DNA of 64,000 nt from Martinezella multihospitum. Its GTDB lineage: Bacteria > Pseudomonadota > Alphaproteobacteria > Rhizobiales > Rhizobiaceae. The notes beneath the pieces were generated by a model. The model was not told the DNA's origin, did not search any database, and saw nothing but the letters and a program-made list of their open reading frames with translations. A program made the translations under genes and the position numbers. Below are positions 1-64,000 of this stretch, in pieces (within the stretch, counting starts at the first letter, position 1; every line of letters begins with the position of its first letter). Location: the NCBI RefSeq assembly GCF_900094585.1, contig NZ_FMAG01000004.1, positions 372,001-436,000 on the forward strand, read 5' to 3'.

Positions 1-134
1 CTTACGTCATGGCCATGCTGATCACGCACGGCCGCCGCCGTCGTCAGCCGATCGCCAAAATGCAGCTTCAATTTCACGATTGCGGCGTCGACGAGATCGC
101 CATGGCGTCCGTAGCGGTTGACCGCGGTCGTCAT
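1..134 (-). CDS. FAD-linked oxidase, N-terminal fragment cut by window edge
   Basis: Only the first 44 codons are inside the window, reading leftward from an ATG at 134. The peptide begins MTTAVNRYGRHGDLVDAA and continues through a stretch ending GDRLTTAAAVRDQHGHD. That resembles the N-terminus of GlcD/lactate-dehydrogenase type FAD-binding oxidases, where a short helix precedes the FAD-binding PCMH fold. The ATG overlaps the stop of the prephenate dehydratase gene (ATGA at 131-134), so the two are translationally coupled and surely co-transcribed. A role in oxidising a 2-hydroxyacid is an inference from the family. The catalytic domain lies outside the window. Confidence 0.6.
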   Translation of the reverse strand, partial: MTTAVNRYGRHGDLVDAAIVKLKLHFGDRLTTAAAVRDQHGHDV

Positions 135-1156
135 CGCTCGACCTCCTCTTGGCCATCGGACCATCGAAAGGCGGCTGGAGGCTTGCTTCCCCAAGAGCGG
201 AGATTTTCCTCACTGCGGTTGCGCAGATGGCGGCTCGCCATCGGAAACGTGCCGAGCACGACCAGCTCGCGAGCATGGCGGGCGAGAATATCGAGCGCAT
301 CAGCCACCTCGGGCGTGGCTGGATCGCCCTCGAACTCGCAGAGGAAGCGGGACGGCACGAATTGCCCGCCGACCAGATAGCTTTCGATCTTGGTCATGTT
401 GATGCCGTTTTCGGCAAATCCGGCAATGGCGTGGTAAAGGCAGCCCGGCCGGTTCTGGGTGCGGAAGACGATGGTCGTCAGAAGCTGTGTCTTTTGCTCG
501 ACCGCTTGAGGCTCGGCAGACAGCACGTAAAATCGCGTCGTGTTATGCGGATCGTCTTCGACATTGCGTTTGAGGATATCCAATCCGTAGAGGTCGGCTG
601 CAAGATCGGAGGCAATTGCAGCCTCGCTCGGATCCTCGCAAGAGGCCACCAGCTCGGCGGCGTGCGATGTCGTCGGAGCGGCGATGGCCTCGAGATCGAG
701 TGCGGCGATAAGCCGGCTGACCTGGCCAAGTGCCACGGGATGCGAACGCACGCGTCTGATGCTCGCAAGCGATGCGCCTGCCGGCGCCATGAGGCAATGT
801 TCGACGCGTTGAAAATGCTCTCCGACGATATGCAGACCACTATCGGGCACGATCCTGTGCACATCCGGCACGCGTCCAACCAGGCTGTTTTCGCATGGCA
901 GGAGGATCCGGTCGACTTCACCGCGGACGGTGCTGGCGATCGTGGTCTCCAAGCTCGGCATGGCGATGCGATCCGCGGATGGGAACGCCATCCTGCAGGC
1001 AACATCTGCAAATGCGCCGGGCCGACCATTATAGCCGACTTTATGGACTGTGGTCTCCGAGCCGAGTTTCCTGGCGCCCGGAACCAATGAACCTGCATCG
1101 AAAGGGGCTTCGGGGGGAGGGGCCGTGGATCCACGGTTTGCTGTGGTCGATGTCAT
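131..1156 (-). CDS. pheA: Prephenate dehydratase with C-terminal ACT domain
   Basis: This enzyme converts prephenate to phenylpyruvate in phenylalanine synthesis. The 341-residue protein shows the family opening GYNGRPGAF at about residues 41-49, the catalytic TTRF motif at 206-209, and an ACT regulatory domain from about 226 with NMTKIES at 253-259. Proteobacterial monofunctional enzymes are near 280-300 residues; the excess is a roughly 38-residue proline-rich N-terminal extension. The ATG at 1156 has GGAG about nine bases upstream. The gene overlaps the following FAD-oxidase gene by ATGA and lies 94 bp after the methyltransferase gene. It may be a second copy serving catabolism or a secondary product rather than basic biosynthesis. 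That is inference. Confidence 0.88.
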   Translation of the reverse strand: MTSTTANRGSTAPPPEAPFDAGSLVPGARKLGSETTVHKVGYNGRPGAFADVACRMAFPSADRIAMPSLETTIASTVRGEVDRILLPCENSLVGRVPDVHRIVPDSGLHIVGEHFQRVEHCLMAPAGASLASIRRVRSHPVALGQVSRLIAALDLEAIAAPTTSHAAELVASCEDPSEAAIASDLAADLYGLDILKRNVEDDPHNTTRFYVLSAEPQAVEQKTQLLTTIVFRTQNRPGCLYHAIAGFAENGINMTKIESYLVGGQFVPSRFLCEFEGDPATPEVADALDILARHARELVVLGTFPMASRHLRNRSEENLRSWGSKPPAAFRWSDGQEEVER

Positions 1157-1250
1157 AGGCGATCTCCGAAGGAAATTTGTGCACGCCAGGTCTCGCCGCG
1201 GGCAGATTTGTCCCGTCGCGCGTCAAGCGCCTGTCATCGGTCATCCATGA

Positions 1251-2051
1251 TTAATTTGCGGGCGGCAGCCTTGTCGTTTCCATTACCGTCATCGGCCAAA
1301 GCAGGGCGATGCCGTTGCCGTCAGAAACGACGTCAAGATGACGTTCCGCTGCAGCAAGGCAGTCGGCGTCGGTGAAGATCTCGGTTGCCGAGAACAGCAA
1401 TAGCAGAAAATGTCCGAGATCTGCCTTGGTGTCGAAACGCCAGCGGGTGGTGACATCGGTAAATTGAGGTTTGTCCCATCCGGTCAGAGCGCACAGGCTC
1501 GTTGCAAATTCCCGCGAGAGGAAGGAGACCTCGTGGCCGGTACAGCAGCTCAGTGCGATGAAATCGTCGAAATAGGCGGCAAGCCGCGTTCCGGCGAAGA
1601 TGTCGGCAATCACCAGCTTGCCGCCGGGCCGCATATGGGTTGCGATCGCCTTCCAGGCGGCAGTCTTGTCGGAAATATGGTGCACGGCGCCGCGCGACCA
1701 GGCCATGTCAAAATCACGGATCGGCAGGTCGAGCATGTGCGCTGCCTGACCGAAGACCCTGATCCGGCCGCCACTTTCGACTTCGAGATCCTCAAGTTGT
1801 TCAGTGGACGGGTCGGTCGCGACCAATAAGCCGGCAGGGCCAATATCTTCGGCGATCGCCCGGCTGAAATGACCGTTGCCGGCGCCGATTTCCAAGACGC
1901 GTCGGCCGTCGACCGGCTGCAGGAAACGGCGCATGGCGGCAATGTCATCAAGCCAGGCATCGGGAAAGAGGTGGAGTGCATCGCGGTAGGTCGCCGAGCG
2001 GCGGCCGGAGAAGACGACGTCAGATTCGATCGGTGTCGAGGACATATACAT
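1251..2051 (-). CDS. Class I SAM-dependent methyltransferase
   Basis: The product is a cytosolic small-molecule methyltransferase of the UbiE/Methyltransf_11 type. The SAM-binding motif I VLEIGAGNGHFS lies near residue 52, an acidic motif II (ATDPS) follows, and motif-IV/post-I elements (SRGAVHHISD, RPGGKLVIAD) are in order. The substrate is unknown. Three in-frame ATGs occur within 13 bp (2057, 2051, 2045). GGAAGG is only 3 nt from the first and 9 nt from the second, so the second was chosen, giving about 266 residues. It lies 94 bp upstream of the prephenate dehydratase gene on the same strand and may share its transcript. Confidence 0.8.
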   Translation of the reverse strand: MYMSSTPIESDVVFSGRRSATYRDALHLFPDAWLDDIAAMRRFLQPVDGRRVLEIGAGNGHFSRAIAEDIGPAGLLVATDPSTEQLEDLEVESGGRIRVFGQAAHMLDLPIRDFDMAWSRGAVHHISDKTAAWKAIATHMRPGGKLVIADIFAGTRLAAYFDDFIALSCCTGHEVSFLSREFATSLCALTGWDKPQFTDVTTRWRFDTKADLGHFLLLLFSATEIFTDADCLAAAERHLDVVSDGNGIALLWPMTVMETTRLPPAN

Positions 2052-2057
2052 GAACAT

Positions 2058-2460
2058 ATGCCTTCCAAAATTGTTGCGGTTCGGACATCTCCCTAGATTC
2101 TAGTTTTACGGGCAATCGCGATGCGATTTACCTCTTATGATTAAAACTACAACATAGATTTGATAGGAAATCAATTGCTATTTGCAAGTAATTTAGACAT
2201 GCATAAGCTTTGTGCAATCGATCTTATTTAAGGCAGTTTTAGCGGAGCCAATAGCCATTCAATGGATGTTCTTCGTGAGTATTCGCGTTTTTTCGACTAT
2301 AGGATCGGTCGCCAAACAGCTCCCAAGCTATGACCGCGACACACTGGCCTGCACGAATTGCCGGGATTATTAAGTCTTGCCGGAAGTACTTGAATCGCCG
2401 GAATCGCGGGCGAACACGGACAGGATGCTGATTGCAGAATCCTCGGTTGATTGTTCCGCC
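2058..2460. other. AT-rich intergenic region, no gene seen
   Basis: About 400 bp between the methyltransferase start and the DMT transporter stop. Positions 2100-2290 are clearly AT-richer than the flanking genes, as expected of a promoter region for the leftward methyltransferase gene. The long reading frame crossing 2297-2953 on the minus strand is a shadow of the transporter and has an arginine- and cysteine-rich composition. No convincing terminator or RNA gene was seen. Confidence 0.5.
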
Positions 2461-3330
2461 TCAGGCATTGAGAACGAGGATATTGCCAAGAAGGATCGTC
2501 GCGCCGCCGAAGGCAAGACGGGTATCGATGTGCAGGCCTTCGAAGATGACCGAGATCGTTATGGCGACAATCGGAACAACGGTTAGCGCATAGGCCGCTC
2601 GTGCAGGGCCGACCTTCTCGATGAGCGTAAAATACATGAGAAACGTAACGCAGGAAGCGACAATTGCCAGGTAGGCGAGCTGCGCCAGATAGCCAACGGT
2701 GACAGGTATCGAGAGAGACGTGCCGACTACCACAGCCCAGGCGACCCCGAAGCCGCATCCACACAATGCGCCCCAACCCATGAGCACCGGGATCGGCAGG
2801 CCGCGCCGCTGGTTGCGCGCAGCAATCGCGGTCCCCGCACCTGTCGCCATCGCCGCAACGCCTGCCCAGATGAAGCCCGTCACAGTTTGCGGGTTGAGAT
2901 GCAGTGCGAAGATCTGTGGGGCGGCGACGATGGCAAGACCCAGAAGACCACAAACTATGCCAATCGTCGCGCGGCGGCTTATCCGCAGATTCAGCAGCAA
3001 ACGGCTGGCGATGGCAGCAAACAGCGAGGAACTCGATAGCACCAGGGCTGCAATCCCGCTCGGGATACCCTTGGTCGCCTTATAAAAGGCGATGAACGCA
3101 AGTCCGAAAAACAATATGCCTTGCATCATCACCCAAAGACGATCGCTGCGGGCGATCGTAATCGGTTTGCCAGTGGCGATCGAAAATCCGAGCATGCTCA
3201 ATCCAACAAGAAACATGCGGATCGCGACCGACAGCTCGGGAGCGGAAGCGCTTGCCTGGAGAGATGTCACGATCGCGCCCGAACCCCAGAAAAGCACGGT
3301 CGCGAGAAAGAGGGCTGCGGTCATCCTCAC
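2461..3330 (-). CDS. EamA/DMT-family membrane transporter
   Basis: The 289-residue inner-membrane protein has about ten hydrophobic segments in two repeated halves, typical of the drug/metabolite transporter superfamily (EamA, 10 TM, about 290 residues). The N-terminal segment (LFLATVLFWGSGAI) and the helix-3 region (FGLAFIAFYKATKGIPSGIAA) match the family pattern, in which small molecules such as amino acids or metabolites are usually exported. The substrate cannot be read from sequence. The start is MRMT at 3330; ATG at 3324 is an alternative. The gene stands alone, with AT-rich DNA on both sides. Confidence 0.85.
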   Translation of the reverse strand: MRMTAALFLATVLFWGSGAIVTSLQASASAPELSVAIRMFLVGLSMLGFSIATGKPITIARSDRLWVMMQGILFFGLAFIAFYKATKGIPSGIAALVLSSSSLFAAIASRLLLNLRISRRATIGIVCGLLGLAIVAAPQIFALHLNPQTVTGFIWAGVAAMATGAGTAIAARNQRRGLPIPVLMGWGALCGCGFGVAWAVVVGTSLSIPVTVGYLAQLAYLAIVASCVTFLMYFTLIEKVGPARAAYALTVVPIVAITISVIFEGLHIDTRLAFGGATILLGNILVLNA

Positions 3331-3869
3331 ATCCTTTGCTGCCAGTTAAAAGCCGACTATACCGCCCGCATTGCTGTGCTTCTGGATCGGATTCATAATT
3401 CACTATTTAATTGCAAAGTGCAAATAATTTAAAAAAATTTTACCGCTTGCCCGTATGATTGTTGCGATTTCAAGGCACATTTATGAGGCTAAATTTTACA
3501 ACGATATTCTAATGAGCGCAGGCTGTCTTCGGCTCTACCGTCCCAAAATCAACTGAAACGACCTCGGCATCGTTGTGCAAATCCGTCGTCGATAAAGATG
3601 CGGCCTCCTTCCACATTTCGAGGGTGCGATCCTAAATTTGCCCCGCCGTAAATTCGGCGGAGGTCTTTGGCTCCAGGCAATTGCAGATGCTGGGCTGTCA
3701 GAGGCCTGACCGCTGAGGTATCCATCGCCTTGCGTTGCCGTTTCCTAATGAAAACACATTCGGCTCGATGAACGTCGAAAGAACCGCGTGACGACGGAGA
3801 ACATGGAACCTCCTCGACAACCGGAATATTTGCAAGAGAACCTCCCATTCCTCTCCGGCTGGTAGGCGC
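3331..3869. other. Intergenic region with possible decayed coding sequence and a GC hairpin
   Basis: About 540 bp without an intact gene. Positions 3400-3520 are AT-rich and probably hold the promoter for the leftward transporter. Positions 3543-3700, read on the minus strand, carry two short coding-like stretches in one frame separated by a TAG (…EFTAGQI, then DRTLEMWKEAA), which suggests a gene remnant. A GC hairpin, CCGCCG-N6-CGGCGG, sits at 3643-3660 without a T-run. The 99-codon minus frame at 3549-3848 has no convincing similarity and no clear ribosome binding site, so it is not called. Confidence 0.4.
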
Positions 3870-4865
3870 TTACGGCGTGACTTCCACTACGACACGCCCC
3901 TGGATTTTTCCGGCGAGGATATCCTCTGCCAAGCGCGGGAGTTCAGACATTCGCTCGATCCGAGCTAGCGCACCGATCGTGTCGGTTTTCAGGTGCGTGG
4001 CGAGCGTCTGCCATGCACGGATACGCTTTGGCATCGGCGCCATAACGGAATCGATGCCTAGGAGCGCGACGCCACGCAGGATGTGCGGCAGAACGGTCCC
4101 AGGTAGGTCCGCACCCGCCGCAAGGCCACAGGCTGCCACCGCGCCACCGTAAACGGTTTGCGCAAGTACGTTGGCCAGCGTTGTCGAGCCGACGGAATCG
4201 ATAGCACCAGCCCATCGTTCCTGCTGCAGCGGCCCGGCTTTCTCCGAAAGTGATGTCCGGTCGATGAAGCCGGTCGCGCCTAGCGATGCTAGATAATCAT
4301 GAGTTTCGCGGCGGCCCGTTGATGCCGACACCCTGTACCCTTTGTTGGCTAGAAGGCTGATGGCAACCGAGCCGACGCCACCTGCGGCTCCGGTCACGAG
4401 AATTTCGCGGTCGTCCTTGCCGATGGTACCCCAATCTTCTAGCGCATTGACGCACAGGGCCGCGGTATAGCCGGCAGTTCCGATCGCCATCGCGTCAGTC
4501 AGGCTGAAGGTGTCGGGCAACGCCATCAACCATTCCGGCTTGAGACGCTGAAATCGGCTATAGCCACCCCACTCGGTCTCGGACAGGCCAAAGCCGTTGA
4601 CGATGACCTTGTTGCCGGGTGCCCATTTTTCCGACCGTGATTCCACCACGACGCCCGCGAGATCAATGCCGCCCACCATGGGAGTGCGTCGAGCTATGCG
4701 CCCCTTGCCGGTCAGGGCCAGGCCGTCCTTGTAGTTGACGTTCGAATAATGCACTTCGACCAAAACATCGTGATCCGGGAGGTCGGATTGCCCAAGTCGG
4801 CGGAAGGCTGCCTGCGGCTTGCCATCGACCATGTCGATGACCATTGCTTGAAATGTATCGGACAT
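3870..4865 (-). CDS. acuI: Acrylyl-CoA reductase-type NADPH oxidoreductase (MDR family, AcuI/YhdH)
   Basis: This zinc-free medium-chain dehydrogenase/reductase of the YhdH/AcuI group has 331 residues, the usual length. The N-terminal catalytic fold carries NVNYKDGLALTGKG and VGGIDLAGVV. The nucleotide-binding loop is TGAAGGVGSVA at about 158-168, and the C-terminal SVMAPMPKRIRAW region is typical of the group. AcuI reduces toxic acryloyl-CoA to propionyl-CoA with NADPH. Its position beside a GntR regulator and an acyl-CoA-forming operon suggests it clears a reactive enoyl-CoA, which is inference. It lies 40 bp downstream of the GntR gene on the same strand. Confidence 0.85.
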   Translation of the reverse strand: MSDTFQAMVIDMVDGKPQAAFRRLGQSDLPDHDVLVEVHYSNVNYKDGLALTGKGRIARRTPMVGGIDLAGVVVESRSEKWAPGNKVIVNGFGLSETEWGGYSRFQRLKPEWLMALPDTFSLTDAMAIGTAGYTAALCVNALEDWGTIGKDDREILVTGAAGGVGSVAISLLANKGYRVSASTGRRETHDYLASLGATGFIDRTSLSEKAGPLQQERWAGAIDSVGSTTLANVLAQTVYGGAVAACGLAAGADLPGTVLPHILRGVALLGIDSVMAPMPKRIRAWQTLATHLKTDTIGALARIERMSELPRLAEDILAGKIQGRVVVEVTP

Positions 4866-4905
4866 GAGTCCCCCTTTTTTATGCTTGAATGAGGCCTCCG
4901 CACGT

Positions 4906-5658
4906 TCAGGTCTGGGGCGAAGCCTTCATTTTGTCGCGTGCGTCCATCGCGGTGGCGTAGCTGTTGCGGACGTATGCAAGCAGGTCTGTCAGAGCCTTGG
5001 TTGCAGAGTCAGTGTCGCGCTTGGTGACAGCATCCATGATCTGGCGATGGAAGCCTGCAACCTTGCGGCGCTCGCGCACGCGAAACACGATCATGTTGGT
5101 GATCGGGATGAAGGACTCGATCACCGTGTACATCATCAGCTTCAACGGGCCATTGCAGGTGGAATCCACCAGTGCCCGGTGAAAGCGCACGTCGGATGCA
5201 CAGAAGTCCTCGTCGCTGATCGTCTCATCGCGCTGGATTTCGATCTCGGTAGCCATTGCCTCCAGATCGGCCTCGCAGTGATTGTGGCAGGCGAGGCGGC
5301 AACAGATCGTCTCCGTCTCAAGGCGGGCCGTGATGATCTCGTCGATATCGAAAGCACCGATGCCGACTAGTAAGGTCGCCGCTGCGGTGATCGCCTTTGA
5401 AAGTCCTTCCGGATCCGGCCTCTTGACGAAGTTTCCGCCGAGCGGTCCCCTTCGCGAGTGGATGAGGTTTTGTGCGGCCAGTCGTTTCAGCGCCTCGCGC
5501 ACGGTGGGTCGTGAGATGCCGAAGCTCCTGGCCAGATCCTCTTCAGTCGGAAGTCGCTCGTCGATCTTCAAACGGCCATCCATGATCGCGGATTTTATGT
5601 TTTCCGCAACCTGCTTGGCGATGCCAGCCCTTACAACCTCATCAAATTTCAACGTCAT
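4906..5658 (-). CDS. GntR-family (FadR subfamily) transcriptional regulator
   Basis: The 250-residue DNA-binding regulator has a winged helix at about residues 10-80 (LPTEEDLARSFGISRPTVRE, then the wing GPLGGNFV). The all-helical FCD effector domain from about 95 to 230 carries the usual metal-binding histidines (VRFHRAL, HRQIMDA). FadR-type members sense organic acids or acyl-CoAs. The frame stays open 243 nt further upstream, but ATG 5658 has AAGGA about 9 nt before it and yields a normal N-terminus. It is divergent from the 5793-16536 operon and shares a 134-bp control region with it, so it probably regulates that operon and acuI (inference). Confidence 0.88.
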   Translation of the reverse strand: MTLKFDEVVRAGIAKQVAENIKSAIMDGRLKIDERLPTEEDLARSFGISRPTVREALKRLAAQNLIHSRRGPLGGNFVKRPDPEGLSKAITAAATLLVGIGAFDIDEIITARLETETICCRLACHNHCEADLEAMATEIEIQRDETISDEDFCASDVRFHRALVDSTCNGPLKLMMYTVIESFIPITNMIVFRVRERRKVAGFHRQIMDAVTKRDTDSATKALTDLLAYVRNSYATAMDARDKMKASPQT

Positions 5659-5732
5659 GGAATGTCGTCCTTGCCTCGATTTCATTGATGCCATGCCCGT
5701 TTTGAAAACGCTACTGAAAATTGAATATAGGT

Positions 5733-5760
5733 TTGACAAATATCGGATAGACGATAACCT
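5733..5760 (+). promoter_or_regulatory. Candidate promoter with overlapping inverted repeat for the IOR operon
   Basis: TTGACA at 5733-5738 resembles a sigma-70 -35 box, with TAACCT at 5755-5760 as a weak -10 after 16 nt. Between them lies a perfect inverted repeat TATCG-N6-CGATA (5741-5756). Its location between a GntR gene and the operon it faces fits an operator that would block RNA polymerase. This is pattern-based only. Confidence 0.45.
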
Positions 5761-5792
5761 GACCTCGATCCAGATAACCAAGGGGAACGAAA

Positions 5793-7250
5793 TTGGGCGG
5801 ATCGATTGATCGGGCGGAGACCGCCTACGATGCCTCCACGCCTGTTGGCCGGCATGCAGAATTGCTGCGCCGTCTGGATGGAAGGATCGACAGGAAGGCA
5901 ATGCTTGCCGGTGACGATGTCGGTGACGGCTATCGTGGCGACGCGACGGACGAGCGTGGCGAGCGCCCGCTGATTGTTTTCCGGCCCAGTAGCGCGACCG
6001 AGGTTTCCGCTATTCTGGCGGAATGCAATCGATTGGGGCAGCCTGTCGTAGTGCAGGGCGGAAGGACCGGCCTTGCCGGGGGCGCGAGACCGCGTGCCGG
6101 CGAGGTTTCGCTCTCATTGGAGCGTATGACTAACCTGTCGGCCGTGGACGGGGACACGGCTACCGTTGTCGCGGAAGCCGGCGTCACGCTTCAGTCTGTG
6201 CAGGAGGCGGCGGCAAGCCGTGGGTTGCTTTTCGGCGTGGACATCGGCGCGCGCGGCACGTCGACCGTCGGCGGGAATGCCGCCACCAATGCCGGTGGCA
6301 TTCGTGTACTGCGCTATGGCATGTACCGGTCGCAAGTTCTGGGGCTCGAGGCAGTGCTGGCGGATGGATCCATCCTCACCAGTCTGAAGGGGCTGCCCAA
6401 GGATAATTCCGGTTTCGATCTCAATCAGATATTTGTCGGCAGCGAAGGCGCGCTTGGTGTCGTCACGCGCGCTTGCCTGCGGTTGCATCCAGCACCGCGG
6501 TCGCAGGCGAATGCTTTTTGCGGATTGCCGTCGCTGGCGGCCGCCGTTGCCCTTCTCAAGCATTTGCGCGCTGCGCTTGGCCCGTCGCTCTCGGCGTTCG
6601 AGGTGATCTTTCCGAATGTCTATGACGGGGTTCTTTCTCTCACCGGTGCACAGCCACCCGTTGCAGCCAGTGCCGGCATGTATGCACTTGTCGAGATGCA
6701 GGGACAAGACGAGGCGCGTGATCAGGAATGCTTTTCCGAAGCGTTGATGGCTTGCTACCAAAGCGGCATCGTGACCGATGTGGCTGTGTCCGGCTCTCTG
6801 CGCGAATATCATGCGATCTGGAAACTCCGCGAAGCTGCAAGCGAGTTCATCTTTTCAATGGACCATGTATCTGGCTTCGATGTCAGCCTGCCTTTGTCGA
6901 ACATGCAGGCCTTTCTGGACAGCGCCGACGGAGAAATCGCCGCCGCCGATCCGGATGCCGCAATCTACATCTTCGGCCATCTTGGCGACGGCAACCTGCA
7001 TTTCCTTGTTCGCACCCACCATCATGAGCGGATAGCAGACATCGTCCTTGCAGTCGTCATCCGCAGCAATGGTGCGATTTCCGCTGAGCACGGAATTGGC
7101 CTTGACAAAAAGAAGTGGCTGCCTCTTTGCCGAAGCGCTGCGGAGATGCGCGCCATGCGCCGCCTGAAGACCGCTTTCGACCCCAACAATATTCTCAATC
7201 CCGGCCGGGTCTTCGACATGCCGTCGCCGGTTGCGTCGGAGCGTGCGTAG
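5793..7250 (+). CDS. FAD-binding 2-hydroxyacid dehydrogenase (GlcD/D-lactate dehydrogenase family)
   Basis: The flavoprotein of 485 residues should oxidise a D-2-hydroxyacid to the 2-oxoacid. The PCMH-type FAD-binding loop is VVQGGRTGLAGGARP at about 86-100, followed by RGTSTVGGNAATNAGG. The C-terminal domain carries GHLGDGNLHF, whose histidines bind metal in this family, and AEHGIGLDKK. The start is TTG at 5793 with AAGGGG 8 nt upstream; no ATG is available. It ends in TAG immediately followed by the ATG of the IOR gene, so the two are tightly coupled. Feeding an aryl-2-oxoacid to the IOR protein is the obvious inferred role, for example from phenyllactate or indolelactate. Confidence 0.85.
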   Translation: MGGSIDRAETAYDASTPVGRHAELLRRLDGRIDRKAMLAGDDVGDGYRGDATDERGERPLIVFRPSSATEVSAILAECNRLGQPVVVQGGRTGLAGGARPRAGEVSLSLERMTNLSAVDGDTATVVAEAGVTLQSVQEAAASRGLLFGVDIGARGTSTVGGNAATNAGGIRVLRYGMYRSQVLGLEAVLADGSILTSLKGLPKDNSGFDLNQIFVGSEGALGVVTRACLRLHPAPRSQANAFCGLPSLAAAVALLKHLRAALGPSLSAFEVIFPNVYDGVLSLTGAQPPVAASAGMYALVEMQGQDEARDQECFSEALMACYQSGIVTDVAVSGSLREYHAIWKLREAASEFIFSMDHVSGFDVSLPLSNMQAFLDSADGEIAAADPDAAIYIFGHLGDGNLHFLVRTHHHERIADIVLAVVIRSNGAISAEHGIGLDKKKWLPLCRSAAEMRAMRRLKTAFDPNNILNPGRVFDMPSPVASERA

Positions 7251-10200
7251 ATGCGGGACCTTTCAGACGCTGCAAGACCACCTGCGACAAGCCCCCGTCT
7301 CGACGATCGATATACAGTAGAGCAGGGAAAGATCCTCGTTTCAGGCACGCAGGCGCTGGTGCGCCTGCCTATGATCCAGCGGCAGCGCGATCTGGCGCGC
7401 GGCCTCAACACTGCGGGCTACGTGTCCGGCTATCGCGGATCGCCACTTGCCAGCTTCGACCGGGAGATGGCGCGCGCCAAGACCTATCTCGACCGGAACC
7501 ATATCCGTTTTCAGCCCGGCCTTAACGAGGATATGGCGGCGACGGCCGTGTGGGGCACGCAACAGACAGCGATGTTCTCCGGTGCCCGCTACGACGGTGT
7601 CTTCTCGATGTGGTATGGCAAGGGGCCGGGCGTCGATCGCACTATGGATGTGATCCGGCATGCCAATGCCGTCGGCACCAATCCGAATGGCGGGGTTCTG
7701 CTGCTTGTCGGCGACGATCACGGGGCGGTCTCGTCGACCTTGCCGCATCAGAGCGAGCACAATCTGATCTCGGCCATGGTGCCATTGCTTTCGCCGGCGG
7801 GCGTCGGTGAATATATCGACTATGGTCTGCTGGGCTGGGCGCTCAGCCGCTACTCCGGTGCTTGGATCGGCTTCAAGTGTCAGACCGAAATTGTCGAATG
7901 CACAGCAACCGTCGATCTTGATCCGGCCCGTCCCGCGATCGTCTATCCCGATGCGCAGGGCAATCTGTCGCTTCGCTGGCCAGATGGCCCGCATGCGATG
8001 GAGCGGCGACTGGAAGACAAGCTCATTGCCGTCCATGCATTTGCCCGCGATAACGGGCTCGACCGAACGGTGTGGCAGGGGCCGGGCGCGAAGGCGCGGC
8101 TGGGCATCGTCTCGACTGGTAAATCCTGGCTCGACCTGATGGGAGCCCTGTTGCGTCTCGGAATCGATGAACGACGTGCCGGTGAACTCGGCATCCGTCT
8201 CTATAAGATAGGCCTTGCTTGGCCGATCGAGCCGGAGGGGATCGCGCGGTTCGCCGCCGATGTCGAAACCGTGCTGGTCGTCGAGGAAAAGCGGCCGGTC
8301 ATCGAAGATCAGATCAAGGCACTGCTCTTCAACATGCCATCCGATCGGCGCCCGAGGGTGTTCGGCAAATTTGGGCCGGACGGGGCATTGCTCCTGTCTG
8401 CCGTCGGCGAGATCGACGCTGTCGCGGTCAGCCGAGCCATCCTTTCGATGCTGGGGCCGCAGGCGAACGAGTTCGATATGCGCTCGCGCGAGATGGAAGC
8501 GATCGTCTCTGCCAGCGCGACGGAAAGCCCGGCGCTGCGGCGCGACCCGTATTTTTGCTCAGGCTGTCCGCACAGTGTCTCGACCAGGCTGCCCGAAGGA
8601 AGCCGTGCCTCGACGGGCATCGGCTGCCATATGATGGTGATCGGACTTGAGGACCGCAATACATCGACCTTCACCCAGATGGGAGGCGAGGGCGGCGCCT
8701 GGATCGGACTTTCGCAGTTCACTGACGAGAAACATATCTTCGTCAACATGGGCGACGGTACCTATTTCCATTCTGGCCTCCTGGCGATCCGGGCAGCCAT
8801 CGCTGCAAAGGTCAATGCCACCTACAAGATCCTCTACAACGATGCCGTCGCCATGACCGGCGGACAGAAGCACGACGGCGAGGTGTCGGTTCCCGGTATC
8901 GTCGGCCAGATGCTGGCCGAAGGTGCCGCTCGCGTGGCCGTCGTCGCCGAACTTCCGGAAATCTGGCAAGGCAGGTTGCCCCGCAATGTCACCGTCAACC
9001 ATCGTGACGAGCTTGACGAGGTGCAGCGAGAGTTGCGCGAGATCAGCGGCGTGACGGTGCTGATTTACGATCAGGTGTGCGCGGCCGAGAAGCGCAGGCG
9101 GCGCAAGCGCGGCGCGCTTGCCGTGTCGGACAAGCGGGCTTTCATCAACGAACTGGTCTGCGAGGGTTGTGGCGATTGCTCGGCCGTCTCCAACTGCATC
9201 TCGATCGAGCCGCAGGAAACGGAGTTCGGTCGCAAGCGCAAGATCAACCAGTCGAGCTGTAACACTGACCTTTCCTGCATAAAGGGCTTCTGTCCCAGTT
9301 TTGTCACGGTGGAGGGCGGCAGGATCCGTAAGCCGGTCGCAGCGGCTCAGGCAGCGACGTTCGACGATCTGCCGCTGCCCGTAACGAAGACGATGGGTGC
9401 CCAACCTTACAACATGCTGCTTGCCGGTATCGGCGGGACGGGCGTGATTACCGTCAGCGCGGTCTTGTCCATGGCGGCGCATCTCGACGGGCTTTTCGTG
9501 CAGACGCTGGATCAGACAGGGCTTGCCCAGAAGAATGGTGCGGTGATTTCCCATCTGCGCGTAGCGCCAGCGGCGGAGGCGTTGTCGTCGGTTCGCATCG
9601 GCGCCGGCGAGAGCGATCTGGTACTCGGCTTCGATATTGTGGTGTCGGCCGGTCGCAACGCACTTTCGACCTTCGGTGCCGGTCGCACGCAAGCGGTTCT
9701 CGACAATCATTTAGCGCCGACGGCGTCTTTCGTGCAGAACACCGCGATCGATTTCCAGCAGGAAGCGACGTTGAAGACGCTTCGCCGCGCAGCCGGCGAG
9801 GATGCGGTTCATCTTGTCTCAGCGAGCAGGCTGGGTGCGGCGCTGATGGGCGATGCGATTGCCGCAAACATGTTTCTGCTCGGATATGCGTGGCAGCGCG
9901 GCCTCGTGCCGATCAGCCTTGCTTCCATCGATCAGGCGATTGCCCTGAACGGTGCCGGCGTTGCCATGAACCGCGCTGCCTTCGGCTGGGGCCGCCGCTC
10001 GGTGGTATCACCGGAAACCGTCTCTCGCGCCGCTGGAGCCGATCTTGTGGAGGCAAAGTCCGTGGAGACGCTGGACAGTCTCATCGAAAGACGCGAGGCG
10101 TTTCTCGTTGAGTATCAGAACGCCGCCTATGCACGCCGTTATCGCGCGCTGGTCGATGCTGCACGAAAGGCCGAGCGCGGGCTCGATCTCGGAGAAGACT

Positions 10201-10757
10201 TTACCGTCGTCGTTGCGAAAAATGCCTTCAAGCTGATGGCCTACAAAGACGAGTACGAAGTGGCGCGTCTGCATCGCGACCGTAGCTTCAAGGCTGCGAT
10301 CGAAGCGCAGTTCGAGGGCGATTTTACCATCAGGCATCACCTCGCGCCGCCGCTCCTGTCGCGGCGGCTCGACAAGCGTACGGGCAACCCGGCGAAGATC
10401 GCCGTCGCCCAAAGCCTGATCGCGCCGGTATTCGGCCTTCTGGAAAAGCTGCGCTTCCTGCGCGGCACGGCGCTTGACCCATTCGGTTACACTGAAGAGC
10501 GCCGAATGGAGCGCCGCCTGATGGCGGACTATCAGGCAATGATCGAGGATCTCACCCGAAATCTTGCGGCCGCAACGCACAGCCGGGCAGTCGAGCTTGC
10601 CCGGCTGCCGGAGCAGATCAAAGGGTTCGGGCCGGTCAAAATGGCGTCAATCAAACGCTTCGAAAAGAACAGAGCGGCGTTGCTGGCAGCGCCGGCCAAT
10701 GACGAGAAACGAAAACTGGTGTCCGGTCAGGACGCGGAAAAAAGGAAAAGCATATGA
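7251..10757 (+). CDS. Indolepyruvate ferredoxin oxidoreductase, fused alpha-gamma type
   Basis: The single 1168-residue chain combines the archaeal IorA and IorB functions, as in many proteobacteria. A PFOR-type N-terminal domain comes first. The thiamine-diphosphate domain shows GCPHSVSTR near 438, GDGTYFHSG near 501-509 and NDAVAMTGG. A ferredoxin-like cysteine cluster follows (CEGCGDCSAVSNC near 634-646, then CNTDLSCIKGFC near 669-681). The gamma domain begins near 722 with AGIGGTGVI. The family oxidatively decarboxylates aryl-pyruvates to aryl-acetyl-CoA, passing electrons to ferredoxin. The start abuts the preceding stop with no gap, and the end overlaps the crotonase gene by ATGA at 10754-10757. 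Confidence 0.93.
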   Translation: MRDLSDAARPPATSPRLDDRYTVEQGKILVSGTQALVRLPMIQRQRDLARGLNTAGYVSGYRGSPLASFDREMARAKTYLDRNHIRFQPGLNEDMAATAVWGTQQTAMFSGARYDGVFSMWYGKGPGVDRTMDVIRHANAVGTNPNGGVLLLVGDDHGAVSSTLPHQSEHNLISAMVPLLSPAGVGEYIDYGLLGWALSRYSGAWIGFKCQTEIVECTATVDLDPARPAIVYPDAQGNLSLRWPDGPHAMERRLEDKLIAVHAFARDNGLDRTVWQGPGAKARLGIVSTGKSWLDLMGALLRLGIDERRAGELGIRLYKIGLAWPIEPEGIARFAADVETVLVVEEKRPVIEDQIKALLFNMPSDRRPRVFGKFGPDGALLLSAVGEIDAVAVSRAILSMLGPQANEFDMRSREMEAIVSASATESPALRRDPYFCSGCPHSVSTRLPEGSRASTGIGCHMMVIGLEDRNTSTFTQMGGEGGAWIGLSQFTDEKHIFVNMGDGTYFHSGLLAIRAAIAAKVNATYKILYNDAVAMTGGQKHDGEVSVPGIVGQMLAEGAARVAVVAELPEIWQGRLPRNVTVNHRDELDEVQRELREISGVTVLIYDQVCAAEKRRRRKRGALAVSDKRAFINELVCEGCGDCSAVSNCISIEPQETEFGRKRKINQSSCNTDLSCIKGFCPSFVTVEGGRIRKPVAAAQAATFDDLPLPVTKTMGAQPYNMLLAGIGGTGVITVSAVLSMAAHLDGLFVQTLDQTGLAQKNGAVISHLRVAPAAEALSSVRIGAGESDLVLGFDIVVSAGRNALSTFGAGRTQAVLDNHLAPTASFVQNTAIDFQQEATLKTLRRAAGEDAVHLVSASRLGAALMGDAIAANMFLLGYAWQRGLVPISLASIDQAIALNGAGVAMNRAAFGWGRRSVVSPETVSRAAGADLVEAKSVETLDSLIERREAFLVEYQNAAYARRYRALVDAARKAERGLDLGEDFTVVVAKNAFKLMAYKDEYEVARLHRDRSFKAAIEAQFEGDFTIRHHLAPPLLSRRLDKRTGNPAKIAVAQSLIAPVFGLLEKLRFLRGTALDPFGYTEERRMERRLMADYQAMIEDLTRNLAAATHSRAVELARLPEQIKGFGPVKMASIKRFEKNRAALLAAPANDEKRKLVSGQDAEKRKSI

Positions 10758-11575
10758 GCACTTCCGAGACGTTCGAAACAATCCTTTACGAGAAAGACGC
10801 TCGGGACAAGTTTGCGACGATTACCATCAATCGCCCGGAAAAGCTCAACGCCATGAACAAGACGACCGTGCGTGAAATCGACCGCGCCGTTGCCATGGCC
10901 GTTGCCGACAAAGACGTCAACGCGCTTGTCATCACCGGGGCGGGACGAGCCTTTTCGTCCGGCTATGACCTTCAGGGCGCCGATTACGACGTCGATATCG
11001 AGGACTGGCACGCAGATATGTCCGAGAACGCGCAGGCGCTTCTCAACATCTGGAAGGCGCCGATCCCGGTTATTGCCTCGGTCAATGGTTATGCGCTTGC
11101 CGGCGCGTTGGAACTCGTCATGGCCTGCGACCTGACGATCGCCAGCGACAGCGCCAAGTTCGGCGAACCGGAAGTGCGGCACAATTCGGGCCCGCCGGCG
11201 CTTTTCATGCCCTGGCTGCTCGCCACTCGCGACGTTCGCTGGTTGATGTATACCGGCGATGTGGTCGACGCCGATGAGGCGCTGCGCATGCACTTGATCA
11301 ACAGAATCGTACCCGCCGACCAATTGAAGGAGAAGACCGAGAACCTAGCGCGCAAGTTGGCACGCATGCCGGTGCCGGCGATCAAATTCGCCAAGTCCTC
11401 AATCAACAATCAGCAGATTGCCGCGGGCCTGATGACATCCTTCGATTTCAACGTCCACGCCATCGCTGCCCTGCATGTCAGCCGCGACGGACGGGAGTGG
11501 ATGCGCAACCTGCAGAAAATGTCTCTCAAGGAATATCTCGAGTTTCGCGATGCCCCCTTCAAGGGGCTCGACTGA
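10754..11575 (+). CDS. Enoyl-CoA hydratase/isomerase (crotonase family)
   Basis: The 273-residue crotonase-fold protein has ATITINRPEKLNAMN near 23, the first oxyanion-hole segment ITGAGRAFSSGYDL near 60-73, and the second, NGYALAGALELVMACD, near 112-127. The usual catalytic glutamate segment reads GEPEVRHNSGPPAL. Crotonases hydrate, isomerise or cleave acyl-CoA thioesters. Here it overlaps the IOR gene by four bases, so its substrate is likely the aryl- or alkyl-acetyl-CoA made by IOR or a product of it. The exact reaction cannot be read from the sequence. Confidence 0.88.
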   Translation: MSTSETFETILYEKDARDKFATITINRPEKLNAMNKTTVREIDRAVAMAVADKDVNALVITGAGRAFSSGYDLQGADYDVDIEDWHADMSENAQALLNIWKAPIPVIASVNGYALAGALELVMACDLTIASDSAKFGEPEVRHNSGPPALFMPWLLATRDVRWLMYTGDVVDADEALRMHLINRIVPADQLKEKTENLARKLARMPVPAIKFAKSSINNQQIAAGLMTSFDFNVHAIAALHVSRDGREWMRNLQKMSLKEYLEFRDAPFKGLD

Positions 11576-11647
11576 CGCGTTTCGCGTCATCGTCCGGCGG
11601 CGTGGTGCCGGCGGGTGCCACAGTCATTCAATCAAGGAGGTCCCACG

Positions 11648-12613
11648 ATGCAGACTGTCCCATTGCCGGGAGAAGATGAGGACGGCATTCCCGTCATCGA
11701 TATCTCGCCTTTTATCGACGGTGCGGACGCTGGCCGGTCCGTCGTGGCGGCCATCGAGGATGCCTGCCGCAGAACCGGCTTCTTCCTGGTGACGGGCCAT
11801 GGTGTCAGTGTCGAGGCCACCGCTCGCCTTTACAACCTCGCCCGGAGTTTCTTTGATGAGCCGCAGGAGTGGAAGGTTAAGCAGGGGCGGGCCGCCGCGG
11901 TCGAAGGCGGTGTCGCCTTCTCTCCGATCGCCGACGAGGCGCTGGCTGCGACCCTCGGCATCAAGACGCCGGGCGACTACAAGGAAAGCCTGAATTTCGG
12001 CCCGCTTCTTTCCGGTGATCGGTGGCCGGAGCGACCGGTTGGGCTCGAGCGAGCCTTCGCGGACTACTTTGCCGAGATGGAAAAACTCGCCAGCCATCTG
12101 CGGCGGGCCTTCTGTGAAGCGATCGGGCTCCCGTCGGATTACTTCGAACCGGCGTTCGAAAACCACCTTTCGGCGCTGCGGGTCATCAATTATCCGGAAC
12201 AGCGGGAAAGCCCGCTTCCCGGGCAACTGCGCGCCGGCGTCCATACCGATTACGGCTTTATGACCATTCTGCGGTCGGAGGCCTCGCCGGGTGGGCTTCA
12301 GGTCAAGAACCGGGCGGGCGACTGGCTGGATGTACCCAATGTCGAGGGTGCCTATGTCATCAACATCGGCGATGCCTTCATGCGCTGGTCGAACGACGAA
12401 TGGTTGTCGACGCCGCATCGGGTGGCCAACCCGCCGGGCGCTTTCAAGGGCACGACGCGTCGCCAGTCCATTCCGTTCTTTCTCAATCCATCGAAAGACA
12501 CGGTCATCGAGTGCCTTGCACCCTTCGCGGCCAGAGCAACCGCCAAATACGAGCCGATCACCTATGGAGACTACATTGCACTGAAGACCAGACAGGCCTT
12601 CGGCAAACACTGA
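11648..12613 (+). CDS. Isopenicillin-N-synthase-like Fe(II)/2-oxoglutarate oxygenase
   Basis: The 321-residue member of the IPNS/2OG-Fe(II) oxygenase superfamily has a DIOX_N domain at the start (IPVIDISPF). The iron ligands are seen as HTDYG (H199, D201) and STPHRV (H257). The RQS motif (R272, S274) would hold the 2-oxoglutarate carboxylate. ATG 11648 is chosen because AAGGAGG lies 7 nt upstream; the frame is open a little further. Such enzymes in catabolic operons hydroxylate or open amino-acid or purine-like substrates. It sits between the crotonase and the importer genes in the same direction. Its substrate is unknown. Confidence 0.88.
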   Translation: MQTVPLPGEDEDGIPVIDISPFIDGADAGRSVVAAIEDACRRTGFFLVTGHGVSVEATARLYNLARSFFDEPQEWKVKQGRAAAVEGGVAFSPIADEALAATLGIKTPGDYKESLNFGPLLSGDRWPERPVGLERAFADYFAEMEKLASHLRRAFCEAIGLPSDYFEPAFENHLSALRVINYPEQRESPLPGQLRAGVHTDYGFMTILRSEASPGGLQVKNRAGDWLDVPNVEGAYVINIGDAFMRWSNDEWLSTPHRVANPPGAFKGTTRRQSIPFFLNPSKDTVIECLAPFAARATAKYEPITYGDYIALKTRQAFGKH

Positions 12614-12683
12614 TGGCAAGAAGCGGAATGCCGCCTGCCCAACGATGCATCGACCAAGTCGGAACCAGTTTGAGGGAACGTTA

Positions 12684-13721
12684 ATGATGAACATGAACAG
12701 GCGGCAGGTTATTGCCGGAATGGGTGGGATTGCCGCAGCGGCCATAGCAGGTCTGCCGGTCCGGGCGCAGGCGAAGACGCTCGTGGTGCCGACGCTCGGT
12801 GGCGCCTGGGAGCAGTTTTGGCGCCAGACGCTGGCGCCGGCCTTTACCCAGAAGAGTGGTGCACAGGTAACGCTCGACGCCGGCAACGGACGTGTTTGGA
12901 GCGCCAACCTGCGGGCCGCGGGACCGCAAAAGCCGCCATATTCGATCCTCATGACCAACGAGGCTTTCGCGTCGAGCCTGCGCAAGGAGGGCTTTTTCGA
13001 AAAGCTCGATCTGACGAAGTTGCCGAACTACAACGACCTTTATCCCCTCGCCAAAAAGACGGATGGCTGGGGCGCTGTTGCCATGGTTTCCCCCATCGGC
13101 CTCGCCTATCGTACCGACATGGTCCAGACCCCACCCAAGGGCTGGAAGGATCTGTGGGACAATCCCGAGTTCAAGGGGCGCATCGGTCTTTACAACTTTG
13201 CCAATACTGCCGGCAAGATGGAGCTGATGTTGGCCTCCAAGATCTTCGGCAAGGACCAGTATGACGTCGATGCCGGCTTCAGGGCGCTGGAAAAGCTCGG
13301 GCCGGTCATTCAGGCCGATTTCAATCTCTCGACCGGCATCGCATCCGGCGAGTTCGTCGTCGCGCCCTTCGATTTCGGCGAAGTGGCACGTCTGCGCAAC
13401 CAGGGACTACCGATCGATGTCATCGTACCGGACGAAGGGTTGTTGATGTTCGACCAGACCATCAACATCCTTGCCAACGGCGCCGAGAAAGATCTTGCCT
13501 ACCAATATGCGGACTTCCTTTTATCGCCAGAGAGCCAGTTGCCGTTGATGAAGCAGTTCTTCGTCTCGCCAACCAATGCCAAGGTCGTTGTCCCCGACGA
13601 TCTGAAGAAAGATGTGCCGATTTCCGGCGAGGTGATGGACAAGATCCTCACCTGGGACTGGGACTTCATGAACGAGAAGCAGGCGGGCTTTGCCGAAACC
13701 TGGGCCAAGATCATGAAATGA
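12684..13721 (+). CDS. ABC importer substrate-binding protein (PotD/spermidine-putrescine-like)
   Basis: This periplasmic binding protein of 345 residues carries a twin-arginine-like export signal (MNRRQVIAGMGGIAAAAIAG, cleavage after VRAQA). The mature part shows the type-2 binding-protein features of the PotD/extracellular solute-binding group (TLGGAWEQFW, YNDLYPLAKK, IGLAYRTD, KDLWDNPEFKGRIGLYNFANTAGK). ATG 12684 has AGGGA 6 nt upstream. It opens a four-gene transporter set that continues the catabolic operon, so the ligand is probably the operon's substrate rather than a polyamine (inference). Confidence 0.85.
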   Translation: MMNMNRRQVIAGMGGIAAAAIAGLPVRAQAKTLVVPTLGGAWEQFWRQTLAPAFTQKSGAQVTLDAGNGRVWSANLRAAGPQKPPYSILMTNEAFASSLRKEGFFEKLDLTKLPNYNDLYPLAKKTDGWGAVAMVSPIGLAYRTDMVQTPPKGWKDLWDNPEFKGRIGLYNFANTAGKMELMLASKIFGKDQYDVDAGFRALEKLGPVIQADFNLSTGIASGEFVVAPFDFGEVARLRNQGLPIDVIVPDEGLLMFDQTINILANGAEKDLAYQYADFLLSPESQLPLMKQFFVSPTNAKVVVPDDLKKDVPISGEVMDKILTWDWDFMNEKQAGFAETWAKIMK

Positions 13722-13750
13722 TCGCTGCCCTTTATGACACATTAACGGTT

Positions 13751-13774
13751 GGATCGCCCACCAAACGGCGATCC
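13751..13774. repeat. Intercistronic hairpin between binding-protein and ATPase genes
   Basis: A perfect 8-bp stem, GGATCGCC and GGCGATCC, encloses an 8-nt loop, with no T-run after it. It lies in the only sizeable gap (114 bp) of the importer operon. Hairpins in this place commonly protect binding-protein mRNA from 3' exonucleases, giving more binding protein than membrane parts. That role is inferred here. Confidence 0.55.
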
Positions 13775-13835
13775 GACATTCTCTCCGACACAGTGATACC
13801 GCGGGTCGCCGCACGGACAATCTGGAAGATCGATC

Positions 13836-14900
13836 ATGACCGAGGTGAGCATCGAAGGGCTGACCAAGCATTATGGCACGGTTCGCGCCGTCAACGGCAT
13901 TTCCGTCAAGGTAGGACACGGCGAATTCATCTCGCTGCTTGGACCTTCCGGATGCGGCAAGACGACGACGCTGAAGATGATTGCCGGTTTCGAGGACGTA
14001 ACATCCGGCGCTATCCGCTTCGACGGGCAGGACGTCTCGCATGTACCCGCCGAAAGGCGCGACATCGGCATGGTCTTCCAGAATTACGCGCTCTTCCCAC
14101 ATATGACGGTGGCACAGAACCTCGCCTTCGGACTCGAGATGCGCAAGATTTCCCGGTCCGAAATCGCCACGCGCACCGCCGGAGTGCTGGAGATGGTGCA
14201 ACTCTCCGGTTACGCCGATCGCTATCCGCGCCAATTGTCCGGCGGGCAGCAGCAGCGCGTGGCGCTTGCCCGCGCGCTGGTCATCGAGCCGCGTATCCTG
14301 TTGCTTGACGAACCGCTCGCCAATCTCGATGCCAAGCTGCGCGACGAGATGCGGGTGTTTATCCGCGATCTGCAGAAGCGTGTCGGGATTACCACCGTCT
14401 ACGTGACCCACGATCAGGCCGAAGCAATGACGATGTCGGACAGGATCGTGGTCATGTTCGGCGGGCAGATCGCTCAGTATGGGGCTCCGTCGGATGTCTA
14501 CGACCGGCCCGCGAGTCTTGAGGTGGCGCAGTTCGTCGGGCAGGTGAATACGCTGCCGGGCCGGCTGGCCGGCAAGAATGCCGACGGATCTTCGGCAATC
14601 GAAACCGCGCTCGGAATGGCCAGCGTCAAGGGCAAGTTGCCGGCGGGCGACGGCCCTATTCACGTTCTGCTGCGGCCCGAGGCGATCGAGCTTGCGGCGG
14701 CGGGTCAGGGGAGTGAGGGCGTGGCGGCGACAGTTTCGCAAAGCTACTATTCCGGCAGCTTGATCGATTACCGGCTTACGCTGGAAAACGGCGAGACGAT
14801 CAGCGTCCAGACCTTTCCGCGAAACCGTTTTGCACCAGGAGACCGCGTCCATGTTCAGGTCGATACCGAGCGTTTCTGGGTCCCGGGAATGATTGCATGA
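13836..14900 (+). CDS. ABC transporter ATP-binding protein (PotA-like)
   Basis: The 354-residue import ATPase has Walker A GPSGCGKTTT near 39, the Q-loop FQNYALFPHMT, the signature LSGGQQQRVALARAL, Walker B LLLDEPLANLDAKL and the switch histidine in THDQ. A C-terminal TOBE-type regulatory domain follows (HVLLRPEAIEL). It energises the neighbouring two-permease importer at the inner membrane. ATG 13836 is used; the end overlaps the next permease gene by ATGA (14897-14900). Confidence 0.92.
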   Translation: MTEVSIEGLTKHYGTVRAVNGISVKVGHGEFISLLGPSGCGKTTTLKMIAGFEDVTSGAIRFDGQDVSHVPAERRDIGMVFQNYALFPHMTVAQNLAFGLEMRKISRSEIATRTAGVLEMVQLSGYADRYPRQLSGGQQQRVALARALVIEPRILLLDEPLANLDAKLRDEMRVFIRDLQKRVGITTVYVTHDQAEAMTMSDRIVVMFGGQIAQYGAPSDVYDRPASLEVAQFVGQVNTLPGRLAGKNADGSSAIETALGMASVKGKLPAGDGPIHVLLRPEAIELAAAGQGSEGVAATVSQSYYSGSLIDYRLTLENGETISVQTFPRNRFAPGDRVHVQVDTERFWVPGMIA

Positions 14901-15754
14901 CGCACCGTGTGAGATCGTTCTTTCCGCTGCTTCTAATCGCGCCGGCCGCCTTATTGCTGGGCCTCTTCCTCGTCCTGCCCTATGTCAACATCGTCGTCAT
15001 GAGCCTGCGCAATCCGGCCAATGGTTCCCCTTATGCGCCAGGCTTTACGCTTGGGAACTATCTGAGGCTTTTTGCCGACTCTTTCTATATGCAGCAGGTG
15101 GCCAATACGCTTCTGATCGGTCTCGTCACGACGCTTGCCTGCCTAATCCTCGGCTTCCCGGTCGCGTGGCAATTGTCACGGGAAAAGATGCGGTTCCGTG
15201 GCCTTGCCTATGGCCTTGTCCTGTCGCCTCTTCTGGTGGGGATCGTCATCCGCAGTTACGGATGGACAATCCTGCTCGGCAATAACGGCATCATCAACAA
15301 AACCCTCATGACCATAGGTGTCATCGATCGGCCGGTCGGGCTGATGTACAATGCCCTGGGCATCGTTATCGCGCTCGTACATGTCTTCTTGCCGTTCATG
15401 ATCCTGCCGCTGATGAGCGCCTTACAGGGGATCGATCCATCACTGAAGTCGGCTGCCCGCTCGCTCGGGGCGGGCGGGCTGACGGTCTTCCGGCGTATTA
15501 TCCTGCCGCTTGCGATGCCGGGCATCCAGGCAGGCTGCATACTGGTATTCGTCCTTTCCCTGAGTGCCTATGTGACGCCAGCCCTGATTGGCGGTCTCAG
15601 GGTCAAGACCATGGCCGTCAGCGTGGTCGATGCGCTCATCGATACTTTCCAGTGGCCGTTCGGATCTGCCATGGCGCTGATATTGTCCCTGACCGGCGCC
15701 GTGATCGTCGTGATCTTCGCGCATCTGACACGCATGAAATGGAAGACGGGCTGA
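14897..15754 (+). CDS. ABC transporter permease (PotB-like)
   Basis: The 285-residue inner-membrane protein has about six hydrophobic segments. The coupling-helix EAA-type loop reads LKSAARSLGAGGLTVFRRIILPLAMPGI. The N-terminus has a single helix followed by a periplasmic stretch, typical of the first permease in spermidine/putrescine-type importers. It overlaps the ATPase gene by four bases and the next permease by one base (TGATG), so all are translated together. Confidence 0.9.
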   Translation: MTHRVRSFFPLLLIAPAALLLGLFLVLPYVNIVVMSLRNPANGSPYAPGFTLGNYLRLFADSFYMQQVANTLLIGLVTTLACLILGFPVAWQLSREKMRFRGLAYGLVLSPLLVGIVIRSYGWTILLGNNGIINKTLMTIGVIDRPVGLMYNALGIVIALVHVFLPFMILPLMSALQGIDPSLKSAARSLGAGGLTVFRRIILPLAMPGIQAGCILVFVLSLSAYVTPALIGGLRVKTMAVSVVDALIDTFQWPFGSAMALILSLTGAVIVVIFAHLTRMKWKTG

Positions 15755-16536
15755 TGTCCAAACACGTGTTGAACGGCTATTGCTTCATCATCTACGCTTT
15801 TTTGCTGTTGCCGATCATGGTGGTCGTAGGCGCGTCTTTCAATGCAGGAGCATTCCTGACCTTTCCGCCGCAGGGATTGTCTTTCCGATGGTACGTCGTG
15901 TTCTTTCATAACGACGTCTTCTGGCGGGCTATCCGGACCTCGCTCTGGATTGCCGCGGTATCCACTCTGATCTCCGGCATCATCGGCATGATGGCGGCAG
16001 TATTCTATGTCCAGCATGCGGGGCGCTGGAAGGAGAGCATCCGGCTTGCCATGCTCCTGCCGCTTCTTTTGCCGGAAGTGCTGACGGCCATCTCGCTTCT
16101 GTTTTTCGTCTATGCGATCGGAATCGGCACCACCACTATGGCCGGCATGCTGATCGGGCATGTGCTGATGACGCTGCCTTTCGTCTTCATCAACGTGTCG
16201 GCGGCTATGGAGGCCTACGAACCGTCGTGGAGCCTCGCGGCGAAAAGCCTCGGGGCGGGGCCATTCACGCGCTTCAGGCGGATCATGCTGCCGCTCATCA
16301 AGCCCGGCGTGATCGGCGGCTGCCTGTTCGCGTTCATCATTTCCTTCGATCTCTTCACCATTTCGTTCATGCTGAAGAATGTCGGCACGGCTACACTTCC
16401 GATCCAAATTTACGACTATCTTAGGACGAATTTCACACCAGAGGCCGCTGCTGTATCGACCATGTCGATCGTCCTAACCGTTGTCGTCGTCGTTGTGTCG
16501 GAGAAGGTGTTCGGCTTGCGAATTCACCGGTTTTGA
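15754..16536 (+). CDS. ABC transporter permease (PotC-like)
   Basis: This second permease of the importer has 260 residues and six likely membrane segments. The EAA loop reads SWSLAAKSLGAGPFTRFRRIMLPLIKPGV. The frame is open further upstream, but ATG 15754 lies in TGATG with the preceding gene's stop and gives a normal N-terminus with helix one (CFIIYAFLLLPIMVVVGASF). It ends the operon begun at 5793. Confidence 0.9.
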   Translation: MSKHVLNGYCFIIYAFLLLPIMVVVGASFNAGAFLTFPPQGLSFRWYVVFFHNDVFWRAIRTSLWIAAVSTLISGIIGMMAAVFYVQHAGRWKESIRLAMLLPLLLPEVLTAISLLFFVYAIGIGTTTMAGMLIGHVLMTLPFVFINVSAAMEAYEPSWSLAAKSLGAGPFTRFRRIMLPLIKPGVIGGCLFAFIISFDLFTISFMLKNVGTATLPIQIYDYLRTNFTPEAAAVSTMSIVLTVVVVVVSEKVFGLRIHRF

Positions 16537-16780
16537 ATTTTCTTCCGGATATGGTGCGTGGCAAGCAATGGGCATAGAGGATTCGGCGCCATGGGCCGAA
16601 TGTGCTTCACTGGGTCGATGGTTCTAACCCCCCCAAGAACATGTATTTATGGTTTAGTCAGATTTGCCGGCGCAATGCAATGATAGGTCTGAGGCTCAGG
16701 GTCGACCGATGCGAAGTATTCATGACCACCCCGTGGTTATGGTTGCAGCCCGGAGATGTCATAAATTCGCTAGAGCGGTT
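16537..16780. other. Convergent intergenic region with hairpin
   Basis: This region lies between the importer operon and the oppositely directed phosphate transporter gene. It holds an inverted repeat ATTCGGC-N7-GCCGAAT at 16581-16601, about 45 nt past the permease stop. It is a plausible transcription end for the operon, though no T-run follows. A C-run (taaccccccc) at 16625-16633 and unremarkable sequence make up the rest. No gene was seen. Confidence 0.45.
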
Positions 16781-17785
16781 CTATCCCACCCAATTCGTGA
16801 TCCAGTAGGCTGTTGCAGAGATAGCAGCTGCCGCGGGCAGGGTGATTACCCATGCGATGACGATATTGCCTGCCAATCCCCATCGAACCGCGGAGACCCG
16901 CCGGGCAGCGCCGACGCCGACGATTGCGCCCGTGATCGTATGCGTCGTCGAGACTGGGATGCCGAGCCATGTCGCGGCAAACAAGGTCAACGCGCCACCT
17001 GTCTCGGCGCAGAAGCCCTGCATTGGATTGAGCCTGGTGATCTTCGAGCCCATCGTGTGCACGATCCGCCAGCCGCCAAACAGTGTCCCGAGCGCCATTG
17101 CAGACTGACAGGATAACACGACCCACAGGGGTACATGGAACTCCGCTCCGGTATGACCTTGAGAGTAGAGCAGTACGGCGATGATGCCCATCGTCTTCTG
17201 AGCGTCGTTTCCGCCATGGCCAAGGGAGTAGAGGGACGCGGAGACGAATTGCAGGACGCGGAAGGTGCTGTCGACGGCGAAAGGCGTCTGGCGAACGAAT
17301 ATCCATGTCACGCATAGGACGAGGAAGAGCGCGAGTACGAAGCCAAGCAGTGGCGACATGACGATGGCGCCGGCCGTCTTCAGCAGGCCGGACCAAACAA
17401 TGGCATCCATGCCGATCTTGGCCAGGCCTGCGCCGACGAGGCCACCGACCAGAGCATGCGACGAGCTTGATGGAATGCCGAGTATCCAGGTCACGATATT
17501 CCAGATAATCGCGCCCATCAGTGCGGCGAAGATGACCTGTGGCGTGACGATGTTGGGATCGATAATGCCGGTGCCGAGGGTTTCGGCGACGTGGAGCCCG
17601 AAGAACAGGAAAGCGATGAAATTGAAGAATGCGGCCCATAATACGGCATATTGCGGTCGCAGGACGCGGGTCGAGACGATGGTGGCAATTGAGTTGGCGG
17701 CATCGTGCAGCCCATTCAAAAAATCGAAGAACAATGCCACTGCGATGAGGCCCACCAGCAATGGGAAAGCGAGAGTGGCTTCCAT
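16781..17785 (-). CDS. pit: Low-affinity inorganic phosphate transporter, PiT family
   Basis: This inner-membrane phosphate:cation symporter has 334 residues, the length of short bacterial Pit proteins. The two inverted PiT signature repeats are visible: FDFLNGLHDAANSIATIVSTRVL near the N-terminus, and LGHGGNDAQKTMGIIAVLL near the middle. The flanking GIPSSSSHALVGG and GIPVSTTHTITGA repeats are also present. It overlaps the upstream DUF47 gene by one base (TGATG at 17783-17787), so the pair is an operon. In Sinorhizobium meliloti the equivalent orfA-pit operon is known to be repressed by PhoB, and the site at 18447-18466 fits this. Confidence 0.95.
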   Translation of the reverse strand: MEATLAFPLLVGLIAVALFFDFLNGLHDAANSIATIVSTRVLRPQYAVLWAAFFNFIAFLFFGLHVAETLGTGIIDPNIVTPQVIFAALMGAIIWNIVTWILGIPSSSSHALVGGLVGAGLAKIGMDAIVWSGLLKTAGAIVMSPLLGFVLALFLVLCVTWIFVRQTPFAVDSTFRVLQFVSASLYSLGHGGNDAQKTMGIIAVLLYSQGHTGAEFHVPLWVVLSCQSAMALGTLFGGWRIVHTMGSKITRLNPMQGFCAETGGALTLFAATWLGIPVSTTHTITGAIVGVGAARRVSAVRWGLAGNIVIAWVITLPAAAAISATAYWITNWVG

Positions 17786-18423
17786 CAGACGTTCTCGATG
17801 ACGATGCCGCTGATTTCATTGGCGACATCCTCGAAACGGTCGACGACCTTCTCCAATTCGCCAAAGATCTCGCTGCCGATAATGTAGGCCATTGGGTTGG
17901 TGCTGCCATATCGGCGAAAGAGATCTTTTAGACCTTGATCGTGTAGTTCATCGGAGCGACCCTCGACTTTCACGACCTCTTCGGTGAGCGTGCTGAGGCG
18001 AGAAGAATTGGCACTCATGCGATCAAGGAGGGGGATTGCCTCGGCTACCAGTTTTGCAGCCTCGACGATCGCTTTGCCCATTTCCTGCATGCCGGGATCA
18101 AAACTATTCTGCTCGAACAGCCGGATCGTCTTGACCGTCTTGTGCATCATGTCGATCGCATCGTCCATTGACATGATGAGATCCTTGATGTCGCCACGGT
18201 CAAAGGGCGTAATGAAACTGCGCCGGGTGGCAAGCAGAACTTCACGCGTGATGTCATCGGCCTCGTTCTCGAGCTCGATGATGCGCTGGGAGTGCCGCTC
18301 GGTGTCTTTGCCGGCCAGCAATTCGTTCAGAGCTTCCGCCGCGCTGACGATCGTGCGCGAATGTCGAGAGAAAAGATCAAAAAATCGGTCTTCTCTCGGC
18401 ATCAGTCTACGAAACCAGTTCAC
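17785..18423 (-). CDS. DUF47 (PhoU-like) Pit accessory protein
   Basis: The cytosolic, almost wholly helical protein has about 212 residues. It matches the TIGR00153/DUF47 family, distant relatives of PhoU that accompany Pit transporters (rhizobial OrfA). Recognisable parts are WFRRLMPREDRFFDLFSRHS at the start and the metal-binding-like helices ELENEADDITREV and SMDDAIDMMHKTVK. Two in-frame GTGs compete: 18432 has GGAG touching it, while 18423 has GGAG 8 nt upstream and gives a family-like N-terminus, so 18423 is preferred. It probably tunes Pit activity, as inferred for the family. Confidence 0.88.
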   Translation of the reverse strand: MNWFRRLMPREDRFFDLFSRHSRTIVSAAEALNELLAGKDTERHSQRIIELENEADDITREVLLATRRSFITPFDRGDIKDLIMSMDDAIDMMHKTVKTIRLFEQNSFDPGMQEMGKAIVEAAKLVAEAIPLLDRMSANSSRLSTLTEEVVKVEGRSDELHDQGLKDLFRRYGSTNPMAYIIGSEIFGELEKVVDRFEDVANEISGIVIENV

Positions 18424-18446
18424 TTTCGGCACTCCAAACAGCTGTT

Positions 18447-18471
18447 GTCATAAATCCGTCATAAATGACGG
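18447..18471 (+). promoter_or_regulatory. PHO-box-like direct repeat with overlapping inverted repeat
   Basis: GTCATAAAT occurs twice at an 11-bp period (18447-18455 and 18458-18466), matching the layout of PhoB half-sites (CTGTCAT spaced by 4). It overlaps a perfect inverted repeat CCGTCAT-AA-ATGACGG (18456-18471). It lies only 24-48 bp before the DUF47 start and points away from the gene. That position suits repression rather than activation by PhoB, as reported for rhizobial orfA-pit. Confidence 0.7.
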
Positions 18472-18543
18472 AGCCTGACATGGAAAGCCGAGGCATCCGC
18501 AAAACAACGCTCTCTGACAGCGTCACCACAAGATTTGAACTAC

Positions 18544-19596
18544 TTATACGAGGCCTAATCGGTTCCCTTGACCGTCGAAGAAATGCAGGCTTCCGGCGGA
18601 CGCGGTAACCACGCATTCGGTGTCCATTGCGATCCGGGAGCGTCCCGAAACTCGAAAGACAATGGTTTGGCCGTCCGCCAGGGCACCGTAGACATAGCTT
18701 TCCGCCCCGACGAGCTCCACCGCCTGGATCCGCACTTTTGCGCTGAAGGCCGCATCGCTCGCGCCGTCGGCCAGGTGAAGATCTTCGGGCCGGATGCCGA
18801 TCGTCGTGTCGGTGGCGCCAAGGCGGCGGCCGGGCGAAAGCGCAATGCCGCTGTTTTCGGTAGGTTTGAGAAGATTCATCGAAGGCGAGCCTATGAAGGT
18901 CGCGACGAAGGTCGTGGCGGGTCGCTCATAGAGCTCGATGGGCGTGCCGACCTGTTCGATGCGACCGTTATTCAGCACCACCAGCCGGTCTGCCAGCGTC
19001 ATGGCTTCCATCTGGTCGTGCGTGACATAGACACTCGTGGTCGCCAGGGACCGTTGCAGCCGTTTGATCTCGACACGCATCTGAACTCGAAGCTTGGCAT
19101 CGAGATTGGAAAGCGGCTCGTCGAACAGGAACGCCGCCGGCTCGCGAACGATAGCCCGACCCATGGCAACACGCTGACGCTGGCCGCCCGACAACTGACG
19201 CGGCTTGCGCTCCAGGAACTGCTCTATCTCCAGCGCGCGTGCCGTCACGCCGATCCGTCGATCGATCTCGTCCTTCGGCATGCCGCGGTTCTTGAGGCCA
19301 TAGGCGAGGTTCTGGCGCACCGTCATATGCGGATAAAGCGCATAGTTTTGGAAGACCATGGCAATGTCGCGATCAGATGGTTCCAGTTGATTGACCACGC
19401 GGCCATTGATCGACACTGCGCCCGAGGTGATGCTTTCAAGGCCGGCAATCATGCGCAGGAGCGTGGACTTGCCGCAGCCGGAAGGTCCGACCAGGACCAC
19501 AAGTTCGCCATCGGCGATATCGAGCGACACGCCCTTGATTGCATCGACGCCGCCACCATAGCTTTTGCGGACGTCCTTGAGGGTGATCCCAGCCAT
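18544..19596 (-). CDS. ugpC: sn-Glycerol-3-phosphate ABC importer ATP-binding protein UgpC
   Basis: The 350-residue ATPase has Walker [11 protein letters not shown], signature [16 protein letters not shown], Walker [17 protein letters not shown]-loop [10 protein letters not shown], and a C-terminal TOBE/OB region with the family phrase [13 protein letters not shown] 19596 overlaps the ugpE stop by one base (TAATG). The open frame upstream is a shadow inside ugpE. It completes the ugpBAEC operon and lies just upstream of the DUF47-pit operon on the same strand, with an AT-rich gap holding a PHO-like site between them. Confidence 0.92.
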
Positions 19597-20444
19597 TATT
19601 TCTCCGTCTCTACAAGACCTTTGACGAACCAGCGCTGCATCAGCACCACGACGAGGATGGGCGGTATGATCGCGAGGATCGCCGTCACCATCACGAAATT
19701 CCAAGGCGTCGCCGCGTCGGCGAAATCCACCATCTTCCTCAGCCCGATGATGATCGTCGACATCTTTGCGTCATTGGTGACAAGCAGCGGCCACAAATAT
19801 TGCGTCCAGCCATAGATGAAGAGGATCACGAACAGGGCGGCGATATTGGTCTTCGACAGCGGCAGCAGGATATCGCGCATGAAGCGGAAGGGGCCGGCAT
19901 TGTCGATGCGCGCCGCCTCCAGCAACTCGCCAGGGATCGTCAGGAAGAATTGCCGGAACAGGAAGGTCGCCGTTGCGGATGCCATCAATGGCAGTGTGAG
20001 GCCGGCATAGGTGTCGATCATGCCGAGATCGACGATGACCTTGTAGGTCGGCAGGATGCGCACCTCCACCGGCAGCATCAGCGTCACGAAAATCATCCAG
20101 AAGAAGACCATCCGCAGCGGAAAGCGGAAGAAGACGATGGCGAAGGCCGATAGGAAGGAGATCGCGATCTTGCCGGCGGCGATGACGACAGCGACAACAA
20201 ACGTATTCCACAGCATCCGTTCAAGGCTGACGCCGACCACGCGCTCGACACCGCCGTTCAGCGCCTCGCCATAATTCTCGATGAAATGGCCGCCCGGCAG
20301 CAACGAGATGGGCGGCCGCAGAATCTCGGCCGAAGTCATCGTCGAGGCAACGAAGGTGTAATAGATCGGGAAGGCGACGACGATGATGCCGAGGATCAGC
20401 ATCAGATGGCCGATCAGATTGGCGATGGGACGTCTTTCGATCAT
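19596..20444 (-). CDS. ugpE: Glycerol-3-phosphate ABC importer permease UgpE
   Basis: This 282-residue inner-membrane permease has six predicted helices. The EAA loop reads [28 protein letters not shown], and the family C-terminus ends [13 protein letters not shown]. The N-terminal [19 protein letters not shown] is typical of UgpE. It begins 9 bp after ugpA and ends overlapping ugpC, the canonical ugpBAEC order. Confidence 0.94.
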
Positions 20445-20453
20445 CGCTCCACC

Positions 20454-21335
20454 TCACGCATAGTGCACGCGCTTCTCGACGAAGCGGAATTGGAAGGCGG
20501 TGAGGGCGATGACGATCACCATGAGGATGACGGACTGGGCGGCCGATGAACCGAGGTTGAGATTGACGAAGCCGTCATTATAGACCTTGTAGACGAGGGT
20601 CTCCGTCGCCTTTGCCGGCCCGCCGCCGGTGACGGCATGGATGATGCCGAAGGTGTCGAAGAAGGCGTAAACCGTGTTGACGACCAAAAGAAAGAAGGTC
20701 GTCGGCGCAAGCAGCGGAAACACGATCGTCCAGAAGCGCCGGTTGCCGCGTGCGCCGTCGATGGACGCGGCTTCGAGCAGCGATTTGGGGATTGCCTGCA
20801 GCCCGGCAACGAAAAACAGGAAATTATAGCTGATCTGCTTCCAGGCGGCGGCGATGATGACCAGCACCATGGCCTGATTGCCGTTCAGCAGAGGGTCCCA
20901 GGCAAATCCGTTGCGGCGCAGGATATAGGCCAAGGTGCCCATCGCCGGGTTGAACATGAAGAGCCAGAGCATGCCGGCGACGGCGGGTGCGACCGCATAG
21001 GGCCAGATCAGCAGGGTGCGATAGAGGGTCTGGCCACGCACCACCTTGTCGGCGGCGGTGGCAAGCGTGAGCGCGACGATCATCGACAGCAGTGCCGTCG
21101 CGATACTGAAGATCACCGTCACCTGAAGGGAATGCAGGTAGGTCTCGTCGGCCAGGATGGCGCGAAAATTCGCAAGCCCCACGAAGCCGCTCTTCAACCC
21201 GAAGGGGTCTTCGCGCTGCGTCGATTGATAAAGCGCCTGGCTCGCCGGCCAGAAAAAGAAGATGACCGTCAGGATGATCTGCGGAGCGACCAGGAAATAG
21301 GGAAGGATCTTGTTCGGAAAGACGACGCGCTGCAC
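20454..21335 (-). CDS. ugpA: Glycerol-3-phosphate ABC importer permease UgpA
   Basis: The 293-residue permease begins [31 protein letters not shown], the usual UgpA opening. The coupling loop is [26 protein letters not shown], and [26 protein letters not shown] is highly characteristic of UgpA. It follows ugpB by 67 bp and precedes ugpE by 9 bp. Confidence 0.94.
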
Positions 21336-21402
21336 GGCGATCTCCTAGGACGGGAAAACTGCCCGCAGCCGTGACGGCCGCGGGCCAGACCACATCAGCA
21401 CA

Positions 21403-22713
21403 TCAATTGCCGATGGCCTGCTGGATGGCAGCGTTGCCGCGCTGGACGGCCTTGTCGAGCGCTGTCTTGGCATCTTCCTTGCCGGCCAGCATCGCCTCGA
21501 ACTCCTCGTTCATGATGTCGCGCACCTGCGGCAGGTTGACGAGGCGCACGCCCTTGGAGTTGGCCGTCGGAGCCTTGCCGAGCATCTGAAGGATAGGCGT
21601 CTCACGGCCGGGGTTCTTTTCATAGAAGCCAGATTTCTTGGTTTCCTCGTAGGCGGCCATTGTCACCGGCAGGTAGCCGGACACCTGATGCAGGCGCGCC
21701 TGGATCTTGGTCTGCGACAGGAAATGGAAGAATTCGGCGATGCCCTTGTATTCGGTGTCGCTTTTGCCCGCGAAAACCCAAAGGCTGGCGCCGCCGGGGA
21801 TGGTATTTTGCGGCCGGCCTTCACCTTCGTAGTAGGGGAGTTGGCCAATGCCATAGTTCATGCCGCTCTTGATGATGTCGCCGAGCCCTCCCGACGATTC
21901 CGTCAGGATACCGCATTCTCCGGAGGTGAAGAGTTGCTTGGCTTCCGACGTGCGGCCGCCATAGCGGAAGGTGCCGTCCTTGGCGAGATCGGCGATCGAC
22001 TGGAAATGCTGGACGAAGAGAGGCGTATTGAACGCGAGCTTGACGTCGGTGCCTCCGAGACCGTTTTCGTTGGAGCCATAGCTGACATTGTTCCAGGCAG
22101 CGAAGTTCTCGGTCTGAATCCAGGTGAGCCATGTGGAGGTGAAGCCGCAGGCCGATGCACCGCTCGACTTGATCTTCTTGGCCGCTTCAAAGACATCAGG
22201 CCAGGTTTTCGGCGGGTTCTCCGGGTCGAGCCCGGCCTTCTTGAAGGTATCCTTGTTGTAATAGAGGATCGGCGAGGACGAATTATAGGGGAAGGACAGC
22301 ATCGTGCCGTCAGGCTTGGAATAGTAGGAAACGATGCCGGGCAGATAGAGCGACTTGTCGAAAGTATAGCCGCCTTTTTTCAGAACTTCAGCCGCCGGCA
22401 TGATCGCGCCTTCGGCACCCATCATCACGCCGCTGCCGGCGTCGAAGACCTGCAGGATCGCCGGCGCCTGCTTGGCGCGAAACGCGGCGATGCCGGCATT
22501 TAGCGCTTCCGGATAGGTGCCCTTGAACACGGGTACAATCTTGTAGTCCTTCTGGCCCTCGTTGAACTCCTTGGCCAGTTGCTCGACGACCTCGTTGTTG
22601 GCGCCCGACATGGCGTGCCACCATTGCAGCTCGGTCGCTGCAAACGCGTGCGATGTTCCTCCGAATGAAATTGCAGCCGCGACAAGGCAGCTCCACGCGA
22701 GGCGATTAGGCAT
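21403..22713 (-). CDS. ugpB: Glycerol-3-phosphate ABC importer binding protein UgpB
   Basis: The periplasmic binding protein of 436 residues has a Sec signal (WSCLVAAAISFGG, cleavage after SHAFA). The mature protein begins ATELQWWHAMSGANNE and contains FPYNSSSPILYYNKD, GFTSTWLTWIQTENFAAWNN and IPGGASLWVFAGK, all typical of UgpB. It binds sn-glycerol-3-phosphate or glycerophosphodiesters. ATG 22713 has GGGAGG 4 nt upstream; ATG 22725 with GGAAGG is a near-equal alternative. It is the first gene of the operon. A degenerate LacI-type site lies about 100 nt upstream (22814-22829). Confidence 0.94.
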   Translation of the reverse strand: MPNRLAWSCLVAAAISFGGTSHAFAATELQWWHAMSGANNEVVEQLAKEFNEGQKDYKIVPVFKGTYPEALNAGIAAFRAKQAPAILQVFDAGSGVMMGAEGAIMPAAEVLKKGGYTFDKSLYLPGIVSYYSKPDGTMLSFPYNSSSPILYYNKDTFKKAGLDPENPPKTWPDVFEAAKKIKSSGASACGFTSTWLTWIQTENFAAWNNVSYGSNENGLGGTDVKLAFNTPLFVQHFQSIADLAKDGTFRYGGRTSEAKQLFTSGECGILTESSGGLGDIIKSGMNYGIGQLPYYEGEGRPQNTIPGGASLWVFAGKSDTEYKGIAEFFHFLSQTKIQARLHQVSGYLPVTMAAYEETKKSGFYEKNPGRETPILQMLGKAPTANSKGVRLVNLPQVRDIMNEEFEAMLAGKEDAKTALDKAVQRGNAAIQQAIGN

Positions 22714-22748
22714 TTTTCCTCCCATTATCATCCCTTCCACGAAACGAT

Positions 22749-22772
22749 TGGCTGATCCTCCTCGATCAGCCA
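22749..22772. repeat. Strong 9-bp hairpin upstream of ugpB
   Basis: TGGCTGATC and GATCAGCCA form a perfect 9-bp stem around a 6-nt loop (CTCCTC). It lies between the phosphatase gene and ugpB, about 36 nt before the ugpB start. On the minus strand the tail is AATCGTTTCG, too poor in T for a classical terminator. A leader hairpin, weak terminator for the upstream operon, or operator are the options. Confidence 0.5.
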
Positions 22773-22813
22773 GTCCGCTTTGCGCCGCGTATCCGCCTGA
22801 CTTGGCGGCCGAC

Positions 22814-22829
22814 TTGCAAGCGTGTTCAT
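22814..22829. promoter_or_regulatory. Degenerate third copy of the LacI-type operator
   Basis: TTGCAAGCGTGTTCAT matches the operator in front of the afu-type operon (28167-28182) exactly over its first 12 bases. The right half-site is only partly kept (TTCAT for TGCAA). It lies 100 nt upstream of ugpB. Confidence 0.45.
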
Positions 22830-22869
22830 TTAGACTAATGCTTACTCGACTGTTGTCTACCGTGAAAAC

Positions 22870-23670
22870 TTATAAGCCAGCTATCTTTTTGAGATCATCG
22901 ATCGCGCCCGGAGCGGCACCTAGAACGACCGACCCCTTGGTCAGACGTTCCCCCTCTGTCGGGAAGGGATGGTACCAACCCCCGGCTTCCTTCACGAGGC
23001 AATAGCCGGCCAGGCAATCCCAGGCATGCATATAGGGTTCGTAGTAGCCGACCAATCGACCAGCCGCCACATAGGCAAGCATCAGGGCACCTGAGCCGTT
23101 GCGGATAAAATTGCCTCCGGCTTCGAGCACTTGCTCGACCATCTTCGCGACGAAGGCCGGCGAGACATGATTGTTGGCGCCGATGCCGGTCACGGCGTTG
23201 CGGATATTGCGCGATGCGTCCAGCTTGAGGCTCCTGCCGTTCAGGGTGGCGCCTTTGCCGTGTGCGGCGACGTACAGCTCGTCGTGGCATGGCGCCGAGA
23301 TGACGCCGATCACCGGAATGCCATTATGGAGTACGGCGATGGAAACGCACCAGTTGGGCATGCCGTTGACGAAGGGGCTGGTTCCGTCGATGGGGTCGAT
23401 GACCCAAGTGTAGCCGGAGCTGCCTGTTTCCAGTCCGTATTCTTCGCCGAGAATGCTGTCTTGCGGGTGTGCCGCATGGATGCGGCCGCGAATGAGATTT
23501 TCGACCTCCCGGTCGGCGATCGATACGACATCCTGCAAGTCGCGCTTGGTTTCGATGATCAGTGTCTCGCGGCGCTTGAAATAGTCGAGGGCAAGCTTGC
23601 CGGCCTCGCGGGCCATGGCTTCGGCAAGCGCAAGACGTGTGTCGAGATCGGCAAGGGGAGCGGTTGTCAT
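22870..23670 (-). CDS. Inositol monophosphatase-family phosphatase
   Basis: This Mg-dependent phosphomonoesterase of the IMPase/FBPase fold has 266 residues, the normal length. Metal and catalytic motifs are complete: LGEEYG (Glu pair) near 74, WVIDPIDGTSPFVNG near 89-103, and the C-terminal HAWDCLAGYCLVKEAGG near 218. Family members hydrolyse inositol phosphate, histidinol phosphate or sugar phosphates. It is the last gene after the Afu-type importer, so a cytosolic step releasing phosphate from an imported phosphoester is likely (inference). The gap to the ATPase gene is 36 bp. Confidence 0.88.
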   Translation of the reverse strand: MTTAPLADLDTRLALAEAMAREAGKLALDYFKRRETLIIETKRDLQDVVSIADREVENLIRGRIHAAHPQDSILGEEYGLETGSSGYTWVIDPIDGTSPFVNGMPNWCVSIAVLHNGIPVIGVISAPCHDELYVAAHGKGATLNGRSLKLDASRNIRNAVTGIGANNHVSPAFVAKMVEQVLEAGGNFIRNGSGALMLAYVAAGRLVGYYEPYMHAWDCLAGYCLVKEAGGWYHPFPTEGERLTKGSVVLGAAPGAIDDLKKIAGL

Positions 23671-23706
23671 GCGATATGTCCTTAAACGGCTGATGTTGGG
23701 CGGCGC

Positions 23707-24771
23707 TTAGCCGCCGATGACGGCGATACCACGATCCTTGAAAGCGATCGTGACATCCGTATTCGCAGGGAGGGCGGAATCGACCGTGGCATCGACGACG
23801 AAGAGTGAGCCGCGGTCGGTCTGAACCTCATATTCGACATGGTCGCCGAGATAGGCCGAATGGATGATCTGACCGTTGAACGGGCCATCGCCCGTTCTCG
23901 GCGTCAGAATGATGGCGTTCGGCCGAACGGCGAGCTGGGCGGGGCCATGTTTGGCCGAACGGCCGCTGACCCTATGGCGAAGTCCTTCGACAGCGATCGT
24001 TATGCTGTCGCCGTCGGTCTCGACGACATCGCACGGCATGACGTTAGCCTCGCCCATGAAATCGGCAATGAAGGCGGAGGCCGGGGCGTCGTAGAGCTCC
24101 CGCGGCGCGCCTTGCTGTGCGATGCCGCCGTCTTTCATGACGATGATGCGATCGGAAACGGCAAGCGCCTCGTCCTGGTCATGGGTGACGTAGACGGCGG
24201 TGAAGCCGAGCCGCTGCTGCAATTCGCGAATATCCGTCCGGACGCGCCGGCGCAGCCGCGCATCGAGATTGGAAAGCGGCTCGTCAAGAAGCAGCACCTG
24301 CGGTTCGACCACGAGCGCACGTGCCACGGCGACCCGCTGCTGCTGGCCACCGGAGAGTTCGGCTGGAAGGCGCGAGCCCATGCCGGAAAGGCCAACAAGG
24401 TTGAGCGCGTCTTCCGCCTTCTCGCGTGCTGCCTTGCGTTTCATGCCGGAGGATTCCAGTCCATAGGCGACATTGTCGAGCGCCGTCATATGCGGAAACA
24501 AGGCATAGCTCTGGAAGACCATCGAGACGTCACGCTCGTTGGCCGGAAGCATGGTGACATCCTTGCCGCCGATGAGAATACGGCCGGAGGATGGGTGTTC
24601 CAGGCCTGCCAGCATCCGGAGCGTCGTCGTCTTGCCGCAGCCGGAAGGGCCGAGCAAAGTCACCAGTGTCCCCGGCTCAATGGTGAGCGACAGATCGGGA
24701 ATGGCCGTGAACGCGCCAAAGGTTTTTCGAACATTCTCGAAGACGACGGAACCGGGAGCCTTCGGATTCAT
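23707..24771 (-). CDS. ABC transporter ATP-binding protein, AfuC/FbpC type
   Basis: The 354-residue import ATPase has Walker A GPSGCGKTTTLRML, signature ELSGGQQQRVAVARAL, Walker [17 protein letters not shown] and H-loop THDQDEALAVSDR. The TOBE-type C-terminus resembles Fe3+/phosphoester importer ATPases. It overlaps the permease gene by ATGA (24768-24771). Assigned to the same importer as 24768-28125. Confidence 0.9.
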   Translation of the reverse strand: MNPKAPGSVVFENVRKTFGAFTAIPDLSLTIEPGTLVTLLGPSGCGKTTTLRMLAGLEHPSSGRILIGGKDVTMLPANERDVSMVFQSYALFPHMTALDNVAYGLESSGMKRKAAREKAEDALNLVGLSGMGSRLPAELSGGQQQRVAVARALVVEPQVLLLDEPLSNLDARLRRRVRTDIRELQQRLGFTAVYVTHDQDEALAVSDRIIVMKDGGIAQQGAPRELYDAPASAFIADFMGEANVMPCDVVETDGDSITIAVEGLRHRVSGRSAKHGPAQLAVRPNAIILTPRTGDGPFNGQIIHSAYLGDHVEYEVQTDRGSLFVVDATVDSALPANTDVTIAFKDRGIAVIGG

Positions 24772-27005
24772 GCGGTTTTCTCCTGAGCAAGGGATGCGGG
24801 CGCGGTCGGCGACGGTGTTATTGCGACACGGTTTACGCGCCGCAGCCGCCTTTCTCCGACGAGCAGCTGGAACCCGGCAATGACTGATATCATGACGACG
24901 ATGAGGGCGGAGGAATAAGCGATTGCGACGCCATACTCGCCGTTTTCGACGAGGCCAACGATATAGGCCGTGGACATGTTGTACTGGGCGCTGACGAGGA
25001 AGATGACGGCGCTGATCGACGTGATCGCCCGCACGAAGGAATAGACGAGCGCTGCGTTGATCGCCGGCCGCAGCAGCGGCAGGATCACCTTGCGGATGGT
25101 GCGCAAACTATCGGCCCGCAGCGTCAGCGATGCTTCGTCGAGACTCTTGTCGAGTTGGCTCATGGCGGCAACGCCGCCGCGAACGCCGACCGGCATGTTG
25201 CGGAACACGAAACAGGCAACCAGGATCAAAGCTGTTCCCGTCATCTCCAGCGGCGGCAGGTTGAAGGCCATGATGTAGCTGATGCCGATGACCGTGCCGG
25301 GGATGGCGAAGCTCATCATCAGCGCGAATTCGAACAGGCCGCGGCCGACGAATTTCTGTCGCACGATCAGATAGGCTGTCAGTAGGCCGACGGCAGCCGT
25401 CAAGGGTGCTGAGATCAGGGCGATCTCCATCGTCGTCCAGAAGGAGTTCCAGGCAACGCCGGTCCAGGCAAGGCCGCCATCGTCGCGCAGGCCGATCGAG
25501 AAGGCCTTGACGTAATGTTCCACCGTCAGCGTGTTGTCGAGACCCCAGGTGCGGACGAAGCCACCGAAGAGGATCATGACGTAGACGACGACAGTAAAGA
25601 TCATCCAGGGAATGACAAGCGCATGGACGGCGATCGAGAGGCCGCGGGGCAGAGCGCTATGAGCGCCCGAATCGCCCTTGCCCGTCACCGTTGCAAAGCT
25701 CTTGCCCTGTAGCCAGAGGCGTTGCGCGAGGAAGGCGCTGAGTGTGAAGACGAGCAGGATCATGGCAAGGACTGCCGCGCGTGACGGATCGTTCTGTGCG
25801 CCGACGACACTGAAGAAGATCTCCGTCGACAGAACCCCGTGGCTGCCGCCCAGCACCATCGGATTGCCGAAATCTGCCATGCTTTCGATGAAGCCGATCA
25901 GGAAGGCGTTTGCGAGGCCCGGCTTCATCAGCGGCAGGGACACTCGCCAGAAGGTGCGCCAGCGATTGGCGCGTAAAGTTTGAGAAGCCTCTTCCATCGA
26001 CGGGCTGACGCCTTCGACCACGCCGATGAGGACAAGAAAGGAAATCGGCGTGAAGGAGAGAACCTGCGCGATCCAGATACCCGTCAGGCCATAGAGCCAG
26101 CGGCTGGGTTCCGTTCCGAAGATCGAAGCCCCGGCCTGTGTCACGACACCGGCCCGTCCGAACAGCAGGGTCAGGGCGAGACCGACCACGAAGGGCGGCG
26201 TGATGATCGGCAGGATCGTCAGAAGCCTCAGTCCCTTCTTGAAGGGAAACCGTGTGCGGGTGGCGACAAGCGCAAAGCAGAGCCCGAGCAGGGTCGACCC
26301 GCTTGCCGTCAGGATGGCGAGCCAAAGCGTACGCCAGGCGACGCCGCAGCGATCGCCGCCGACAATGCAGCTGAGGCTCCAGATCGACGGGTCCTGGACG
26401 TTCGTCGTGAAGCCGCTGGGATCGAAGGATCCGTCGAACGATTGGAAGGCTCCGACAAACATGCTGCCGACAGGATAGAAGACGAAGATCGCGACAAGGA
26501 CGATCAGCATGGTAATGGCACTGACGACGAAGGCATCGCCCTTCATTGCGCCGCGTTCGGCAAGGCCGAAGGAAAAGAGCAGGACGAAGACGATGCCAAG
26601 GATAATGGCGCCGGCGCCCATCGCAGGCTGGCCGTCCGCCAGCGCACCGAAGATGGTTTCGCTGATCGACCAGCTCCAGCCCGACGACGTGATCGCGAGT
26701 CCCTGCAGCGACAAAAAGGCAAAACCCAATGCCCCGGCAAGTGCCATGAGCGCGCCGCGCAACATCGGACTGGATATGAAGCGCGCGATGCCGCCGAGCA
26801 GGAAAAGCCCGGCGGCGATCGCGAGCCACCATCGGCCGTAACTGGCGATCTGCAGGATTCCAGGCGCTGTGGAGGGATCGCCGGGAAAGCTGCTCAGCCA
26901 GCCAAGGCCGAAGAAGCCGCCCTCTATGCGATACCATGGGAGTAGTATCAGGGCAGCGATGCCGAAGATCAGCGCAACATCCAGCCGGCGTTTGCTATTG
27001 GTCAT
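24768..27005 (-). CDS. Fused ABC transporter permease, AfuB/FbpB type
   Basis: The large inner-membrane protein (745 residues) has two permease halves, each with an EAA-type loop: MEEASQTLRANRWRTFWRVSLPLMKPGL and LDEASLTLRADSLRTIRKVILPLLRPAI. FbpB/AfuB proteins carry the same duplicated layout. The N-terminal quarter contains several extra hydrophobic segments before the first permease domain, making it longer than simple FbpB (about 500-560). ATG 27005 was chosen because the 44 codons before it look non-coding; its ribosome site is weak. Translation may depend on coupling across the hairpin-bearing gap after the binding-protein gene. Confidence 0.88.
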   Translation of the reverse strand: MTNSKRRLDVALIFGIAALILLPWYRIEGGFFGLGWLSSFPGDPSTAPGILQIASYGRWWLAIAAGLFLLGGIARFISSPMLRGALMALAGALGFAFLSLQGLAITSSGWSWSISETIFGALADGQPAMGAGAIILGIVFVLLFSFGLAERGAMKGDAFVVSAITMLIVLVAIFVFYPVGSMFVGAFQSFDGSFDPSGFTTNVQDPSIWSLSCIVGGDRCGVAWRTLWLAILTASGSTLLGLCFALVATRTRFPFKKGLRLLTILPIITPPFVVGLALTLLFGRAGVVTQAGASIFGTEPSRWLYGLTGIWIAQVLSFTPISFLVLIGVVEGVSPSMEEASQTLRANRWRTFWRVSLPLMKPGLANAFLIGFIESMADFGNPMVLGGSHGVLSTEIFFSVVGAQNDPSRAAVLAMILLVFTLSAFLAQRLWLQGKSFATVTGKGDSGAHSALPRGLSIAVHALVIPWMIFTVVVYVMILFGGFVRTWGLDNTLTVEHYVKAFSIGLRDDGGLAWTGVAWNSFWTTMEIALISAPLTAAVGLLTAYLIVRQKFVGRGLFEFALMMSFAIPGTVIGISYIMAFNLPPLEMTGTALILVACFVFRNMPVGVRGGVAAMSQLDKSLDEASLTLRADSLRTIRKVILPLLRPAINAALVYSFVRAITSISAVIFLVSAQYNMSTAYIVGLVENGEYGVAIAYSSALIVVMISVIAGFQLLVGERRLRRVNRVAITPSPTAPASLAQEKTA

Positions 27006-27045
27006 GGTCGGATTCGCATCCCGTTCAGCAAAATTCAGAGATGAA

Positions 27046-27075
27046 GCAGGCCGGATGCACGAGGAACCGGCCTGC
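27046..27075. repeat. Intercistronic hairpin between Afu-type binding-protein and permease genes
   Basis: GCAGGCCGG and CCGGCCTGC form a perfect 9-bp, all-GC-rich stem with a 12-nt loop, 21 nt after the binding-protein stop on the minus strand. There is no T-run. Like the hairpin at 13751, it occupies the binding-protein/membrane-protein boundary, where mRNA-stabilising hairpins are common. Confidence 0.6.
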
Positions 27076-27096
27076 ACGGGTAATCGAGAAAGACGA

Positions 27097-28125
27097 TCAG
27101 TTGGCCTTGGCGCCGATTTCCTTGTCCCATCGGGCAAGCAGGGCCTTGCGGATCGTGGGATCGCCGTATTTCTTGAAGTCGTAGTCGATCAGCTTGATCT
27201 CCTCGAATTTCGGGGCCTCTTTCGGGACCTCGGCCGATTTGTTGGAGGGGAGCTGATAGGACTTGGCATCCTTCATGTGCGATTGTGCCTCGGCGCTGAG
27301 TGCCCAGTCGTACCATTTCTTGGCGTTCTCAAGATTTCTGGCGCCCTTGATGATCGACATGGAGCCGATTTCGTAACCCGTGCCTTCGCACGGTGCGACC
27401 GCCTTGATGGGAAAACCTTCGACCGTCTGGGCAACCGCGTCATGCATGAAAACGATGCCGATCGTCGATTCCCCGCGGGCCGCCGCTTTCACCGGGGCAG
27501 AGCCCGACTTGGTGTATTGCGAGACATTGGCATTGAGCTTCGAGAGATAATCGAAGGCCCTGTCCTCGCCCATGATCTGCACGAGTGTTGCCAACGTATT
27601 GTACGATGTTCCCGACGAGTTCGGATTGGCGATCTGGATCTCCCCCTTGTAGGAGGGGTCGAGAAGGTCGGCCCAGCATTTGGGCTCCTTGAGCCCCTTC
27701 TTTTTCAAGATATCGGTGTTGTACCCCCAGCCAAGCGCTCCCGCATAAACGCCGACCGTGCGGAAATTGGCACTTTCGGCTTGCTTCTTCGCCCAGTCCT
27801 GCAGTTGGTCGAAAAGCGGTGATTTATATTCCAGCGTCAGGCCCTCGGCTGCGGCCTGCAGGTGCGGGTCGCCGGTTCCCGCCCACCAGATGTCCGTCTT
27901 TGGATTGCGCGCCTCGGCGCGGATCTTGGCGTAGGTTTCTCCGGCCGAAAGCCGAACCATATTGACCTTGATGTCGCTCTGCTTCTCGAAGAGCCCTTTC
28001 ATCAGGTCGCAGACTTCCGGATCTGCCGAGCAGATCACGTTCAGATCGCCTGCGGCATGCGCCGACCAGGCAATAAGCGATATTCCCGCGGCAAGGGCTG
28101 CCGCGGCCATGTTGACCAATCGCAT
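27097..28125 (-). CDS. afuA: ABC importer substrate-binding protein, AfuA/FbpA type
   Basis: This periplasmic binding protein of 342 residues has a Sec signal ending in AWSAHA. The mature start is GDLNVICSADPEVC, with the family segments DIWWAGTGDPHLQAA, GYNTDILKKK and IQIANPNSSGTSYNTL. Proteins named AfuA were first thought to bind iron. The better-studied Actinobacillus member binds hexose phosphates, and the expected iron-binding Tyr-Tyr pair is not evident here. ATG 28125 has AGGAGG 5-6 nt upstream. The phosphatase gene in the operon and nearby PHO-like site favour a phosphorylated ligand (inference). Confidence 0.85.
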   Translation of the reverse strand: MRLVNMAAAALAAGISLIAWSAHAAGDLNVICSADPEVCDLMKGLFEKQSDIKVNMVRLSAGETYAKIRAEARNPKTDIWWAGTGDPHLQAAAEGLTLEYKSPLFDQLQDWAKKQAESANFRTVGVYAGALGWGYNTDILKKKGLKEPKCWADLLDPSYKGEIQIANPNSSGTSYNTLATLVQIMGEDRAFDYLSKLNANVSQYTKSGSAPVKAAARGESTIGIVFMHDAVAQTVEGFPIKAVAPCEGTGYEIGSMSIIKGARNLENAKKWYDWALSAEAQSHMKDAKSYQLPSNKSAEVPKEAPKFEEIKLIDYDFKKYGDPTIRKALLARWDKEIGAKAN

Positions 28126-28166
28126 GATGTCCTCCTGCTTTGCGGCGCCTCCACGCCGAGCGCTTT

Positions 28167-28182
28167 TTGCAAGCGTGTGCAA
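28167..28182. promoter_or_regulatory. LacI-type operator in front of the Afu-type operon
   Basis: TTGCA-AGCGTG-TGCAA is a palindrome (18 bp with outer T/A, 28166-28183) with a central CG, as bound by LacI-family helix-turn-helix proteins. It starts 41 nt upstream of the afuA start codon. A second, nearly identical copy is at 28257-28272. Confidence 0.75.
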
Positions 28183-28217
28183 ATGCTGCATTGGTTAGCT
28201 CACGCTGTCAACCACTG

Positions 28218-28235
28218 CTGTCATAAAAGTTTCAC
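28218..28235 (+). promoter_or_regulatory. PHO-box-like site
   Basis: CTGTCATAAAAGTTTCAC agrees with the enterobacterial/rhizobial PHO-box consensus (CTGTCATAWAWCTGTCAY) at 16 of 18 positions, with a perfect first half-site. It sits between the two LacI operators in the divergent control region. As written it faces the LacI gene. Binding is untested. Confidence 0.55.
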
Positions 28236-28256
28236 AAAACCGACGCGATCGACATA

Positions 28257-28272
28257 TTGCACGCGATTGCAA
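28257..28272. promoter_or_regulatory. LacI-type operator in front of the lacI-family gene
   Basis: TTGCA-CGCGAT-TGCAA is palindromic and matches the site at 28167 at 13 of 16 positions, sharing both arms and the GCG core. It starts 52 nt upstream of the regulator's GTG start. Centres of the two sites are 90 bp apart. Autorepression plus control of the divergent operon is the straightforward reading. Confidence 0.75.
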
Positions 28273-28308
28273 ACTGTGATGGAGTTTTGATGGAAGAGGA
28301 GAAGCGAC

Positions 28309-29319
28309 GTGTCGCAACGAGATTTTGTCAGCGCTGAGGAAGTGGCGCAGCGGGCGGGTGTTTCACGCTCGGCGGTTTCTCGCGCATTCACGCCAGGGGC
28401 GAGCGTTTCCGAGGCCACCCGGCAAAAGGTTCTGCGGGCGGCGGAGGAGCTTGGATATCAGGTCAATCATCTCGCCCGCGGGCTGATGCGCAATGAGAGC
28501 GGGATCGTCTGTCTGATTGTCTCGGACGTGGCGACGCCTTACCGGTCCGCGTTGCTGCGCGAACTGACACAGCAACTGCAGATCGCCGGCAAGGTCGCCA
28601 TGCTGGTCAATACCGACCGCTCCGATGGCAGCGTCGACCGTGCTCTTCAACAGGCGATCCGGTATAGGGCGGATGCGTCGATCATTCTCTCGGGCCTGCC
28701 CGACAAGTCGATCACGCAACTCTGCCTGAGAAACGGCCAGCGCCTCGTTCTGATCAACAGAGACGACGACCAGCCAGGACCCTTGCGGATCAATCTTGAT
28801 GACCATGAGGCGGCAGGGCGTGTTGTGACCGCCTTCGTTCGAGCCGGTTGCACCAGGCTGGCATTCGCGAACTCGGAAGCCGGCACGCCAAGTTTGATGG
28901 CGCGTGAGGCCGGCTTTATCGCCGCCGCGAAAGCCCACGGATTGGATGTGATCGTTGAGCGACATGGCTGGACCGGATACGAGGCCGGCAAGGTCGTCGC
29001 GCAGCGGCTGCTGACCCGAAGAGAGCGACCGGACGCGGTGTTTTGTGCCACCGATCTGCTGGCCTGCGGTCTCATGGATGCGGCGCGGCACCAGTTTTCG
29101 CTTTCGATCCCGGATCAGCTCTGCGTCATCGGTTTTGACGACATCGAGCAGGCCTCATGGTCGTCCTATGATTTGACGACCTTTGCGCAGCCCGTCGTTT
29201 CAATTGCACGCCAGGCAGTGACATGGCTGGTCGACAGCCCCTCACCGAACAGGCTCGATGGCCACTCTTTAAAATTGCACGCTGAGTTGGTGTGGCGAGG
29301 CTCGGTCAGAGGAGGATAG
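28309..29319 (+). CDS. LacI-family transcriptional regulator
   Basis: The repressor has 336 residues. The helix-turn-helix (VSAEEVAQRAGVSRSAVSRAF, then the hinge helix LGYQVNHLARGLM) lies at about residues 7-60. A periplasmic-binding-like sugar-sensing domain follows (SGIVCLIVSD, ADASIILSGLPD, GFDDIEQASWSSYDLTTF). It starts with GTG at 28309, with GAGGAG upstream. It is divergent from the Afu-type importer/phosphatase operon, and two palindromes with LacI-type geometry lie between them. The effector is likely a sugar or sugar phosphate (inference). Confidence 0.9.
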   Translation: MSQRDFVSAEEVAQRAGVSRSAVSRAFTPGASVSEATRQKVLRAAEELGYQVNHLARGLMRNESGIVCLIVSDVATPYRSALLRELTQQLQIAGKVAMLVNTDRSDGSVDRALQQAIRYRADASIILSGLPDKSITQLCLRNGQRLVLINRDDDQPGPLRINLDDHEAAGRVVTAFVRAGCTRLAFANSEAGTPSLMAREAGFIAAAKAHGLDVIVERHGWTGYEAGKVVAQRLLTRRERPDAVFCATDLLACGLMDAARHQFSLSIPDQLCVIGFDDIEQASWSSYDLTTFAQPVVSIARQAVTWLVDSPSPNRLDGHSLKLHAELVWRGSVRGG

Positions 29320-29349
29320 GGCGCTGGACAATCTGACAAGTTGAATGGC

Positions 29350-29865
29350 ATGAAGTCAAAAAAGGACGGCGGCAAGCCTGCATCCCCAAAATCGAAGCAC
29401 CTGCTGCAGCAGCTGGCACGCACGCCGGAACAGCTGTTTTCCAACGCGTTTCGAAGCCAATATGGCGCGCTTTGTTTTCGCTACAAAGAGGGTGGTCACG
29501 AGATCGAAGTTCTGGTGATTACCTCGCGTGATAGCGGGCGCTGGATCGTGCCGAAAGGCTGGCCTATGAAAGGTAAGGAGCCTCACGAGGCAGCCGCAAT
29601 CGAAGCGTGGGAAGAAGCTGGGGTTCGCGGCAAGGTGAGAAGAGCGCCGATCGGGCGGTATACCTACCTGAAAGAACTTGATGATGGCAAAGTCGTGCCA
29701 TGCGTCGTTGACATGTTTCAAGTGGAAGTGAAAGAGATCGGGAATGAGTTCAAGGAGCGAGGCCAGCGTCGGCTCGATTGGGTCAGCCTCGACGAAGCGG
29801 CTAGACGAGTACGTGAAATTGAGCTCAAATCCCTGCTCGTCAACTTTAGGCCTCAGGGAAAATAA
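29350..29865 (+). CDS. Nudix hydrolase
   Basis: The 171-residue cytosolic pyrophosphohydrolase resembles the alphaproteobacterial diphosphoinositol-polyphosphate/NTP group (WIVPKGWPMKG). The Nudix box GX5EX7REUXEEXGU is recognisable as GWPMKGKEPHEAAAIEAWEEAGV without its first Glu and Arg (K and I instead), but the essential EEAG core remains. ATG 29350 is preferred to TTG 29341; neither has a strong ribosome site. It begins 30 bp after the LacI gene on the same strand. The substrate is unknown. Confidence 0.82.
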   Translation: MKSKKDGGKPASPKSKHLLQQLARTPEQLFSNAFRSQYGALCFRYKEGGHEIEVLVITSRDSGRWIVPKGWPMKGKEPHEAAAIEAWEEAGVRGKVRRAPIGRYTYLKELDDGKVVPCVVDMFQVEVKEIGNEFKERGQRRLDWVSLDEAARRVREIELKSLLVNFRPQGK

Positions 29866-29914
29866 ACGTAGGAAATCAGAAGCTTCAGGACTACAGATCC
29901 TAGCCGGCATCTGA

Positions 29915-30095
29915 TCACCCGGCGGGTGCTGCTTCGCTGGGTTTTGAGATCGCCTGTCGGGCGAACAACTTTTTCTTGATATCGGCAATAGACTTCGGAC
30001 TGTTCTCGCCCGCAATCAACCTGAACAACTTCCGTACTCCAGCTTCGCGGACATTGGCCTCAGCCTCCGCCGCCGGTCTGCCGATCCACAGTCAC
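29915..30095 (-). pseudogene. Possible frameshifted small gene
   Basis: An open frame of 58 codons (30091 to stop at 29915) reads like real protein (ANVREAGVRKLFRLIAG, then IADIKKKLFARQAI) but has no ATG, GTG or TTG at its head. A GTG at 30095, or 30089 with GAGG upstream, starts a different frame that hits a stop after about ten codons. A one-base change near the GGCGGCGGAGG run (about 30063-30073) would join the two. It immediately follows the hypothetical gene at 30097-30405. It is either a decayed gene or a sequence error. Confidence 0.35.
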
Positions 30096-30096
30096 C

Positions 30097-30405
30097 TCAA
30101 TTGCTTCGTTCTCGGTCTTGGCTTGTTTCTTTGGACTGTTTCTTAAGTGTTTCGATGAAATCCGCCAACGGATGAATCGATGGGGTCATTGCCAAGAGAG
30201 GTTCAAGAGCGGCAGCGACTGCCCGGCAATTGTCCGTGGAGAGAGACCGAAGGTTCGATGAAACTTTGTTATAGGCAGGTGTCCCACGCGAAGCGAAGGA
30301 GCGATTGATGACGAATTGTTCCAATTCTCCATCAAGTCGTTCCACAAACAACGCAAGTGATCCTCCGTCGGCAGCAGCAGCGCTATCAGAAACCGCTTTA
30401 AACAT
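30097..30405 (-). CDS. Hypothetical protein, 102 residues
   Basis: A small soluble protein with no recognised domain. It contains LFVERLDGELEQFV, an apparently helical middle part (CRAVAAALEPLLA) and a charged tail (LKKQSKETSQDRERSN). The ATG at 30405 has a strong GGAGG 5-6 nt upstream, which is the main reason to call it. Base composition is somewhat lower in GC than neighbouring catabolic genes. Frames overlapping it on the same strand (30186-30416) lack such support. Confidence 0.55.
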   Translation of the reverse strand: MFKAVSDSAAAADGGSLALFVERLDGELEQFVINRSFASRGTPAYNKVSSNLRSLSTDNCRAVAAALEPLLAMTPSIHPLADFIETLKKQSKETSQDRERSN

Positions 30406-30459
30406 ATATCCTCCATCCAGTGACTGTTGCGGTAGGGTGCCTAATTGCCGACGTCGACA

Positions 30460-30639
30460 ATGTCTAAGAACACGAATTCGTATATCACTCGTGCGGGCCT
30501 CCAGAGAAATTTTCCCTTCTTACTGCGCATTCAACGGAATGCCGTGGAATTGTATCTGCGCGCAATTTGCGAGAGAGAAAATACGGTTTCCTATCAGTGT
30601 GATGTAAAAAGAGCACTGGAAGAATGGGCGGTGAGTTGA
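30460..30639 (+). CDS. Small hypothetical ORF, doubtful
   Basis: A 59-codon frame starting ATG-TCT-AAG at 30460 has a plausible composition (LQRNFPFLLRIQRNAVELYLRA and VKRALEEWAV). No ribosome binding site is visible and no family is recognised. It is divergent from the 102-residue hypothetical gene in a region of lower GC. It could be a small regulatory protein, a remnant or chance. Confidence 0.25.
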   Translation: MSKNTNSYITRAGLQRNFPFLLRIQRNAVELYLRAICERENTVSYQCDVKRALEEWAVS

Positions 30640-30660
30640 ATTCGAGGAGGCGGGGAATGA

Positions 30661-31587
30661 TTAAGCTCTTGTCAGCGACAAAGAGCCGCCTTGCCTGAGT
30701 TGATCGAGGAAACGCAGAAAAGAAGATAGGACCGGTAAAGCTTGGTCGTTCCGCCATGCGAAGCCTAGCTGATAAGGTATGGGCGTGCCGATACCATCGA
30801 TCTGCCGAAAAATGACTCCCTCCCGTTTGGACGATAGGAATGCTTCAGGTACCAATGATACGCCGAGGCTCGCGGCAACCAGGCCGACTATCGTTTCCAT
30901 CTGCACGGCGCGCTGGCCGACACGCGGTGAAAATCCTGCTTCGGCGCACGCCCGTATGATCGCTGAATGAAGCCCGGGACCCTCGCTTTCCGGAAATAGA
31001 ACCCACGATTCCTCTGCCAAGGCAGCAAGTGGAAGCAACGGTGCCGATGCTGAAGGATGGCTGGCTGGAATCGCGGCGACGAGCTGGCTCTCCAGCAGAA
31101 CGCTCGTCGATACACGCGTTTCCTCACCGGGAGGAATCGGCAGCGCTACAAGACCAATATCCATCCGATCTGCCATGATCGCCGCGATCTGCCGTGCGGA
31201 TGTGGCCTCTTCCAGCTCCAGCGCGACCAGGGGATAGGCGTTTCGAAACTCGGCAACGATCCGCGGCACCAGATGATGGATGGCACTGGCGACAAAACCG
31301 ATCCGCAACGTTCCGACGATGCCTTCGCCAGCACGTTTTGCCAAGGCCACTGCACGTTCGGCTTGAGCTATGGTCCGTCGCGCTTCTTCACGCAAGACCT
31401 CGCCTGCCGGGGTCAGACCGGTGATCCTGTTGGTACGCTCGAATAGGCGTACGCCGATTTCCTCTTCCATCAGGCGGATGGCGTTCGTCAGCGGCGGCTG
31501 CGCCATGTTGAGGCGTTCTGCCGCACGATGAAAGTTCATGGTTTCGGCAACTGCAAGAAATTGCTGGAATTGGCGAAGGCTAAGCAT
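30661..31587 (-). CDS. LysR-family transcriptional regulator
   Basis: The 308-residue regulator has a winged helix-turn-helix at residues 1-60 (LRQFQQFLAVAETMNFHRAAERLNMAQPPLTNAIRLME), a linker helix, and a LysR-substrate domain beginning at VGTLRIGFVASAIHHLVPRI. The LRIGFVASA opening resembles the BenM/CatM-like group. It is divergent from the SDR gene at 31689, with an inverted repeat at 31626-31641 between them, and probably regulates it. Confidence 0.9.
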   Translation of the reverse strand: MLSLRQFQQFLAVAETMNFHRAAERLNMAQPPLTNAIRLMEEEIGVRLFERTNRITGLTPAGEVLREEARRTIAQAERAVALAKRAGEGIVGTLRIGFVASAIHHLVPRIVAEFRNAYPLVALELEEATSARQIAAIMADRMDIGLVALPIPPGEETRVSTSVLLESQLVAAIPASHPSASAPLLPLAALAEESWVLFPESEGPGLHSAIIRACAEAGFSPRVGQRAVQMETIVGLVAASLGVSLVPEAFLSSKREGVIFRQIDGIGTPIPYQLGFAWRNDQALPVLSSFLRFLDQLRQGGSLSLTRA

Positions 31588-31625
31588 TCAATACATATAT
31601 CATATCAAACGGCGCTACAAAGTGT

Positions 31626-31641
31626 ATTCGACATATCGAAT
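31626..31641. promoter_or_regulatory. Candidate LysR operator
   Basis: ATTCGA-CATA-TCGAAT is a perfect 16-bp inverted repeat in the 101-bp gap between the divergent LysR and SDR genes. Its size and place fit a LysR recognition site. The flanking DNA (31590-31606) is AT-rich. Confidence 0.55.
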
Positions 31642-31688
31642 GGCCTGCCTCATCCTCCCTGAAATTGATGCGTGGAGGATGTGCCGAA

Positions 31689-32423
31689 ATGACAGAAACA
31701 CAGATTGCAATCGTGACCGGGGGTGCAAGCGGGATTGGATTTGGCATCGCCCAAGCACTGGTGAAAGCCGGCTATGCGGTGGTGGTCGTGGGACGTAACA
31801 AAGACCGGCTTGTGCAGGCTGCGGATCGTCTCGGCTCGCTCACGCAATGGCGTCGGGCCGATGTTGGCAATCGAAGCGAGGTGGAAAGCGCATTCGCGGA
31901 TTTTAATCGCATAGACGTTCTCGTGAACGCCGCAGGCTTTGTTCTCCCCGTCAGCCTTGCGACCCAGGCTGATGAAGCAGAGCGGAATTGGGATGCTGTC
32001 GTCGATGCCAATTTGAAGGGGAGTTTCCTTGCCACCATGATCGCCGCGCCGAAGCTTGCCAGTCCGGGTGGCCGCGTCATCAACATCAGCTCGATCGGTG
32101 CTCAGACCGGCGGAAGTCGCGCCGGCGGGCTGGCCTATGCCGCCTCGAAGGCTGGTTTGCATGGTCTGACCTACGCTCTGGCGCGCGAACTTGCGCCGCG
32201 CACCATCACTGCCAACGCGATCGCGCCCGGCTTTATTGCAGGCACCGGCTTTACCGAGAATTGGCCGGATGATCGCGTGTCAGAGATCATTGCTGCAACT
32301 CCGATGGGCCGCGCGGGTAGCGCAGCGGACATTGCTGGCACCGTACTCTGGCTTGCGTCGGAGGCGGGATCATTCGTGACCGGAACCGTGATTTCGGTGA
32401 ACGGAGGGTGGCGAATAGGGTGA
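31689..32423 (+). CDS. Short-chain dehydrogenase/reductase (SDR)
   Basis: The 244-residue classical SDR has the dinucleotide loop TGGASGIGFG near 10-19, NAAG, the catalytic Ser in ISSIGAQTGG, and YAASK near 146-150. The C-terminal VTGTVISVNGGWRIG is typical of FabG-like enzymes. ATG 31689 has GGAGG about 10 nt upstream; the longer frame from 31665 overlaps that site. The substrate is unknown. LysR control is implied by the divergent gene. Confidence 0.88.
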   Translation: MTETQIAIVTGGASGIGFGIAQALVKAGYAVVVVGRNKDRLVQAADRLGSLTQWRRADVGNRSEVESAFADFNRIDVLVNAAGFVLPVSLATQADEAERNWDAVVDANLKGSFLATMIAAPKLASPGGRVINISSIGAQTGGSRAGGLAYAASKAGLHGLTYALARELAPRTITANAIAPGFIAGTGFTENWPDDRVSEIIAATPMGRAGSAADIAGTVLWLASEAGSFVTGTVISVNGGWRIG

Positions 32424-32469
32424 CCGCGGCGACGTGGTAGGTATCGGAAAAAGCGTCGCTTGTTGCCGT

Positions 32470-33423
32470 CTATTTGAGCGAAATAGTGCCCGAAGCGACA
32501 TCCGGAAGGGCTGGTATGATCCCGCTCTTGGCGTACCATTCGGCCACTTTGGCGATCTGTTCGATGTCGGCTTTGGAGACCGCTGTGGTCGGTACGGCAT
32601 TGTTCTCGCCAATTTTCTTCGCGAGATCGGCCGGCACATTCATTTCCTTGACCCAGATTGCTCCCGCTTCGGTCTTGTTGGCGACGGCCCAGGAGTTTTC
32701 CGACTTGATCACATCGAAAACGAGTTGCAGTTGGTCAGGCTTGGATTGGGCGAACGCCTTGCTCGCGACCAGGACGACGGCATTGTCCGAACGGATAGCG
32801 GCGCCATCGGCGACGACCTTGCCGTCATAGGCTTTCTCGGCGATCGTCAGGAACGGGTCCCAGGTGGCCCAGGCGTCGACATGACCTTGCGTGAAGCTCG
32901 GGCCGCTGTCGCTCGGGCTCAGATAGACACGCTCCACGCTCCTCGGGTCGACGCCGTTGGTCGCGAGGCCCTGCATGAGCAGATATTCGCCCGTGCCGCC
33001 GCGATTGACGGCAACTTTCTTGCCGGCAAGGTCTTTGATGGAGCTGATATTGGAATCCTTCTTGACGACGATGCCTTCCGAACCTGCGGCCATCTTCTGA
33101 TAGGCGAAGACGACGAGCGGAACTTTGGCCGCGAGTGCCGTGATCGCCGATGTCGAGCTGCCGGCGGTGATGTCTATGCTGCCGGCGTTCAGGGCTTCGA
33201 AGGCGGGGGCTGCCGCAGGAAAGGGACCGGCCCATTCCACCTTGATGCCTTTTTCGGCGAGTGCTTTTTCAAGCGTGCCACGTGATTTGGTGAGCGTGAT
33301 GTCATTCGGCCCGCGTAGCCAGCCGATGCGCACCACCTGATCCGCGGCATGGGCAGCGGGCGCGAGGTTCGCGATACCGGCTATCGCTGCCATGGCGATG
33401 AAGAATTGACGTTTCGTGATCAT
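32470..33423 (-). CDS. ssuA: Aliphatic sulfonate ABC importer binding protein
   Basis: The periplasmic binding protein of 317 residues has a Sec signal ending in APAAHA. The mature part (VVRIGWLRGPNDITLTKSRGTLEKAL, SIDITAGSSTSAITALAA, GHVDAWATWDPFLTIAEK) matches the SsuA/TauA group, which bind alkanesulfonates. ATG 33423 has AGGA just upstream. Unusually it is the last gene of its operon, after ssuD, ssuC and ssuB. It is convergent with the SDR gene. Confidence 0.88.
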   Translation of the reverse strand: MITKRQFFIAMAAIAGIANLAPAAHAADQVVRIGWLRGPNDITLTKSRGTLEKALAEKGIKVEWAGPFPAAAPAFEALNAGSIDITAGSSTSAITALAAKVPLVVFAYQKMAAGSEGIVVKKDSNISSIKDLAGKKVAVNRGGTGEYLLMQGLATNGVDPRSVERVYLSPSDSGPSFTQGHVDAWATWDPFLTIAEKAYDGKVVADGAAIRSDNAVVLVASKAFAQSKPDQLQLVFDVIKSENSWAVANKTEAGAIWVKEMNVPADLAKKIGENNAVPTTAVSKADIEQIAKVAEWYAKSGIIPALPDVASGTISLK

Positions 33424-33469
33424 TTTCCTGTTCCGATCTGCCGGGATGGCGTGCTTGGTAGCGATAATG

Positions 33470-34174
33470 TCAGGCATGCGAGGGTTCGACGCCGAGTTCG
33501 GTCAAAAGCTCGGCTTCGATGCGGCTTGCTTCCGGGCTGCTGCGGCGACGGGGATGATCGAGGTGGACAACGATCTCCCTGGTGAAACGGCCGTTTTCGA
33601 GCACGAGAATGCGATCGGCGAGCGTGATGGCCTCGCCGATGTCGTGGGTGACGAGCAGGACAGCAGGCCTGTGTTTCCGCCAGAGATCGAACACCAGCCC
33701 GTGCATGCGCAGGCGCGTCAACGCATCGAGAGCGGCAAAGGGCTCGTCGAGCAGCAGGAGTTCGGGCTCGCGCACGAGCGCACGGGCGAGAGCCGCACGC
33801 TGCGCCTCGCCGCCGGAAAGGGTGAGGGGCCAGGCACTTTGTCGATGCGAAAGGCCGACATCCTCAAGCACCTGCACGGTAATGGAGCGCGCATCCTGCC
33901 GCTTGACGCCGAGTGTGACGTTGTCGATCACGGTCTTCCATGGCATCAGCCTCGGTTCCTGAAACACGACGGAGCGCCGTTGGGGAAGTTGCAATCGTCG
34001 GGCCGGCGCAGCATCGAGGCCGGCAAGCACGCGCAGAAGCGTGGACTTGCCGGAACCGCTGCGGCCGAGCAGGGCGACGAATTCGCCCTTGGCAATCGTC
34101 AGATCGATGTCGTTGAGGATTGCGGGACCGCCGAAGGAACGGGTGAGGCCACGAATATCGACGGGCGGCGTCAT
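33470..34174 (-). CDS. ssuB: Aliphatic sulfonate ABC importer ATP-binding protein
   Basis: The compact ATPase of 234 residues has Walker A GRSGSGKSTLLRVL, Q-loop FQEPRLMPWKTV (the MPW is typical of SsuB/TauB/NrtD), signature LSGGEAQRAALARAL and Walker B LLLDEPFAALDAL. The GEAQR variant is also characteristic of SsuB. It overlaps ssuC by ATGA (34171-34174). Confidence 0.93.
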   Translation of the reverse strand: MTPPVDIRGLTRSFGGPAILNDIDLTIAKGEFVALLGRSGSGKSTLLRVLAGLDAAPARRLQLPQRRSVVFQEPRLMPWKTVIDNVTLGVKRQDARSITVQVLEDVGLSHRQSAWPLTLSGGEAQRAALARALVREPELLLLDEPFAALDALTRLRMHGLVFDLWRKHRPAVLLVTHDIGEAITLADRILVLENGRFTREIVVHLDHPRRRSSPEASRIEAELLTELGVEPSHA

Positions 34175-35007
34175 GCGATCACCTCCGGGCGCCAGCGCAG
34201 CGCATAGGCTTCGAGCAGCCGCACCAGACCGTCCGTCAGCAGTCCCATGATGGCGTAGACCATGAGGCAGACCACGATGACATCCGTCTGCAGGAAATCG
34301 CGGGCATAGGTGATGATGTAGCCGATGCCGCTGGACGCATTGATCTGTTCGCCGACCACGAGGCTGAGCCAGGCAACGCCGAGGCCGTATCGAACACCGA
34401 CCAGAAGGGAGGGCAGTGCGCCGGGGATGATGATGTGGCGGATGATGCCTGCTGTATCGAGGCCAAGTGTTCGGCCGGCTTCCACGAGTTTTCTGTCAAT
34501 GCCGCGAATACCGCCATGGAGTGTCAGATAGATCGGGAAAACCGTTCCGAACGCAACAAGGCCGACCTTCGGCGCTTCGCCAATCCCGAACCACAGGATG
34601 AAGAGAGGCAAGAGACCGAGAAAGGGCATGGCCTTCAGCATCTGAAGCGGCGGATCGATGGCGGATTCTCCGAGCCGGGAAAGACCCGCTGCAAGCGCCA
34701 GCGCGACGCCGACGACAAAGGCGATCGAGAAGCCGAACAGGACACGCAGGAAGGACACGGCAAGGCCCGTGATGAGCTCGCCCGACATGATCAATCGATC
34801 CGCTGCACCAAGGATTTCGCCGGGCGAGGCAAGAATGCGCGGCGACAGAACTCCCGTCATGCTGGCGATCTGCCAGGCTATGATGATTGCGACCGGCGAG
34901 ACGAGACGGACCGCAAATCGCGCTAGTCTTTTGCCTGCCGGTCTCTGTGACGGCGAACTGCCGATATCGCCGGGGACGTTTCGATCCATGGTCGAAATTT
35001 CAGCCAT
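34171..35007 (-). CDS. ssuC: Aliphatic sulfonate ABC importer permease
   Basis: This inner-membrane permease of about 278 residues has six likely helices and the SsuC/TauC-type loop KLVEAGRTLGLDTAGIIRHIIIPGALPSLLVGVRYG. It continues with VVGEQINASSGIGYIITYARDFLQ, typical of the sulfonate/nitrate group. ATG 35007 overlaps the ssuD stop by 8 bp and has GGTGGA upstream; a TTG at 35025 is the alternative. Confidence 0.92.
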   Translation of the reverse strand: MAEISTMDRNVPGDIGSSPSQRPAGKRLARFAVRLVSPVAIIIAWQIASMTGVLSPRILASPGEILGAADRLIMSGELITGLAVSFLRVLFGFSIAFVVGVALALAAGLSRLGESAIDPPLQMLKAMPFLGLLPLFILWFGIGEAPKVGLVAFGTVFPIYLTLHGGIRGIDRKLVEAGRTLGLDTAGIIRHIIIPGALPSLLVGVRYGLGVAWLSLVVGEQINASSGIGYIITYARDFLQTDVIVVCLMVYAIMGLLTDGLVRLLEAYALRWRPEVIA

Positions 35008-36133
35008 GTGCGGGCTTTCCACCAAGATCGCGATCGAACAGCGTCGACCAGGTGAAGTGCCTGCGTTCCGGTGCAGCGCGCTCGACGGGCAGCCGCGGCA
35101 AAACGAGTTCGCCGAAGCGATAGGCTTCTTCCAGGAGCGGCATGCCGGACAGGATGAACGTGTCGACTCCGACCTTCTGATAGGCCTCCAGCGTGCGGAT
35201 TACCGTGTCCGGCGAGCCGACAATGGCGGTACCCGGCCCAGGTCGTACGAGGCCGATCCCGGCCCATAGATTGGGGGAGATCTCAAGATCGCGCAGGTTG
35301 GCAGGCTTGATGCCGCCATGCATTGCGCTCATCCTTTGCTGGCCGACGGAATCCGTATTGGAAACGAAGCGCTGGTTGGCCGCGATCGCGGCGTCATCCA
35401 TTTGCTCGTAGAGGTCCGCAGCCGCTTCCCAGGCTTTTTCGTCCGTCTGCCGGACGATGACGTAGAGCCGGATGCCGTAGCTCAGCGACCGGCCGTGCGC
35501 CTCGGCGCGAAGCTTCACCTTGGCAACCTTGTCACCCATCTGTTCCGGGGTTTCTCCCCAGGAGAGGTAGGTCTCGACATGCTTGGCAGCGACTTCGATC
35601 GCGCTGTCGGATGAACCGCCAAACCAGAGCGGAGGCGGCTTTATAGCCGATCCGGCCGGAAGCGCGAGCTTTGCGCCTTCGGTCTGGAAATATTTGCCCT
35701 TATGCGTAACGCTTTCTCCAGCCATCAGCCGATGGAAGATCGTCAGATATTCGTCCGCCATCTGATAACGCTCGTCATGCGGCAGCATCATGCCATAGGC
35801 GCCGAGCATCTTGGCATCCCCGGAGACGACGTTCAGCATCAGCCGACCGTTGGAGAACTCCTGGAAGGTCGCAGCCATTTTCGCCAGCAGCGTCGGCGCG
35901 ATGAGCCCCGGATGGAATGCGATGAGGAATTTCATCCGCTCCGTATAGGGAAGGAGCGCGCCGGCAAGCGGCCAGACGTCATGGGCGCCGGTGGCAAACA
36001 ACGCGCCGGTGAAGCCGAGGTGATCATAGGCTTGCGCGAGCTGCTTGTAATAGCCGTAGTCGATGGTGCGCGATCCCTCGGCTTTCCACGGATAGGCGCC
36101 GTCCGGAGCGCACATGTACCAGAGTACGTTCAT
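35000..36133 (-). CDS. ssuD: FMNH2-dependent alkanesulfonate monooxygenase
   Basis: The luciferase-fold enzyme of 377 residues cleaves alkanesulfonates to aldehyde and sulfite using reduced FMN and oxygen. It shows the SsuD-like segments LIAFHPGLIAPTLLAKMAATFQEFSNGRLMLNVVSGD, PPLWFGGSSDSAIEVAAKHVETYLSWGE and TAIVGSPDTVIRTLEAYQKVGVDTFILSGMPLLEEAYRFGE. ATG 36133 follows the upstream gene's stop by one base. A flavin reductase partner (SsuE) is not present in the window. Confidence 0.92.
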   Translation of the reverse strand: MNVLWYMCAPDGAYPWKAEGSRTIDYGYYKQLAQAYDHLGFTGALFATGAHDVWPLAGALLPYTERMKFLIAFHPGLIAPTLLAKMAATFQEFSNGRLMLNVVSGDAKMLGAYGMMLPHDERYQMADEYLTIFHRLMAGESVTHKGKYFQTEGAKLALPAGSAIKPPPLWFGGSSDSAIEVAAKHVETYLSWGETPEQMGDKVAKVKLRAEAHGRSLSYGIRLYVIVRQTDEKAWEAAADLYEQMDDAAIAANQRFVSNTDSVGQQRMSAMHGGIKPANLRDLEISPNLWAGIGLVRPGPGTAIVGSPDTVIRTLEAYQKVGVDTFILSGMPLLEEAYRFGELVLPRLPVERAAPERRHFTWSTLFDRDLGGKPAHG

Positions 36134-36134
36134 T

Positions 36135-36983
36135 TCAGATCTCTTTGTCGCTTGTCGTCTCAATTGTCAGTCTGGCCAGCAGATCGCCATGCTCGAAAAG
36201 TGTGTCGGCTTCCGCTTGCTGCTCGCGGAGAAGTCTGGCGTCGACGGCACCCGCCTGCCAGTTCCGGCCCGAAACGACGCGCGTCCAGGCCCGCCGGTCC
36301 GTTTCGTCTCCATCTTTCGAAAGGAGGGAGGCCGCCTTTTCCGGGTCGGCTGTTATCTCCTTGCCGAGGCGTTCCAGCTCAGCGGCAAAATCGATCGCTA
36401 CCCCCCTGGAGAGGCTTCGCTCATGGATGGTCCAGAACAGGGAGCGGTTCGGAATAAGATCGCCGCAATGGGCAAGCACGCGGAACTCGCCGCTGAGCAA
36501 AGACTGTTCGAGATGCGGCGCCATGGCAATCCAGGCGGCAACCGCCCCGTCCTTCAGCGCGTCACGCGATGGCCCGGGCGCCATGTCCCGGCGCCGGATG
36601 TCGGCCAGGGTCAAGTCGGATTCTTCGAGCTGTTTGGCAAGGAAATAAGTGAGAAAGGAACCGTCGACCAGTGCGATGGCTTCCCCCTTGAGATCGGCAA
36701 TGCTTTCGATGTCGGAGGTTTTTCTGACCAGGATGGCGCCATTGGCCGGGCGGGGTGCCGATGCTGCGACATAGGAAACAGAAAGCCCCGATGCTGCGGC
36801 GAGGATGGGTGGGGTAGAGCCCGTTCCACCGATATCGAATTCGCCGCGAACAAGCTTTTCCGCTGTGTCGCGCCCTTCATGATAGAGGACGAATTCCGGG
36901 TTCATCGTGGCAAATGCCCCCGGCCAGAGGGATGCCAGATGAAGGTGCAGATTGTTCGGATGGTGGCCAATCCTGAAAGCCAA
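36135..36983 (-). CDS. SsuA-like binding protein without a signal peptide
   Basis: The 282-residue protein of the NMT1/SsuA-type fold has GEFDIGGTGSTPPILAAASGLSV, PRPANGAILVRKTSDIESIADLKGEAIAL, RRRDMAPGPSRDALKDGAVAAWIAMAPHLEQ and TRVVSGRNWQAGAVD. It begins directly with the mature fold (MAFRIGHHPNNLHLHLA) and has no hydrophobic signal. It starts from TTG 36983 with GAGGGA 6 nt upstream, and no longer start exists because the promoter palindrome lies just ahead. It is first in the ssu operon. It may work in the cytosol as a sensor or substrate carrier, or have lost export. Confidence 0.75.
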   Translation of the reverse strand: MAFRIGHHPNNLHLHLASLWPGAFATMNPEFVLYHEGRDTAEKLVRGEFDIGGTGSTPPILAAASGLSVSYVAASAPRPANGAILVRKTSDIESIADLKGEAIALVDGSFLTYFLAKQLEESDLTLADIRRRDMAPGPSRDALKDGAVAAWIAMAPHLEQSLLSGEFRVLAHCGDLIPNRSLFWTIHERSLSRGVAIDFAAELERLGKEITADPEKAASLLSKDGDETDRRAWTRVVSGRNWQAGAVDARLLREQQAEADTLFEHGDLLARLTIETTSDKEI

Positions 36984-37006
36984 GAGATTTCCCTCGTTGC
37001 CAATTG

Positions 37007-37024
37007 TTATATAAATTTATATAA
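37007..37024. promoter_or_regulatory. Perfect 18-bp palindrome, likely ArsR-family operator
   Basis: TTATATAAATTTATATAA is self-complementary over all 18 bases. It lies between the divergent ssu operon (start 36983) and the ArsR-type gene. AT-rich palindromes of this kind are bound by BigR/SqrR-type ArsR regulators. It runs into the first possible ATG of the regulator gene, implying the real start is downstream. Confidence 0.75.
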
Positions 37025-37038
37025 TGAGTAGAGAATTG

Positions 37039-37512
37039 ATGGCGAGAAATTCGACGCTGAAAATTTCGCGAGAAAGAGAAAACTATTCCCGTCAAATGCA
37101 GGGTCCGAAACAGATGACCAAGACTGAAGACGACAAAAGCCGCCAGCGCAGACCGCATGAGCCGAAGGTCAAATGTCGTGCGATCGGTGCGGCTTCGGAT
37201 TTCATGAAAGCCATGGCAAACCCGGTTCGGCTGGCGATCTTGTGCGTGCTCATGGAGGGCACAAGGACGGTGAGTGAACTGGAGGAGATTCTCGACGTCC
37301 ATCAGCCGACGCTTTCACAGCAGATCGGGGAGTTGCGAGACGCCGGCATCATTGTCGGAAGGCGCGTAGCGAAGGCCGTGGTCTATCGTCTGGCCGATCC
37401 TCGCGCGGGCCAGCTCATCGCTCATTTGCGATTGCTGTTTGCCGATTCCGAGGCCTCCGCCATATGGCGTGGAGCTCAATTTGAATCTGGCGCTACGGCA
37501 GAGATGGCTTAG
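37039..37512 (+). CDS. ArsR-family regulator, BigR/SqrR-like
   Basis: The winged-helix repressor has about 157 residues. The core AASDFMKAMANPVRLAILCVLMEGTRTVSELEEIL, the recognition helix HQPTLSQQIGELRDAGII and the wing VGRRVAKAVVYRLAD resemble BigR/SqrR/YgaV regulators, which sense sulfide or persulfide through two cysteines. The first cysteine is present (AILC). The second, expected near the C-terminal helix (LFC), is alanine (LLFAD), and an extra cysteine lies in the N-terminal tail (KVKCRA). The N-terminal tail is longer than usual. The start is uncertain: ATGs at 37024, 37039, 37096 and 37114 are all possible. Confidence 0.82.
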   Translation: MARNSTLKISRERENYSRQMQGPKQMTKTEDDKSRQRRPHEPKVKCRAIGAASDFMKAMANPVRLAILCVLMEGTRTVSELEEILDVHQPTLSQQIGELRDAGIIVGRRVAKAVVYRLADPRAGQLIAHLRLLFADSEASAIWRGAQFESGATAEMA

Positions 37513-37572
37513 GGGCGGCGGTCTCGGTCGAGAGGAAATCCGGACAAGCCTCTCCGATCTAGATATGCATCG

Positions 37573-38664
37573 TCACGCGGTCGGCGACCAGCCAAGGCTC
37601 GGGGCCACCGTCTGGGCGAGATCGGTCAGCAGCCTCACATTCTCCGCAAGACCGAAAGCGGGCGGCAGGAAGAGGACAATCTCGTCGGCCGCCGCCAGGC
37701 CGGGGTCCTTCAGCACCGCCTCGATCACTTGGTCGGGGGTGCCGTGGAAGACTGGAGAAATCTGGATGCCTGGAGGCTGAATGGCCGGCGCGGTTGGTTC
37801 GAGGGCGCCGCTGGGGCGGGAGGCTCCGATCCCTTTGGTTCGGCGCTCGAGGTCGTAAGCGGCGTATTTCTCCCGCAATTCGGTGGTGGTGCCGACCAGG
37901 ATCGATGCTGCGACCGTGACGGGCGGCGGCTCGGTGCCCTGCTTCTGGCGCCATGTCGTGCGGAAAGCGTCGATGGCGCGTGCCTGATACTCCCCGAAGG
38001 TTTCGCCTTCGGCGTGGTCGTGCTGTACGGTTCCCGAGATGAGCCCGATCCCGAGCTCGGCAGCCTGCACAGCCGAGCGCAGGCTTGCCGAACCCTGCCG
38101 GATACGGGACCGTAGCGTCGGGCTGTGCGGCGTCACACGCAGCTCTGTGCCTTCCGGAGCACCCTGGCCCGGACCACCGACAGTATGGAGAACCTCACCG
38201 GCGATTGCCGCCAGAAAACGCGCCTGGCGGCGTCTTGCCTCCGTGCGGACATCGGTATCGACCGAACCGAATACCGCATCGAAAGCTGCGTTGGCGCCCG
38301 TGGAGATGGCAAGCTCGAGCCTTTCGCCGATGAGGAGGTCGGCGGTGCCGGCCGCTTCGGCAAGCAGGATCGGGTCCTGGTAACGCATCGGGATGACGGC
38401 CGAACCTAGCGTGATGTGACTTGTATGTTGGCCGGCGGCAGCGAAGAACGGGATCGGAGAGGACAAGTAGTGATCGAAGTGGCGCTGATAGGCCCAGCCC
38501 GACTGATATCCCAGCCGCTCGGCCGCCTTGAACAGTTCTATCCCGTCACGCAGTCCCTGCGCCGGGCCGGCCTCATCGTTGAACGACACCCGGGTGTTGA
38601 AACCGAGTCGCCGCTTGGGGCGGAACGTCGCGGGCAGGGTGCTCGCAGGCGCAGCGATACTCAT
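37573..38664 (-). CDS. Luciferase-like flavin-dependent monooxygenase (LLM class)
   Basis: The 363-residue bacterial-luciferase-fold oxidoreductase has RLGFNTRVSFNDEAGPAQGLRDGIELFKAAERLGYQSGWAYQRHFDHYLSSPIPFFAAAGQHT, LGSAVIPMRYQDPILLAEAAGTADLLIGERLELAIS and FHGTPDQVIEAVLKD. These enzymes use reduced FMN and oxygen on small or sulfur-containing substrates. It is the last gene of a peptide-type ABC operon (43910 to 37573), overlapping the dual ATPase gene by ATGA (38661-38664). It probably attacks the imported compound. Confidence 0.85.
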   Translation of the reverse strand: MSIAAPASTLPATFRPKRRLGFNTRVSFNDEAGPAQGLRDGIELFKAAERLGYQSGWAYQRHFDHYLSSPIPFFAAAGQHTSHITLGSAVIPMRYQDPILLAEAAGTADLLIGERLELAISTGANAAFDAVFGSVDTDVRTEARRRQARFLAAIAGEVLHTVGGPGQGAPEGTELRVTPHSPTLRSRIRQGSASLRSAVQAAELGIGLISGTVQHDHAEGETFGEYQARAIDAFRTTWRQKQGTEPPPVTVAASILVGTTTELREKYAAYDLERRTKGIGASRPSGALEPTAPAIQPPGIQISPVFHGTPDQVIEAVLKDPGLAAADEIVLFLPPAFGLAENVRLLTDLAQTVAPSLGWSPTA

Positions 38665-40385
38665 GCGATCTTTTCCTGGCTAATGATCCGGCGGAATTGC
38701 GGCGGGGGTACCCGGGAAGCGCCGGCGCTCGGGATCGATTCCAGCAGCGACACAGTGTACGGCTCACGGGGGGTGTCGAAAATGTCCTTGACGCTGCCGT
38801 GTTCGACAATACGCCCACGCTGCATCACCGAGACGGTATGGGCGAGCTGGCGCACGAGAGCCAGATCGTGGGAGACGAATATGTAGGTCAGGCCAAGGCT
38901 CGCCTGCAGTGAAAGCAATACTTCGACAATGTCGGCCTGGACACTGACGTCGAGCGCGGACGTCGGTTCATCGAGCACGATCACATCCGGTTTCAAAACC
39001 AGTGATCGGGCAATTGCAACGCGTTGACGCTGACCGCCCGACAAGGCTTGCGGCTTGCGTGAAAGCAGGTGCTCATCCAGCCCGACATTGGAGAGCGCTT
39101 CGCGGACCCGCTCCGTCCGTTCCGCATGAGTTCCGATGCCGAACCTGTCGAGCGGCTCACGCACCAGCTGCTCGACTTTCCAGGTCGGATCGAGCGACGT
39201 GAAAGGATTTTGATAGACGAGCTGAAGGTGGCGCCATACCGAACGTAGCGACTGGTGTGATCGGCCGTTCAGCTTTTCTCCGGTGACCGAAATAGTCCCG
39301 CTGTCCGGTTGGTCGAGTCCGAGCAGCAGCCGGATTGTCGTCGTCTTGCCTGAACCCGACTCTCCGACCAGCGCGTGCGTCGTTCCTGCAGGCACCGAGA
39401 ATGAAACGTCATCGACGGCCGTCAGGAGCTTGCCGTCGACCGTGAAGCTCTTGGTGATGCCGTTGACTTCGATCTTTGGTGCCTTGCCGGAGCCGACATC
39501 AAGCAAACGGAAGCCGGGATCTCGGAGCTTGTGGTATCGGTCGGGGTTGAGGGCCGGAACGTCCGCATGCAGCTCCTTTGCGTAGGTGGATGTTGGTGAC
39601 GCGAAGACGGCCGCGGTGCTGCCGGCTTCCTGAACGGCACCATTCTTGAGCACCACCAGAGAATTTGCCCGTTCGGCTGCGATCGCGAGATCGTGGGTGA
39701 TGAGCAGCAGACTGATGGAGAGATCCTGCTGCAACCGCGAGAGCAGGTCGAGAATTCGCTTCTGGATCGTGACGTCGAGCGCCGAGGTCGGCTCATCCGC
39801 CACCAGCAGCAGCGGCCGTGGTAGGACCGCAAGGCCGATCAGCACCCGTTGAAGCATGCCGCCGGACAGCTGGTGCGGGTAGGAATCATAGACGCGCTGT
39901 GGATTGTCGAGCCCGACTTGTGCAAACGTTTCAAGGACAAGTGCCTTGCGGATTGCCCTGCTTGGCTCGTCGATGAGTGCTGCTGCTTCCATTGCTTGCG
40001 CGCCGATTGTCCGCACCGGATTGAGTGCGTTTCCGGGGTCCTGCGGAACGAACCCGATGGCCCGCCCGCGCAGCTGGCGGAAGCGGCGCTCGGAGAGCTG
40101 CAATATGTCCTGACCCTCGAATGCGATGCGGCCTGTTGCTTGCCCCGTGCGAGGGAGCAACCGCAGCACTGCCCGAGCGATGGTCGACTTGCCCGAGCCC
40201 GATTCTCCGATCAGCGCGAGGCTCTTGCCGCGACCCAGTTCGAACCCGACATTGCCAACGACCTCGGTCGGCCCGTAGGAGATAGACAGGCCGTCGATCT
40301 GAAGCAGTGGTGTTGACCGCTGCGGCAGCAGCGCGTTTTCACCGACATGAATGTGTGCTGCGTTTAGTCTATTTTGCGAAGCCAT
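38661..40385 (-). CDS. Peptide/nickel-type ABC transporter, fused dual ATP-binding protein
   Basis: The 574-residue fusion has two complete ATPases of the DppD and DppF kinds. The N half has GESGSGKSTIARAVLRLL and QLSGGMLQRVLIGLAVLPRPLLLVADEPTSALD. The C half has [50 protein letters not shown] and the typical AHTVSVMQRGRIVEHG. Such fusions (YejF/GsiA-like) power importers for peptides, glutathione or opines. It overlaps the end of the upstream permease gene by 22 bp. Confidence 0.92.
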   Translation of the reverse strand: MASQNRLNAAHIHVGENALLPQRSTPLLQIDGLSISYGPTEVVGNVGFELGRGKSLALIGESGSGKSTIARAVLRLLPRTGQATGRIAFEGQDILQLSERRFRQLRGRAIGFVPQDPGNALNPVRTIGAQAMEAAALIDEPSRAIRKALVLETFAQVGLDNPQRVYDSYPHQLSGGMLQRVLIGLAVLPRPLLLVADEPTSALDVTIQKRILDLLSRLQQDLSISLLLITHDLAIAAERANSLVVLKNGAVQEAGSTAAVFASPTSTYAKELHADVPALNPDRYHKLRDPGFRLLDVGSGKAPKIEVNGITKSFTVDGKLLTAVDDVSFSVPAGTTHALVGESGSGKTTTIRLLLGLDQPDSGTISVTGEKLNGRSHQSLRSVWRHLQLVYQNPFTSLDPTWKVEQLVREPLDRFGIGTHAERTERVREALSNVGLDEHLLSRKPQALSGGQRQRVAIARSLVLKPDVIVLDEPTSALDVSVQADIVEVLLSLQASLGLTYIFVSHDLALVRQLAHTVSVMQRGRIVEHGSVKDIFDTPREPYTVSLLESIPSAGASRVPPPQFRRIISQEKIA

Positions 40386-41212
40386 CGGCTGATCCTATTC
40401 ACAGAGAGGACGGTCGCGATCGTGATGAAGGCGGGCGCGTAGACCAGCCATGGCCATTTGAGGTAGTCCTTGCCGATCGAAATCAGCAAACCCCAATCGG
40501 ATGCCGGTGGCGGATCGCCGTAACCGAGGAAGGCGAGACTGGCGATTACCAGGATCGAGTCCCCGAACTGCAGCACGGCGAGCGGCAGCACGGAACGCGA
40601 TGCGTTCGGTAGCACATGCCGCCAAAGGATGTGCCAGCGCGAGCCCCCCGAAAGAAAAGAGGCCTCGATGAAGGTTGCCTGCCTGGTCTTGATGACCTCC
40701 GAGCGCATGACGCGGGCAAAGACGGCCACCGAGGAGATGCCCGTGGCGATGGCGGCGTTCGTGGTGTCGAAGCCGATGGCGGTGACGACGATGACGGCAA
40801 GCAGAAATTTCGGAACTGCAAGCAGGACGTCGACCAGGCGGGCGAGCACCGTGTCCACGCGGCCGCCAAAGAAACCGGCAAGCAGGCCGATGAGGCCGCC
40901 GGCGACGGCGCCGATGACGACGGCGATCAGCGCGCTCTTGACGGAGGAGGCCGAGCCATAGACGACGCGGGTGTAGAGATCGCGGCCCAGCTGGTCGGTA
41001 CCGAACCAGTGCCCGGCACTGGGGCCGAGCAGCTTTTGAGCGGGAATGCCGACTGCAGGGTTATGGCTCGTAAACAGGCCAGGCGCGAGCGACCAGGCGA
41101 TCACGATCGCTACGATCGCAAGCGAGAGTGCGACGGTCGCCGGCAATCGGAAACCGGCAAGTCGGCTGCCAACGGCAATGCGCGGGGAGGTGTTGGTGGA
41201 GACCAGGGTCAT
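40364..41212 (-). CDS. Peptide/nickel-type ABC transporter permease (DppC-like)
   Basis: The 282-residue inner-membrane permease has the DppC family's N-terminal extension and helix. It then shows HWFGTDQLGRDLYTRVVYGSASSVKSALIA, the hallmark TDxxGRD motif of this group. The coupling loop TFIEASFLSGGSRWHILWRHVLPNA follows. It overlaps the preceding permease by ATGA (41209-41212). Confidence 0.93.
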   Translation of the reverse strand: MTLVSTNTSPRIAVGSRLAGFRLPATVALSLAIVAIVIAWSLAPGLFTSHNPAVGIPAQKLLGPSAGHWFGTDQLGRDLYTRVVYGSASSVKSALIAVVIGAVAGGLIGLLAGFFGGRVDTVLARLVDVLLAVPKFLLAVIVVTAIGFDTTNAAIATGISSVAVFARVMRSEVIKTRQATFIEASFLSGGSRWHILWRHVLPNASRSVLPLAVLQFGDSILVIASLAFLGYGDPPPASDWGLLISIGKDYLKWPWLVYAPAFITIATVLSVNRISRWLRKID

Positions 41213-42219
41213 GATAGCACCGACTTGGAAATGCCGCTGGAGCCCTCGTCCGAGGCGACTGGGCGGCGCTCTGCATCACCAAGCAGTTTTACGCGCGGGT
41301 CGAGCAGCGGATAGACAAGATCGGCGACGAGATTGACCAGCACGAATACCACCGCTGCGAGTGACACGATGGCTTGCAGGACGGGCAGATCCTGGGTGCT
41401 GACTGAACGCTGGACCAGGCTGCCGACGCCGGTGCGCCCGAACACCGCTTCGGTGATGAGCGAGCCGCCGAGCAGCTCGCCGATCGTCAGAGCGACGACG
41501 GTAATGACGGGAAGCGACGACGGTTTGAGCAGGTGCCTGACAAACAAACGCATCTGTCCGAGGCCGCGGCTGCGCGCGACGGCAGCGTATTCCTGCCCCG
41601 ACTCGTGATCGAGGTTGGCGATAAGCACCTCGGCGATCTGTGCTGATATCGGAATACCGAGCGCGACCGCTGCGAAAAAAGTTGCCCAGAAGCTATCGGG
41701 GTTAATCACGCGGAAGAGGCCGAGCTGGAAACCGAAGATGTGGATCAGCACGAGGCCAATTACGAAATTCGGCACCGACAGGAACAAGGAGGGGAAGCCC
41801 CGCAGCAAGCCCTGGCCGAACCTTTTTGGCAGGAACTGAGTGCCGTAGGAAATCAAGATTGCCAAAAGCAACGCGACGACGAGACCCGCAAAGGCGAGAA
41901 CCAGCGTCGAGGGCAGCACCTCGGCGATCATGGTGGTCACGGGCCGGTTGGTCCGCATCGACATGCCGAAGTCACCGATGAGGAAATGAGACAGGGATGT
42001 CGACAATTGCACGAGAACCGGCTTGTCCAGCCCCTGGGCGGCGATGATTTCCTGGATCTCCGCCTCGCTGAAACCGTTTTGCGGGTTGCGCAGAACGTTG
42101 GTAATCGGGTCGCCCGGCAGGATGCTGACGACGATGAAGGTGAAGACGTAGGTCAGCAGGATGACGACGACGGCCTGCAGGAGGCGTTTTGTGGCGTAGC
42201 TCAGATAGGCATTGTTCAT
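41209..42219 (-). CDS. Peptide/nickel-type ABC transporter permease (DppB-like)
   Basis: The 336-residue permease begins YATKRLLQAVVVILLTYVFTFIVVSILPGDP, the DppB family opening. It contains SVPNFVIGLVLIHIF and the coupling loop YAAVARSRGLGQMRLFVRHLLKPSSLPVITVVALTIGELLGGSLITEAVF. ATG 42219 is preferred over GTG 42228 because GAGG lies 8 nt before it. It follows the binding-protein gene by 38 bp. Confidence 0.92.
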   Translation of the reverse strand: MNNAYLSYATKRLLQAVVVILLTYVFTFIVVSILPGDPITNVLRNPQNGFSEAEIQEIIAAQGLDKPVLVQLSTSLSHFLIGDFGMSMRTNRPVTTMIAEVLPSTLVLAFAGLVVALLLAILISYGTQFLPKRFGQGLLRGFPSLFLSVPNFVIGLVLIHIFGFQLGLFRVINPDSFWATFFAAVALGIPISAQIAEVLIANLDHESGQEYAAVARSRGLGQMRLFVRHLLKPSSLPVITVVALTIGELLGGSLITEAVFGRTGVGSLVQRSVSTQDLPVLQAIVSLAAVVFVLVNLVADLVYPLLDPRVKLLGDAERRPVASDEGSSGISKSVLS

Positions 42220-42257
42220 GCCGGTCACCTCGTCACGTTTCTCGGTTGCACGGCGCG

Positions 42258-43910
42258 TTACTCGCTTATCGAGGCTGTATAGTAATTGGCGTAGGCGACG
42301 CCGTTGTAGGTCTCGCCCTTGAGCTTCGGAGACTGGACATAGATGCGCTGGACCATCTGTGTGCGCGGAATGAAGTAGCCCTGCTCGAGGACATATTTCT
42401 GAAGCTCGTCCAGCAGCGGGTTTCTGATCTCGAGAGAACCGGCACCGGCAATCTTATCGCGCAAATCGTTGATCTTCTTGTCGCTCTCTCCGAGTGCGAA
42501 CCAGTTCTCGCCGTTATTGGCGTCGGTGAGGATGCTGGCGACGGTACCGGCGTCGATGAAGCTGCGCGTCACCTCGTAGGCCGGCACGCCGGCGCCGCCG
42601 TACTGAACCTTCTGGCCGTACGTCACGACGTCGTAGGCCCGGATGTCGACCTTCCAGCCGATCTTGCCGAGCTGCTGAGCGATGAGTTCGTCGATCGACT
42701 TCGAGGTTACGAGATAGGGGTTGGAGTTGAGCGTCAACGACAGTTGCTTGCCGTCTTTGGCGCGTATGCCGTCGGCCCCCTTGATCCAGCCCGCTTCGTC
42801 GAGGAGTTTCTCGGCCCTGTCGGGATTATAGGCCAAAAGGTCGCTGTGATCGGTCGCGCCGGGCACGTTGCTCTGGATGAATGAGGTCGCGAGCTTCCAG
42901 TCTGGCGTGTAGACGGTATCGATGATTTCCTGACGGTTGACGCCGGCCTGCAGGGCTTGGCGCACCTTGACATCGTCGTAGGGCGCCAGCTTGGTGTTGA
43001 TCGCCCAGCCGTTCACGAATCCGAGATAACGCGGCGTCGCGACGGTAAAGCCGTCCTGCTTGAGGGAGGTCAGTTCCTGCGGCGAGGCGTTATAGGCAAT
43101 GTCGGCCTGGCCGGACTGGACGGCGGCCACGCGCAATGACGGTTCGGACACCAGCTTGTAGGTGATCGTATCGAGATAGGCCGGACCCGTATGACCAACG
43201 GCCGCTGGCCCCCAGTTGTAATCCTTGCGTTTGGTGAGCTTGACGAAGTCGCCTTCCTTCCAGGAATCGACCACATAAGGTCCGCTGCCGGAGGTCTTGC
43301 TGAGATCGGCCTGCTGCGCGGCCGGCTGTGCGATGGTCTTGGGGGAAATCAGGATCGAGCCGTGATAGCCAAGAGTTGGAATGAAGCCGAGCGTCGGCTT
43401 TTTGAAGAAGACCTTTACCGTGGTTGCGTCAACCGCCTCGGCGTGATCGTAAGTCTTCGGGAAGAGCCCAATCGGATTGATGCCCTCTTTCTTGCGTCCG
43501 GCATACCAGATGTCGAGATTGGTGACTGCGGCAGACGCATCAAGGGGGGTGCCATCAGAGAAGGTTACACCACTCTTGAGATGGAGGGTGAACTCCGTGG
43601 CATTGTCATTCTGCTCCCAACGCTCGGCGATCCACGGGCTGACTTTGCCGTCTGCGTCCACGTAAACGAGCTTGTCGGTTACGTGACCCCATATGTGACC
43701 CTGGAAACTGGAAATCGCACTGTTATTCGGTATCCAGGTGTCGCCCAATGAATCGATGAGGAAAGTGATGTCGCCGCCATTGGCTGAACCGTCGGCGCTA
43801 TAAGCTGGAGTGAGGCCCGCCATCGCCACCAAGGCACCGGTCGCCACGGCAGAAGTGGTAATCAGCAGACGGCGCCGGGAAAGGGACAGCGAAAAAAGGC
43901 GTTCGGTCAT
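42258..43910 (-). CDS. Peptide/nickel-type ABC importer binding protein (SBP_bac_5)
   Basis: The 550-residue periplasmic protein has a twin-arginine-type signal (SRRRLLITTSAVATGALVAMAG). Family segments follow: KSGVTFSDGTPLDASAAVTNLD, GSGPYVVDSWKEGDFVKLTKRKDYN, and NTKLAPYDDVKVRQALQAGVNRQEIIDTVY. Ligands of the family range from peptides to nickel, opines and thioethers. It is the first gene of a five-gene operon ending with a flavin monooxygenase. A shared 26-bp element lies 69 bp upstream (43979-44004). Confidence 0.92.
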   Translation of the reverse strand: MTERLFSLSLSRRRLLITTSAVATGALVAMAGLTPAYSADGSANGGDITFLIDSLGDTWIPNNSAISSFQGHIWGHVTDKLVYVDADGKVSPWIAERWEQNDNATEFTLHLKSGVTFSDGTPLDASAAVTNLDIWYAGRKKEGINPIGLFPKTYDHAEAVDATTVKVFFKKPTLGFIPTLGYHGSILISPKTIAQPAAQQADLSKTSGSGPYVVDSWKEGDFVKLTKRKDYNWGPAAVGHTGPAYLDTITYKLVSEPSLRVAAVQSGQADIAYNASPQELTSLKQDGFTVATPRYLGFVNGWAINTKLAPYDDVKVRQALQAGVNRQEIIDTVYTPDWKLATSFIQSNVPGATDHSDLLAYNPDRAEKLLDEAGWIKGADGIRAKDGKQLSLTLNSNPYLVTSKSIDELIAQQLGKIGWKVDIRAYDVVTYGQKVQYGGAGVPAYEVTRSFIDAGTVASILTDANNGENWFALGESDKKINDLRDKIAGAGSLEIRNPLLDELQKYVLEQGYFIPRTQMVQRIYVQSPKLKGETYNGVAYANYYTASISE

Positions 43911-43978
43911 AGAAAGATCCTGATGGTTCGGGTTCCGCGAATTCCTGAAACAGAGCCTATGCAGGCAGAACCAAAAGG

Positions 43979-44004
43979 AGAAAGACTGGTTGTTCTTTTT
44001 CTAC
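43979..44004. promoter_or_regulatory. Shared 26-bp upstream element, copy 1
   Basis: The segment begins AGAAAGACTGGTTGTTC and continues into TTTTTCTAC. It matches 49116-49141 at 24 of 26 bases. It lies 69 bp before the start of the peptide-type operon, while copy 2 lies 66 bp before the SsuD-like operon. A common activator site or promoter element is likely. Confidence 0.65.
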
Positions 44005-44009
44005 TAATT

Positions 44010-44189
44010 TTATGGATTATTTTGTCCGGTTTTGGCTGATGTAGGGATCAGCATTTTTCGGGCCTGTCGGTGAGGGAATTGCGGGCTTAAAATCCTGCTT
44101 GCGATCAGCGTCTGCGTATCGATCTCATCGGGATCGATTTTGAGCCATAAGCCCTCGAACATCCTCGCCGGCAGCCGATCACCGATCAG
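44010..44189 (-). pseudogene. Coding-like fragment without a start
   Basis: A 59-codon frame ending in TAA at 44010 reads like protein (LPARMFEGLWLKIDPDEIDTQ, then LIASRILSPQF) but has no ATG, GTG or TTG near its head. It is preceded in frame by a stop. It may be the 3' end of a gene lost during rearrangement between the two organosulfur-type operons. The family is not recognised. Confidence 0.3.
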
Positions 44190-44286
44190 TTACGATGTCC
44201 CGATGTCATGCGCGAGGACGTTCCATTTTCCAGATCGGCAGCAAAGATGGCGTGGCATTTGCCGTCTCCGACATGGCTAAAGAGTG

Positions 44287-44325
44287 GCTGCAGACTTCAG
44301 GCCTGTTCGGCTTGAAGTCTGCGGC
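44287..44325 (-). terminator. Hairpin terminator after the DsbA-fold isomerase gene
   Basis: GCAGACTTCA and TGAAGTCTGC form a perfect 10-bp stem, extended to 13 pairs by flanking GCT/GGC with one G-T pair. The 13-nt loop is partly self-complementary. It begins 7 nt beyond the stop of the gene at 44332-44934. The tail is only moderately T-rich (CACTCTTTAG). Confidence 0.65.
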
Positions 44326-44331
44326 ACTATG

Positions 44332-44934
44332 TCAGGCCACCAGCTTTTCACCCGACAGATGACGTTCCAGGAAGGGGAGGCTATCCTGCCCCCAATAGAG
44401 TTCGCCTTCGTAGCGGAAGGTCGGAAGGCCGAAGACGCCAGCTTCCTTTGCAATGTCGCGATTGCTACTCCAGAGTTCGGAGATATCTGGAAGCGCCGCG
44501 CGCGCCTCGAGCGCTTCACCGTCAAAGCCCGCGGCGTTGGCAATCGCCTTTCGCACATCGGCGTTGCCGATATCCGCGGCAGTGCCCCAGAAAGCGTGTT
44601 GCAGCGCGCGGGCGAGGGCGACCCAATCCTGCCCTTCGAGCTGAGCCGCCAAAACGAGAAAGCCGGCGGGTGTCGGATCGGACAGCGCGGAGCGATTCGT
44701 AAGGTCGAGCCTCTTGCCGCGAAGCGCAGCCCAACGCTGGAGATCTTTCATCCAGTATGCGCGGCGGGCGTCGGGGCGATCGCGCGAATAGATCGCGCCA
44801 TTTTCGACGATCAGCGGAATGAGGTAGGGGCGGATTTCAGCGCCGGATCGCGCTGCGACTTCGACAAACGCATCGAGGCCTATATAGGCCCACGGCGATC
44901 CGATCCCGAAGAAGTAATCAATGGTTTTGGTCAT
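44332..44934 (-). CDS. DsbA-fold isomerase, 2-hydroxychromene-2-carboxylate isomerase family
   Basis: The 200-residue protein has the thioredoxin-related kappa-GST fold. The N-terminal IDYFFGIGSPWAYIGL contains the active-site serine position (GSPW) used by HCCA isomerases in place of the DsbA CxxC pair. The C-terminal FGLPTFRYEGELYWGQDSLPFLERHL carries the cis-proline loop (GLPT). Relatives isomerise aromatic catabolites with glutathione. ATG 44934 has GGAGG 8 nt upstream inside the preceding TetR gene, which it overlaps by 17 bp. Confidence 0.85.
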   Translation of the reverse strand: MTKTIDYFFGIGSPWAYIGLDAFVEVAARSGAEIRPYLIPLIVENGAIYSRDRPDARRAYWMKDLQRWAALRGKRLDLTNRSALSDPTPAGFLVLAAQLEGQDWVALARALQHAFWGTAADIGNADVRKAIANAAGFDGEALEARAALPDISELWSSNRDIAKEAGVFGLPTFRYEGELYWGQDSLPFLERHLSGEKLVA

Positions 44935-45511
44935 AAAGCTTTCCTCCAGAAGGGATGAATTGGCCAGTTGCCATATCGAAGACGGATAACGCACAATCGC
45001 GTGCCACGAGAACAGCATGGGGATCACGGCCGACAGCAACCGTCGCCAGTGCCCCTTCGTAAAGCAGTGACATGTGGGCGGCGGCCTGTTCGGTGGAACA
45101 CCGGGCGGCAGACATGATGGAGCGAAAGATGTCGCGCACGGCATTCTTGTGCTCGCGGGCAATGGAGACGACGCGCTCGGAATCGCCGTGCTCGGCAACC
45201 GCCAACGCAAAGGCGCAGCCGCGAAATTCGGGGCTGTCGGCCTTTTCAAACAGGCGTTCGAAAATCAGGGCGATCTGGTCACGCGGCTGTAGCGTAGCCG
45301 CGGATGTGACTTCTTTGAGCTGGAGAAGGACGCGCTCGTGGCGCTCCGTCAAATAGGCCGCGACAAGATGATCCTTGGACGGAAAATGTCGATAGAGGGT
45401 GGCTTTGGCGACATTGGCTTCGTCGACGATGCGGTCGATGCCGACGGCACGAATGCCTTCCTTGTAGAAGAGGGTGCCAGCGGTGGTCAGGATATGCTCG
45501 GATATTTTCAT
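44918..45511 (-). CDS. TetR/AcrR-family transcriptional regulator
   Basis: The 197-residue repressor has an N-terminal helix-turn-helix ILTTAGTLFYKEGIRAVGIDRIVDEANVAKATLYRHFPSKDHLVAAYL, the full TetR signature. A helical effector domain with three cysteines (RGCAFALA, SAARCSTE, ARDCALS) follows. It begins 39 bp after the ketopantoate-reductase-like gene and may be the fourth gene of the 49050-44332 unit. It could respond to the aromatic or thiol substrate of that pathway (inference). Confidence 0.88.
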   Translation of the reverse strand: MKISEHILTTAGTLFYKEGIRAVGIDRIVDEANVAKATLYRHFPSKDHLVAAYLTERHERVLLQLKEVTSAATLQPRDQIALIFERLFEKADSPEFRGCAFALAVAEHGDSERVVSIAREHKNAVRDIFRSIMSAARCSTEQAAAHMSLLYEGALATVAVGRDPHAVLVARDCALSVFDMATGQFIPSGGKLYDQNH

Positions 45512-45550
45512 TGCGTCGGTCCGGATGCCTTCACATGCGTTATTTCGGGA

Positions 45551-46594
45551 CTAGCCCGTCTGATGTGCTTTCGGCCTCGAAGGAATAGGGGTGGAGAAAG
45601 ACAGGTAGTTCTCGGCAAGCCGGCGCAGACTAGCGAAAGGAAGGAGCGCCGTGAAGCCACCTTGTTGTGCCGCCGATCCGGCAATTTCCTGGGCGGCACG
45701 GTTATAGGGCGTCGCTATCCCATGCAGACGCCCGAGAAGAGTGATTTCGCCGTTGAGGTAGTCGACTTCGCTTGAAGCGCCGCGGGTGAAACTCTGCCAG
45801 GTCGATTGCTGTCCGGGCCGAATGCCGGAATTCTCGGCGATCTTCCAGTGCGCTATGCTCACCGTGCGTTCCGAGGGAGATGCGAATGTGTAGCCCGCCG
45901 CCTCAAGAACGGTCTCAGCCTCCTCGACAAGGGCGGCACTGAACGCTGCTCGTGCGTCTTCCCCACCGTCGAAAAGCTCCAGCACATTGCGCACATTGTG
46001 AAGAAGCTTGGCTGCCTTCCATCGCTTGATATCGCTGGTCGTCTCGGCGATGTAATCCGACCGGCTAAGATCCAGGGCGACCTTGGCCGCCGTCTCGTCG
46101 GTGTCGTGCGGATAGCGACCGATGGTCACGATCGCCACCTGCGGGTCGCCTCCGACCACGACGTGGCCGGTTTCCGTAAAGCGTGCAGGCGTCAGGATGC
46201 TGGCGCCGTAGATATTCGGAAAAAGCCTGAGAGCTGCCGCCTCCGTTGCCAGGCCATTTTGAAACGTGACGATCGGCAGGGCGGAGGTAGTCAGTCCCTC
46301 CGAATGGCCGACTGGCCGCCAGGCCCAGAAGGCGAGGGCTTCGGCAGCATCTTGTGATTTTACGGTCAGCAGCAGGATATCGTCCCGGCGCAATGACGGT
46401 GGCTCCGCAGTGTCGAAGGCTTTCAGCCGGATCTGCCTTATGCCGGAGGGCCGATGGTAGACGAGGCCGTGCTCGATGACATGTCTGATCTGGGCGCCGC
46501 GTCCGACAAGGACGTAGTCTATACCTGACAGCTCAAATTGCGCGGCAAGGCTCGCGCCGACGGCGCCTGCTCCAATGATGATGTAGCGCGTCAT
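45551..46594 (-). CDS. Ketopantoate reductase (PanE/ApbA)-family oxidoreductase
   Basis: The 347-residue Rossmann-fold protein has IIIGAGAVGASLAAQF at residues 5-20, an ILLLTVKSQDAAEAL segment, TFQNGLATE, and the C-terminal-domain helix HWKIAENSGIRPGQQSTWQSF with SSEVDYLNGEITLLGR. The family reduces 2-ketopantoate, but many members in catabolic operons act on other ketoacids. Here the operon context (flavin monooxygenase, acyl-CoA-dehydrogenase-like) argues against vitamin B5 synthesis. ATG 46594 overlaps the upstream stop by ATGA. Confidence 0.82.
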   Translation of the reverse strand: MTRYIIIGAGAVGASLAAQFELSGIDYVLVGRGAQIRHVIEHGLVYHRPSGIRQIRLKAFDTAEPPSLRRDDILLLTVKSQDAAEALAFWAWRPVGHSEGLTTSALPIVTFQNGLATEAAALRLFPNIYGASILTPARFTETGHVVVGGDPQVAIVTIGRYPHDTDETAAKVALDLSRSDYIAETTSDIKRWKAAKLLHNVRNVLELFDGGEDARAAFSAALVEEAETVLEAAGYTFASPSERTVSIAHWKIAENSGIRPGQQSTWQSFTRGASSEVDYLNGEITLLGRLHGIATPYNRAAQEIAGSAAQQGGFTALLPFASLRRLAENYLSFSTPIPSRPKAHQTG

Positions 46595-47835
46595 GCCCGC
46601 CTTCCTGAAATGGCATTCAGAAGCTCTCTTGTGTCGCCTGCTTGCCGGGGCGCGGGGGGTGCCGGGTGTGCCTTTTCCCCCGAGAAAGGATGCAGCGGCT
46701 CTTCTGCCTTTGGGCTCCATCTGTCGCATGCCGCGCGACCGAGAATCGAAACCGAGGTGTCTTCCTGGGGCGCGTGAACAAGAACCGATTGGATATCGCG
46801 GAAATGCCGCTCGATCCCGAGATCGCCGTTCAGGCCGGGGTTGCCGAGCGTGCGAACGGCGAGCTGAACCGCGTCGCGTATGTTGCGAGCCGCAAGAAGG
46901 CGAGCCCTGATCAGCGCTGCCGGCTCATCCAGCGAATGGTCAAGCGCATTGAACAGGATCTGCCTTGCGCCGCCTACGAGCAGGTCGATCTCGCCGGCTG
47001 CGGAAATGAACCTTTCCGTTCTTGCGATCGGAACGCCGAGATTGGCGGGTATACGTTCATGGCCGAAGCGGATGAATGCCTCCTGGGCAGCTTCTGCGGC
47101 CCCGAGATATATGGCGGTCAGCGCGACGGAAGCGGCCGCGTGGGCGCGGTTGTCCTGCGTGCCGACGGAAACGTCGACCAGATCGAGGACGTCTTCGAGC
47201 GGCACCTCGACATCTTTGAACTCGACATCGTGCGAGCCGCTGGCCCGCATTCCCAGGCTCTTCCAGTTTTCGATCACTGTGATACCGGGAAGCTCAGATG
47301 GAACGACGAAAGTGCCGACCCGCTGCGGTGTTTCATCGGTGCGCGCCCAGACGAGGAAATGGGTCAGACCGAGTGCGCCGGTCACGAAACGCTTGCGCCC
47401 TGAGATCGACCATCCATCGGCCGTACGGCGCGCCAATGTGTCAGGAAGCCCGCCCCGTGCGGGAGAACCAAGGTCGGGCTCGACCCGTGCCGCGTTCAGC
47501 AGGATCGGGCGATCGCGTGCGTCGTCGAGCAAACGTCGATAAAGCGGCTCCGGCCACTTGCTGCCCGCTGCCTGTCCGAGATGGGTGAATATGGTCATCG
47601 CGCTAATCAGGGCGACCGAAGGATCGCCGCGCCCAAGAGCTGCAAGGATACGTCCGACATCGGCAATGCCCGCACCTTTCCCGCCGAACCGTGTTGCCAC
47701 CGCACTTTCGAGAAGACCCGCGGCATGGACAGCTTCGATGCCAAGCCAGGGAAAGGCGCCCGATGCGTCTGCCGCGGGTGCTGCGGCAGCAAGCTTGCGG
47801 GTCACATCCGCCAGATCGATGGTGCTATAGGACAC
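46591..47835 (-). CDS. Acyl-CoA-dehydrogenase-fold flavoprotein (SfnB/DszC-like)
   Basis: The 414-residue protein has the acyl-CoA dehydrogenase fold. The N-terminal helical domain contains ATRFGGKGAGIADVGRILAALGRGDPSVALISAM, the middle beta domain GWSISGRKRFVTGALGLTHFLVWARTD, and the C-terminal helical domain ILFNALDHSLDEPAALIRARLLAARNIRDAV. The usual acyl-CoA dehydrogenase catalytic base is not obvious. Proteins of this kind beside SsuD-like enzymes are often flavin monooxygenases in sulfur-compound use (SfnB, DszC). It follows the SsuD-like gene by 114 bp. Confidence 0.8.
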   Translation of the reverse strand: MSYSTIDLADVTRKLAAAAPAADASGAFPWLGIEAVHAAGLLESAVATRFGGKGAGIADVGRILAALGRGDPSVALISAMTIFTHLGQAAGSKWPEPLYRRLLDDARDRPILLNAARVEPDLGSPARGGLPDTLARRTADGWSISGRKRFVTGALGLTHFLVWARTDETPQRVGTFVVPSELPGITVIENWKSLGMRASGSHDVEFKDVEVPLEDVLDLVDVSVGTQDNRAHAAASVALTAIYLGAAEAAQEAFIRFGHERIPANLGVPIARTERFISAAGEIDLLVGGARQILFNALDHSLDEPAALIRARLLAARNIRDAVQLAVRTLGNPGLNGDLGIERHFRDIQSVLVHAPQEDTSVSILGRAACDRWSPKAEEPLHPFSGEKAHPAPPAPRQAGDTRELLNAISGRRA

Positions 47836-47949
47836 TTTGTATCAGCCTTTTTGAAGCAGCGACGGACGCCACGCGCGGGCTTTGCCGCGCGATGGCTGAT
47901 TTTTGCAGGTGTAATCCGATGGTATTTGCTGGTGCGTGATGACAGCGGA

Positions 47950-49050
47950 TCAGGCGACCGCTTGCCGCGGTGCTCCTCGTTCCGCCAGATCCGCCCTGAC
48001 GAGCGGCAGAATATAGCGGCCGTAGTCGATGGCGTCGTTGAGGTTGTCGTAGCCTCGGATCGAGATCAGATCCGCGCCGAGATCAACGTAATCGAGAATG
48101 GAATCCGCAATCGTTCTTGGCGAGCCAACCAGGGCGGTGGAGGCACCACGCGCATTCGTCGCCGTCACGGTCGGGTACCAGAGAGCCCGATCATGCACAT
48201 CGCCGCGCGAGGCGATCTCAAGCAGGCGCTGAGAGCCGGTATTCTGCGGGGAAGGAGCGGATGGCGGAACCTTGCCAAGGCCTTTTGCGCGATTTTCCTT
48301 CAAAAGGTCGAGGGTGCGATGCGCCTTGGCCCAGGCAAGCTCGTCCGTCTCCGCAACAATCGGACGGAACGTCACCCAGATCCGCGGGCGGTCCTTGCGA
48401 CCGGCGCGCGCCGCTTCTGCATGGATCCGGTCGATTTGCTGCTTGGTTTCTGCCAGCGGCTCACCCCATAGGCCGAAGATATCAGCAAGCGCGCCGCCGA
48501 TGCGATAGGCGTCGTCCGATGACCCGCCGACCGACACCGGGATGGTGCCATTCACTGGACGCACGCGGCTGTGGAACTGCTTGAATTGATAGTAGCGGCC
48601 ATCGAAGTCAAAGGGTTCGCTCGACTGCCAGACGCGTCGGAGGATGCGGATATACTCCTCCTGCCGTTCGTAGCGCTGATGCTTGTCGAGGAAGTCGCCT
48701 TCCTTAGCCTGTTCTTCATCGCTCCCACCGGCAATGAAATGGACAACCACGCGCCCGCCGCTCAGCTGATCGAGCGTCGCCAGCGATTTGGCAGCGACCG
48801 TCGGATAGATCGTATTCGGGCGAAGGGCGATGATGATCTTGATGTTCTTCGTGTGCGCCGCCACGGTCGCGCCGATGGTAAAGGGGTCGAAGGACGCGCT
48901 GTCATAGGGGATGAGGGTGTAGTTGAAGCCGTAATCATCGAGCGAACGGGCATAGCGCTCGATGAATTGTGGGTCGAGGGCGGGATTTTCGAGAGGGTCG
49001 AGCTCGGTCGAGGCATTTGGAAAGGTGACGCTGATGAATTCGGTCGGCAT
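47950..49050 (-). CDS. SsuD-like flavin-dependent monooxygenase (LLM class)
   Basis: The luciferase-fold monooxygenase of 366 residues has IIIALRPNTIYPTVAAKSLATLDQLSGGRVVVHFIAGGSDEEQAKEGDFLDKHQRYERQEEYIRILRRVW, GTIPVSVGGSSDDAYRIGGALADIFGLWGE and TALVGSPRTIADSILDYVDLGADLISIRGYDN. It lies close to SsuD/dibenzothiophene-sulfone-type enzymes, which use FMNH2 on C-S bonds. It is first in a minus-strand unit with the ACAD-like, PanE-like, TetR and isomerase genes. A conserved element starts 66 bp upstream. Confidence 0.87.
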   Translation of the reverse strand: MPTEFISVTFPNASTELDPLENPALDPQFIERYARSLDDYGFNYTLIPYDSASFDPFTIGATVAAHTKNIKIIIALRPNTIYPTVAAKSLATLDQLSGGRVVVHFIAGGSDEEQAKEGDFLDKHQRYERQEEYIRILRRVWQSSEPFDFDGRYYQFKQFHSRVRPVNGTIPVSVGGSSDDAYRIGGALADIFGLWGEPLAETKQQIDRIHAEAARAGRKDRPRIWVTFRPIVAETDELAWAKAHRTLDLLKENRAKGLGKVPPSAPSPQNTGSQRLLEIASRGDVHDRALWYPTVTATNARGASTALVGSPRTIADSILDYVDLGADLISIRGYDNLNDAIDYGRYILPLVRADLAERGAPRQAVA

Positions 49051-49115
49051 GTCTATGTCCCTATGGTTTGCTTCACCGGATTGTGGACAGGATGCTAGCG
49101 TTACCGGAATGCCGC

Positions 49116-49154
49116 AGAAAGACAGGTCGTTCTTTTTCTACAAAATTTGTAGAA
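49116..49154. promoter_or_regulatory. Shared upstream element, copy 2, with adjoining 19-bp inverted repeat
   Basis: Positions 49116-49141 (AGAAAGACAGGTCGTTC, then TTTTTCTAC) repeat the element at 43979-44004 with only two changes. Overlapping its far end is TTCTACAAA-A-TTTGTAGAA (49136-49154), a perfect inverted repeat with a single central base. Only its proximal half is kept at copy 1. The pair looks like an activator site plus core element for sulfur-source genes. Confidence 0.65.
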
Positions 49155-49524
49155 TATTTATGCTTTGAATGCGGCCGACCGAGAAGCTGAGGTTCTTGTG
49201 AGGTTTCGACAGATAGCCGCCGTTAGAGATCCCGCACTGCTGGGGTTCGGGAAGCCCGTCGCGCGCGGCGCGGACTTTGCCACTCTCAATGAGCGCGTGA
49301 AGCGCACTGGAATGCGATCGTCGCGGCTGCCGACCCACGGATATGGCCTGTCTCGCAATAAGAGGATCGACGACCGCATGATCGAACGTTTCTCGGGCAG
49401 AGCTTTCGTCGCAGACGCGCCCTTTTGCAAAAACATTCCGCCGCTCTCGCCAAGATTGGGTACGGCTCTCTCCACAGTAGTGCAGTGAACAGTAGATTTA
49501 CGGCATTAGATTTGAGGAACCAGA
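49155..49524. other. Intergenic region, no convincing gene
   Basis: About 370 bp between the SsuD-like gene's control region and the small ORF at 49525. Frames of about 105 codons exist on both strands, but neither has a ribosome site or protein-like composition. A promoter for the small plus-strand ORF probably lies near 49440-49510. Confidence 0.4.
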
Positions 49525-49695
49525 ATGTCCCGTCAGGCTGCCAATATCATTGATTTTCAGGCCTATCGCGATATCCGCGAGAAAACCTCAGCAGTGGCGC
49601 CGTCTGTCGGCGCAACTTGGCCGGCCCAGCCGTTTCTGATGTGGGTGCCCTTCGTCGGTTTCATTCCTGTGGTGCCGTTCGGCAATCAAAGCTAA
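49525..49695 (+). CDS. Small hypothetical protein, 56 residues
   Basis: A short gene starting MSRQAANIIDFQAYRDIREK and ending with a hydrophobic, proline-containing tail (MWVPFVGFIPVVPFGNQS). GAGGA lies 7 nt before the ATG, and codon use is like that of the neighbouring genes. The start IIDFQAYR looks like a short conserved motif. The tail could insert in or associate with the membrane. It is convergent with the TetR gene, with 28 bp between stops. No function can be assigned. Confidence 0.6.
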   Translation: MSRQAANIIDFQAYRDIREKTSAVAPSVGATWPAQPFLMWVPFVGFIPVVPFGNQS

Positions 49696-49723
49696 TGATG
49701 CCAATTTTTTCGATTCTGTCATC

Positions 49724-50353
49724 CTAGCCTGGCTTGTAAGCGTGGCGGGCGAAAAAGCGATCCAGCTCCCGCTGCTGCGGAATCTGGCCGGTATAAATCG
49801 CGATATATTCCGGAATGCGCTTCATTCGGATGGCTATATCTTCCTGCGACTGCATCGAGATATAGCCGATCTGGACAAGATAGGTCGTTCGCGCACGAAC
49901 ATCGGCGGAAGCCGGCTCCAAACCGAACCTCATGAACATCCGCGAGAGCGCCTCCACCCGCCTCTGATCTGCCTCACGAACTTCCTTGAGGATATCCGGA
50001 GACTGCAAGGCCCAACTGCGCACTGCGAATTCGAACTGGGAATCGAACAAGTCCTTGTTCAGCCAGCAATCAAAGACATTGAACATGGCCTCGACAAGCG
50101 AGTCCGCATATGCCTCGGACTGCTTGACCAGATTCCCGGTATTCTTGTCCCGCCATTTTCCTACCAGGGCTTCGAGGAGTTCCTCGCGGTCTTTGAAGAA
50201 CCAATAGAAGCTCGTTCGCGACAGTTTCAGCTTCTTCGCCAGCGGCAGGATTTTCACGGAATCGATACCGGAATCGATCAGCAACGAGTAGGCGGCTTCC
50301 AGCCACCCCTCCTGCGATCCCCGCCAGCCGCCGTCGTTTACACTCTGATCCAT
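49724..50353 (-). CDS. TetR-family transcriptional regulator
   Basis: The 209-residue repressor has the N-terminal helix-turn-helix WLEAAYSLLIDSGIDSVKILPLAKKLKLSRTSFYWFFKDREELLEAL, with tryptophan-rich surroundings (GGWRGSQEGW). The C-terminal effector helices carry FDSQFEFAVRSWALQSPDI, often seen in regulators of amine and betaine catabolism. It is divergent from the demethylase-like gene at 50499. The 145-bp gap holds ACACATGTGT and further half-sites, the probable operator. Confidence 0.88.
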   Translation of the reverse strand: MDQSVNDGGWRGSQEGWLEAAYSLLIDSGIDSVKILPLAKKLKLSRTSFYWFFKDREELLEALVGKWRDKNTGNLVKQSEAYADSLVEAMFNVFDCWLNKDLFDSQFEFAVRSWALQSPDILKEVREADQRRVEALSRMFMRFGLEPASADVRARTTYLVQIGYISMQSQEDIAIRMKRIPEYIAIYTGQIPQQRELDRFFARHAYKPG

Positions 50354-50392
50354 CGTCGTTTCCTAGCAAATCGGCAAAAGTCGCACAATGGA

Positions 50393-50455
50393 AATGTACA
50401 ATAGTGTCTGGAAAAGCGACCTATGTGTTTTCCGACATTGACACATGTGTACATT
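50393..50455. promoter_or_regulatory. Divergent promoter region with TetR-type palindromes
   Basis: TTGACA at 50438-50443 fits a -35 box for the plus-strand demethylase gene. The perfect palindrome ACACATGTGT (50441-50450) overlaps its end. Outer inverted arms AATGTACA (50393-50400) and TGTACATT (50448-50455), and ATGTGT (50423-50428) with ACACAT (50441-50446), suggest several repressor half-sites. Confidence 0.6.
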
Positions 50456-50498
50456 ACTGTTTAGCGTCCTGCTGCATTCCTAATCCGGAGCCCGGCAT

Positions 50499-52538
50499 AT
50501 GTCGAACGATCCTCTTCTCCAACCTTATCAACTCAAGCATCTGACGCTGCGCAACCGCATCATCGTCACGTCTCACGAACCTGCATATCCCGAAGAGGGC
50601 ATGCCGAAGGAACGATATCGCGCATACACGTTGGAGAGAGCGAAGGGTGGCGTGGCCCTGACCATGACGGCGGGTTCAGCCGCCGTATCCAGGGACAGTC
50701 CGCCGGTATTCAACAACCTGCTCGCCTACAAGGACGAGATCGTTCCATGGATCCGGGAGATGACCGACGCAGTTCACGAGGCGGGAGCGGCAATCATGAT
50801 CCAGCTGACGCATCTCGGCCGGCGCACGCGCTGGGACAAGGGAGACTGGCTGCCCGTGGTATCGCCATCCCATCACCGTGAACCGGCCCATCGCGCATTT
50901 CCAAAGAAGCTCGAAGACTGGGACATCGAACGCATCATCAAGGATTTTGCCGACGCCGCCGAGCGCATGAAGGCAGGCGGGATGGACGGCGTCGAACTTG
51001 AAGCCTACGGCCACCTCATAGACCAGTTTGCATCGCCGCTCACCAACGAACTCGACGGCCCCTATGGCGGCGGTTCTCTCGAAAACCGCATGCGCTTCTG
51101 TCTCGACGTCTTCAAGGCGATGCGGGAGAGGGTGGGGGACGACTTCATCCTCGGCGTCCGATACACGGCGGACGAATGTCTTCCCGGCGGTACCGGCAAG
51201 GCGGATGGCCTCGAGATATCAAAGCGTCTGCGCGACAGCGGATTGATTGATTACCTCAACGTCGTCCGTGGCCATATCGACACCGATCCCGGACTTACCG
51301 ATGTGATTCCGATCCAGGGAATGGCCAATTCGCCACATCTCGATTTCGCAGGCGAGATTCGCGCCGCGACGAACTTTCCGACGTTTCATGCCGCCAAGAT
51401 TCCCGATGTGGCAACCGCGCGTCACGCGATCGCCGCGGGAAAGGTCGACATGGTGGGCATGACGCGCGCCCACATGACCGACCCGCACATCGTCCGCAAG
51501 ATCATCGAGAAGCGTGAAGAGGACATCCGTCCCTGCGTCGGCGCCAACTACTGTCTGGACCGCATCTATCAAGGCGGCATGGCGTTCTGCATTCACAATG
51601 CGGCGACCGGCCGCGAGCAGACGATGCCTCACATCATCGACAAGGCGGAGATCCGCAAGAAGGTGGTCGTTGTCGGTGCGGGGCCGGCGGGTCTTGAAGC
51701 CGCACGGGTAGCAGCCGAGCGCGGACACGACGTCGTCGTGTTCGAAGCGGCGAACGATCCCGGTGGTCAAATCCGTCTCACGGCGCAGAGCGAGCGCCGC
51801 CGAGAGATGATCAGCATCATCGATTGGCGCATGAGCCAATGCGAGAAGCTTGGCGTCACCTTTCATTTCAACACATGGGCTGAGGCCGAAACCATCACGG
51901 CTGAAAATCCCGACGTAGTCATTATCGCGACCGGCGGTCTGCCGCATACCGATGTGCTTTCGAAGGGAAACGAACTCGTGGTTTCGTCGTGGGATATCAT
52001 CTCAGGAGACGTGAAACCGGGATCGAACGTACTCATATTCGACGATGCCGGCGATCACGCAGGTTTGCAGGCAGCAGAATTCCTGGCGAAGGCCGGAGCG
52101 AAGGTCGAGATCATGACGCCGGATCGATCCTTTGCTCCCGAAGTCATGGCCATGAACCTCGTTCCCTACATGCGTTCGCTGCAGAAGCTCGATGTAACTT
52201 TCACGGTGACGTTCCGGCTGGAATCGGCCGAAAAGAACGGCAATCAGATCGTCGCCAATGTCGGAAGCGACTATGGCGGCGTTTCCAAACAACGTGTCGT
52301 GGATCAGATCGTGGTCAATCACGGCACGATCCCGCTCGATGAATTGTACTTCGAGCTCAAGCCGCTTTCGCGAAATTTGGGCGAGACCTCCTACGACCAG
52401 CTTTTGACGGGCGAGCCACAGTCGGTCACCCGAAACAAGGAAGGCCGATTCCAGCTCTTCCGGATCGGCGATGCTGTGGCTGCACGCAATACGCATGCTG
52501 CGATCTACGATGGCCTGAGGATCGCAAAGGACATCTAG
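50499..52538 (+). CDS. N-methylproline demethylase-like flavoenzyme (OYE / 2,4-dienoyl-CoA reductase family)
   Basis: The 679-residue two-part flavoenzyme begins with an old-yellow-enzyme FMN barrel (LLQPYQLKHLTLRNRIIVTSHEPAYPEEGMPKERY, IMIQLTHLGRRTRWDKGDWLPVVSPS, GVELEAYGHLIDQFASPLTNELDGPYGGGSLENR). A 4Fe-4S cysteine cluster follows (RPCVGANYCLDRIYQGGMAFC). The C-terminal FAD/NAD domain has VVVVGAGPAGLEAARVAAERGHDVVVFE. The barrel is closest in style to StcD-type N-methylproline/stachydrine demethylases, which release formaldehyde. The Gfa gene and FGH remnant directly downstream fit this. ATG 50499. Confidence 0.85.
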   Translation: MSNDPLLQPYQLKHLTLRNRIIVTSHEPAYPEEGMPKERYRAYTLERAKGGVALTMTAGSAAVSRDSPPVFNNLLAYKDEIVPWIREMTDAVHEAGAAIMIQLTHLGRRTRWDKGDWLPVVSPSHHREPAHRAFPKKLEDWDIERIIKDFADAAERMKAGGMDGVELEAYGHLIDQFASPLTNELDGPYGGGSLENRMRFCLDVFKAMRERVGDDFILGVRYTADECLPGGTGKADGLEISKRLRDSGLIDYLNVVRGHIDTDPGLTDVIPIQGMANSPHLDFAGEIRAATNFPTFHAAKIPDVATARHAIAAGKVDMVGMTRAHMTDPHIVRKIIEKREEDIRPCVGANYCLDRIYQGGMAFCIHNAATGREQTMPHIIDKAEIRKKVVVVGAGPAGLEAARVAAERGHDVVVFEAANDPGGQIRLTAQSERRREMISIIDWRMSQCEKLGVTFHFNTWAEAETITAENPDVVIIATGGLPHTDVLSKGNELVVSSWDIISGDVKPGSNVLIFDDAGDHAGLQAAEFLAKAGAKVEIMTPDRSFAPEVMAMNLVPYMRSLQKLDVTFTVTFRLESAEKNGNQIVANVGSDYGGVSKQRVVDQIVVNHGTIPLDELYFELKPLSRNLGETSYDQLLTGEPQSVTRNKEGRFQLFRIGDAVAARNTHAAIYDGLRIAKDI

Positions 52539-52540
52539 CG

Positions 52541-52825
52541 CGGAACTTCTTCTACCTTGGTGCCGATGAGGCTGCCCGGCGCAACTGTGACGCCGGTGCC
52601 TTCATTGAGGATGGTTGCGGACTTCCGGAGCTGTTGATGAACCAGGAAGCCTCCGAAGTATTCCTCGCAGACGGTTTACGGCCAACGGAACTCAAGAATG
52701 CTTGCGGGCCTGCAGGCATCAAGCTTAAATTGCGGATGCAGGAAGGCTGCGGCCATTCCTGCTTCTTCATGTCGACGTTCATGGACGATCATCTTCGCTG
52801 CCATGCTGGAAGGCTGGCGAAATGA
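52541..52825 (+). pseudogene. C-terminal remnant of S-formylglutathione hydrolase
   Basis: An open frame of about 94 codons begins inside the end of the demethylase gene and has no start of its own. It reads [40 protein letters not shown], then [31 protein letters not shown]. This follows the C-terminus of esterase-D/FghA enzymes (YLG..., IEDG.....LLVDQG.AD.FL, LRMQPGYDHSYYFISTF..DHL.HHA.AL). The catalytic His survives, but the DQG..D segment is changed to NQEASE, and the N-terminal two thirds, including the nucleophile serine, are absent. It is decayed, and would once have completed a formaldehyde route with Gfa. Confidence 0.8.
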
Positions 52826-52880
52826 GCGACTGCAGCTTGGCCGGAGCATTCCGCCCGGCCCAGGAGGGAGGAGAACATCT

Positions 52881-53453
52881 ATGAGTAGCATCAATATCCA
52901 TCCGGTCGTCGATTCCGGATATCGGGCGAGCGACGCCAGCTTTGCAGGCGGGACGCTCGTCTGCAACTGCGCAAGCAACCCTGTGAAGGTGAAGGTTAGC
53001 GACGATATCGCGCACAATCACGCTTGCGGCTGCACGAAGTGCTGGAAGCCTGCGGGTGCCAACTTCTCGGTCGTGGCGGTAGTTCCGACGGACAAGGTCG
53101 AAGTTCTGGAAAACGGCAACAAGCTCGCGGTGGTCGATCCGGCTGCCCTGATCCAGCGCCACGCCTGCAAGGAGTGCGGCGTCCACATGTACGGGCCGGT
53201 CGAACGCGAGCATCCATTCCAGGGCTTGTCGTTCATCCACCCCGAGCGCTTCGAAACCAAGGGCTGGGCGTATCCGGGCTTTGCGGCTTTCGTCTCCTCG
53301 ATCATCGAAAGCGGTTTCGATCCTTCGAAGATGGATGAGGTCAGATCGAAGCTGAGATCTTCCGACCTTGAGCCCTATGATTGCCTGTCGCCTGGCCTGA
53401 TGGACTATATCGCGACCTGGACGGCCAAGAAGAGCGGCGCTCTGCCTGCATAA
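52881..53453 (+). CDS. gfa: Glutathione-dependent formaldehyde-activating enzyme
   Basis: The 190-residue zinc protein of the Gfa/CENP-V fold should promote condensation of formaldehyde with glutathione to S-hydroxymethylglutathione. Zinc ligands are seen as VCNCAS near 34-37, [20 protein letters not shown] near 55-74, and [16 protein letters not shown] near 96-111. The length equals that of Paracoccus Gfa. ATG 52881 has GGAGGGAGGAG upstream. It lies in the same direction as the demethylase-like gene, which is the presumed formaldehyde source. Dehydrogenase (FlhA/AdhC) and intact FGH genes are not in the window. Confidence 0.92.
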
Positions 53454-53462
53454 AAGGTCAAA

Positions 53463-53500
53463 GGCGACGCCAGTTCGGTGGAAACCGTTCTGGCGCCGCC
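53463..53500 (+). terminator. Terminator-like hairpin after gfa
   Basis: GGCGACGCCAG and CTGGCGCCGCC pair over 10 of 11 positions around a 16-nt loop that contains its own CGGT/ACCG stem. It begins 9 nt after the gfa stop and is followed by CAGGCTTTT. It is a good candidate for rho-independent termination of the demethylase/gfa transcript. Confidence 0.65.
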
Positions 53501-53790
53501 CAGGCTTTTGAGGCACTCACCGGGGCGTATTTGTCAGGTCGCCACAGGTTTGCGCCCCCGTGTCGTGTTCGAGCTGGGTCTTCGAAGGGCTCGGGACTGC
53601 CTTGAATCCTTCGATGAAACCCCCGGGTGCTATTTGCGCGGAACGACGTTCGCATGCGATACGCCGGAAAGACTGGGAGTGGCCAGCTATTTTGCGTCGG
53701 CACCAATGATATCGGGAGCGCGGTTTCCGCCACTCACGTCATGCCAATCAGCCCGTCCGCGTCAAGACTCTGTTCGGTATCGCGCGCCAG
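53501..53790. other. Convergent intergenic region, no gene seen
   Basis: About 290 bp between the gfa terminator and the stop of the leftward SDR gene. Short frames on both strands have arginine- and serine-rich composition and lack ribosome sites. No repeat or RNA gene was recognised. Confidence 0.4.
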
Positions 53791-54582
53791 TCAGAACGCG
53801 CTCTTCACAACGCCGCCATCGACCCGCAGCGCCGCGCCATTGGTGGCCGAAGACAGCGGGCTTGCCACATAGGCGACCATGGTTGCGATTTCTTCGGGCG
53901 TGGTGAAGCGCTTGATCAGTGAAGTTGGTCGGATTTTCTCGAAGAATTCGGCCTCGAATTGCGCGAAGGTCTTTCCTTCGGATCCGGGTAATGCGGCGAC
54001 AAAATCCACGACGCCGCGCGACTTCGTTGGACCGGGCAACACGCTGTTGACCGTGATCGCGGTGCCGGCAACGGATTCGGCGATACCGCGCGCTACTGCA
54101 ATCTGGGCCGCCTTGGTCACGCCGTAATGCACCATCTCGGTGGGAATATGCACGCCGCTTTCGCTCGATATGAAGATGATGCGGCCCCAGTTACGCTGGC
54201 GCATCGACGGCAGATAAAGACGGGCGAGACGAACGCCTGAAAGCACGTTGACATCGAAGAAATGCCGCCAGTCGGCATCCGGGATCTCTTCGAATGGCTT
54301 GGGTTCGAAGATGCCGAGATTGTTGATCAGAATCTCGACATTTGGAAAGCGTTTCGTGACCGCATCGGCGGCGGCCTCAGTTCCGAGATCGCCGGCAAAT
54401 CCTTCAACGCGGCCGCTTCCAATGGCGGCGAGTTCGGCGACGGCGCGATCGACCGCATCTTGGGTTCGTCCGTTGACGACGACATGGGCGCCTTCGCGAG
54501 CGAGAGTAGCTGCGATTGCATGACCGATGCCGGCGGTGCTGCCGGTGACGAGAGCCAGTTTGCCGTTGAGTTCGAGGTTCAT
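53791..54582 (-). CDS. Short-chain dehydrogenase/reductase (SDR)
   Basis: The 263-residue classical SDR has the cofactor loop VTGSTAGIGHAIA near 13-25, NNLG near 87, the catalytic serine in IIFISSESGVHIP, and the active-site YGVTK. The C-terminus ATNGAALRVDGGVVKSAF is standard. TGSTAGIG is frequent among SDRs acting on small hydroxy/keto compounds. The gene is alone on its strand. Its substrate is unknown. Confidence 0.88.
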   Translation of the reverse strand: MNLELNGKLALVTGSTAGIGHAIAATLAREGAHVVVNGRTQDAVDRAVAELAAIGSGRVEGFAGDLGTEAAADAVTKRFPNVEILINNLGIFEPKPFEEIPDADWRHFFDVNVLSGVRLARLYLPSMRQRNWGRIIFISSESGVHIPTEMVHYGVTKAAQIAVARGIAESVAGTAITVNSVLPGPTKSRGVVDFVAALPGSEGKTFAQFEAEFFEKIRPTSLIKRFTTPEEIATMVAYVASPLSSATNGAALRVDGGVVKSAF

Positions 54583-55010
54583 GAGAAATCTCCAATGAAA
54601 GGCACAGCAGATGGAGTGAGCATAAGGAGCGCGTTATCTGGGAGGGGCAGCATCGCTGCATTTGGCGTCGCCACCCTACGGCAGATCCGGTTGGCGGGCC
54701 AGCCCACCTTTCTTGGTAACGATCGTTGATCCAGAAGGCTCGCGAGATATGACGATCAGCGCATCATCCGCGTGTGAAACGACCACACCGAATTCCCTCG
54801 ACCGAAAGTGAGTTCATGCCGTCGCTATTTGTTGGTTACCGCTGGCTTCGATCAGATCGCGAGTGCTTTGCCGGCGCCAGCATCATACGCCGATGCTTAG
54901 CGCCAAGCTAAGCATTGCGAAATGAAAACGTAATTTTCTGTCCAGGGCAGGTGCACTACAGCTGCGATAAGAAACCGCACAAAGCCCGGAATTGGGAAAA
55001 GGACGCAGCT
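54583..55010. promoter_or_regulatory. Divergent control region with 23-bp inverted repeat
   Basis: The gap between the leftward SDR and rightward flavin monooxygenase holds a perfect inverted repeat ATGCTTAGC-GCCAA-GCTAAGCAT at 54893-54915. It contains the T-N11-A arrangement typical of LysR sites (TAGCGCCAAGCTA). A LysR gene (57511) lies at the end of the same rightward gene group. The rest is featureless. Confidence 0.5.
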
Positions 55011-56276
55011 ATGTCAGTTGAAATCGTGGACACTCTGGTTGTCGGCGCCGGCCAGGCTGGAGTTGCCATGAGCGAACATCTGAGCAAGGCTGGTGTCTCT
55101 CATCTTGTGCTTGAGCGCAGCCGGATTGCCGAGCGCTGGCGCTCGGAACGATGGGATTCTCTGGTTGCCAATGGTCCTGCGTGGCACGACCGCTTCCCTG
55201 GAATGGCGTTTCCCGATTTGGATCCAGATGGCTTTCCGTCAAAGGAAGCGATTGCCGATTACTTCGAAGCTTACGCAAAGCAGATCGATGCTCCTATTCG
55301 CTGTGGCGTAGACGTGAAAAGTGTCGAAAGACACGTTGGCCGCCCCGGCTTCCGTGTGGAAACGTCCGATGGTGTAATGGAGGCGCAGAACGTTGTCGCC
55401 GCGACCGGCGCTTTCCAGGTTCCTGTCGTTCCCGGTCTCATTACGAACGCGCCGGATATCGTGCAGATGCATTCGACGAAATATCGCAATCCGGACCAAT
55501 TGCCAGCGGGTGCCGTTCTCGTTGTCGGCGCGGGTTCGTCGGGGACGCAGATTGCCGAAGAACTGCTTCTGGCGGGACGGCGCGTCTATTTGTCCGTCGG
55601 TCCGCACGATCGCCCGCCGCGCGCCTATCGCGGCCGCGATTTCTGCTGGTGGCTTGGAGTTCTCGGAAAATGGGATGCCGAAACACCTGGTCCTGGCACC
55701 GAACACGTGACGATTGCTGTAAGCGGCGCGCGCGGCGGCTACACGATCGACTTTCGCCGCCTGGCGGCGCAGGGAATGACCCTGCTCGGCCGCACGGTCT
55801 CCTGTGATGGGACCAGGTTGAACTTTTCTGATGATCTCCCCCAAAACCTGGCGCGGGGCGACGCCAACTATATGGCGCTTCTGGATGAAGCCGATGCATA
55901 TGCGGTGCAAAACGGCATCGAGCTGCCGGCAGATCCGGAGGCCCGCAGGATCGAACCGGAGCCGGATTGCGTTGCCAACCCGATCCTCAGCCTCGATCTG
56001 GCGCAGGCCGGCATCCGCACGATCATCTGGGCGACTGGCTTCTCTGCGGATTATAGCTGGCTCAAGATGGATGTCTTCGACGAACGTGGCCGTCCGAAGC
56101 ACCAGCGTGGCGTATCGCCCGAGCGTGGTATCTACTTCCTCGGTCTCCCATGGCAGTCGCGCAGGGGATCGAGCTTCATCTGGGGTGTCTGGCACGATGC
56201 CAAGCATCTCGCGGATCGCATCTCGACCCAGCGCAAGTATGACGAATACCGCCCCTCTGGCCACAAGGTCGGCTGA
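55011..56276 (+). CDS. Flavin-containing monooxygenase
   Basis: The 421-residue FAD/NADPH enzyme has the FAD site DTLVVGAGQAGVAMSEHL near 6-23, the NADP site AVLVVGAGSSGTQIAEEL near 166, and the ATGAF and ATGF hinges (VVAATGAFQVP, IIWATGFSADYSW). Such enzymes oxygenate soft nucleophiles (N or S) or carry out Baeyer-Villiger reactions. ATG 55011 has AAGGA about 9 nt upstream; the 32 codons before it are rejected. It heads a rightward group with RidA and DUF1028, which recalls nitrogen-heterocycle or sulfur-compound catabolism. Confidence 0.87.
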   Translation: MSVEIVDTLVVGAGQAGVAMSEHLSKAGVSHLVLERSRIAERWRSERWDSLVANGPAWHDRFPGMAFPDLDPDGFPSKEAIADYFEAYAKQIDAPIRCGVDVKSVERHVGRPGFRVETSDGVMEAQNVVAATGAFQVPVVPGLITNAPDIVQMHSTKYRNPDQLPAGAVLVVGAGSSGTQIAEELLLAGRRVYLSVGPHDRPPRAYRGRDFCWWLGVLGKWDAETPGPGTEHVTIAVSGARGGYTIDFRRLAAQGMTLLGRTVSCDGTRLNFSDDLPQNLARGDANYMALLDEADAYAVQNGIELPADPEARRIEPEPDCVANPILSLDLAQAGIRTIIWATGFSADYSWLKMDVFDERGRPKHQRGVSPERGIYFLGLPWQSRRGSSFIWGVWHDAKHLADRISTQRKYDEYRPSGHKVG

Positions 56277-56360
56277 CAGCCGGCCTCAGCAAGACGTTCT
56301 GCATTCGCCTCAAGCCACCGTAGCAAGAAGCAACGTTTCTCAATTCCGGGGAATTCGAAC

Positions 56361-56774
56361 ATGTCCCATACCCGCATTCGCAAGTTCAATACGAAAGACA
56401 CCTATCCAGAGCAAAAGCTGGACAATGACCTTTGCCAGACGGTTGTCGCCAAGGGCACGATGGTCTTCGTGCGCGGCCAGATCGGTCAGGATCTCGATAG
56501 CTCCGCCAGCGTCGCCATCGGCGACGTCACGGGCCAGACGGAACAGGCCATGGCCAATATCAAGATGCTGCTGGAAGAAGCCGGCTCGTCGCTCGATCAC
56601 GTCTGCAAGATCACCATCTATATTGTGGACCCGCGCTATCGCGAGGCCGTCTACCGTGTCGTCGGCAAATGGCTGAAGGGCGTCTTCCCGGTCTCGACCG
56701 GCATCGTTGTCTCGGCGCTCGCCCGTCCCGAGTGGCTGGTGGAAGTCGACGCCATCGCCGTCATTCCCGAGTAA
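56361..56774 (+). CDS. RidA/YjgF-family protein
   Basis: The 137-residue trimeric RidA-type protein has MVFVRGQIGQDLDSS, VTGQTEQAMANIKMLLEEAGSSLDHVCKITIYIVD and the C-terminal ALARPEWLVEVDAIAVIPE. The canonical arginine of imine deaminases is replaced in this alignment region (SALARPEWLVEVDA rather than LPRPGALVEIEA), so it belongs to the diverse Rid groups. Rid proteins clear reactive enamines or imines or act as specific amidohydrolases. It lies 85 bp after the flavin monooxygenase gene and 16 bp before the DUF1028 gene. Confidence 0.87.
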   Translation: MSHTRIRKFNTKDTYPEQKLDNDLCQTVVAKGTMVFVRGQIGQDLDSSASVAIGDVTGQTEQAMANIKMLLEEAGSSLDHVCKITIYIVDPRYREAVYRVVGKWLKGVFPVSTGIVVSALARPEWLVEVDAIAVIPE

Positions 56775-56789
56775 AGGTATCGCGACCCC

Positions 56790-57461
56790 ATGACCTTCTC
56801 CATCGCCGCCCGCTGCGCCGACACCGGCATGTTCGGTATAGCCATCTCCTCCTCCTCGCCGGCTGTGGCAGCGCGCTGCTCGCATACCCGCGCCGGCGCG
56901 GGCGTCGTAGCCAGCCAGAATATCACCGATCCGAGTCTGGGCATTTCGGGTCTGGAGATGCTGGCAGCGGGCGCAACGGCGGATGTGGCTCTGGCGCACC
57001 TCGTGGCGGCGACGCCTTTTGCCGCCTATCGGCAGCTGGCCATCGTCGATACACGCGGCAATGTTGCCGGTCATTCCGGCGAGCGGACGCTGGGTGTCCA
57101 TGCGATGGCGAAGGGAACGGGCTGCATTGCCGCCGGCAATCTGCTGGCGAGCACCGATGTGCCACAAGGGATGATCGCGGCATTCGACGCTGCCAAGGGC
57201 GACCTGCCATCGCGGCTTATCCAAGCCCTCGTTGCTGGTCTTGAGGCGGGCGGAGAAGCGGGGCCGGTGCGCTCTGCCGGGCTGAAGGTCGTGCGCGATG
57301 TCGCCTGGCCGGTCGTCGATTTGCGTGTAGACTGGCATGATCAGCCGATCGCAGCCTTGCGGGATCTCTGGTCCGTCTATGAGCCGCAGATGGAAGATTA
57401 TATCAGGCGCGCGCTCGATCCGAGTGCCGCTCCGTCCTTCGGCGTTCCCGGGGATGAATAA
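56790..57461 (+). CDS. DUF1028 protein (Ntn-hydrolase-like)
   Basis: The 223-residue protein matches DUF1028, with MTFSIAARCADTGMFGIAISSSSPAVAARC at the start and GAGVVASQNITDPSLGISGLEMLAAGATADVALAHL. IVDTRGNVAGHSGERTLGVHAMAKGTGCIAAGNLLAS completes the fold, which resembles Ntn-hydrolases. Members often neighbour RidA genes and opine or heterocycle pathways. The GHSGERT and AGNLL segments are the usual conserved parts. Biochemical function is not established to my knowledge. ATG 56790. Confidence 0.85.
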   Translation: MTFSIAARCADTGMFGIAISSSSPAVAARCSHTRAGAGVVASQNITDPSLGISGLEMLAAGATADVALAHLVAATPFAAYRQLAIVDTRGNVAGHSGERTLGVHAMAKGTGCIAAGNLLASTDVPQGMIAAFDAAKGDLPSRLIQALVAGLEAGGEAGPVRSAGLKVVRDVAWPVVDLRVDWHDQPIAALRDLWSVYEPQMEDYIRRALDPSAAPSFGVPGDE

Positions 57462-57510
57462 CGCGCCGATCGTTGCTTGTTCTTTTGGCTAGCGGATTTA
57501 TAAAGGTGCG

Positions 57511-58461
57511 ATGAGATACACGCTCCGCCAGATCGAATATTTCATTGCGACTGCGGAGACGGGAAGTATCACGCTCGCATCGGAGCGGCTGAACATCTCC
57601 CAACCATCGATTTCGACGGCGATCACCCATCTGGAGACGGAGTTGCAAACGCAGCTCTTCGTGCGTCATCACGCGAAAGGGCTTTCGCTAACGCCGGCCG
57701 GGCGATTGATGCTGGTTGAGGCGAAGCGGCTCGTTGAGCAAGCGGAGAACATCTACACCGTCGCTTCTGAAGTGAACGATAAGATCAGAGGTCAGCTGTC
57801 GCTTGGCTGCATGGTCACACTGGCTTCGATGATCATGCCGGAGCTTTCGCACTCCTTCACGTCTGCCTTTCCTGAAACTCGCATCATTCAGACGGTCAGC
57901 GATCATGAGGAGCTGCTGGAAAAGTTGCAGCATGCCGAGATCGACGTCGCGTTGAGCTATGACCTTCTCATTCCCGAAGGGTTCGACTTCGTACCATTGG
58001 CGACGCTGCCGCCGCACATCCTTGTCGCGGAGGCGCACCCTTTCGCGCGTTATTCTTCCATCAGCCTTGACGAACTCGTCGATGCACCCTTGATCCTGCT
58101 GGATCTGCCCATCAGCCGTGAATATTTCCTCGGACTGTTTGCGAAATCGGGCGTCGAGCCGACTATTGTCATGCGTTCGGCGCATCAGGATATTATCCGC
58201 ACCATGGTGGCAAACGGCTACGGCTACACCATCGCTAATGTCCGGCCCCGCTCGCAACTCGCGATGGACGGCCGGCCGGTGGTCCGTGTTCCAATCTCCG
58301 GTGGTCAGAAGCCAATGGTGATCGGAGTCATCACGCTTAATCAGAACCGCAAGTCACGGCTGATCGAAATGTTTCAGCAGCACTGCCAGTCCTTTGTGTC
58401 GGATGCCTATATCCCAGGAATGGTTGCGCCCACCATGGAGCGGCGCAAGGCGCCAGACTGA
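57511..58461 (+). CDS. LysR-family transcriptional regulator
   Basis: The 316-residue regulator has the helix-turn-helix YTLRQIEYFIATAETGSITLASERLNISQPSISTAITHLE in the first 40 residues. The effector domain (GQLSLGCMVTLASMIMPELSHSFTSAFPE, VALSYDLLIPEGFDFVPLATLPPHILVAEAHPFA) starts near 90. The long DLPISREYFL segment is typical of the group controlling N-heterocycle or amino-acid catabolism. It closes the flavin monooxygenase/RidA/DUF1028 group, which it probably regulates (inference). Confidence 0.9.
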   Translation: MRYTLRQIEYFIATAETGSITLASERLNISQPSISTAITHLETELQTQLFVRHHAKGLSLTPAGRLMLVEAKRLVEQAENIYTVASEVNDKIRGQLSLGCMVTLASMIMPELSHSFTSAFPETRIIQTVSDHEELLEKLQHAEIDVALSYDLLIPEGFDFVPLATLPPHILVAEAHPFARYSSISLDELVDAPLILLDLPISREYFLGLFAKSGVEPTIVMRSAHQDIIRTMVANGYGYTIANVRPRSQLAMDGRPVVRVPISGGQKPMVIGVITLNQNRKSRLIEMFQQHCQSFVSDAYIPGMVAPTMERRKAPD

Positions 58462-58544
58462 TCCGACAGCCAAGTTTTTGACGAAGCGCCGCCTCGGAAA
58501 AAGATCATTTCTCTGCGCTCGGCCGGGTGCCATGATTGATTGCA

Positions 58545-58558
58545 ACCGCTTTTGCGGT
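58545..58558. repeat. Short inverted repeat before the beta-glucosidase gene
   Basis: ACCGC-TTTT-GCGGT is a perfect inverted repeat about 57 nt before the GTG start of the GH3 gene. It lies within TTGCAACCGCTTTTGC, loosely like a LacI-family site. It could be an operator for the sugar genes. Evidence is weak. Confidence 0.35.
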
Positions 58559-58614
58559 AATGGTCTGGCGGTCTTCCGTGGATTGCCTGTGCAGAGATAT
58601 CTTGGAGACATGAC

Positions 58615-60990
58615 GTGACTTCAGACAAGCTTATGAATGGTGACTTCGCGGCGCTGATCGCGGAAATGACGACCGAGGAAAAAGTCGCCCTTCTGGCTGG
58701 GCATCGCATGTGGAAGACCAAGGCGATCGAGCGTCTTGGCATTCCGAGCATCGTCATGACCGACGGCACCTACGGCGTGCGTTACTCGATCCATCAGATC
58801 GACAACGACCAGGCCGGCGGTGTCGACTTCTCCGCTTTCCTCAACGTCGTCGGCCAGCGGGCCAGCCATGTCGAAGTGGCATGGGGCGCGATGAAGCAGG
58901 CGACCTGCTTCCCGAACGGCTCCAGCCTCGGCTGCTCCTGGGATGTCGATCTTGCCCATGAACTTGGGACGGCGCTGGCCATGGAATGCCAGGAATTCGG
59001 CGTGCACCTGCTGCTCGGCCCGGGCATCAATATCCGCCGCACGCCGCTCGGCGGCCGTTCCTACGAATATTATGCCGAAGATCCGATCGTCAGCGGTGAT
59101 TTCGCTGCCGGCGTCATCAACGGCTTGCAGGAAAATGGTGTCGGCGCCTCGCTGAAGCACTTCGCCTGCAACAACTCCGAAGTCGAACGTACATCGATGG
59201 ATTCCGTCGTCGACGAGCGTGCGCTGCGCGAAATCTATCTGAAGGGCTTCCAGCGGGCGATTGCCAAGAGCAATCCCTGGACCGTCATGAGTTCCTACAA
59301 CCGCCTGAACGGTGTTCAGGCCGCCGAGGATCATTGGCTGCTGACCAAGGTGCTGCGTGAAGAGTGGGGTTACGAGGGCCTGGTCGTGTCCGACTGGCAC
59401 GGCATCAAGGATCGCCCCGCGTCGCTCAAGGCCGGTAACGACCTCGACATGCCGGAAAGCGAAACGCGCAAGAGCGATCTGCTGGAAGCCATAGAGGCAG
59501 GCAAGATCGATATGACGGTTATTGACGAGGCTTGCGCCCGCGTGCTGGCGCTGGTGCGCGCCGGCAAGCTCGGCGAACGTCGCGACACCGTGTTCGACCG
59601 CGATGCGCATCACAAGCTGGCCCGCCGCATGGCGGCGGAATCCATGGTCCTCCTAAAGAACGACGACCAGTTGCTGCCGATCACGCCTGCCAAGGTCAAA
59701 CGGATGGTGGTGATTGGCGAAGGCGCCGGTGTTCCGGTCATCCAGGGCTCGGGCTGTGCGACCACGACGCCGACCCTCGTCGACGTGCCGATCGACGAGA
59801 TCGTCAAGCTGGCCGGCGATGCGATCAAGGTTGATCAGTACCGCGGCACCAGCGAGGTGGAAGGCGAGCGTGCGGCGCTGATGGCGGAAGCCGTCGAGGG
59901 TGCGCGTGGCGCCGATGTCGTCGTCATCTTCGTCTGCACCGAAAACGGTTATGACGGCGAAGGTTCGGATCGCACAACTCTCGATCTTGCGCCGGGTCAT
60001 GATGCGCTCGTCAGCGCGGTTGCCGCCGTCAATCCGAATGTCGTCGTTGCTATCGCCAGCCCGGACGCGGTGGTCATGCCGTGGATCCCGGAAGTGAAGT
60101 CGATCGTCGAGATGTTCTTCTCCGGCCAGGCGACGGGTGGCGGCATTGCCGATATTCTCTTCGGCGTGGTCAATCCGTCGGGCAAGCTGACCACCACCTT
60201 CCCGAAGCGCATGCAGGACATGCCTTCCTATCTCAGCTATCCCGGCGAGAATGGCCGTCATTACTACAGCGAAGGCATTCATGTCGGCTACCGTTGGTAC
60301 GATGCCCGCGAGATCGAGCCGCAATATCCCTTCGGTTTTGGCCTCAGCTATACCAGCTTCGCCTATTCGGACCTGAAGCTGGACCGCTCGGAGCTGAACG
60401 CCGGTGAAGACGTTGTCGCGAGTTTCACGGTGACCAACACCGGCGCCGTTGCCGGGAAAGAAGCGGCGCAGCTCTATGTCAACTACAGCAAGCCGAGGCT
60501 GCAGCGGCCGAGGCATGAACTGAAATCCTTCGCCAAGGTTCATCTCGAGCCTGGTGAATCGAAGCGCGTGACGCTGGTCGTTCCGGCTGCCGACTTCGCT
60601 CTCTATGATTCCGGCAAGGGCCGCTGGGTCCTCGATGACGATGTCGTTCGCATCGAAATCGGCTCATCTTCGCGCGCCATTCACCTGGTAGCGCCACTGC
60701 AGATCCGTTCGCGCGCCTCGCGCCACCGGGAAGTGAAATGGGACACGCAACCGATCTTCGTGCTCGCCAACCCGATTGCGCGGGCGAAGTTCAACCAGTT
60801 CCTGCAGAAGCATCTGTCGATCGACGAAGAAGCCGCGGACCGGATGCTGGAGCATTGTGCCAACTCCTTCTTCGGCATGTTCACCACCTTCGACCGGCGC
60901 TTCCGCCAGGCCTTTCCGAAGACGGACATTGCTGCTCTGCTGGCCGACATCAACAAGACAATGGCCGACGAAGAGACGATGGTGAACTAG
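58615..60990 (+). CDS. Beta-glucosidase-type glycoside hydrolase family 3
   Basis: The 791-residue cytosolic enzyme has no signal peptide. Domain order: GH3 N-terminal barrel with LLGPGINIRRTPLGGRSYEYYAEDP, KHFACNNSE and the nucleophile aspartate in GYEGLVVSDWHG; GH3 C-terminal alpha/beta domain (VLLKNDDQLLPI, FFSGQATGGGIADILFG); and a fibronectin-III-like domain (FGFGLSYTSFAYSDLKL). A tail of about 90 residues (from ASRHREVKWD) holds helices with an unusual ending. The PA14 insert of some Agrobacterium enzymes is absent. Start GTG 58615 with GGAG upstream. It likely releases glucose from imported oligosaccharides or aryl-glucosides. Confidence 0.9.
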   Translation: MTSDKLMNGDFAALIAEMTTEEKVALLAGHRMWKTKAIERLGIPSIVMTDGTYGVRYSIHQIDNDQAGGVDFSAFLNVVGQRASHVEVAWGAMKQATCFPNGSSLGCSWDVDLAHELGTALAMECQEFGVHLLLGPGINIRRTPLGGRSYEYYAEDPIVSGDFAAGVINGLQENGVGASLKHFACNNSEVERTSMDSVVDERALREIYLKGFQRAIAKSNPWTVMSSYNRLNGVQAAEDHWLLTKVLREEWGYEGLVVSDWHGIKDRPASLKAGNDLDMPESETRKSDLLEAIEAGKIDMTVIDEACARVLALVRAGKLGERRDTVFDRDAHHKLARRMAAESMVLLKNDDQLLPITPAKVKRMVVIGEGAGVPVIQGSGCATTTPTLVDVPIDEIVKLAGDAIKVDQYRGTSEVEGERAALMAEAVEGARGADVVVIFVCTENGYDGEGSDRTTLDLAPGHDALVSAVAAVNPNVVVAIASPDAVVMPWIPEVKSIVEMFFSGQATGGGIADILFGVVNPSGKLTTTFPKRMQDMPSYLSYPGENGRHYYSEGIHVGYRWYDAREIEPQYPFGFGLSYTSFAYSDLKLDRSELNAGEDVVASFTVTNTGAVAGKEAAQLYVNYSKPRLQRPRHELKSFAKVHLEPGESKRVTLVVPAADFALYDSGKGRWVLDDDVVRIEIGSSSRAIHLVAPLQIRSRASRHREVKWDTQPIFVLANPIARAKFNQFLQKHLSIDEEAADRMLEHCANSFFGMFTTFDRRFRQAFPKTDIAALLADINKTMADEETMVN

Positions 60991-61015
60991 TGCGCCATTG
61001 AAGACAGACCATGAT

Positions 61016-61051
61016 GGAGGGCTCGCAGTGAATGCGGGCCTTCCTCCTTTT
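61016..61051 (+). terminator. Rho-independent terminator after the GH3 gene
   Basis: A 12-pair stem (GGAGGGCTCGCA with TGCGGGCCTTCC, two G-T pairs) with a 5-nt loop is followed by TCCTTTT. It lies 26 nt after the GH3 stop and immediately before the ribosome site of the M20 gene. It would therefore reduce readthrough into that gene. Confidence 0.75.
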
Positions 61052-61062
61052 GGGAGTATGCC

Positions 61063-62172
61063 TTGAATACGCTTGATCTGCTTGATCGCCTCGTCGCCTT
61101 CCCGACCGTCAGCGCCGACAGCAACCTGCCGCTGATCGATTTCGTGCGCGGCTATCTCAATGAGCGTGGCTTCGAGTGCCGCCTTGTTCATGACAGCAGC
61201 GGAGAAAAGGCGAACCTGTTTGCCACCATCGGGCCAAAACAGGACGATGGTATCGTCCTCTCCGGCCACGCAGACGTAGTTCCGGTTGCGACACAGGCGT
61301 GGACATCGGATCCTTTCAAGCTGACGCAGCGGGACACGCGGCTGTTTGGCCGCGGCTCCACCGACATGAAGGGCTTCCTCGCCAGCGTGCTTGCCGCCGC
61401 AGATCGCATAGATGCAAAGGCATTGAAGCGGCCGCTGCACATTGCCTTCTCTTATGACGAAGAGATCGGCTGCGTCGGCGTTCGGTCGCTGATCGATGTT
61501 TTGATGAAGGAGCAGTTCAAGGCGTCGCTTTGCATCGTTGGCGAGCCGACGTCCATGTCGATTGCTCTCGGCCATAAGGGGAAGCTGGCGGCGCAGGCCC
61601 GCTTTCGTGGCGAGGCCGGTCATTCTTCGCTGGCGCCGCGTTTCGTTAATGCCATCCATCTCGCCTGCGATTTTGTCGGCATGCTTCGTGCAGCGCAAAG
61701 GGAGATCGCTGAAGCCGGTTGGCAAGACGCGGACTATGACATCCCCTACACGACCGTTCATGCGGGTAAGATCGCCGGTGGTGAGGTTCTCAATATCGTT
61801 GCCGAAAGGGCCTCGGTCGATTTCGAGATCCGCCATCTCGCGGAGGATAATATCGAGGACATCCTGTCCCGCATCCGCGCCTCAGCAGGTGCCAAGAGCG
61901 AAATCGAGGTTCTCAATGCTTATCCGGGACTTGCAACCTCAGACGCCAGCCCTGCCGCTTCCTTCGGAAGGCGCCTGCTGGGTGAGGCGCCCACGACTAA
62001 GGTGTCATTCGGGACGGAAGCCGGATTGTTCGCGACAGGACTAGGTCTGGAAACCGTAGTGATCGGCCCCGGCAACATGAACCAGGGGCATCAGCCGGAC
62101 GAATATATTGAAGAGGCGGAGCTGCAGCGCTGTGATGCCATGATGGACCGGCTGATTGAGCAGCTTTGCTGA
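61063..62172 (+). CDS. argE: M20 peptidase, acetylornithine deacetylase (ArgE) family
   Basis: The 369-residue zinc hydrolase has LSGHADVVPV (His-x-Asp ligand), RGSTDMKGFLASVL, SYDEEIGCVG (catalytic Glu-Glu), IVGEPTSM, and the C-terminal GPGNMNQGHQPDEYIE. The order and length fit ArgE, which removes the acetyl group from N-acetylornithine; other N-acyl amino acids are possible. The start is TTG 61063 with GGGAG about 8 nt upstream. It directly follows the GH3 terminator, with only 11 bp of leader. Whether this is the main biosynthetic copy cannot be judged. Confidence 0.85.
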   Translation: MNTLDLLDRLVAFPTVSADSNLPLIDFVRGYLNERGFECRLVHDSSGEKANLFATIGPKQDDGIVLSGHADVVPVATQAWTSDPFKLTQRDTRLFGRGSTDMKGFLASVLAAADRIDAKALKRPLHIAFSYDEEIGCVGVRSLIDVLMKEQFKASLCIVGEPTSMSIALGHKGKLAAQARFRGEAGHSSLAPRFVNAIHLACDFVGMLRAAQREIAEAGWQDADYDIPYTTVHAGKIAGGEVLNIVAERASVDFEIRHLAEDNIEDILSRIRASAGAKSEIEVLNAYPGLATSDASPAASFGRRLLGEAPTTKVSFGTEAGLFATGLGLETVVIGPGNMNQGHQPDEYIEEAELQRCDAMMDRLIEQLC

Positions 62173-62221
62173 GAATGAGGATGCAATCGCTGCATTCGGC
62201 GACTGGGCAGGCAGCACCTGG

Positions 62222-62317
62222 AGTGGTTCAGCGCTTCACGGGATCGCTGAACCACTCTATCCTTTGTTTTTACGCAATTCCGGACGGAAAACCGCTCCAC
62301 ACTTTTCCTGGAATTGC
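62222..62317. repeat. RIME-like rhizobial intergenic mosaic repeat, also acting as a terminator
   Basis: Two palindromic parts lie back to back. First, GTGGTTCAGCG and CGCTGAACCAC (62223-62255) form a perfect 11-bp stem with an 11-nt loop, followed by TCTATCCTTTGTTTTT. Second, GCAATTCC-GGAC-GGAAAA pairs with TTTTCC-T-GGAATTGC (62274-62317). This layout is that of the RIME-type repeats found scattered in Rhizobium, Sinorhizobium and Agrobacterium. It fills the gap between the convergent argE and sugar ABC ATPase genes and ends one base before the ATPase stop codon. Confidence 0.75.
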
Positions 62318-62318
62318 T

Positions 62319-63404
62319 TTAGAGGCGCTGCTCGCTTTCCTTCGAGAAGATCGAGGCTGTGGCCGGATTGAATGCCAGGCGTGCCTCGCCCGACAGCCGG
62401 CGCGCCTTTGCGGCGGGCAGGCGAACCGACAGCTTCTGTTCGGCGAGGGTAAACCAGACAAGTGTGTCCGCGCCCATCGGCTCGACGAAGGTGATCGGCG
62501 CTGGAAGCACCGGCAGCGTTGCCCGCTCGTCGGCGAGCTGGATGTCTTCGGGTCTAAAGCCGATGACGATCTCCTGACCATCGACGGCCGGCTGCCGGAA
62601 GGGATAGGCGTCGATCGGTAACAGGTGATCGCCAATGGCAGCCATAGGCTCGCCGTCCTCGATCCGGATACGAGCGGAGAGCAGATTCATGCTCGGTGAA
62701 CCGACAAAGCCGGCGACGAACAGGGTCTCGGGCTTCTCGTAGAGTTCGTCCGGCGAGGCATATTGCTCGATCTTGCCGCTCTTCATGACGGCGACGCGGG
62801 TCGCCAGCGTCATCGCCTCGATCTGGTCGTGGGTGACGTAGACGATCGTGCTGCGCAATTCCTGGTGCAGCTTCTTGATCTCGAGCCGCATCTCGGTGCG
62901 CAGCTTGGCATCGAGGTTTGACAGGGGTTCGTCGAACAGGCAGATCGGGCTGCGGCGTACCAGTGCCCGGCCGATTGCCACACGCTGGCGCTGGCCGCCG
63001 GAAAGCTGCGATGGGCGGCGATCGAGGAGCGGCGTCAGCTGCAGCAGATTGGCTGCCCATTCGACGCGCGTGGCAATTTCGGCCTTCGGCACCTTGTTGA
63101 CGCGCAGACCGAAGCCGAGGTTCTTGCGCACCGTCATCGTCGGGTAGAGCGCGTAGGACTGGAAGACCATCGACATGTTGCGGCGGCTGGAATCGACATT
63201 GGTCACATCCTGGTCGCCGGCGATGATCTTGCCGGTGTCGAGATCGTCAAGGCCGGCGATGACGTTGAGCAGCGTCGACTTTCCGCAGCCCGAAGAGCCG
63301 AGCAGGACGATGAATTCACCGCTGGCAACCGACAGGTTGATATCGCGAAGAATATGCTGCTGCCCGAAGGACTTGTTTGCGTCGATAACGGAGATCTGTG
63401 TCAT
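62319..63404 (-). CDS. Sugar ABC transporter ATP-binding protein (UgpC/MalK-like)
   Basis: The 361-residue ATPase has Walker [16 protein letters not shown]-loop FQSYALYPTMT, signature [17 protein letters not shown], Walker [16 protein letters not shown] and H-loop THDQIEAMTL. The TOBE domain contains [10 protein letters not shown] and IGFRPEDIQL, the carbohydrate-importer type. It starts 4 bp after the upstream permease stop. With the GH3 gene opposite, it probably serves uptake of a glucoside or oligosaccharide (inference). Confidence 0.92.
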   Translation of the reverse strand: MTQISVIDANKSFGQQHILRDINLSVASGEFIVLLGSSGCGKSTLLNVIAGLDDLDTGKIIAGDQDVTNVDSSRRNMSMVFQSYALYPTMTVRKNLGFGLRVNKVPKAEIATRVEWAANLLQLTPLLDRRPSQLSGGQRQRVAIGRALVRRSPICLFDEPLSNLDAKLRTEMRLEIKKLHQELRSTIVYVTHDQIEAMTLATRVAVMKSGKIEQYASPDELYEKPETLFVAGFVGSPSMNLLSARIRIEDGEPMAAIGDHLLPIDAYPFRQPAVDGQEIVIGFRPEDIQLADERATLPVLPAPITFVEPMGADTLVWFTLAEQKLSVRLPAAKARRLSGEARLAFNPATASIFSKESEQRL

Positions 63405-63408
63405 TGCA

Positions 63409-64000
63409 TTAGCCCTTCACCGCGCCGGCAGCGAGGCCGCGCGCAAAATAGCGTCCGGAAAGGATGTAGATGAGAAGCGGCGGCAGGGCGGTGAGGAAGG
63501 TCGCAGCCATGTTCACATTATATTCTTTCACGCCGGTTGTTGTATTGACGATGTTATTGAGCTGCACCGTGATCGGCAGGTGATCCCGCCCGGCGAAGAT
63601 CAGGCCCAGCAGGAAGTCGTTCCAGATGCCCGTTGCCTGCATGATGATGGCGACGACGAGGACGTTGACCGACATCGGCAGCATGATCTCGAAGAAGATC
63701 GTGAAGAAGCCGGCGCCATCCATCTTCGCCGCCTTCGAAAGCTCCGGCGGTACGCCCTGGTAAAAATTGAAGAACAGCAGCGTCATATAGGGCAGGCCGA
63801 AGATGATATGGATCAGGATGATCCCCGGCAGCGTGCCGTAAAGGCCGACAGTGCTGAAGATTCGGACCAGCGGATAGAGAATGACCTGGTAGGGAATGAA
63901 GGCGCCGAGCATCAGCGACAGCAGGATGACGCGGCTTAGCTTCGACTGCCACTGCGACAGCGCGAAACCGGTAAGCGCGCCGAACAGGATCGAGAAAATC
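63409..64000 (-). CDS. Sugar ABC transporter permease (MalG/UgpE-like), partial
   Basis: The C-terminal 196 residues of a permease whose start lies beyond the right edge. The readable part begins IFSILFGALTGFALSQWQSKLSRVILL and continues through IPYQVILYPLVRIFSTVGLYGTLPGI. The coupling loop is ELSKAAKMDGAGFFTIFFEIMLPMS, with four or five membrane segments visible. It ends ARGLAAGAVKG, as expected of MalG-type proteins. It precedes the ATPase gene by 4 bp in the same operon. Confidence 0.9.
   Translation of the reverse strand, partial: IFSILFGALTGFALSQWQSKLSRVILLSLMLGAFIPYQVILYPLVRIFSTVGLYGTLPGIILIHIIFGLPYMTLLFFNFYQGVPPELSKAAKMDGAGFFTIFFEIMLPMSVNVLVVAIIMQATGIWNDFLLGLIFAGRDHLPITVQLNNIVNTTTGVKEYNVNMAATFLTALPPLLIYILSGRYFARGLAAGAVKG

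Follow-up and report, generated by a model that had tools for sequence, protein, structure and literature searches.

A conserved palindrome between an ssu-type sulfonate operon and a divergent ArsR-family gene in Rhizobiaceae: a probable shared operator

Sulfonates are a main source of sulfur in soil. The ssu operon of Escherichia coli is described as being under the control of two LysR-type activators, Cbl and CysB (PMC4501297). Sulfane-sulfur sensors of the ArsR family, the BigR/SqrR/SoxR/HlyU type, are the other closest described system; SqrR/BigR and SoxR are reported to release DNA on sulfide or sulfane sulfur (PMC9774250, PMC10451225, PMC5823870), and the persulfide-sensing group has been described by a pair of cysteines in alpha2 and alpha5 (PMC10509353). 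A description of ssu control by an ArsR protein was not found in the literature searched, as judged by titles and abstracts.

In the window, by which we mean the whole stretch of 64,000 nucleotides that was analysed, an ssu-type operon faces a divergent arsR gene across a palindrome. The sequence comparisons indicate that this palindrome is very probably the operator of both. We give a probability of about three in four to the reading in which it is the single operator of a local ArsR repressor that shuts off arsR and ssu. The locus has SsuA, B, C and D proteins homologous to those of E. coli. It differs from the E. coli system in the local ArsR that we infer here, acting instead of, or besides, LysR activators, in an additional SsuA-like protein, and in that no flavin reductase was found among the ssu operon genes scanned. 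With the BigR type it shares a winged-helix fold, an alpha2 cysteine, an AT-rich dyad and the arrangement of divergent or autoregulated sulfur genes. Unlike that type, the ssu-linked ArsR would control the uptake of sulfonates and not the oxidation of sulfide or sulfur.

The palindrome and its promoters

The features of the locus are collected in Table 1. For the four ssu proteins the Ssu families give the best or near-best match, and SsuA alone passes its cut-off. In the TTG frame of the SsuD-like protein the NF001939 match starts at residue 12. As read from the N-termini of 14 aligned proteins, which begin directly at the first strand, Sbp2 has no signal peptide; a structure model of it (mean pLDDT 56) was too poor to use. 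The ssu locus is adjoined by an operon for a luciferase-like monooxygenase (LLM) and a peptide-type ABC transporter (37573-43910, minus strand), possibly a second organosulfur system.

Table 1. Features of the ssu-arsR region, in window coordinates
Feature	Coordinates	Strand	Remarks
SsuA-like binding protein	32470..33477	-	TIGR01728, 182.5 bits (cut-off 163.5)
SsuB-like ATP-binding protein	33470..34174	-	best match SsuB-type, 248.7 bits (cut-off 395)
SsuC-like permease	34171..35025	-	best match SsuC, 259.7 bits (cut-off 347)
SsuD-like alkanesulfonate monooxygenase, internal ATG start	35000..36130	-	NF001939, 430.6 bits (cut-off 510)
sbp2, SsuA-like, TTG start	36135..36983	-	first gene of the ssu operon
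arsR promoter TTGCCA-N17-TATAAT	36997..37025	+	-35 at 36997-37002, -10 at 37020-37025; 11/12 consensus bases
Candidate ssu -10, TATAAC	37006..37011	-	seen by eye in the sequence; without a good -35 and not among the results of the promoter scan
18-bp perfect palindrome, proposed ArsR operator	37007..37024	.	perfect in 11/15 aligned loci, 97% mean column identity
Second conserved element GAGAAAACTATTCCC	37076..37090	+	between operator and arsR; may bind a different regulator
ArsR-family regulator, re-assigned start, 132 aa	37114..37512	+	

The palindrome TTATATAAATTTATATAA is a perfect 9+9 dyad, confirming the preliminary description, and 23 bases separate it from the TTG codon of the ssu operon (36981-36983), within one of the 24 bp given there. 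No perfect palindrome in the window is longer, and the sequence has no other match there at up to three mismatches. Across the window its length alone is weak evidence, since perfect palindromes of at least 18 bp also turned up in 23 of 60 sequences of 64 kb simulated with a Markov model; in the non-coding stretch of 130 bp that holds it, such a palindrome is rare (24 of 20,000 local simulations). As judged from the aligned sequences, it is conservation that raises the palindrome above chance.

The 7.3-Mb genome holds a single site at up to two mismatches. The next best, at C7:145444, has three and lies elsewhere, and at that level a reversed control pattern gives three matches per strand to the palindrome's two. 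A wider regulon with the same site was rejected, there being no second copy at up to two mismatches. Comparison with Rfam revealed no RNA element in 36500-37600 at E values up to 0.5, and no terminator was found in 36900-37250.

In a scan of 36900-37250 the arsR promoter was the only promoter-like site, with 0.4 expected from shuffled sequences. Its -35 TTG is present in all 15 aligned loci described below and its TATAAT in 12; the spacer, counted from the alignment, is 16 in three loci. The palindrome corresponds to the spacer and -10 of this promoter, an overlap that argues for an operator. The outer halves of the palindrome read TATAAT on the plus strand and TATAAC on the minus strand, and it could be argued that the symmetry is a mere by-product of two overlapping divergent -10 boxes, with no protein operator. 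This we consider unlikely: the central AAATTT is kept in 13 of the 15 loci though no -10 box requires it, and in one relative, L061, both halves are altered symmetrically with a worsened -10, the symmetric change being a single event.

The palindrome had also been placed over the first ATG of the regulator frame. It does touch that ATG (37024), which was rejected as the start of arsR because the frame that it opens is interrupted by stops ahead of the conserved core in 10 of the 15 loci and lacks codon-position bias. Substitution rates at the three positions are flat in 37027-37113 (0.30/0.34/0.33), compared with 0.09/0.13/0.36 in 37150-37176. The start is accordingly put some 90 bp downstream, at about 37114, and a transcript from the arsR promoter would begin downstream of ATG 37024.

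Conservation among the Rhizobiaceae

Scanned with the ArsR protein, the genome collection yielded 13 loci, labelled Rhizobium, Neorhizobium, Agrobacterium or Rhizobiales. Together with the window and L033, from another genome of the genus, they make up an aligned set of 15 in which ArsR, though not ssu, is present by construction. L031 and L032 repeat L051 and L055 and were left uncounted; L054 is absent from alignment A1 and included in A2. The order ssuA-ssuB-ssuC-ssuD-sbp2 opposite ArsR is kept in all 15. Mean column identity reaches 97% over the palindrome and 91% over the second conserved element, compared with 69% for the other non-coding columns.

Among 18 loci of the window's clade (not counting L107, since L061 and L107 are perhaps one organism) the palindrome is perfect in 12, present as a near variant in four and diverged in two. 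The twelfth perfect copy lies outside the aligned set, at L108 in genome G304, a sixteenth locus recovered by palindrome search that also has ArsR, sbp2 and ssuD. This persistence, and the excess of identity over the other non-coding columns, argue for an operator. So does L061, in which a symmetric pair of changes, accompanied by one unpaired change, keeps a 16-bp dyad while weakening the -10. Counted against it are the broken pairs in L059 (one) and in L055 and L033 (two each), and the divergence of L109 and L110, where there are related AT-rich sites.

The number of palindromes in the family is not by itself informative: at up to one mismatch the site occurs in 5 of 394 family genomes and the reversed control in 4 of 394, so that the count alone is not enriched. 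Of those five, the genome of the window and G304 have it at ssu; the remaining three are 1.3-1.5 Mb in size, and the matches L077, L079 and L080 have surroundings that, judged by eye, are unlike the ssu/ArsR locus.

A search from the other side of the locus, with sbp2 at E <= 1e-50, found the gene in 19 of 394 family genomes (12 of 109 genera). In broader sets of genomes it was found, at the same threshold, in one of 385 from the class, that of the window itself, and in three of 349 from the phylum, which all belong to this family. A divergent ArsR stands beside sbp2 in 17 of the 19, five in the window's clade and 12 in a sister clade. The conserved ssu order and this association both support the operator reading, as does the comparison as a whole the earlier claim of one operator between ssu and a divergent arsR, which is kept with the gene pair in many Rhizobiaceae. 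The arrangement had been called uncommon; no description of it was found among the titles and abstracts searched, but within the Rhizobiaceae ArsR is the usual neighbour of this type of operon. L111, a sbp2-ssuD locus where about 1.5 kb of surrounding sequence showed no ArsR and no operator could be recognised, counts against the reading; L116 ends 75 bp before the sbp2 gene, too early to judge.

The sister clade comprises 15 loci, 12 from the sbp2 search together with L034-L036. Its operator has diverged to a AATTTACTTTTTTATAAAAT-like form. By alignment the two types share TnTA-N8-TAnA in the same place, and these related AT-rich sites lend further support to an operator. With a strict pattern, eight of the 15 loci have two sites, one near each gene, six have one and L112 has none; several of those without two strict sites show, by eye, a weaker second copy.

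Adjacency in the window might suggest that ArsR belongs instead to the downstream LLM/peptide-transporter operon. This possibility can practically be discounted. That operon is kept at high identity in two of 13 relatives (L049, L060), compared with 13 of 13 for ssu, so that synteny contradicts the association; moreover, it is transcribed towards ArsR and cannot use the palindrome.

The regulator and its cysteines

PF01022 (44.5 bits, cut-off 22) and NF033788 (77.2 bits, cut-off 55) place the protein in the ArsR/SmtB superfamily. By sequence it is closest to BigR (3pqj, E 2.5e-19), and its predicted fold, from a model with a mean pLDDT of 70.7, also matches BigR best. Its score against the BigR equivalog NF040642 is 84.4 bits, well under the cut-off of 155. 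Since BigR is a repressor, this likeness, and a regulon of one site, favour the reading of the palindrome as an operator. The only cysteines are C21 and C44. The CXC motif of canonical ArsR sensors of metals or As(III) is absent from alpha3 (residues 53-60), and C44 aligns with the alpha2 cysteine of BigR.

A tree was built from 64 ArsR rows (60 of them different) and 87 columns; its deeper forks are uncertain. The rows include four identical pairs, three of which are one locus fetched twice, while the fourth is L061/L107; three of the 30 rows not linked to ssu represent a locus fetched twice. The 34 ssu-linked rows form one side of a branch (95/93), divided into 19 rows of the window's clade (99/95) and 15 of the sister clade (97/88). 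A cysteine before alpha1 is found in 34/34 ssu-linked rows and 0/30 others, and the alpha2 cysteine in 34/34 and 30/30. The alpha5 cysteine is present in 0/34 ssu-linked rows and 26/30 others. The ssu-linked protein, unlike the BigR/SqrR/SoxR/HlyU type, thus lacks the alpha5 cysteine and has an invariant N-terminal one instead. By its sequence it has a BigR-like frame yet falls outside the alpha2-alpha5 definition of persulfide sensors. As it lacks one of the two cysteines by which BigR/SqrR sensors are defined, sensing of sulfite or persulfide is no more than a possibility for it. Three members of the window's clade (L037, L047, L048) have an additional, separate ArsR with the alpha2-alpha5 pair.

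A second conserved element and a proposed mechanism

The core of the second element, GAGAAAACTATTC at 37076-37088, lies 62 bp from the centre of the palindrome in 13 of the 15 loci and 61 bp in two. The same genome has a similar sequence (G000:C6:12753-12767) ahead of a gene for a cystine-type ABC binding protein, whose best match (PRK11260, 214.5 bits) does not reach the cut-off of 312, and the sequence recurs, aligned, in 22 other loci of the genus (among L082-L105; L090 was excluded from the alignment, the motif having missed its frame). The footprint there is strong, about 100 bp before the operon; all 23 loci have GAGAAA, and 15 of the 23 match GAGAAAAATATTCGC exactly. When the genome was searched with GAGAAAANTATTC at up to one mismatch there were 19 matches compared with 10 for the reversed control; the three exact ones are at ssu, at the cystine-type operon and inside an ORF. 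By ORF picking nine of the 19 are intergenic, including one at the cystine-type operon, one before an NtaA/DmoA-like monooxygenase and one before a peptide-type binding protein; for the others of the nine no link to sulfur is evident. In the window GAGAAAANTATTC has one match at up to two mismatches, where 2.9 are expected. That the element marks the regulon of a wider sulfur regulator is only suggestive from these sequences.

That a second site is conserved suggests a further regulator besides ArsR, and it is counted against sole control by ArsR. It might even be that ArsR binds the palindrome and regulates only itself, control of ssu being left to an activator that acts at the second element; the strong, overlapped arsR promoter, the poor ssu -35 and the fixed distance of the element would fit this arrangement. 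It appears improbable to us, since the gene pair is kept across genera and eight of 15 sister-clade loci have a strict site before each gene.

The mechanism that we favour, control of both genes from the palindrome, builds on features read from the DNA: the site, its conservation and promoter overlap, the gene pair, the cysteine pattern and the re-assigned start. From these we infer ArsR binding and repression, the inducer with the direction of its effect, and the activator. An ArsR dimer on the palindrome would lie across the -10 and spacer of the arsR promoter on the plus strand and also the candidate ssu -10 on the minus strand, shutting off both promoters, and the ssu proteins would be made only once the dimer releases the DNA. 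Binding would probably be set by the two invariant cysteines, before alpha1 and in alpha2, reacting with sulfur species. The second element, upstream of ssu, would probably bind a wider sulfur-starvation activator and may provide the starvation signal.

Release by persulfide, as in the BigR type, where a polysulfide bridge frees the DNA, would turn a scavenging operon on when sulfur is plentiful, a point that is counted against the operator reading. Three explanations can be offered: a response of opposite direction at this locus, a signal that comes from sulfonate use itself, as substrate or product, or a further function of the operon. A broader proposal, which we offer tentatively, is that a subgroup of Rhizobiaceae ArsR proteins has its second sensor cysteine before alpha1 and not in alpha5. 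This subgroup would act as a sulfur-status switch reserved for an ssu operon whose products include a cytosolic SsuA-like protein. Regulator and operator would have diverged jointly into two types, and the operator of one type is often found in front of each of the two genes.

Local switching of ssu by ArsR would add a layer of control distinct from the LysR activators of E. coli, and a regulon of one operator makes it simple to test. The moved cysteine would offer a natural comparison with BigR and SqrR of what sets the sulfur species sensed by ArsR proteins.
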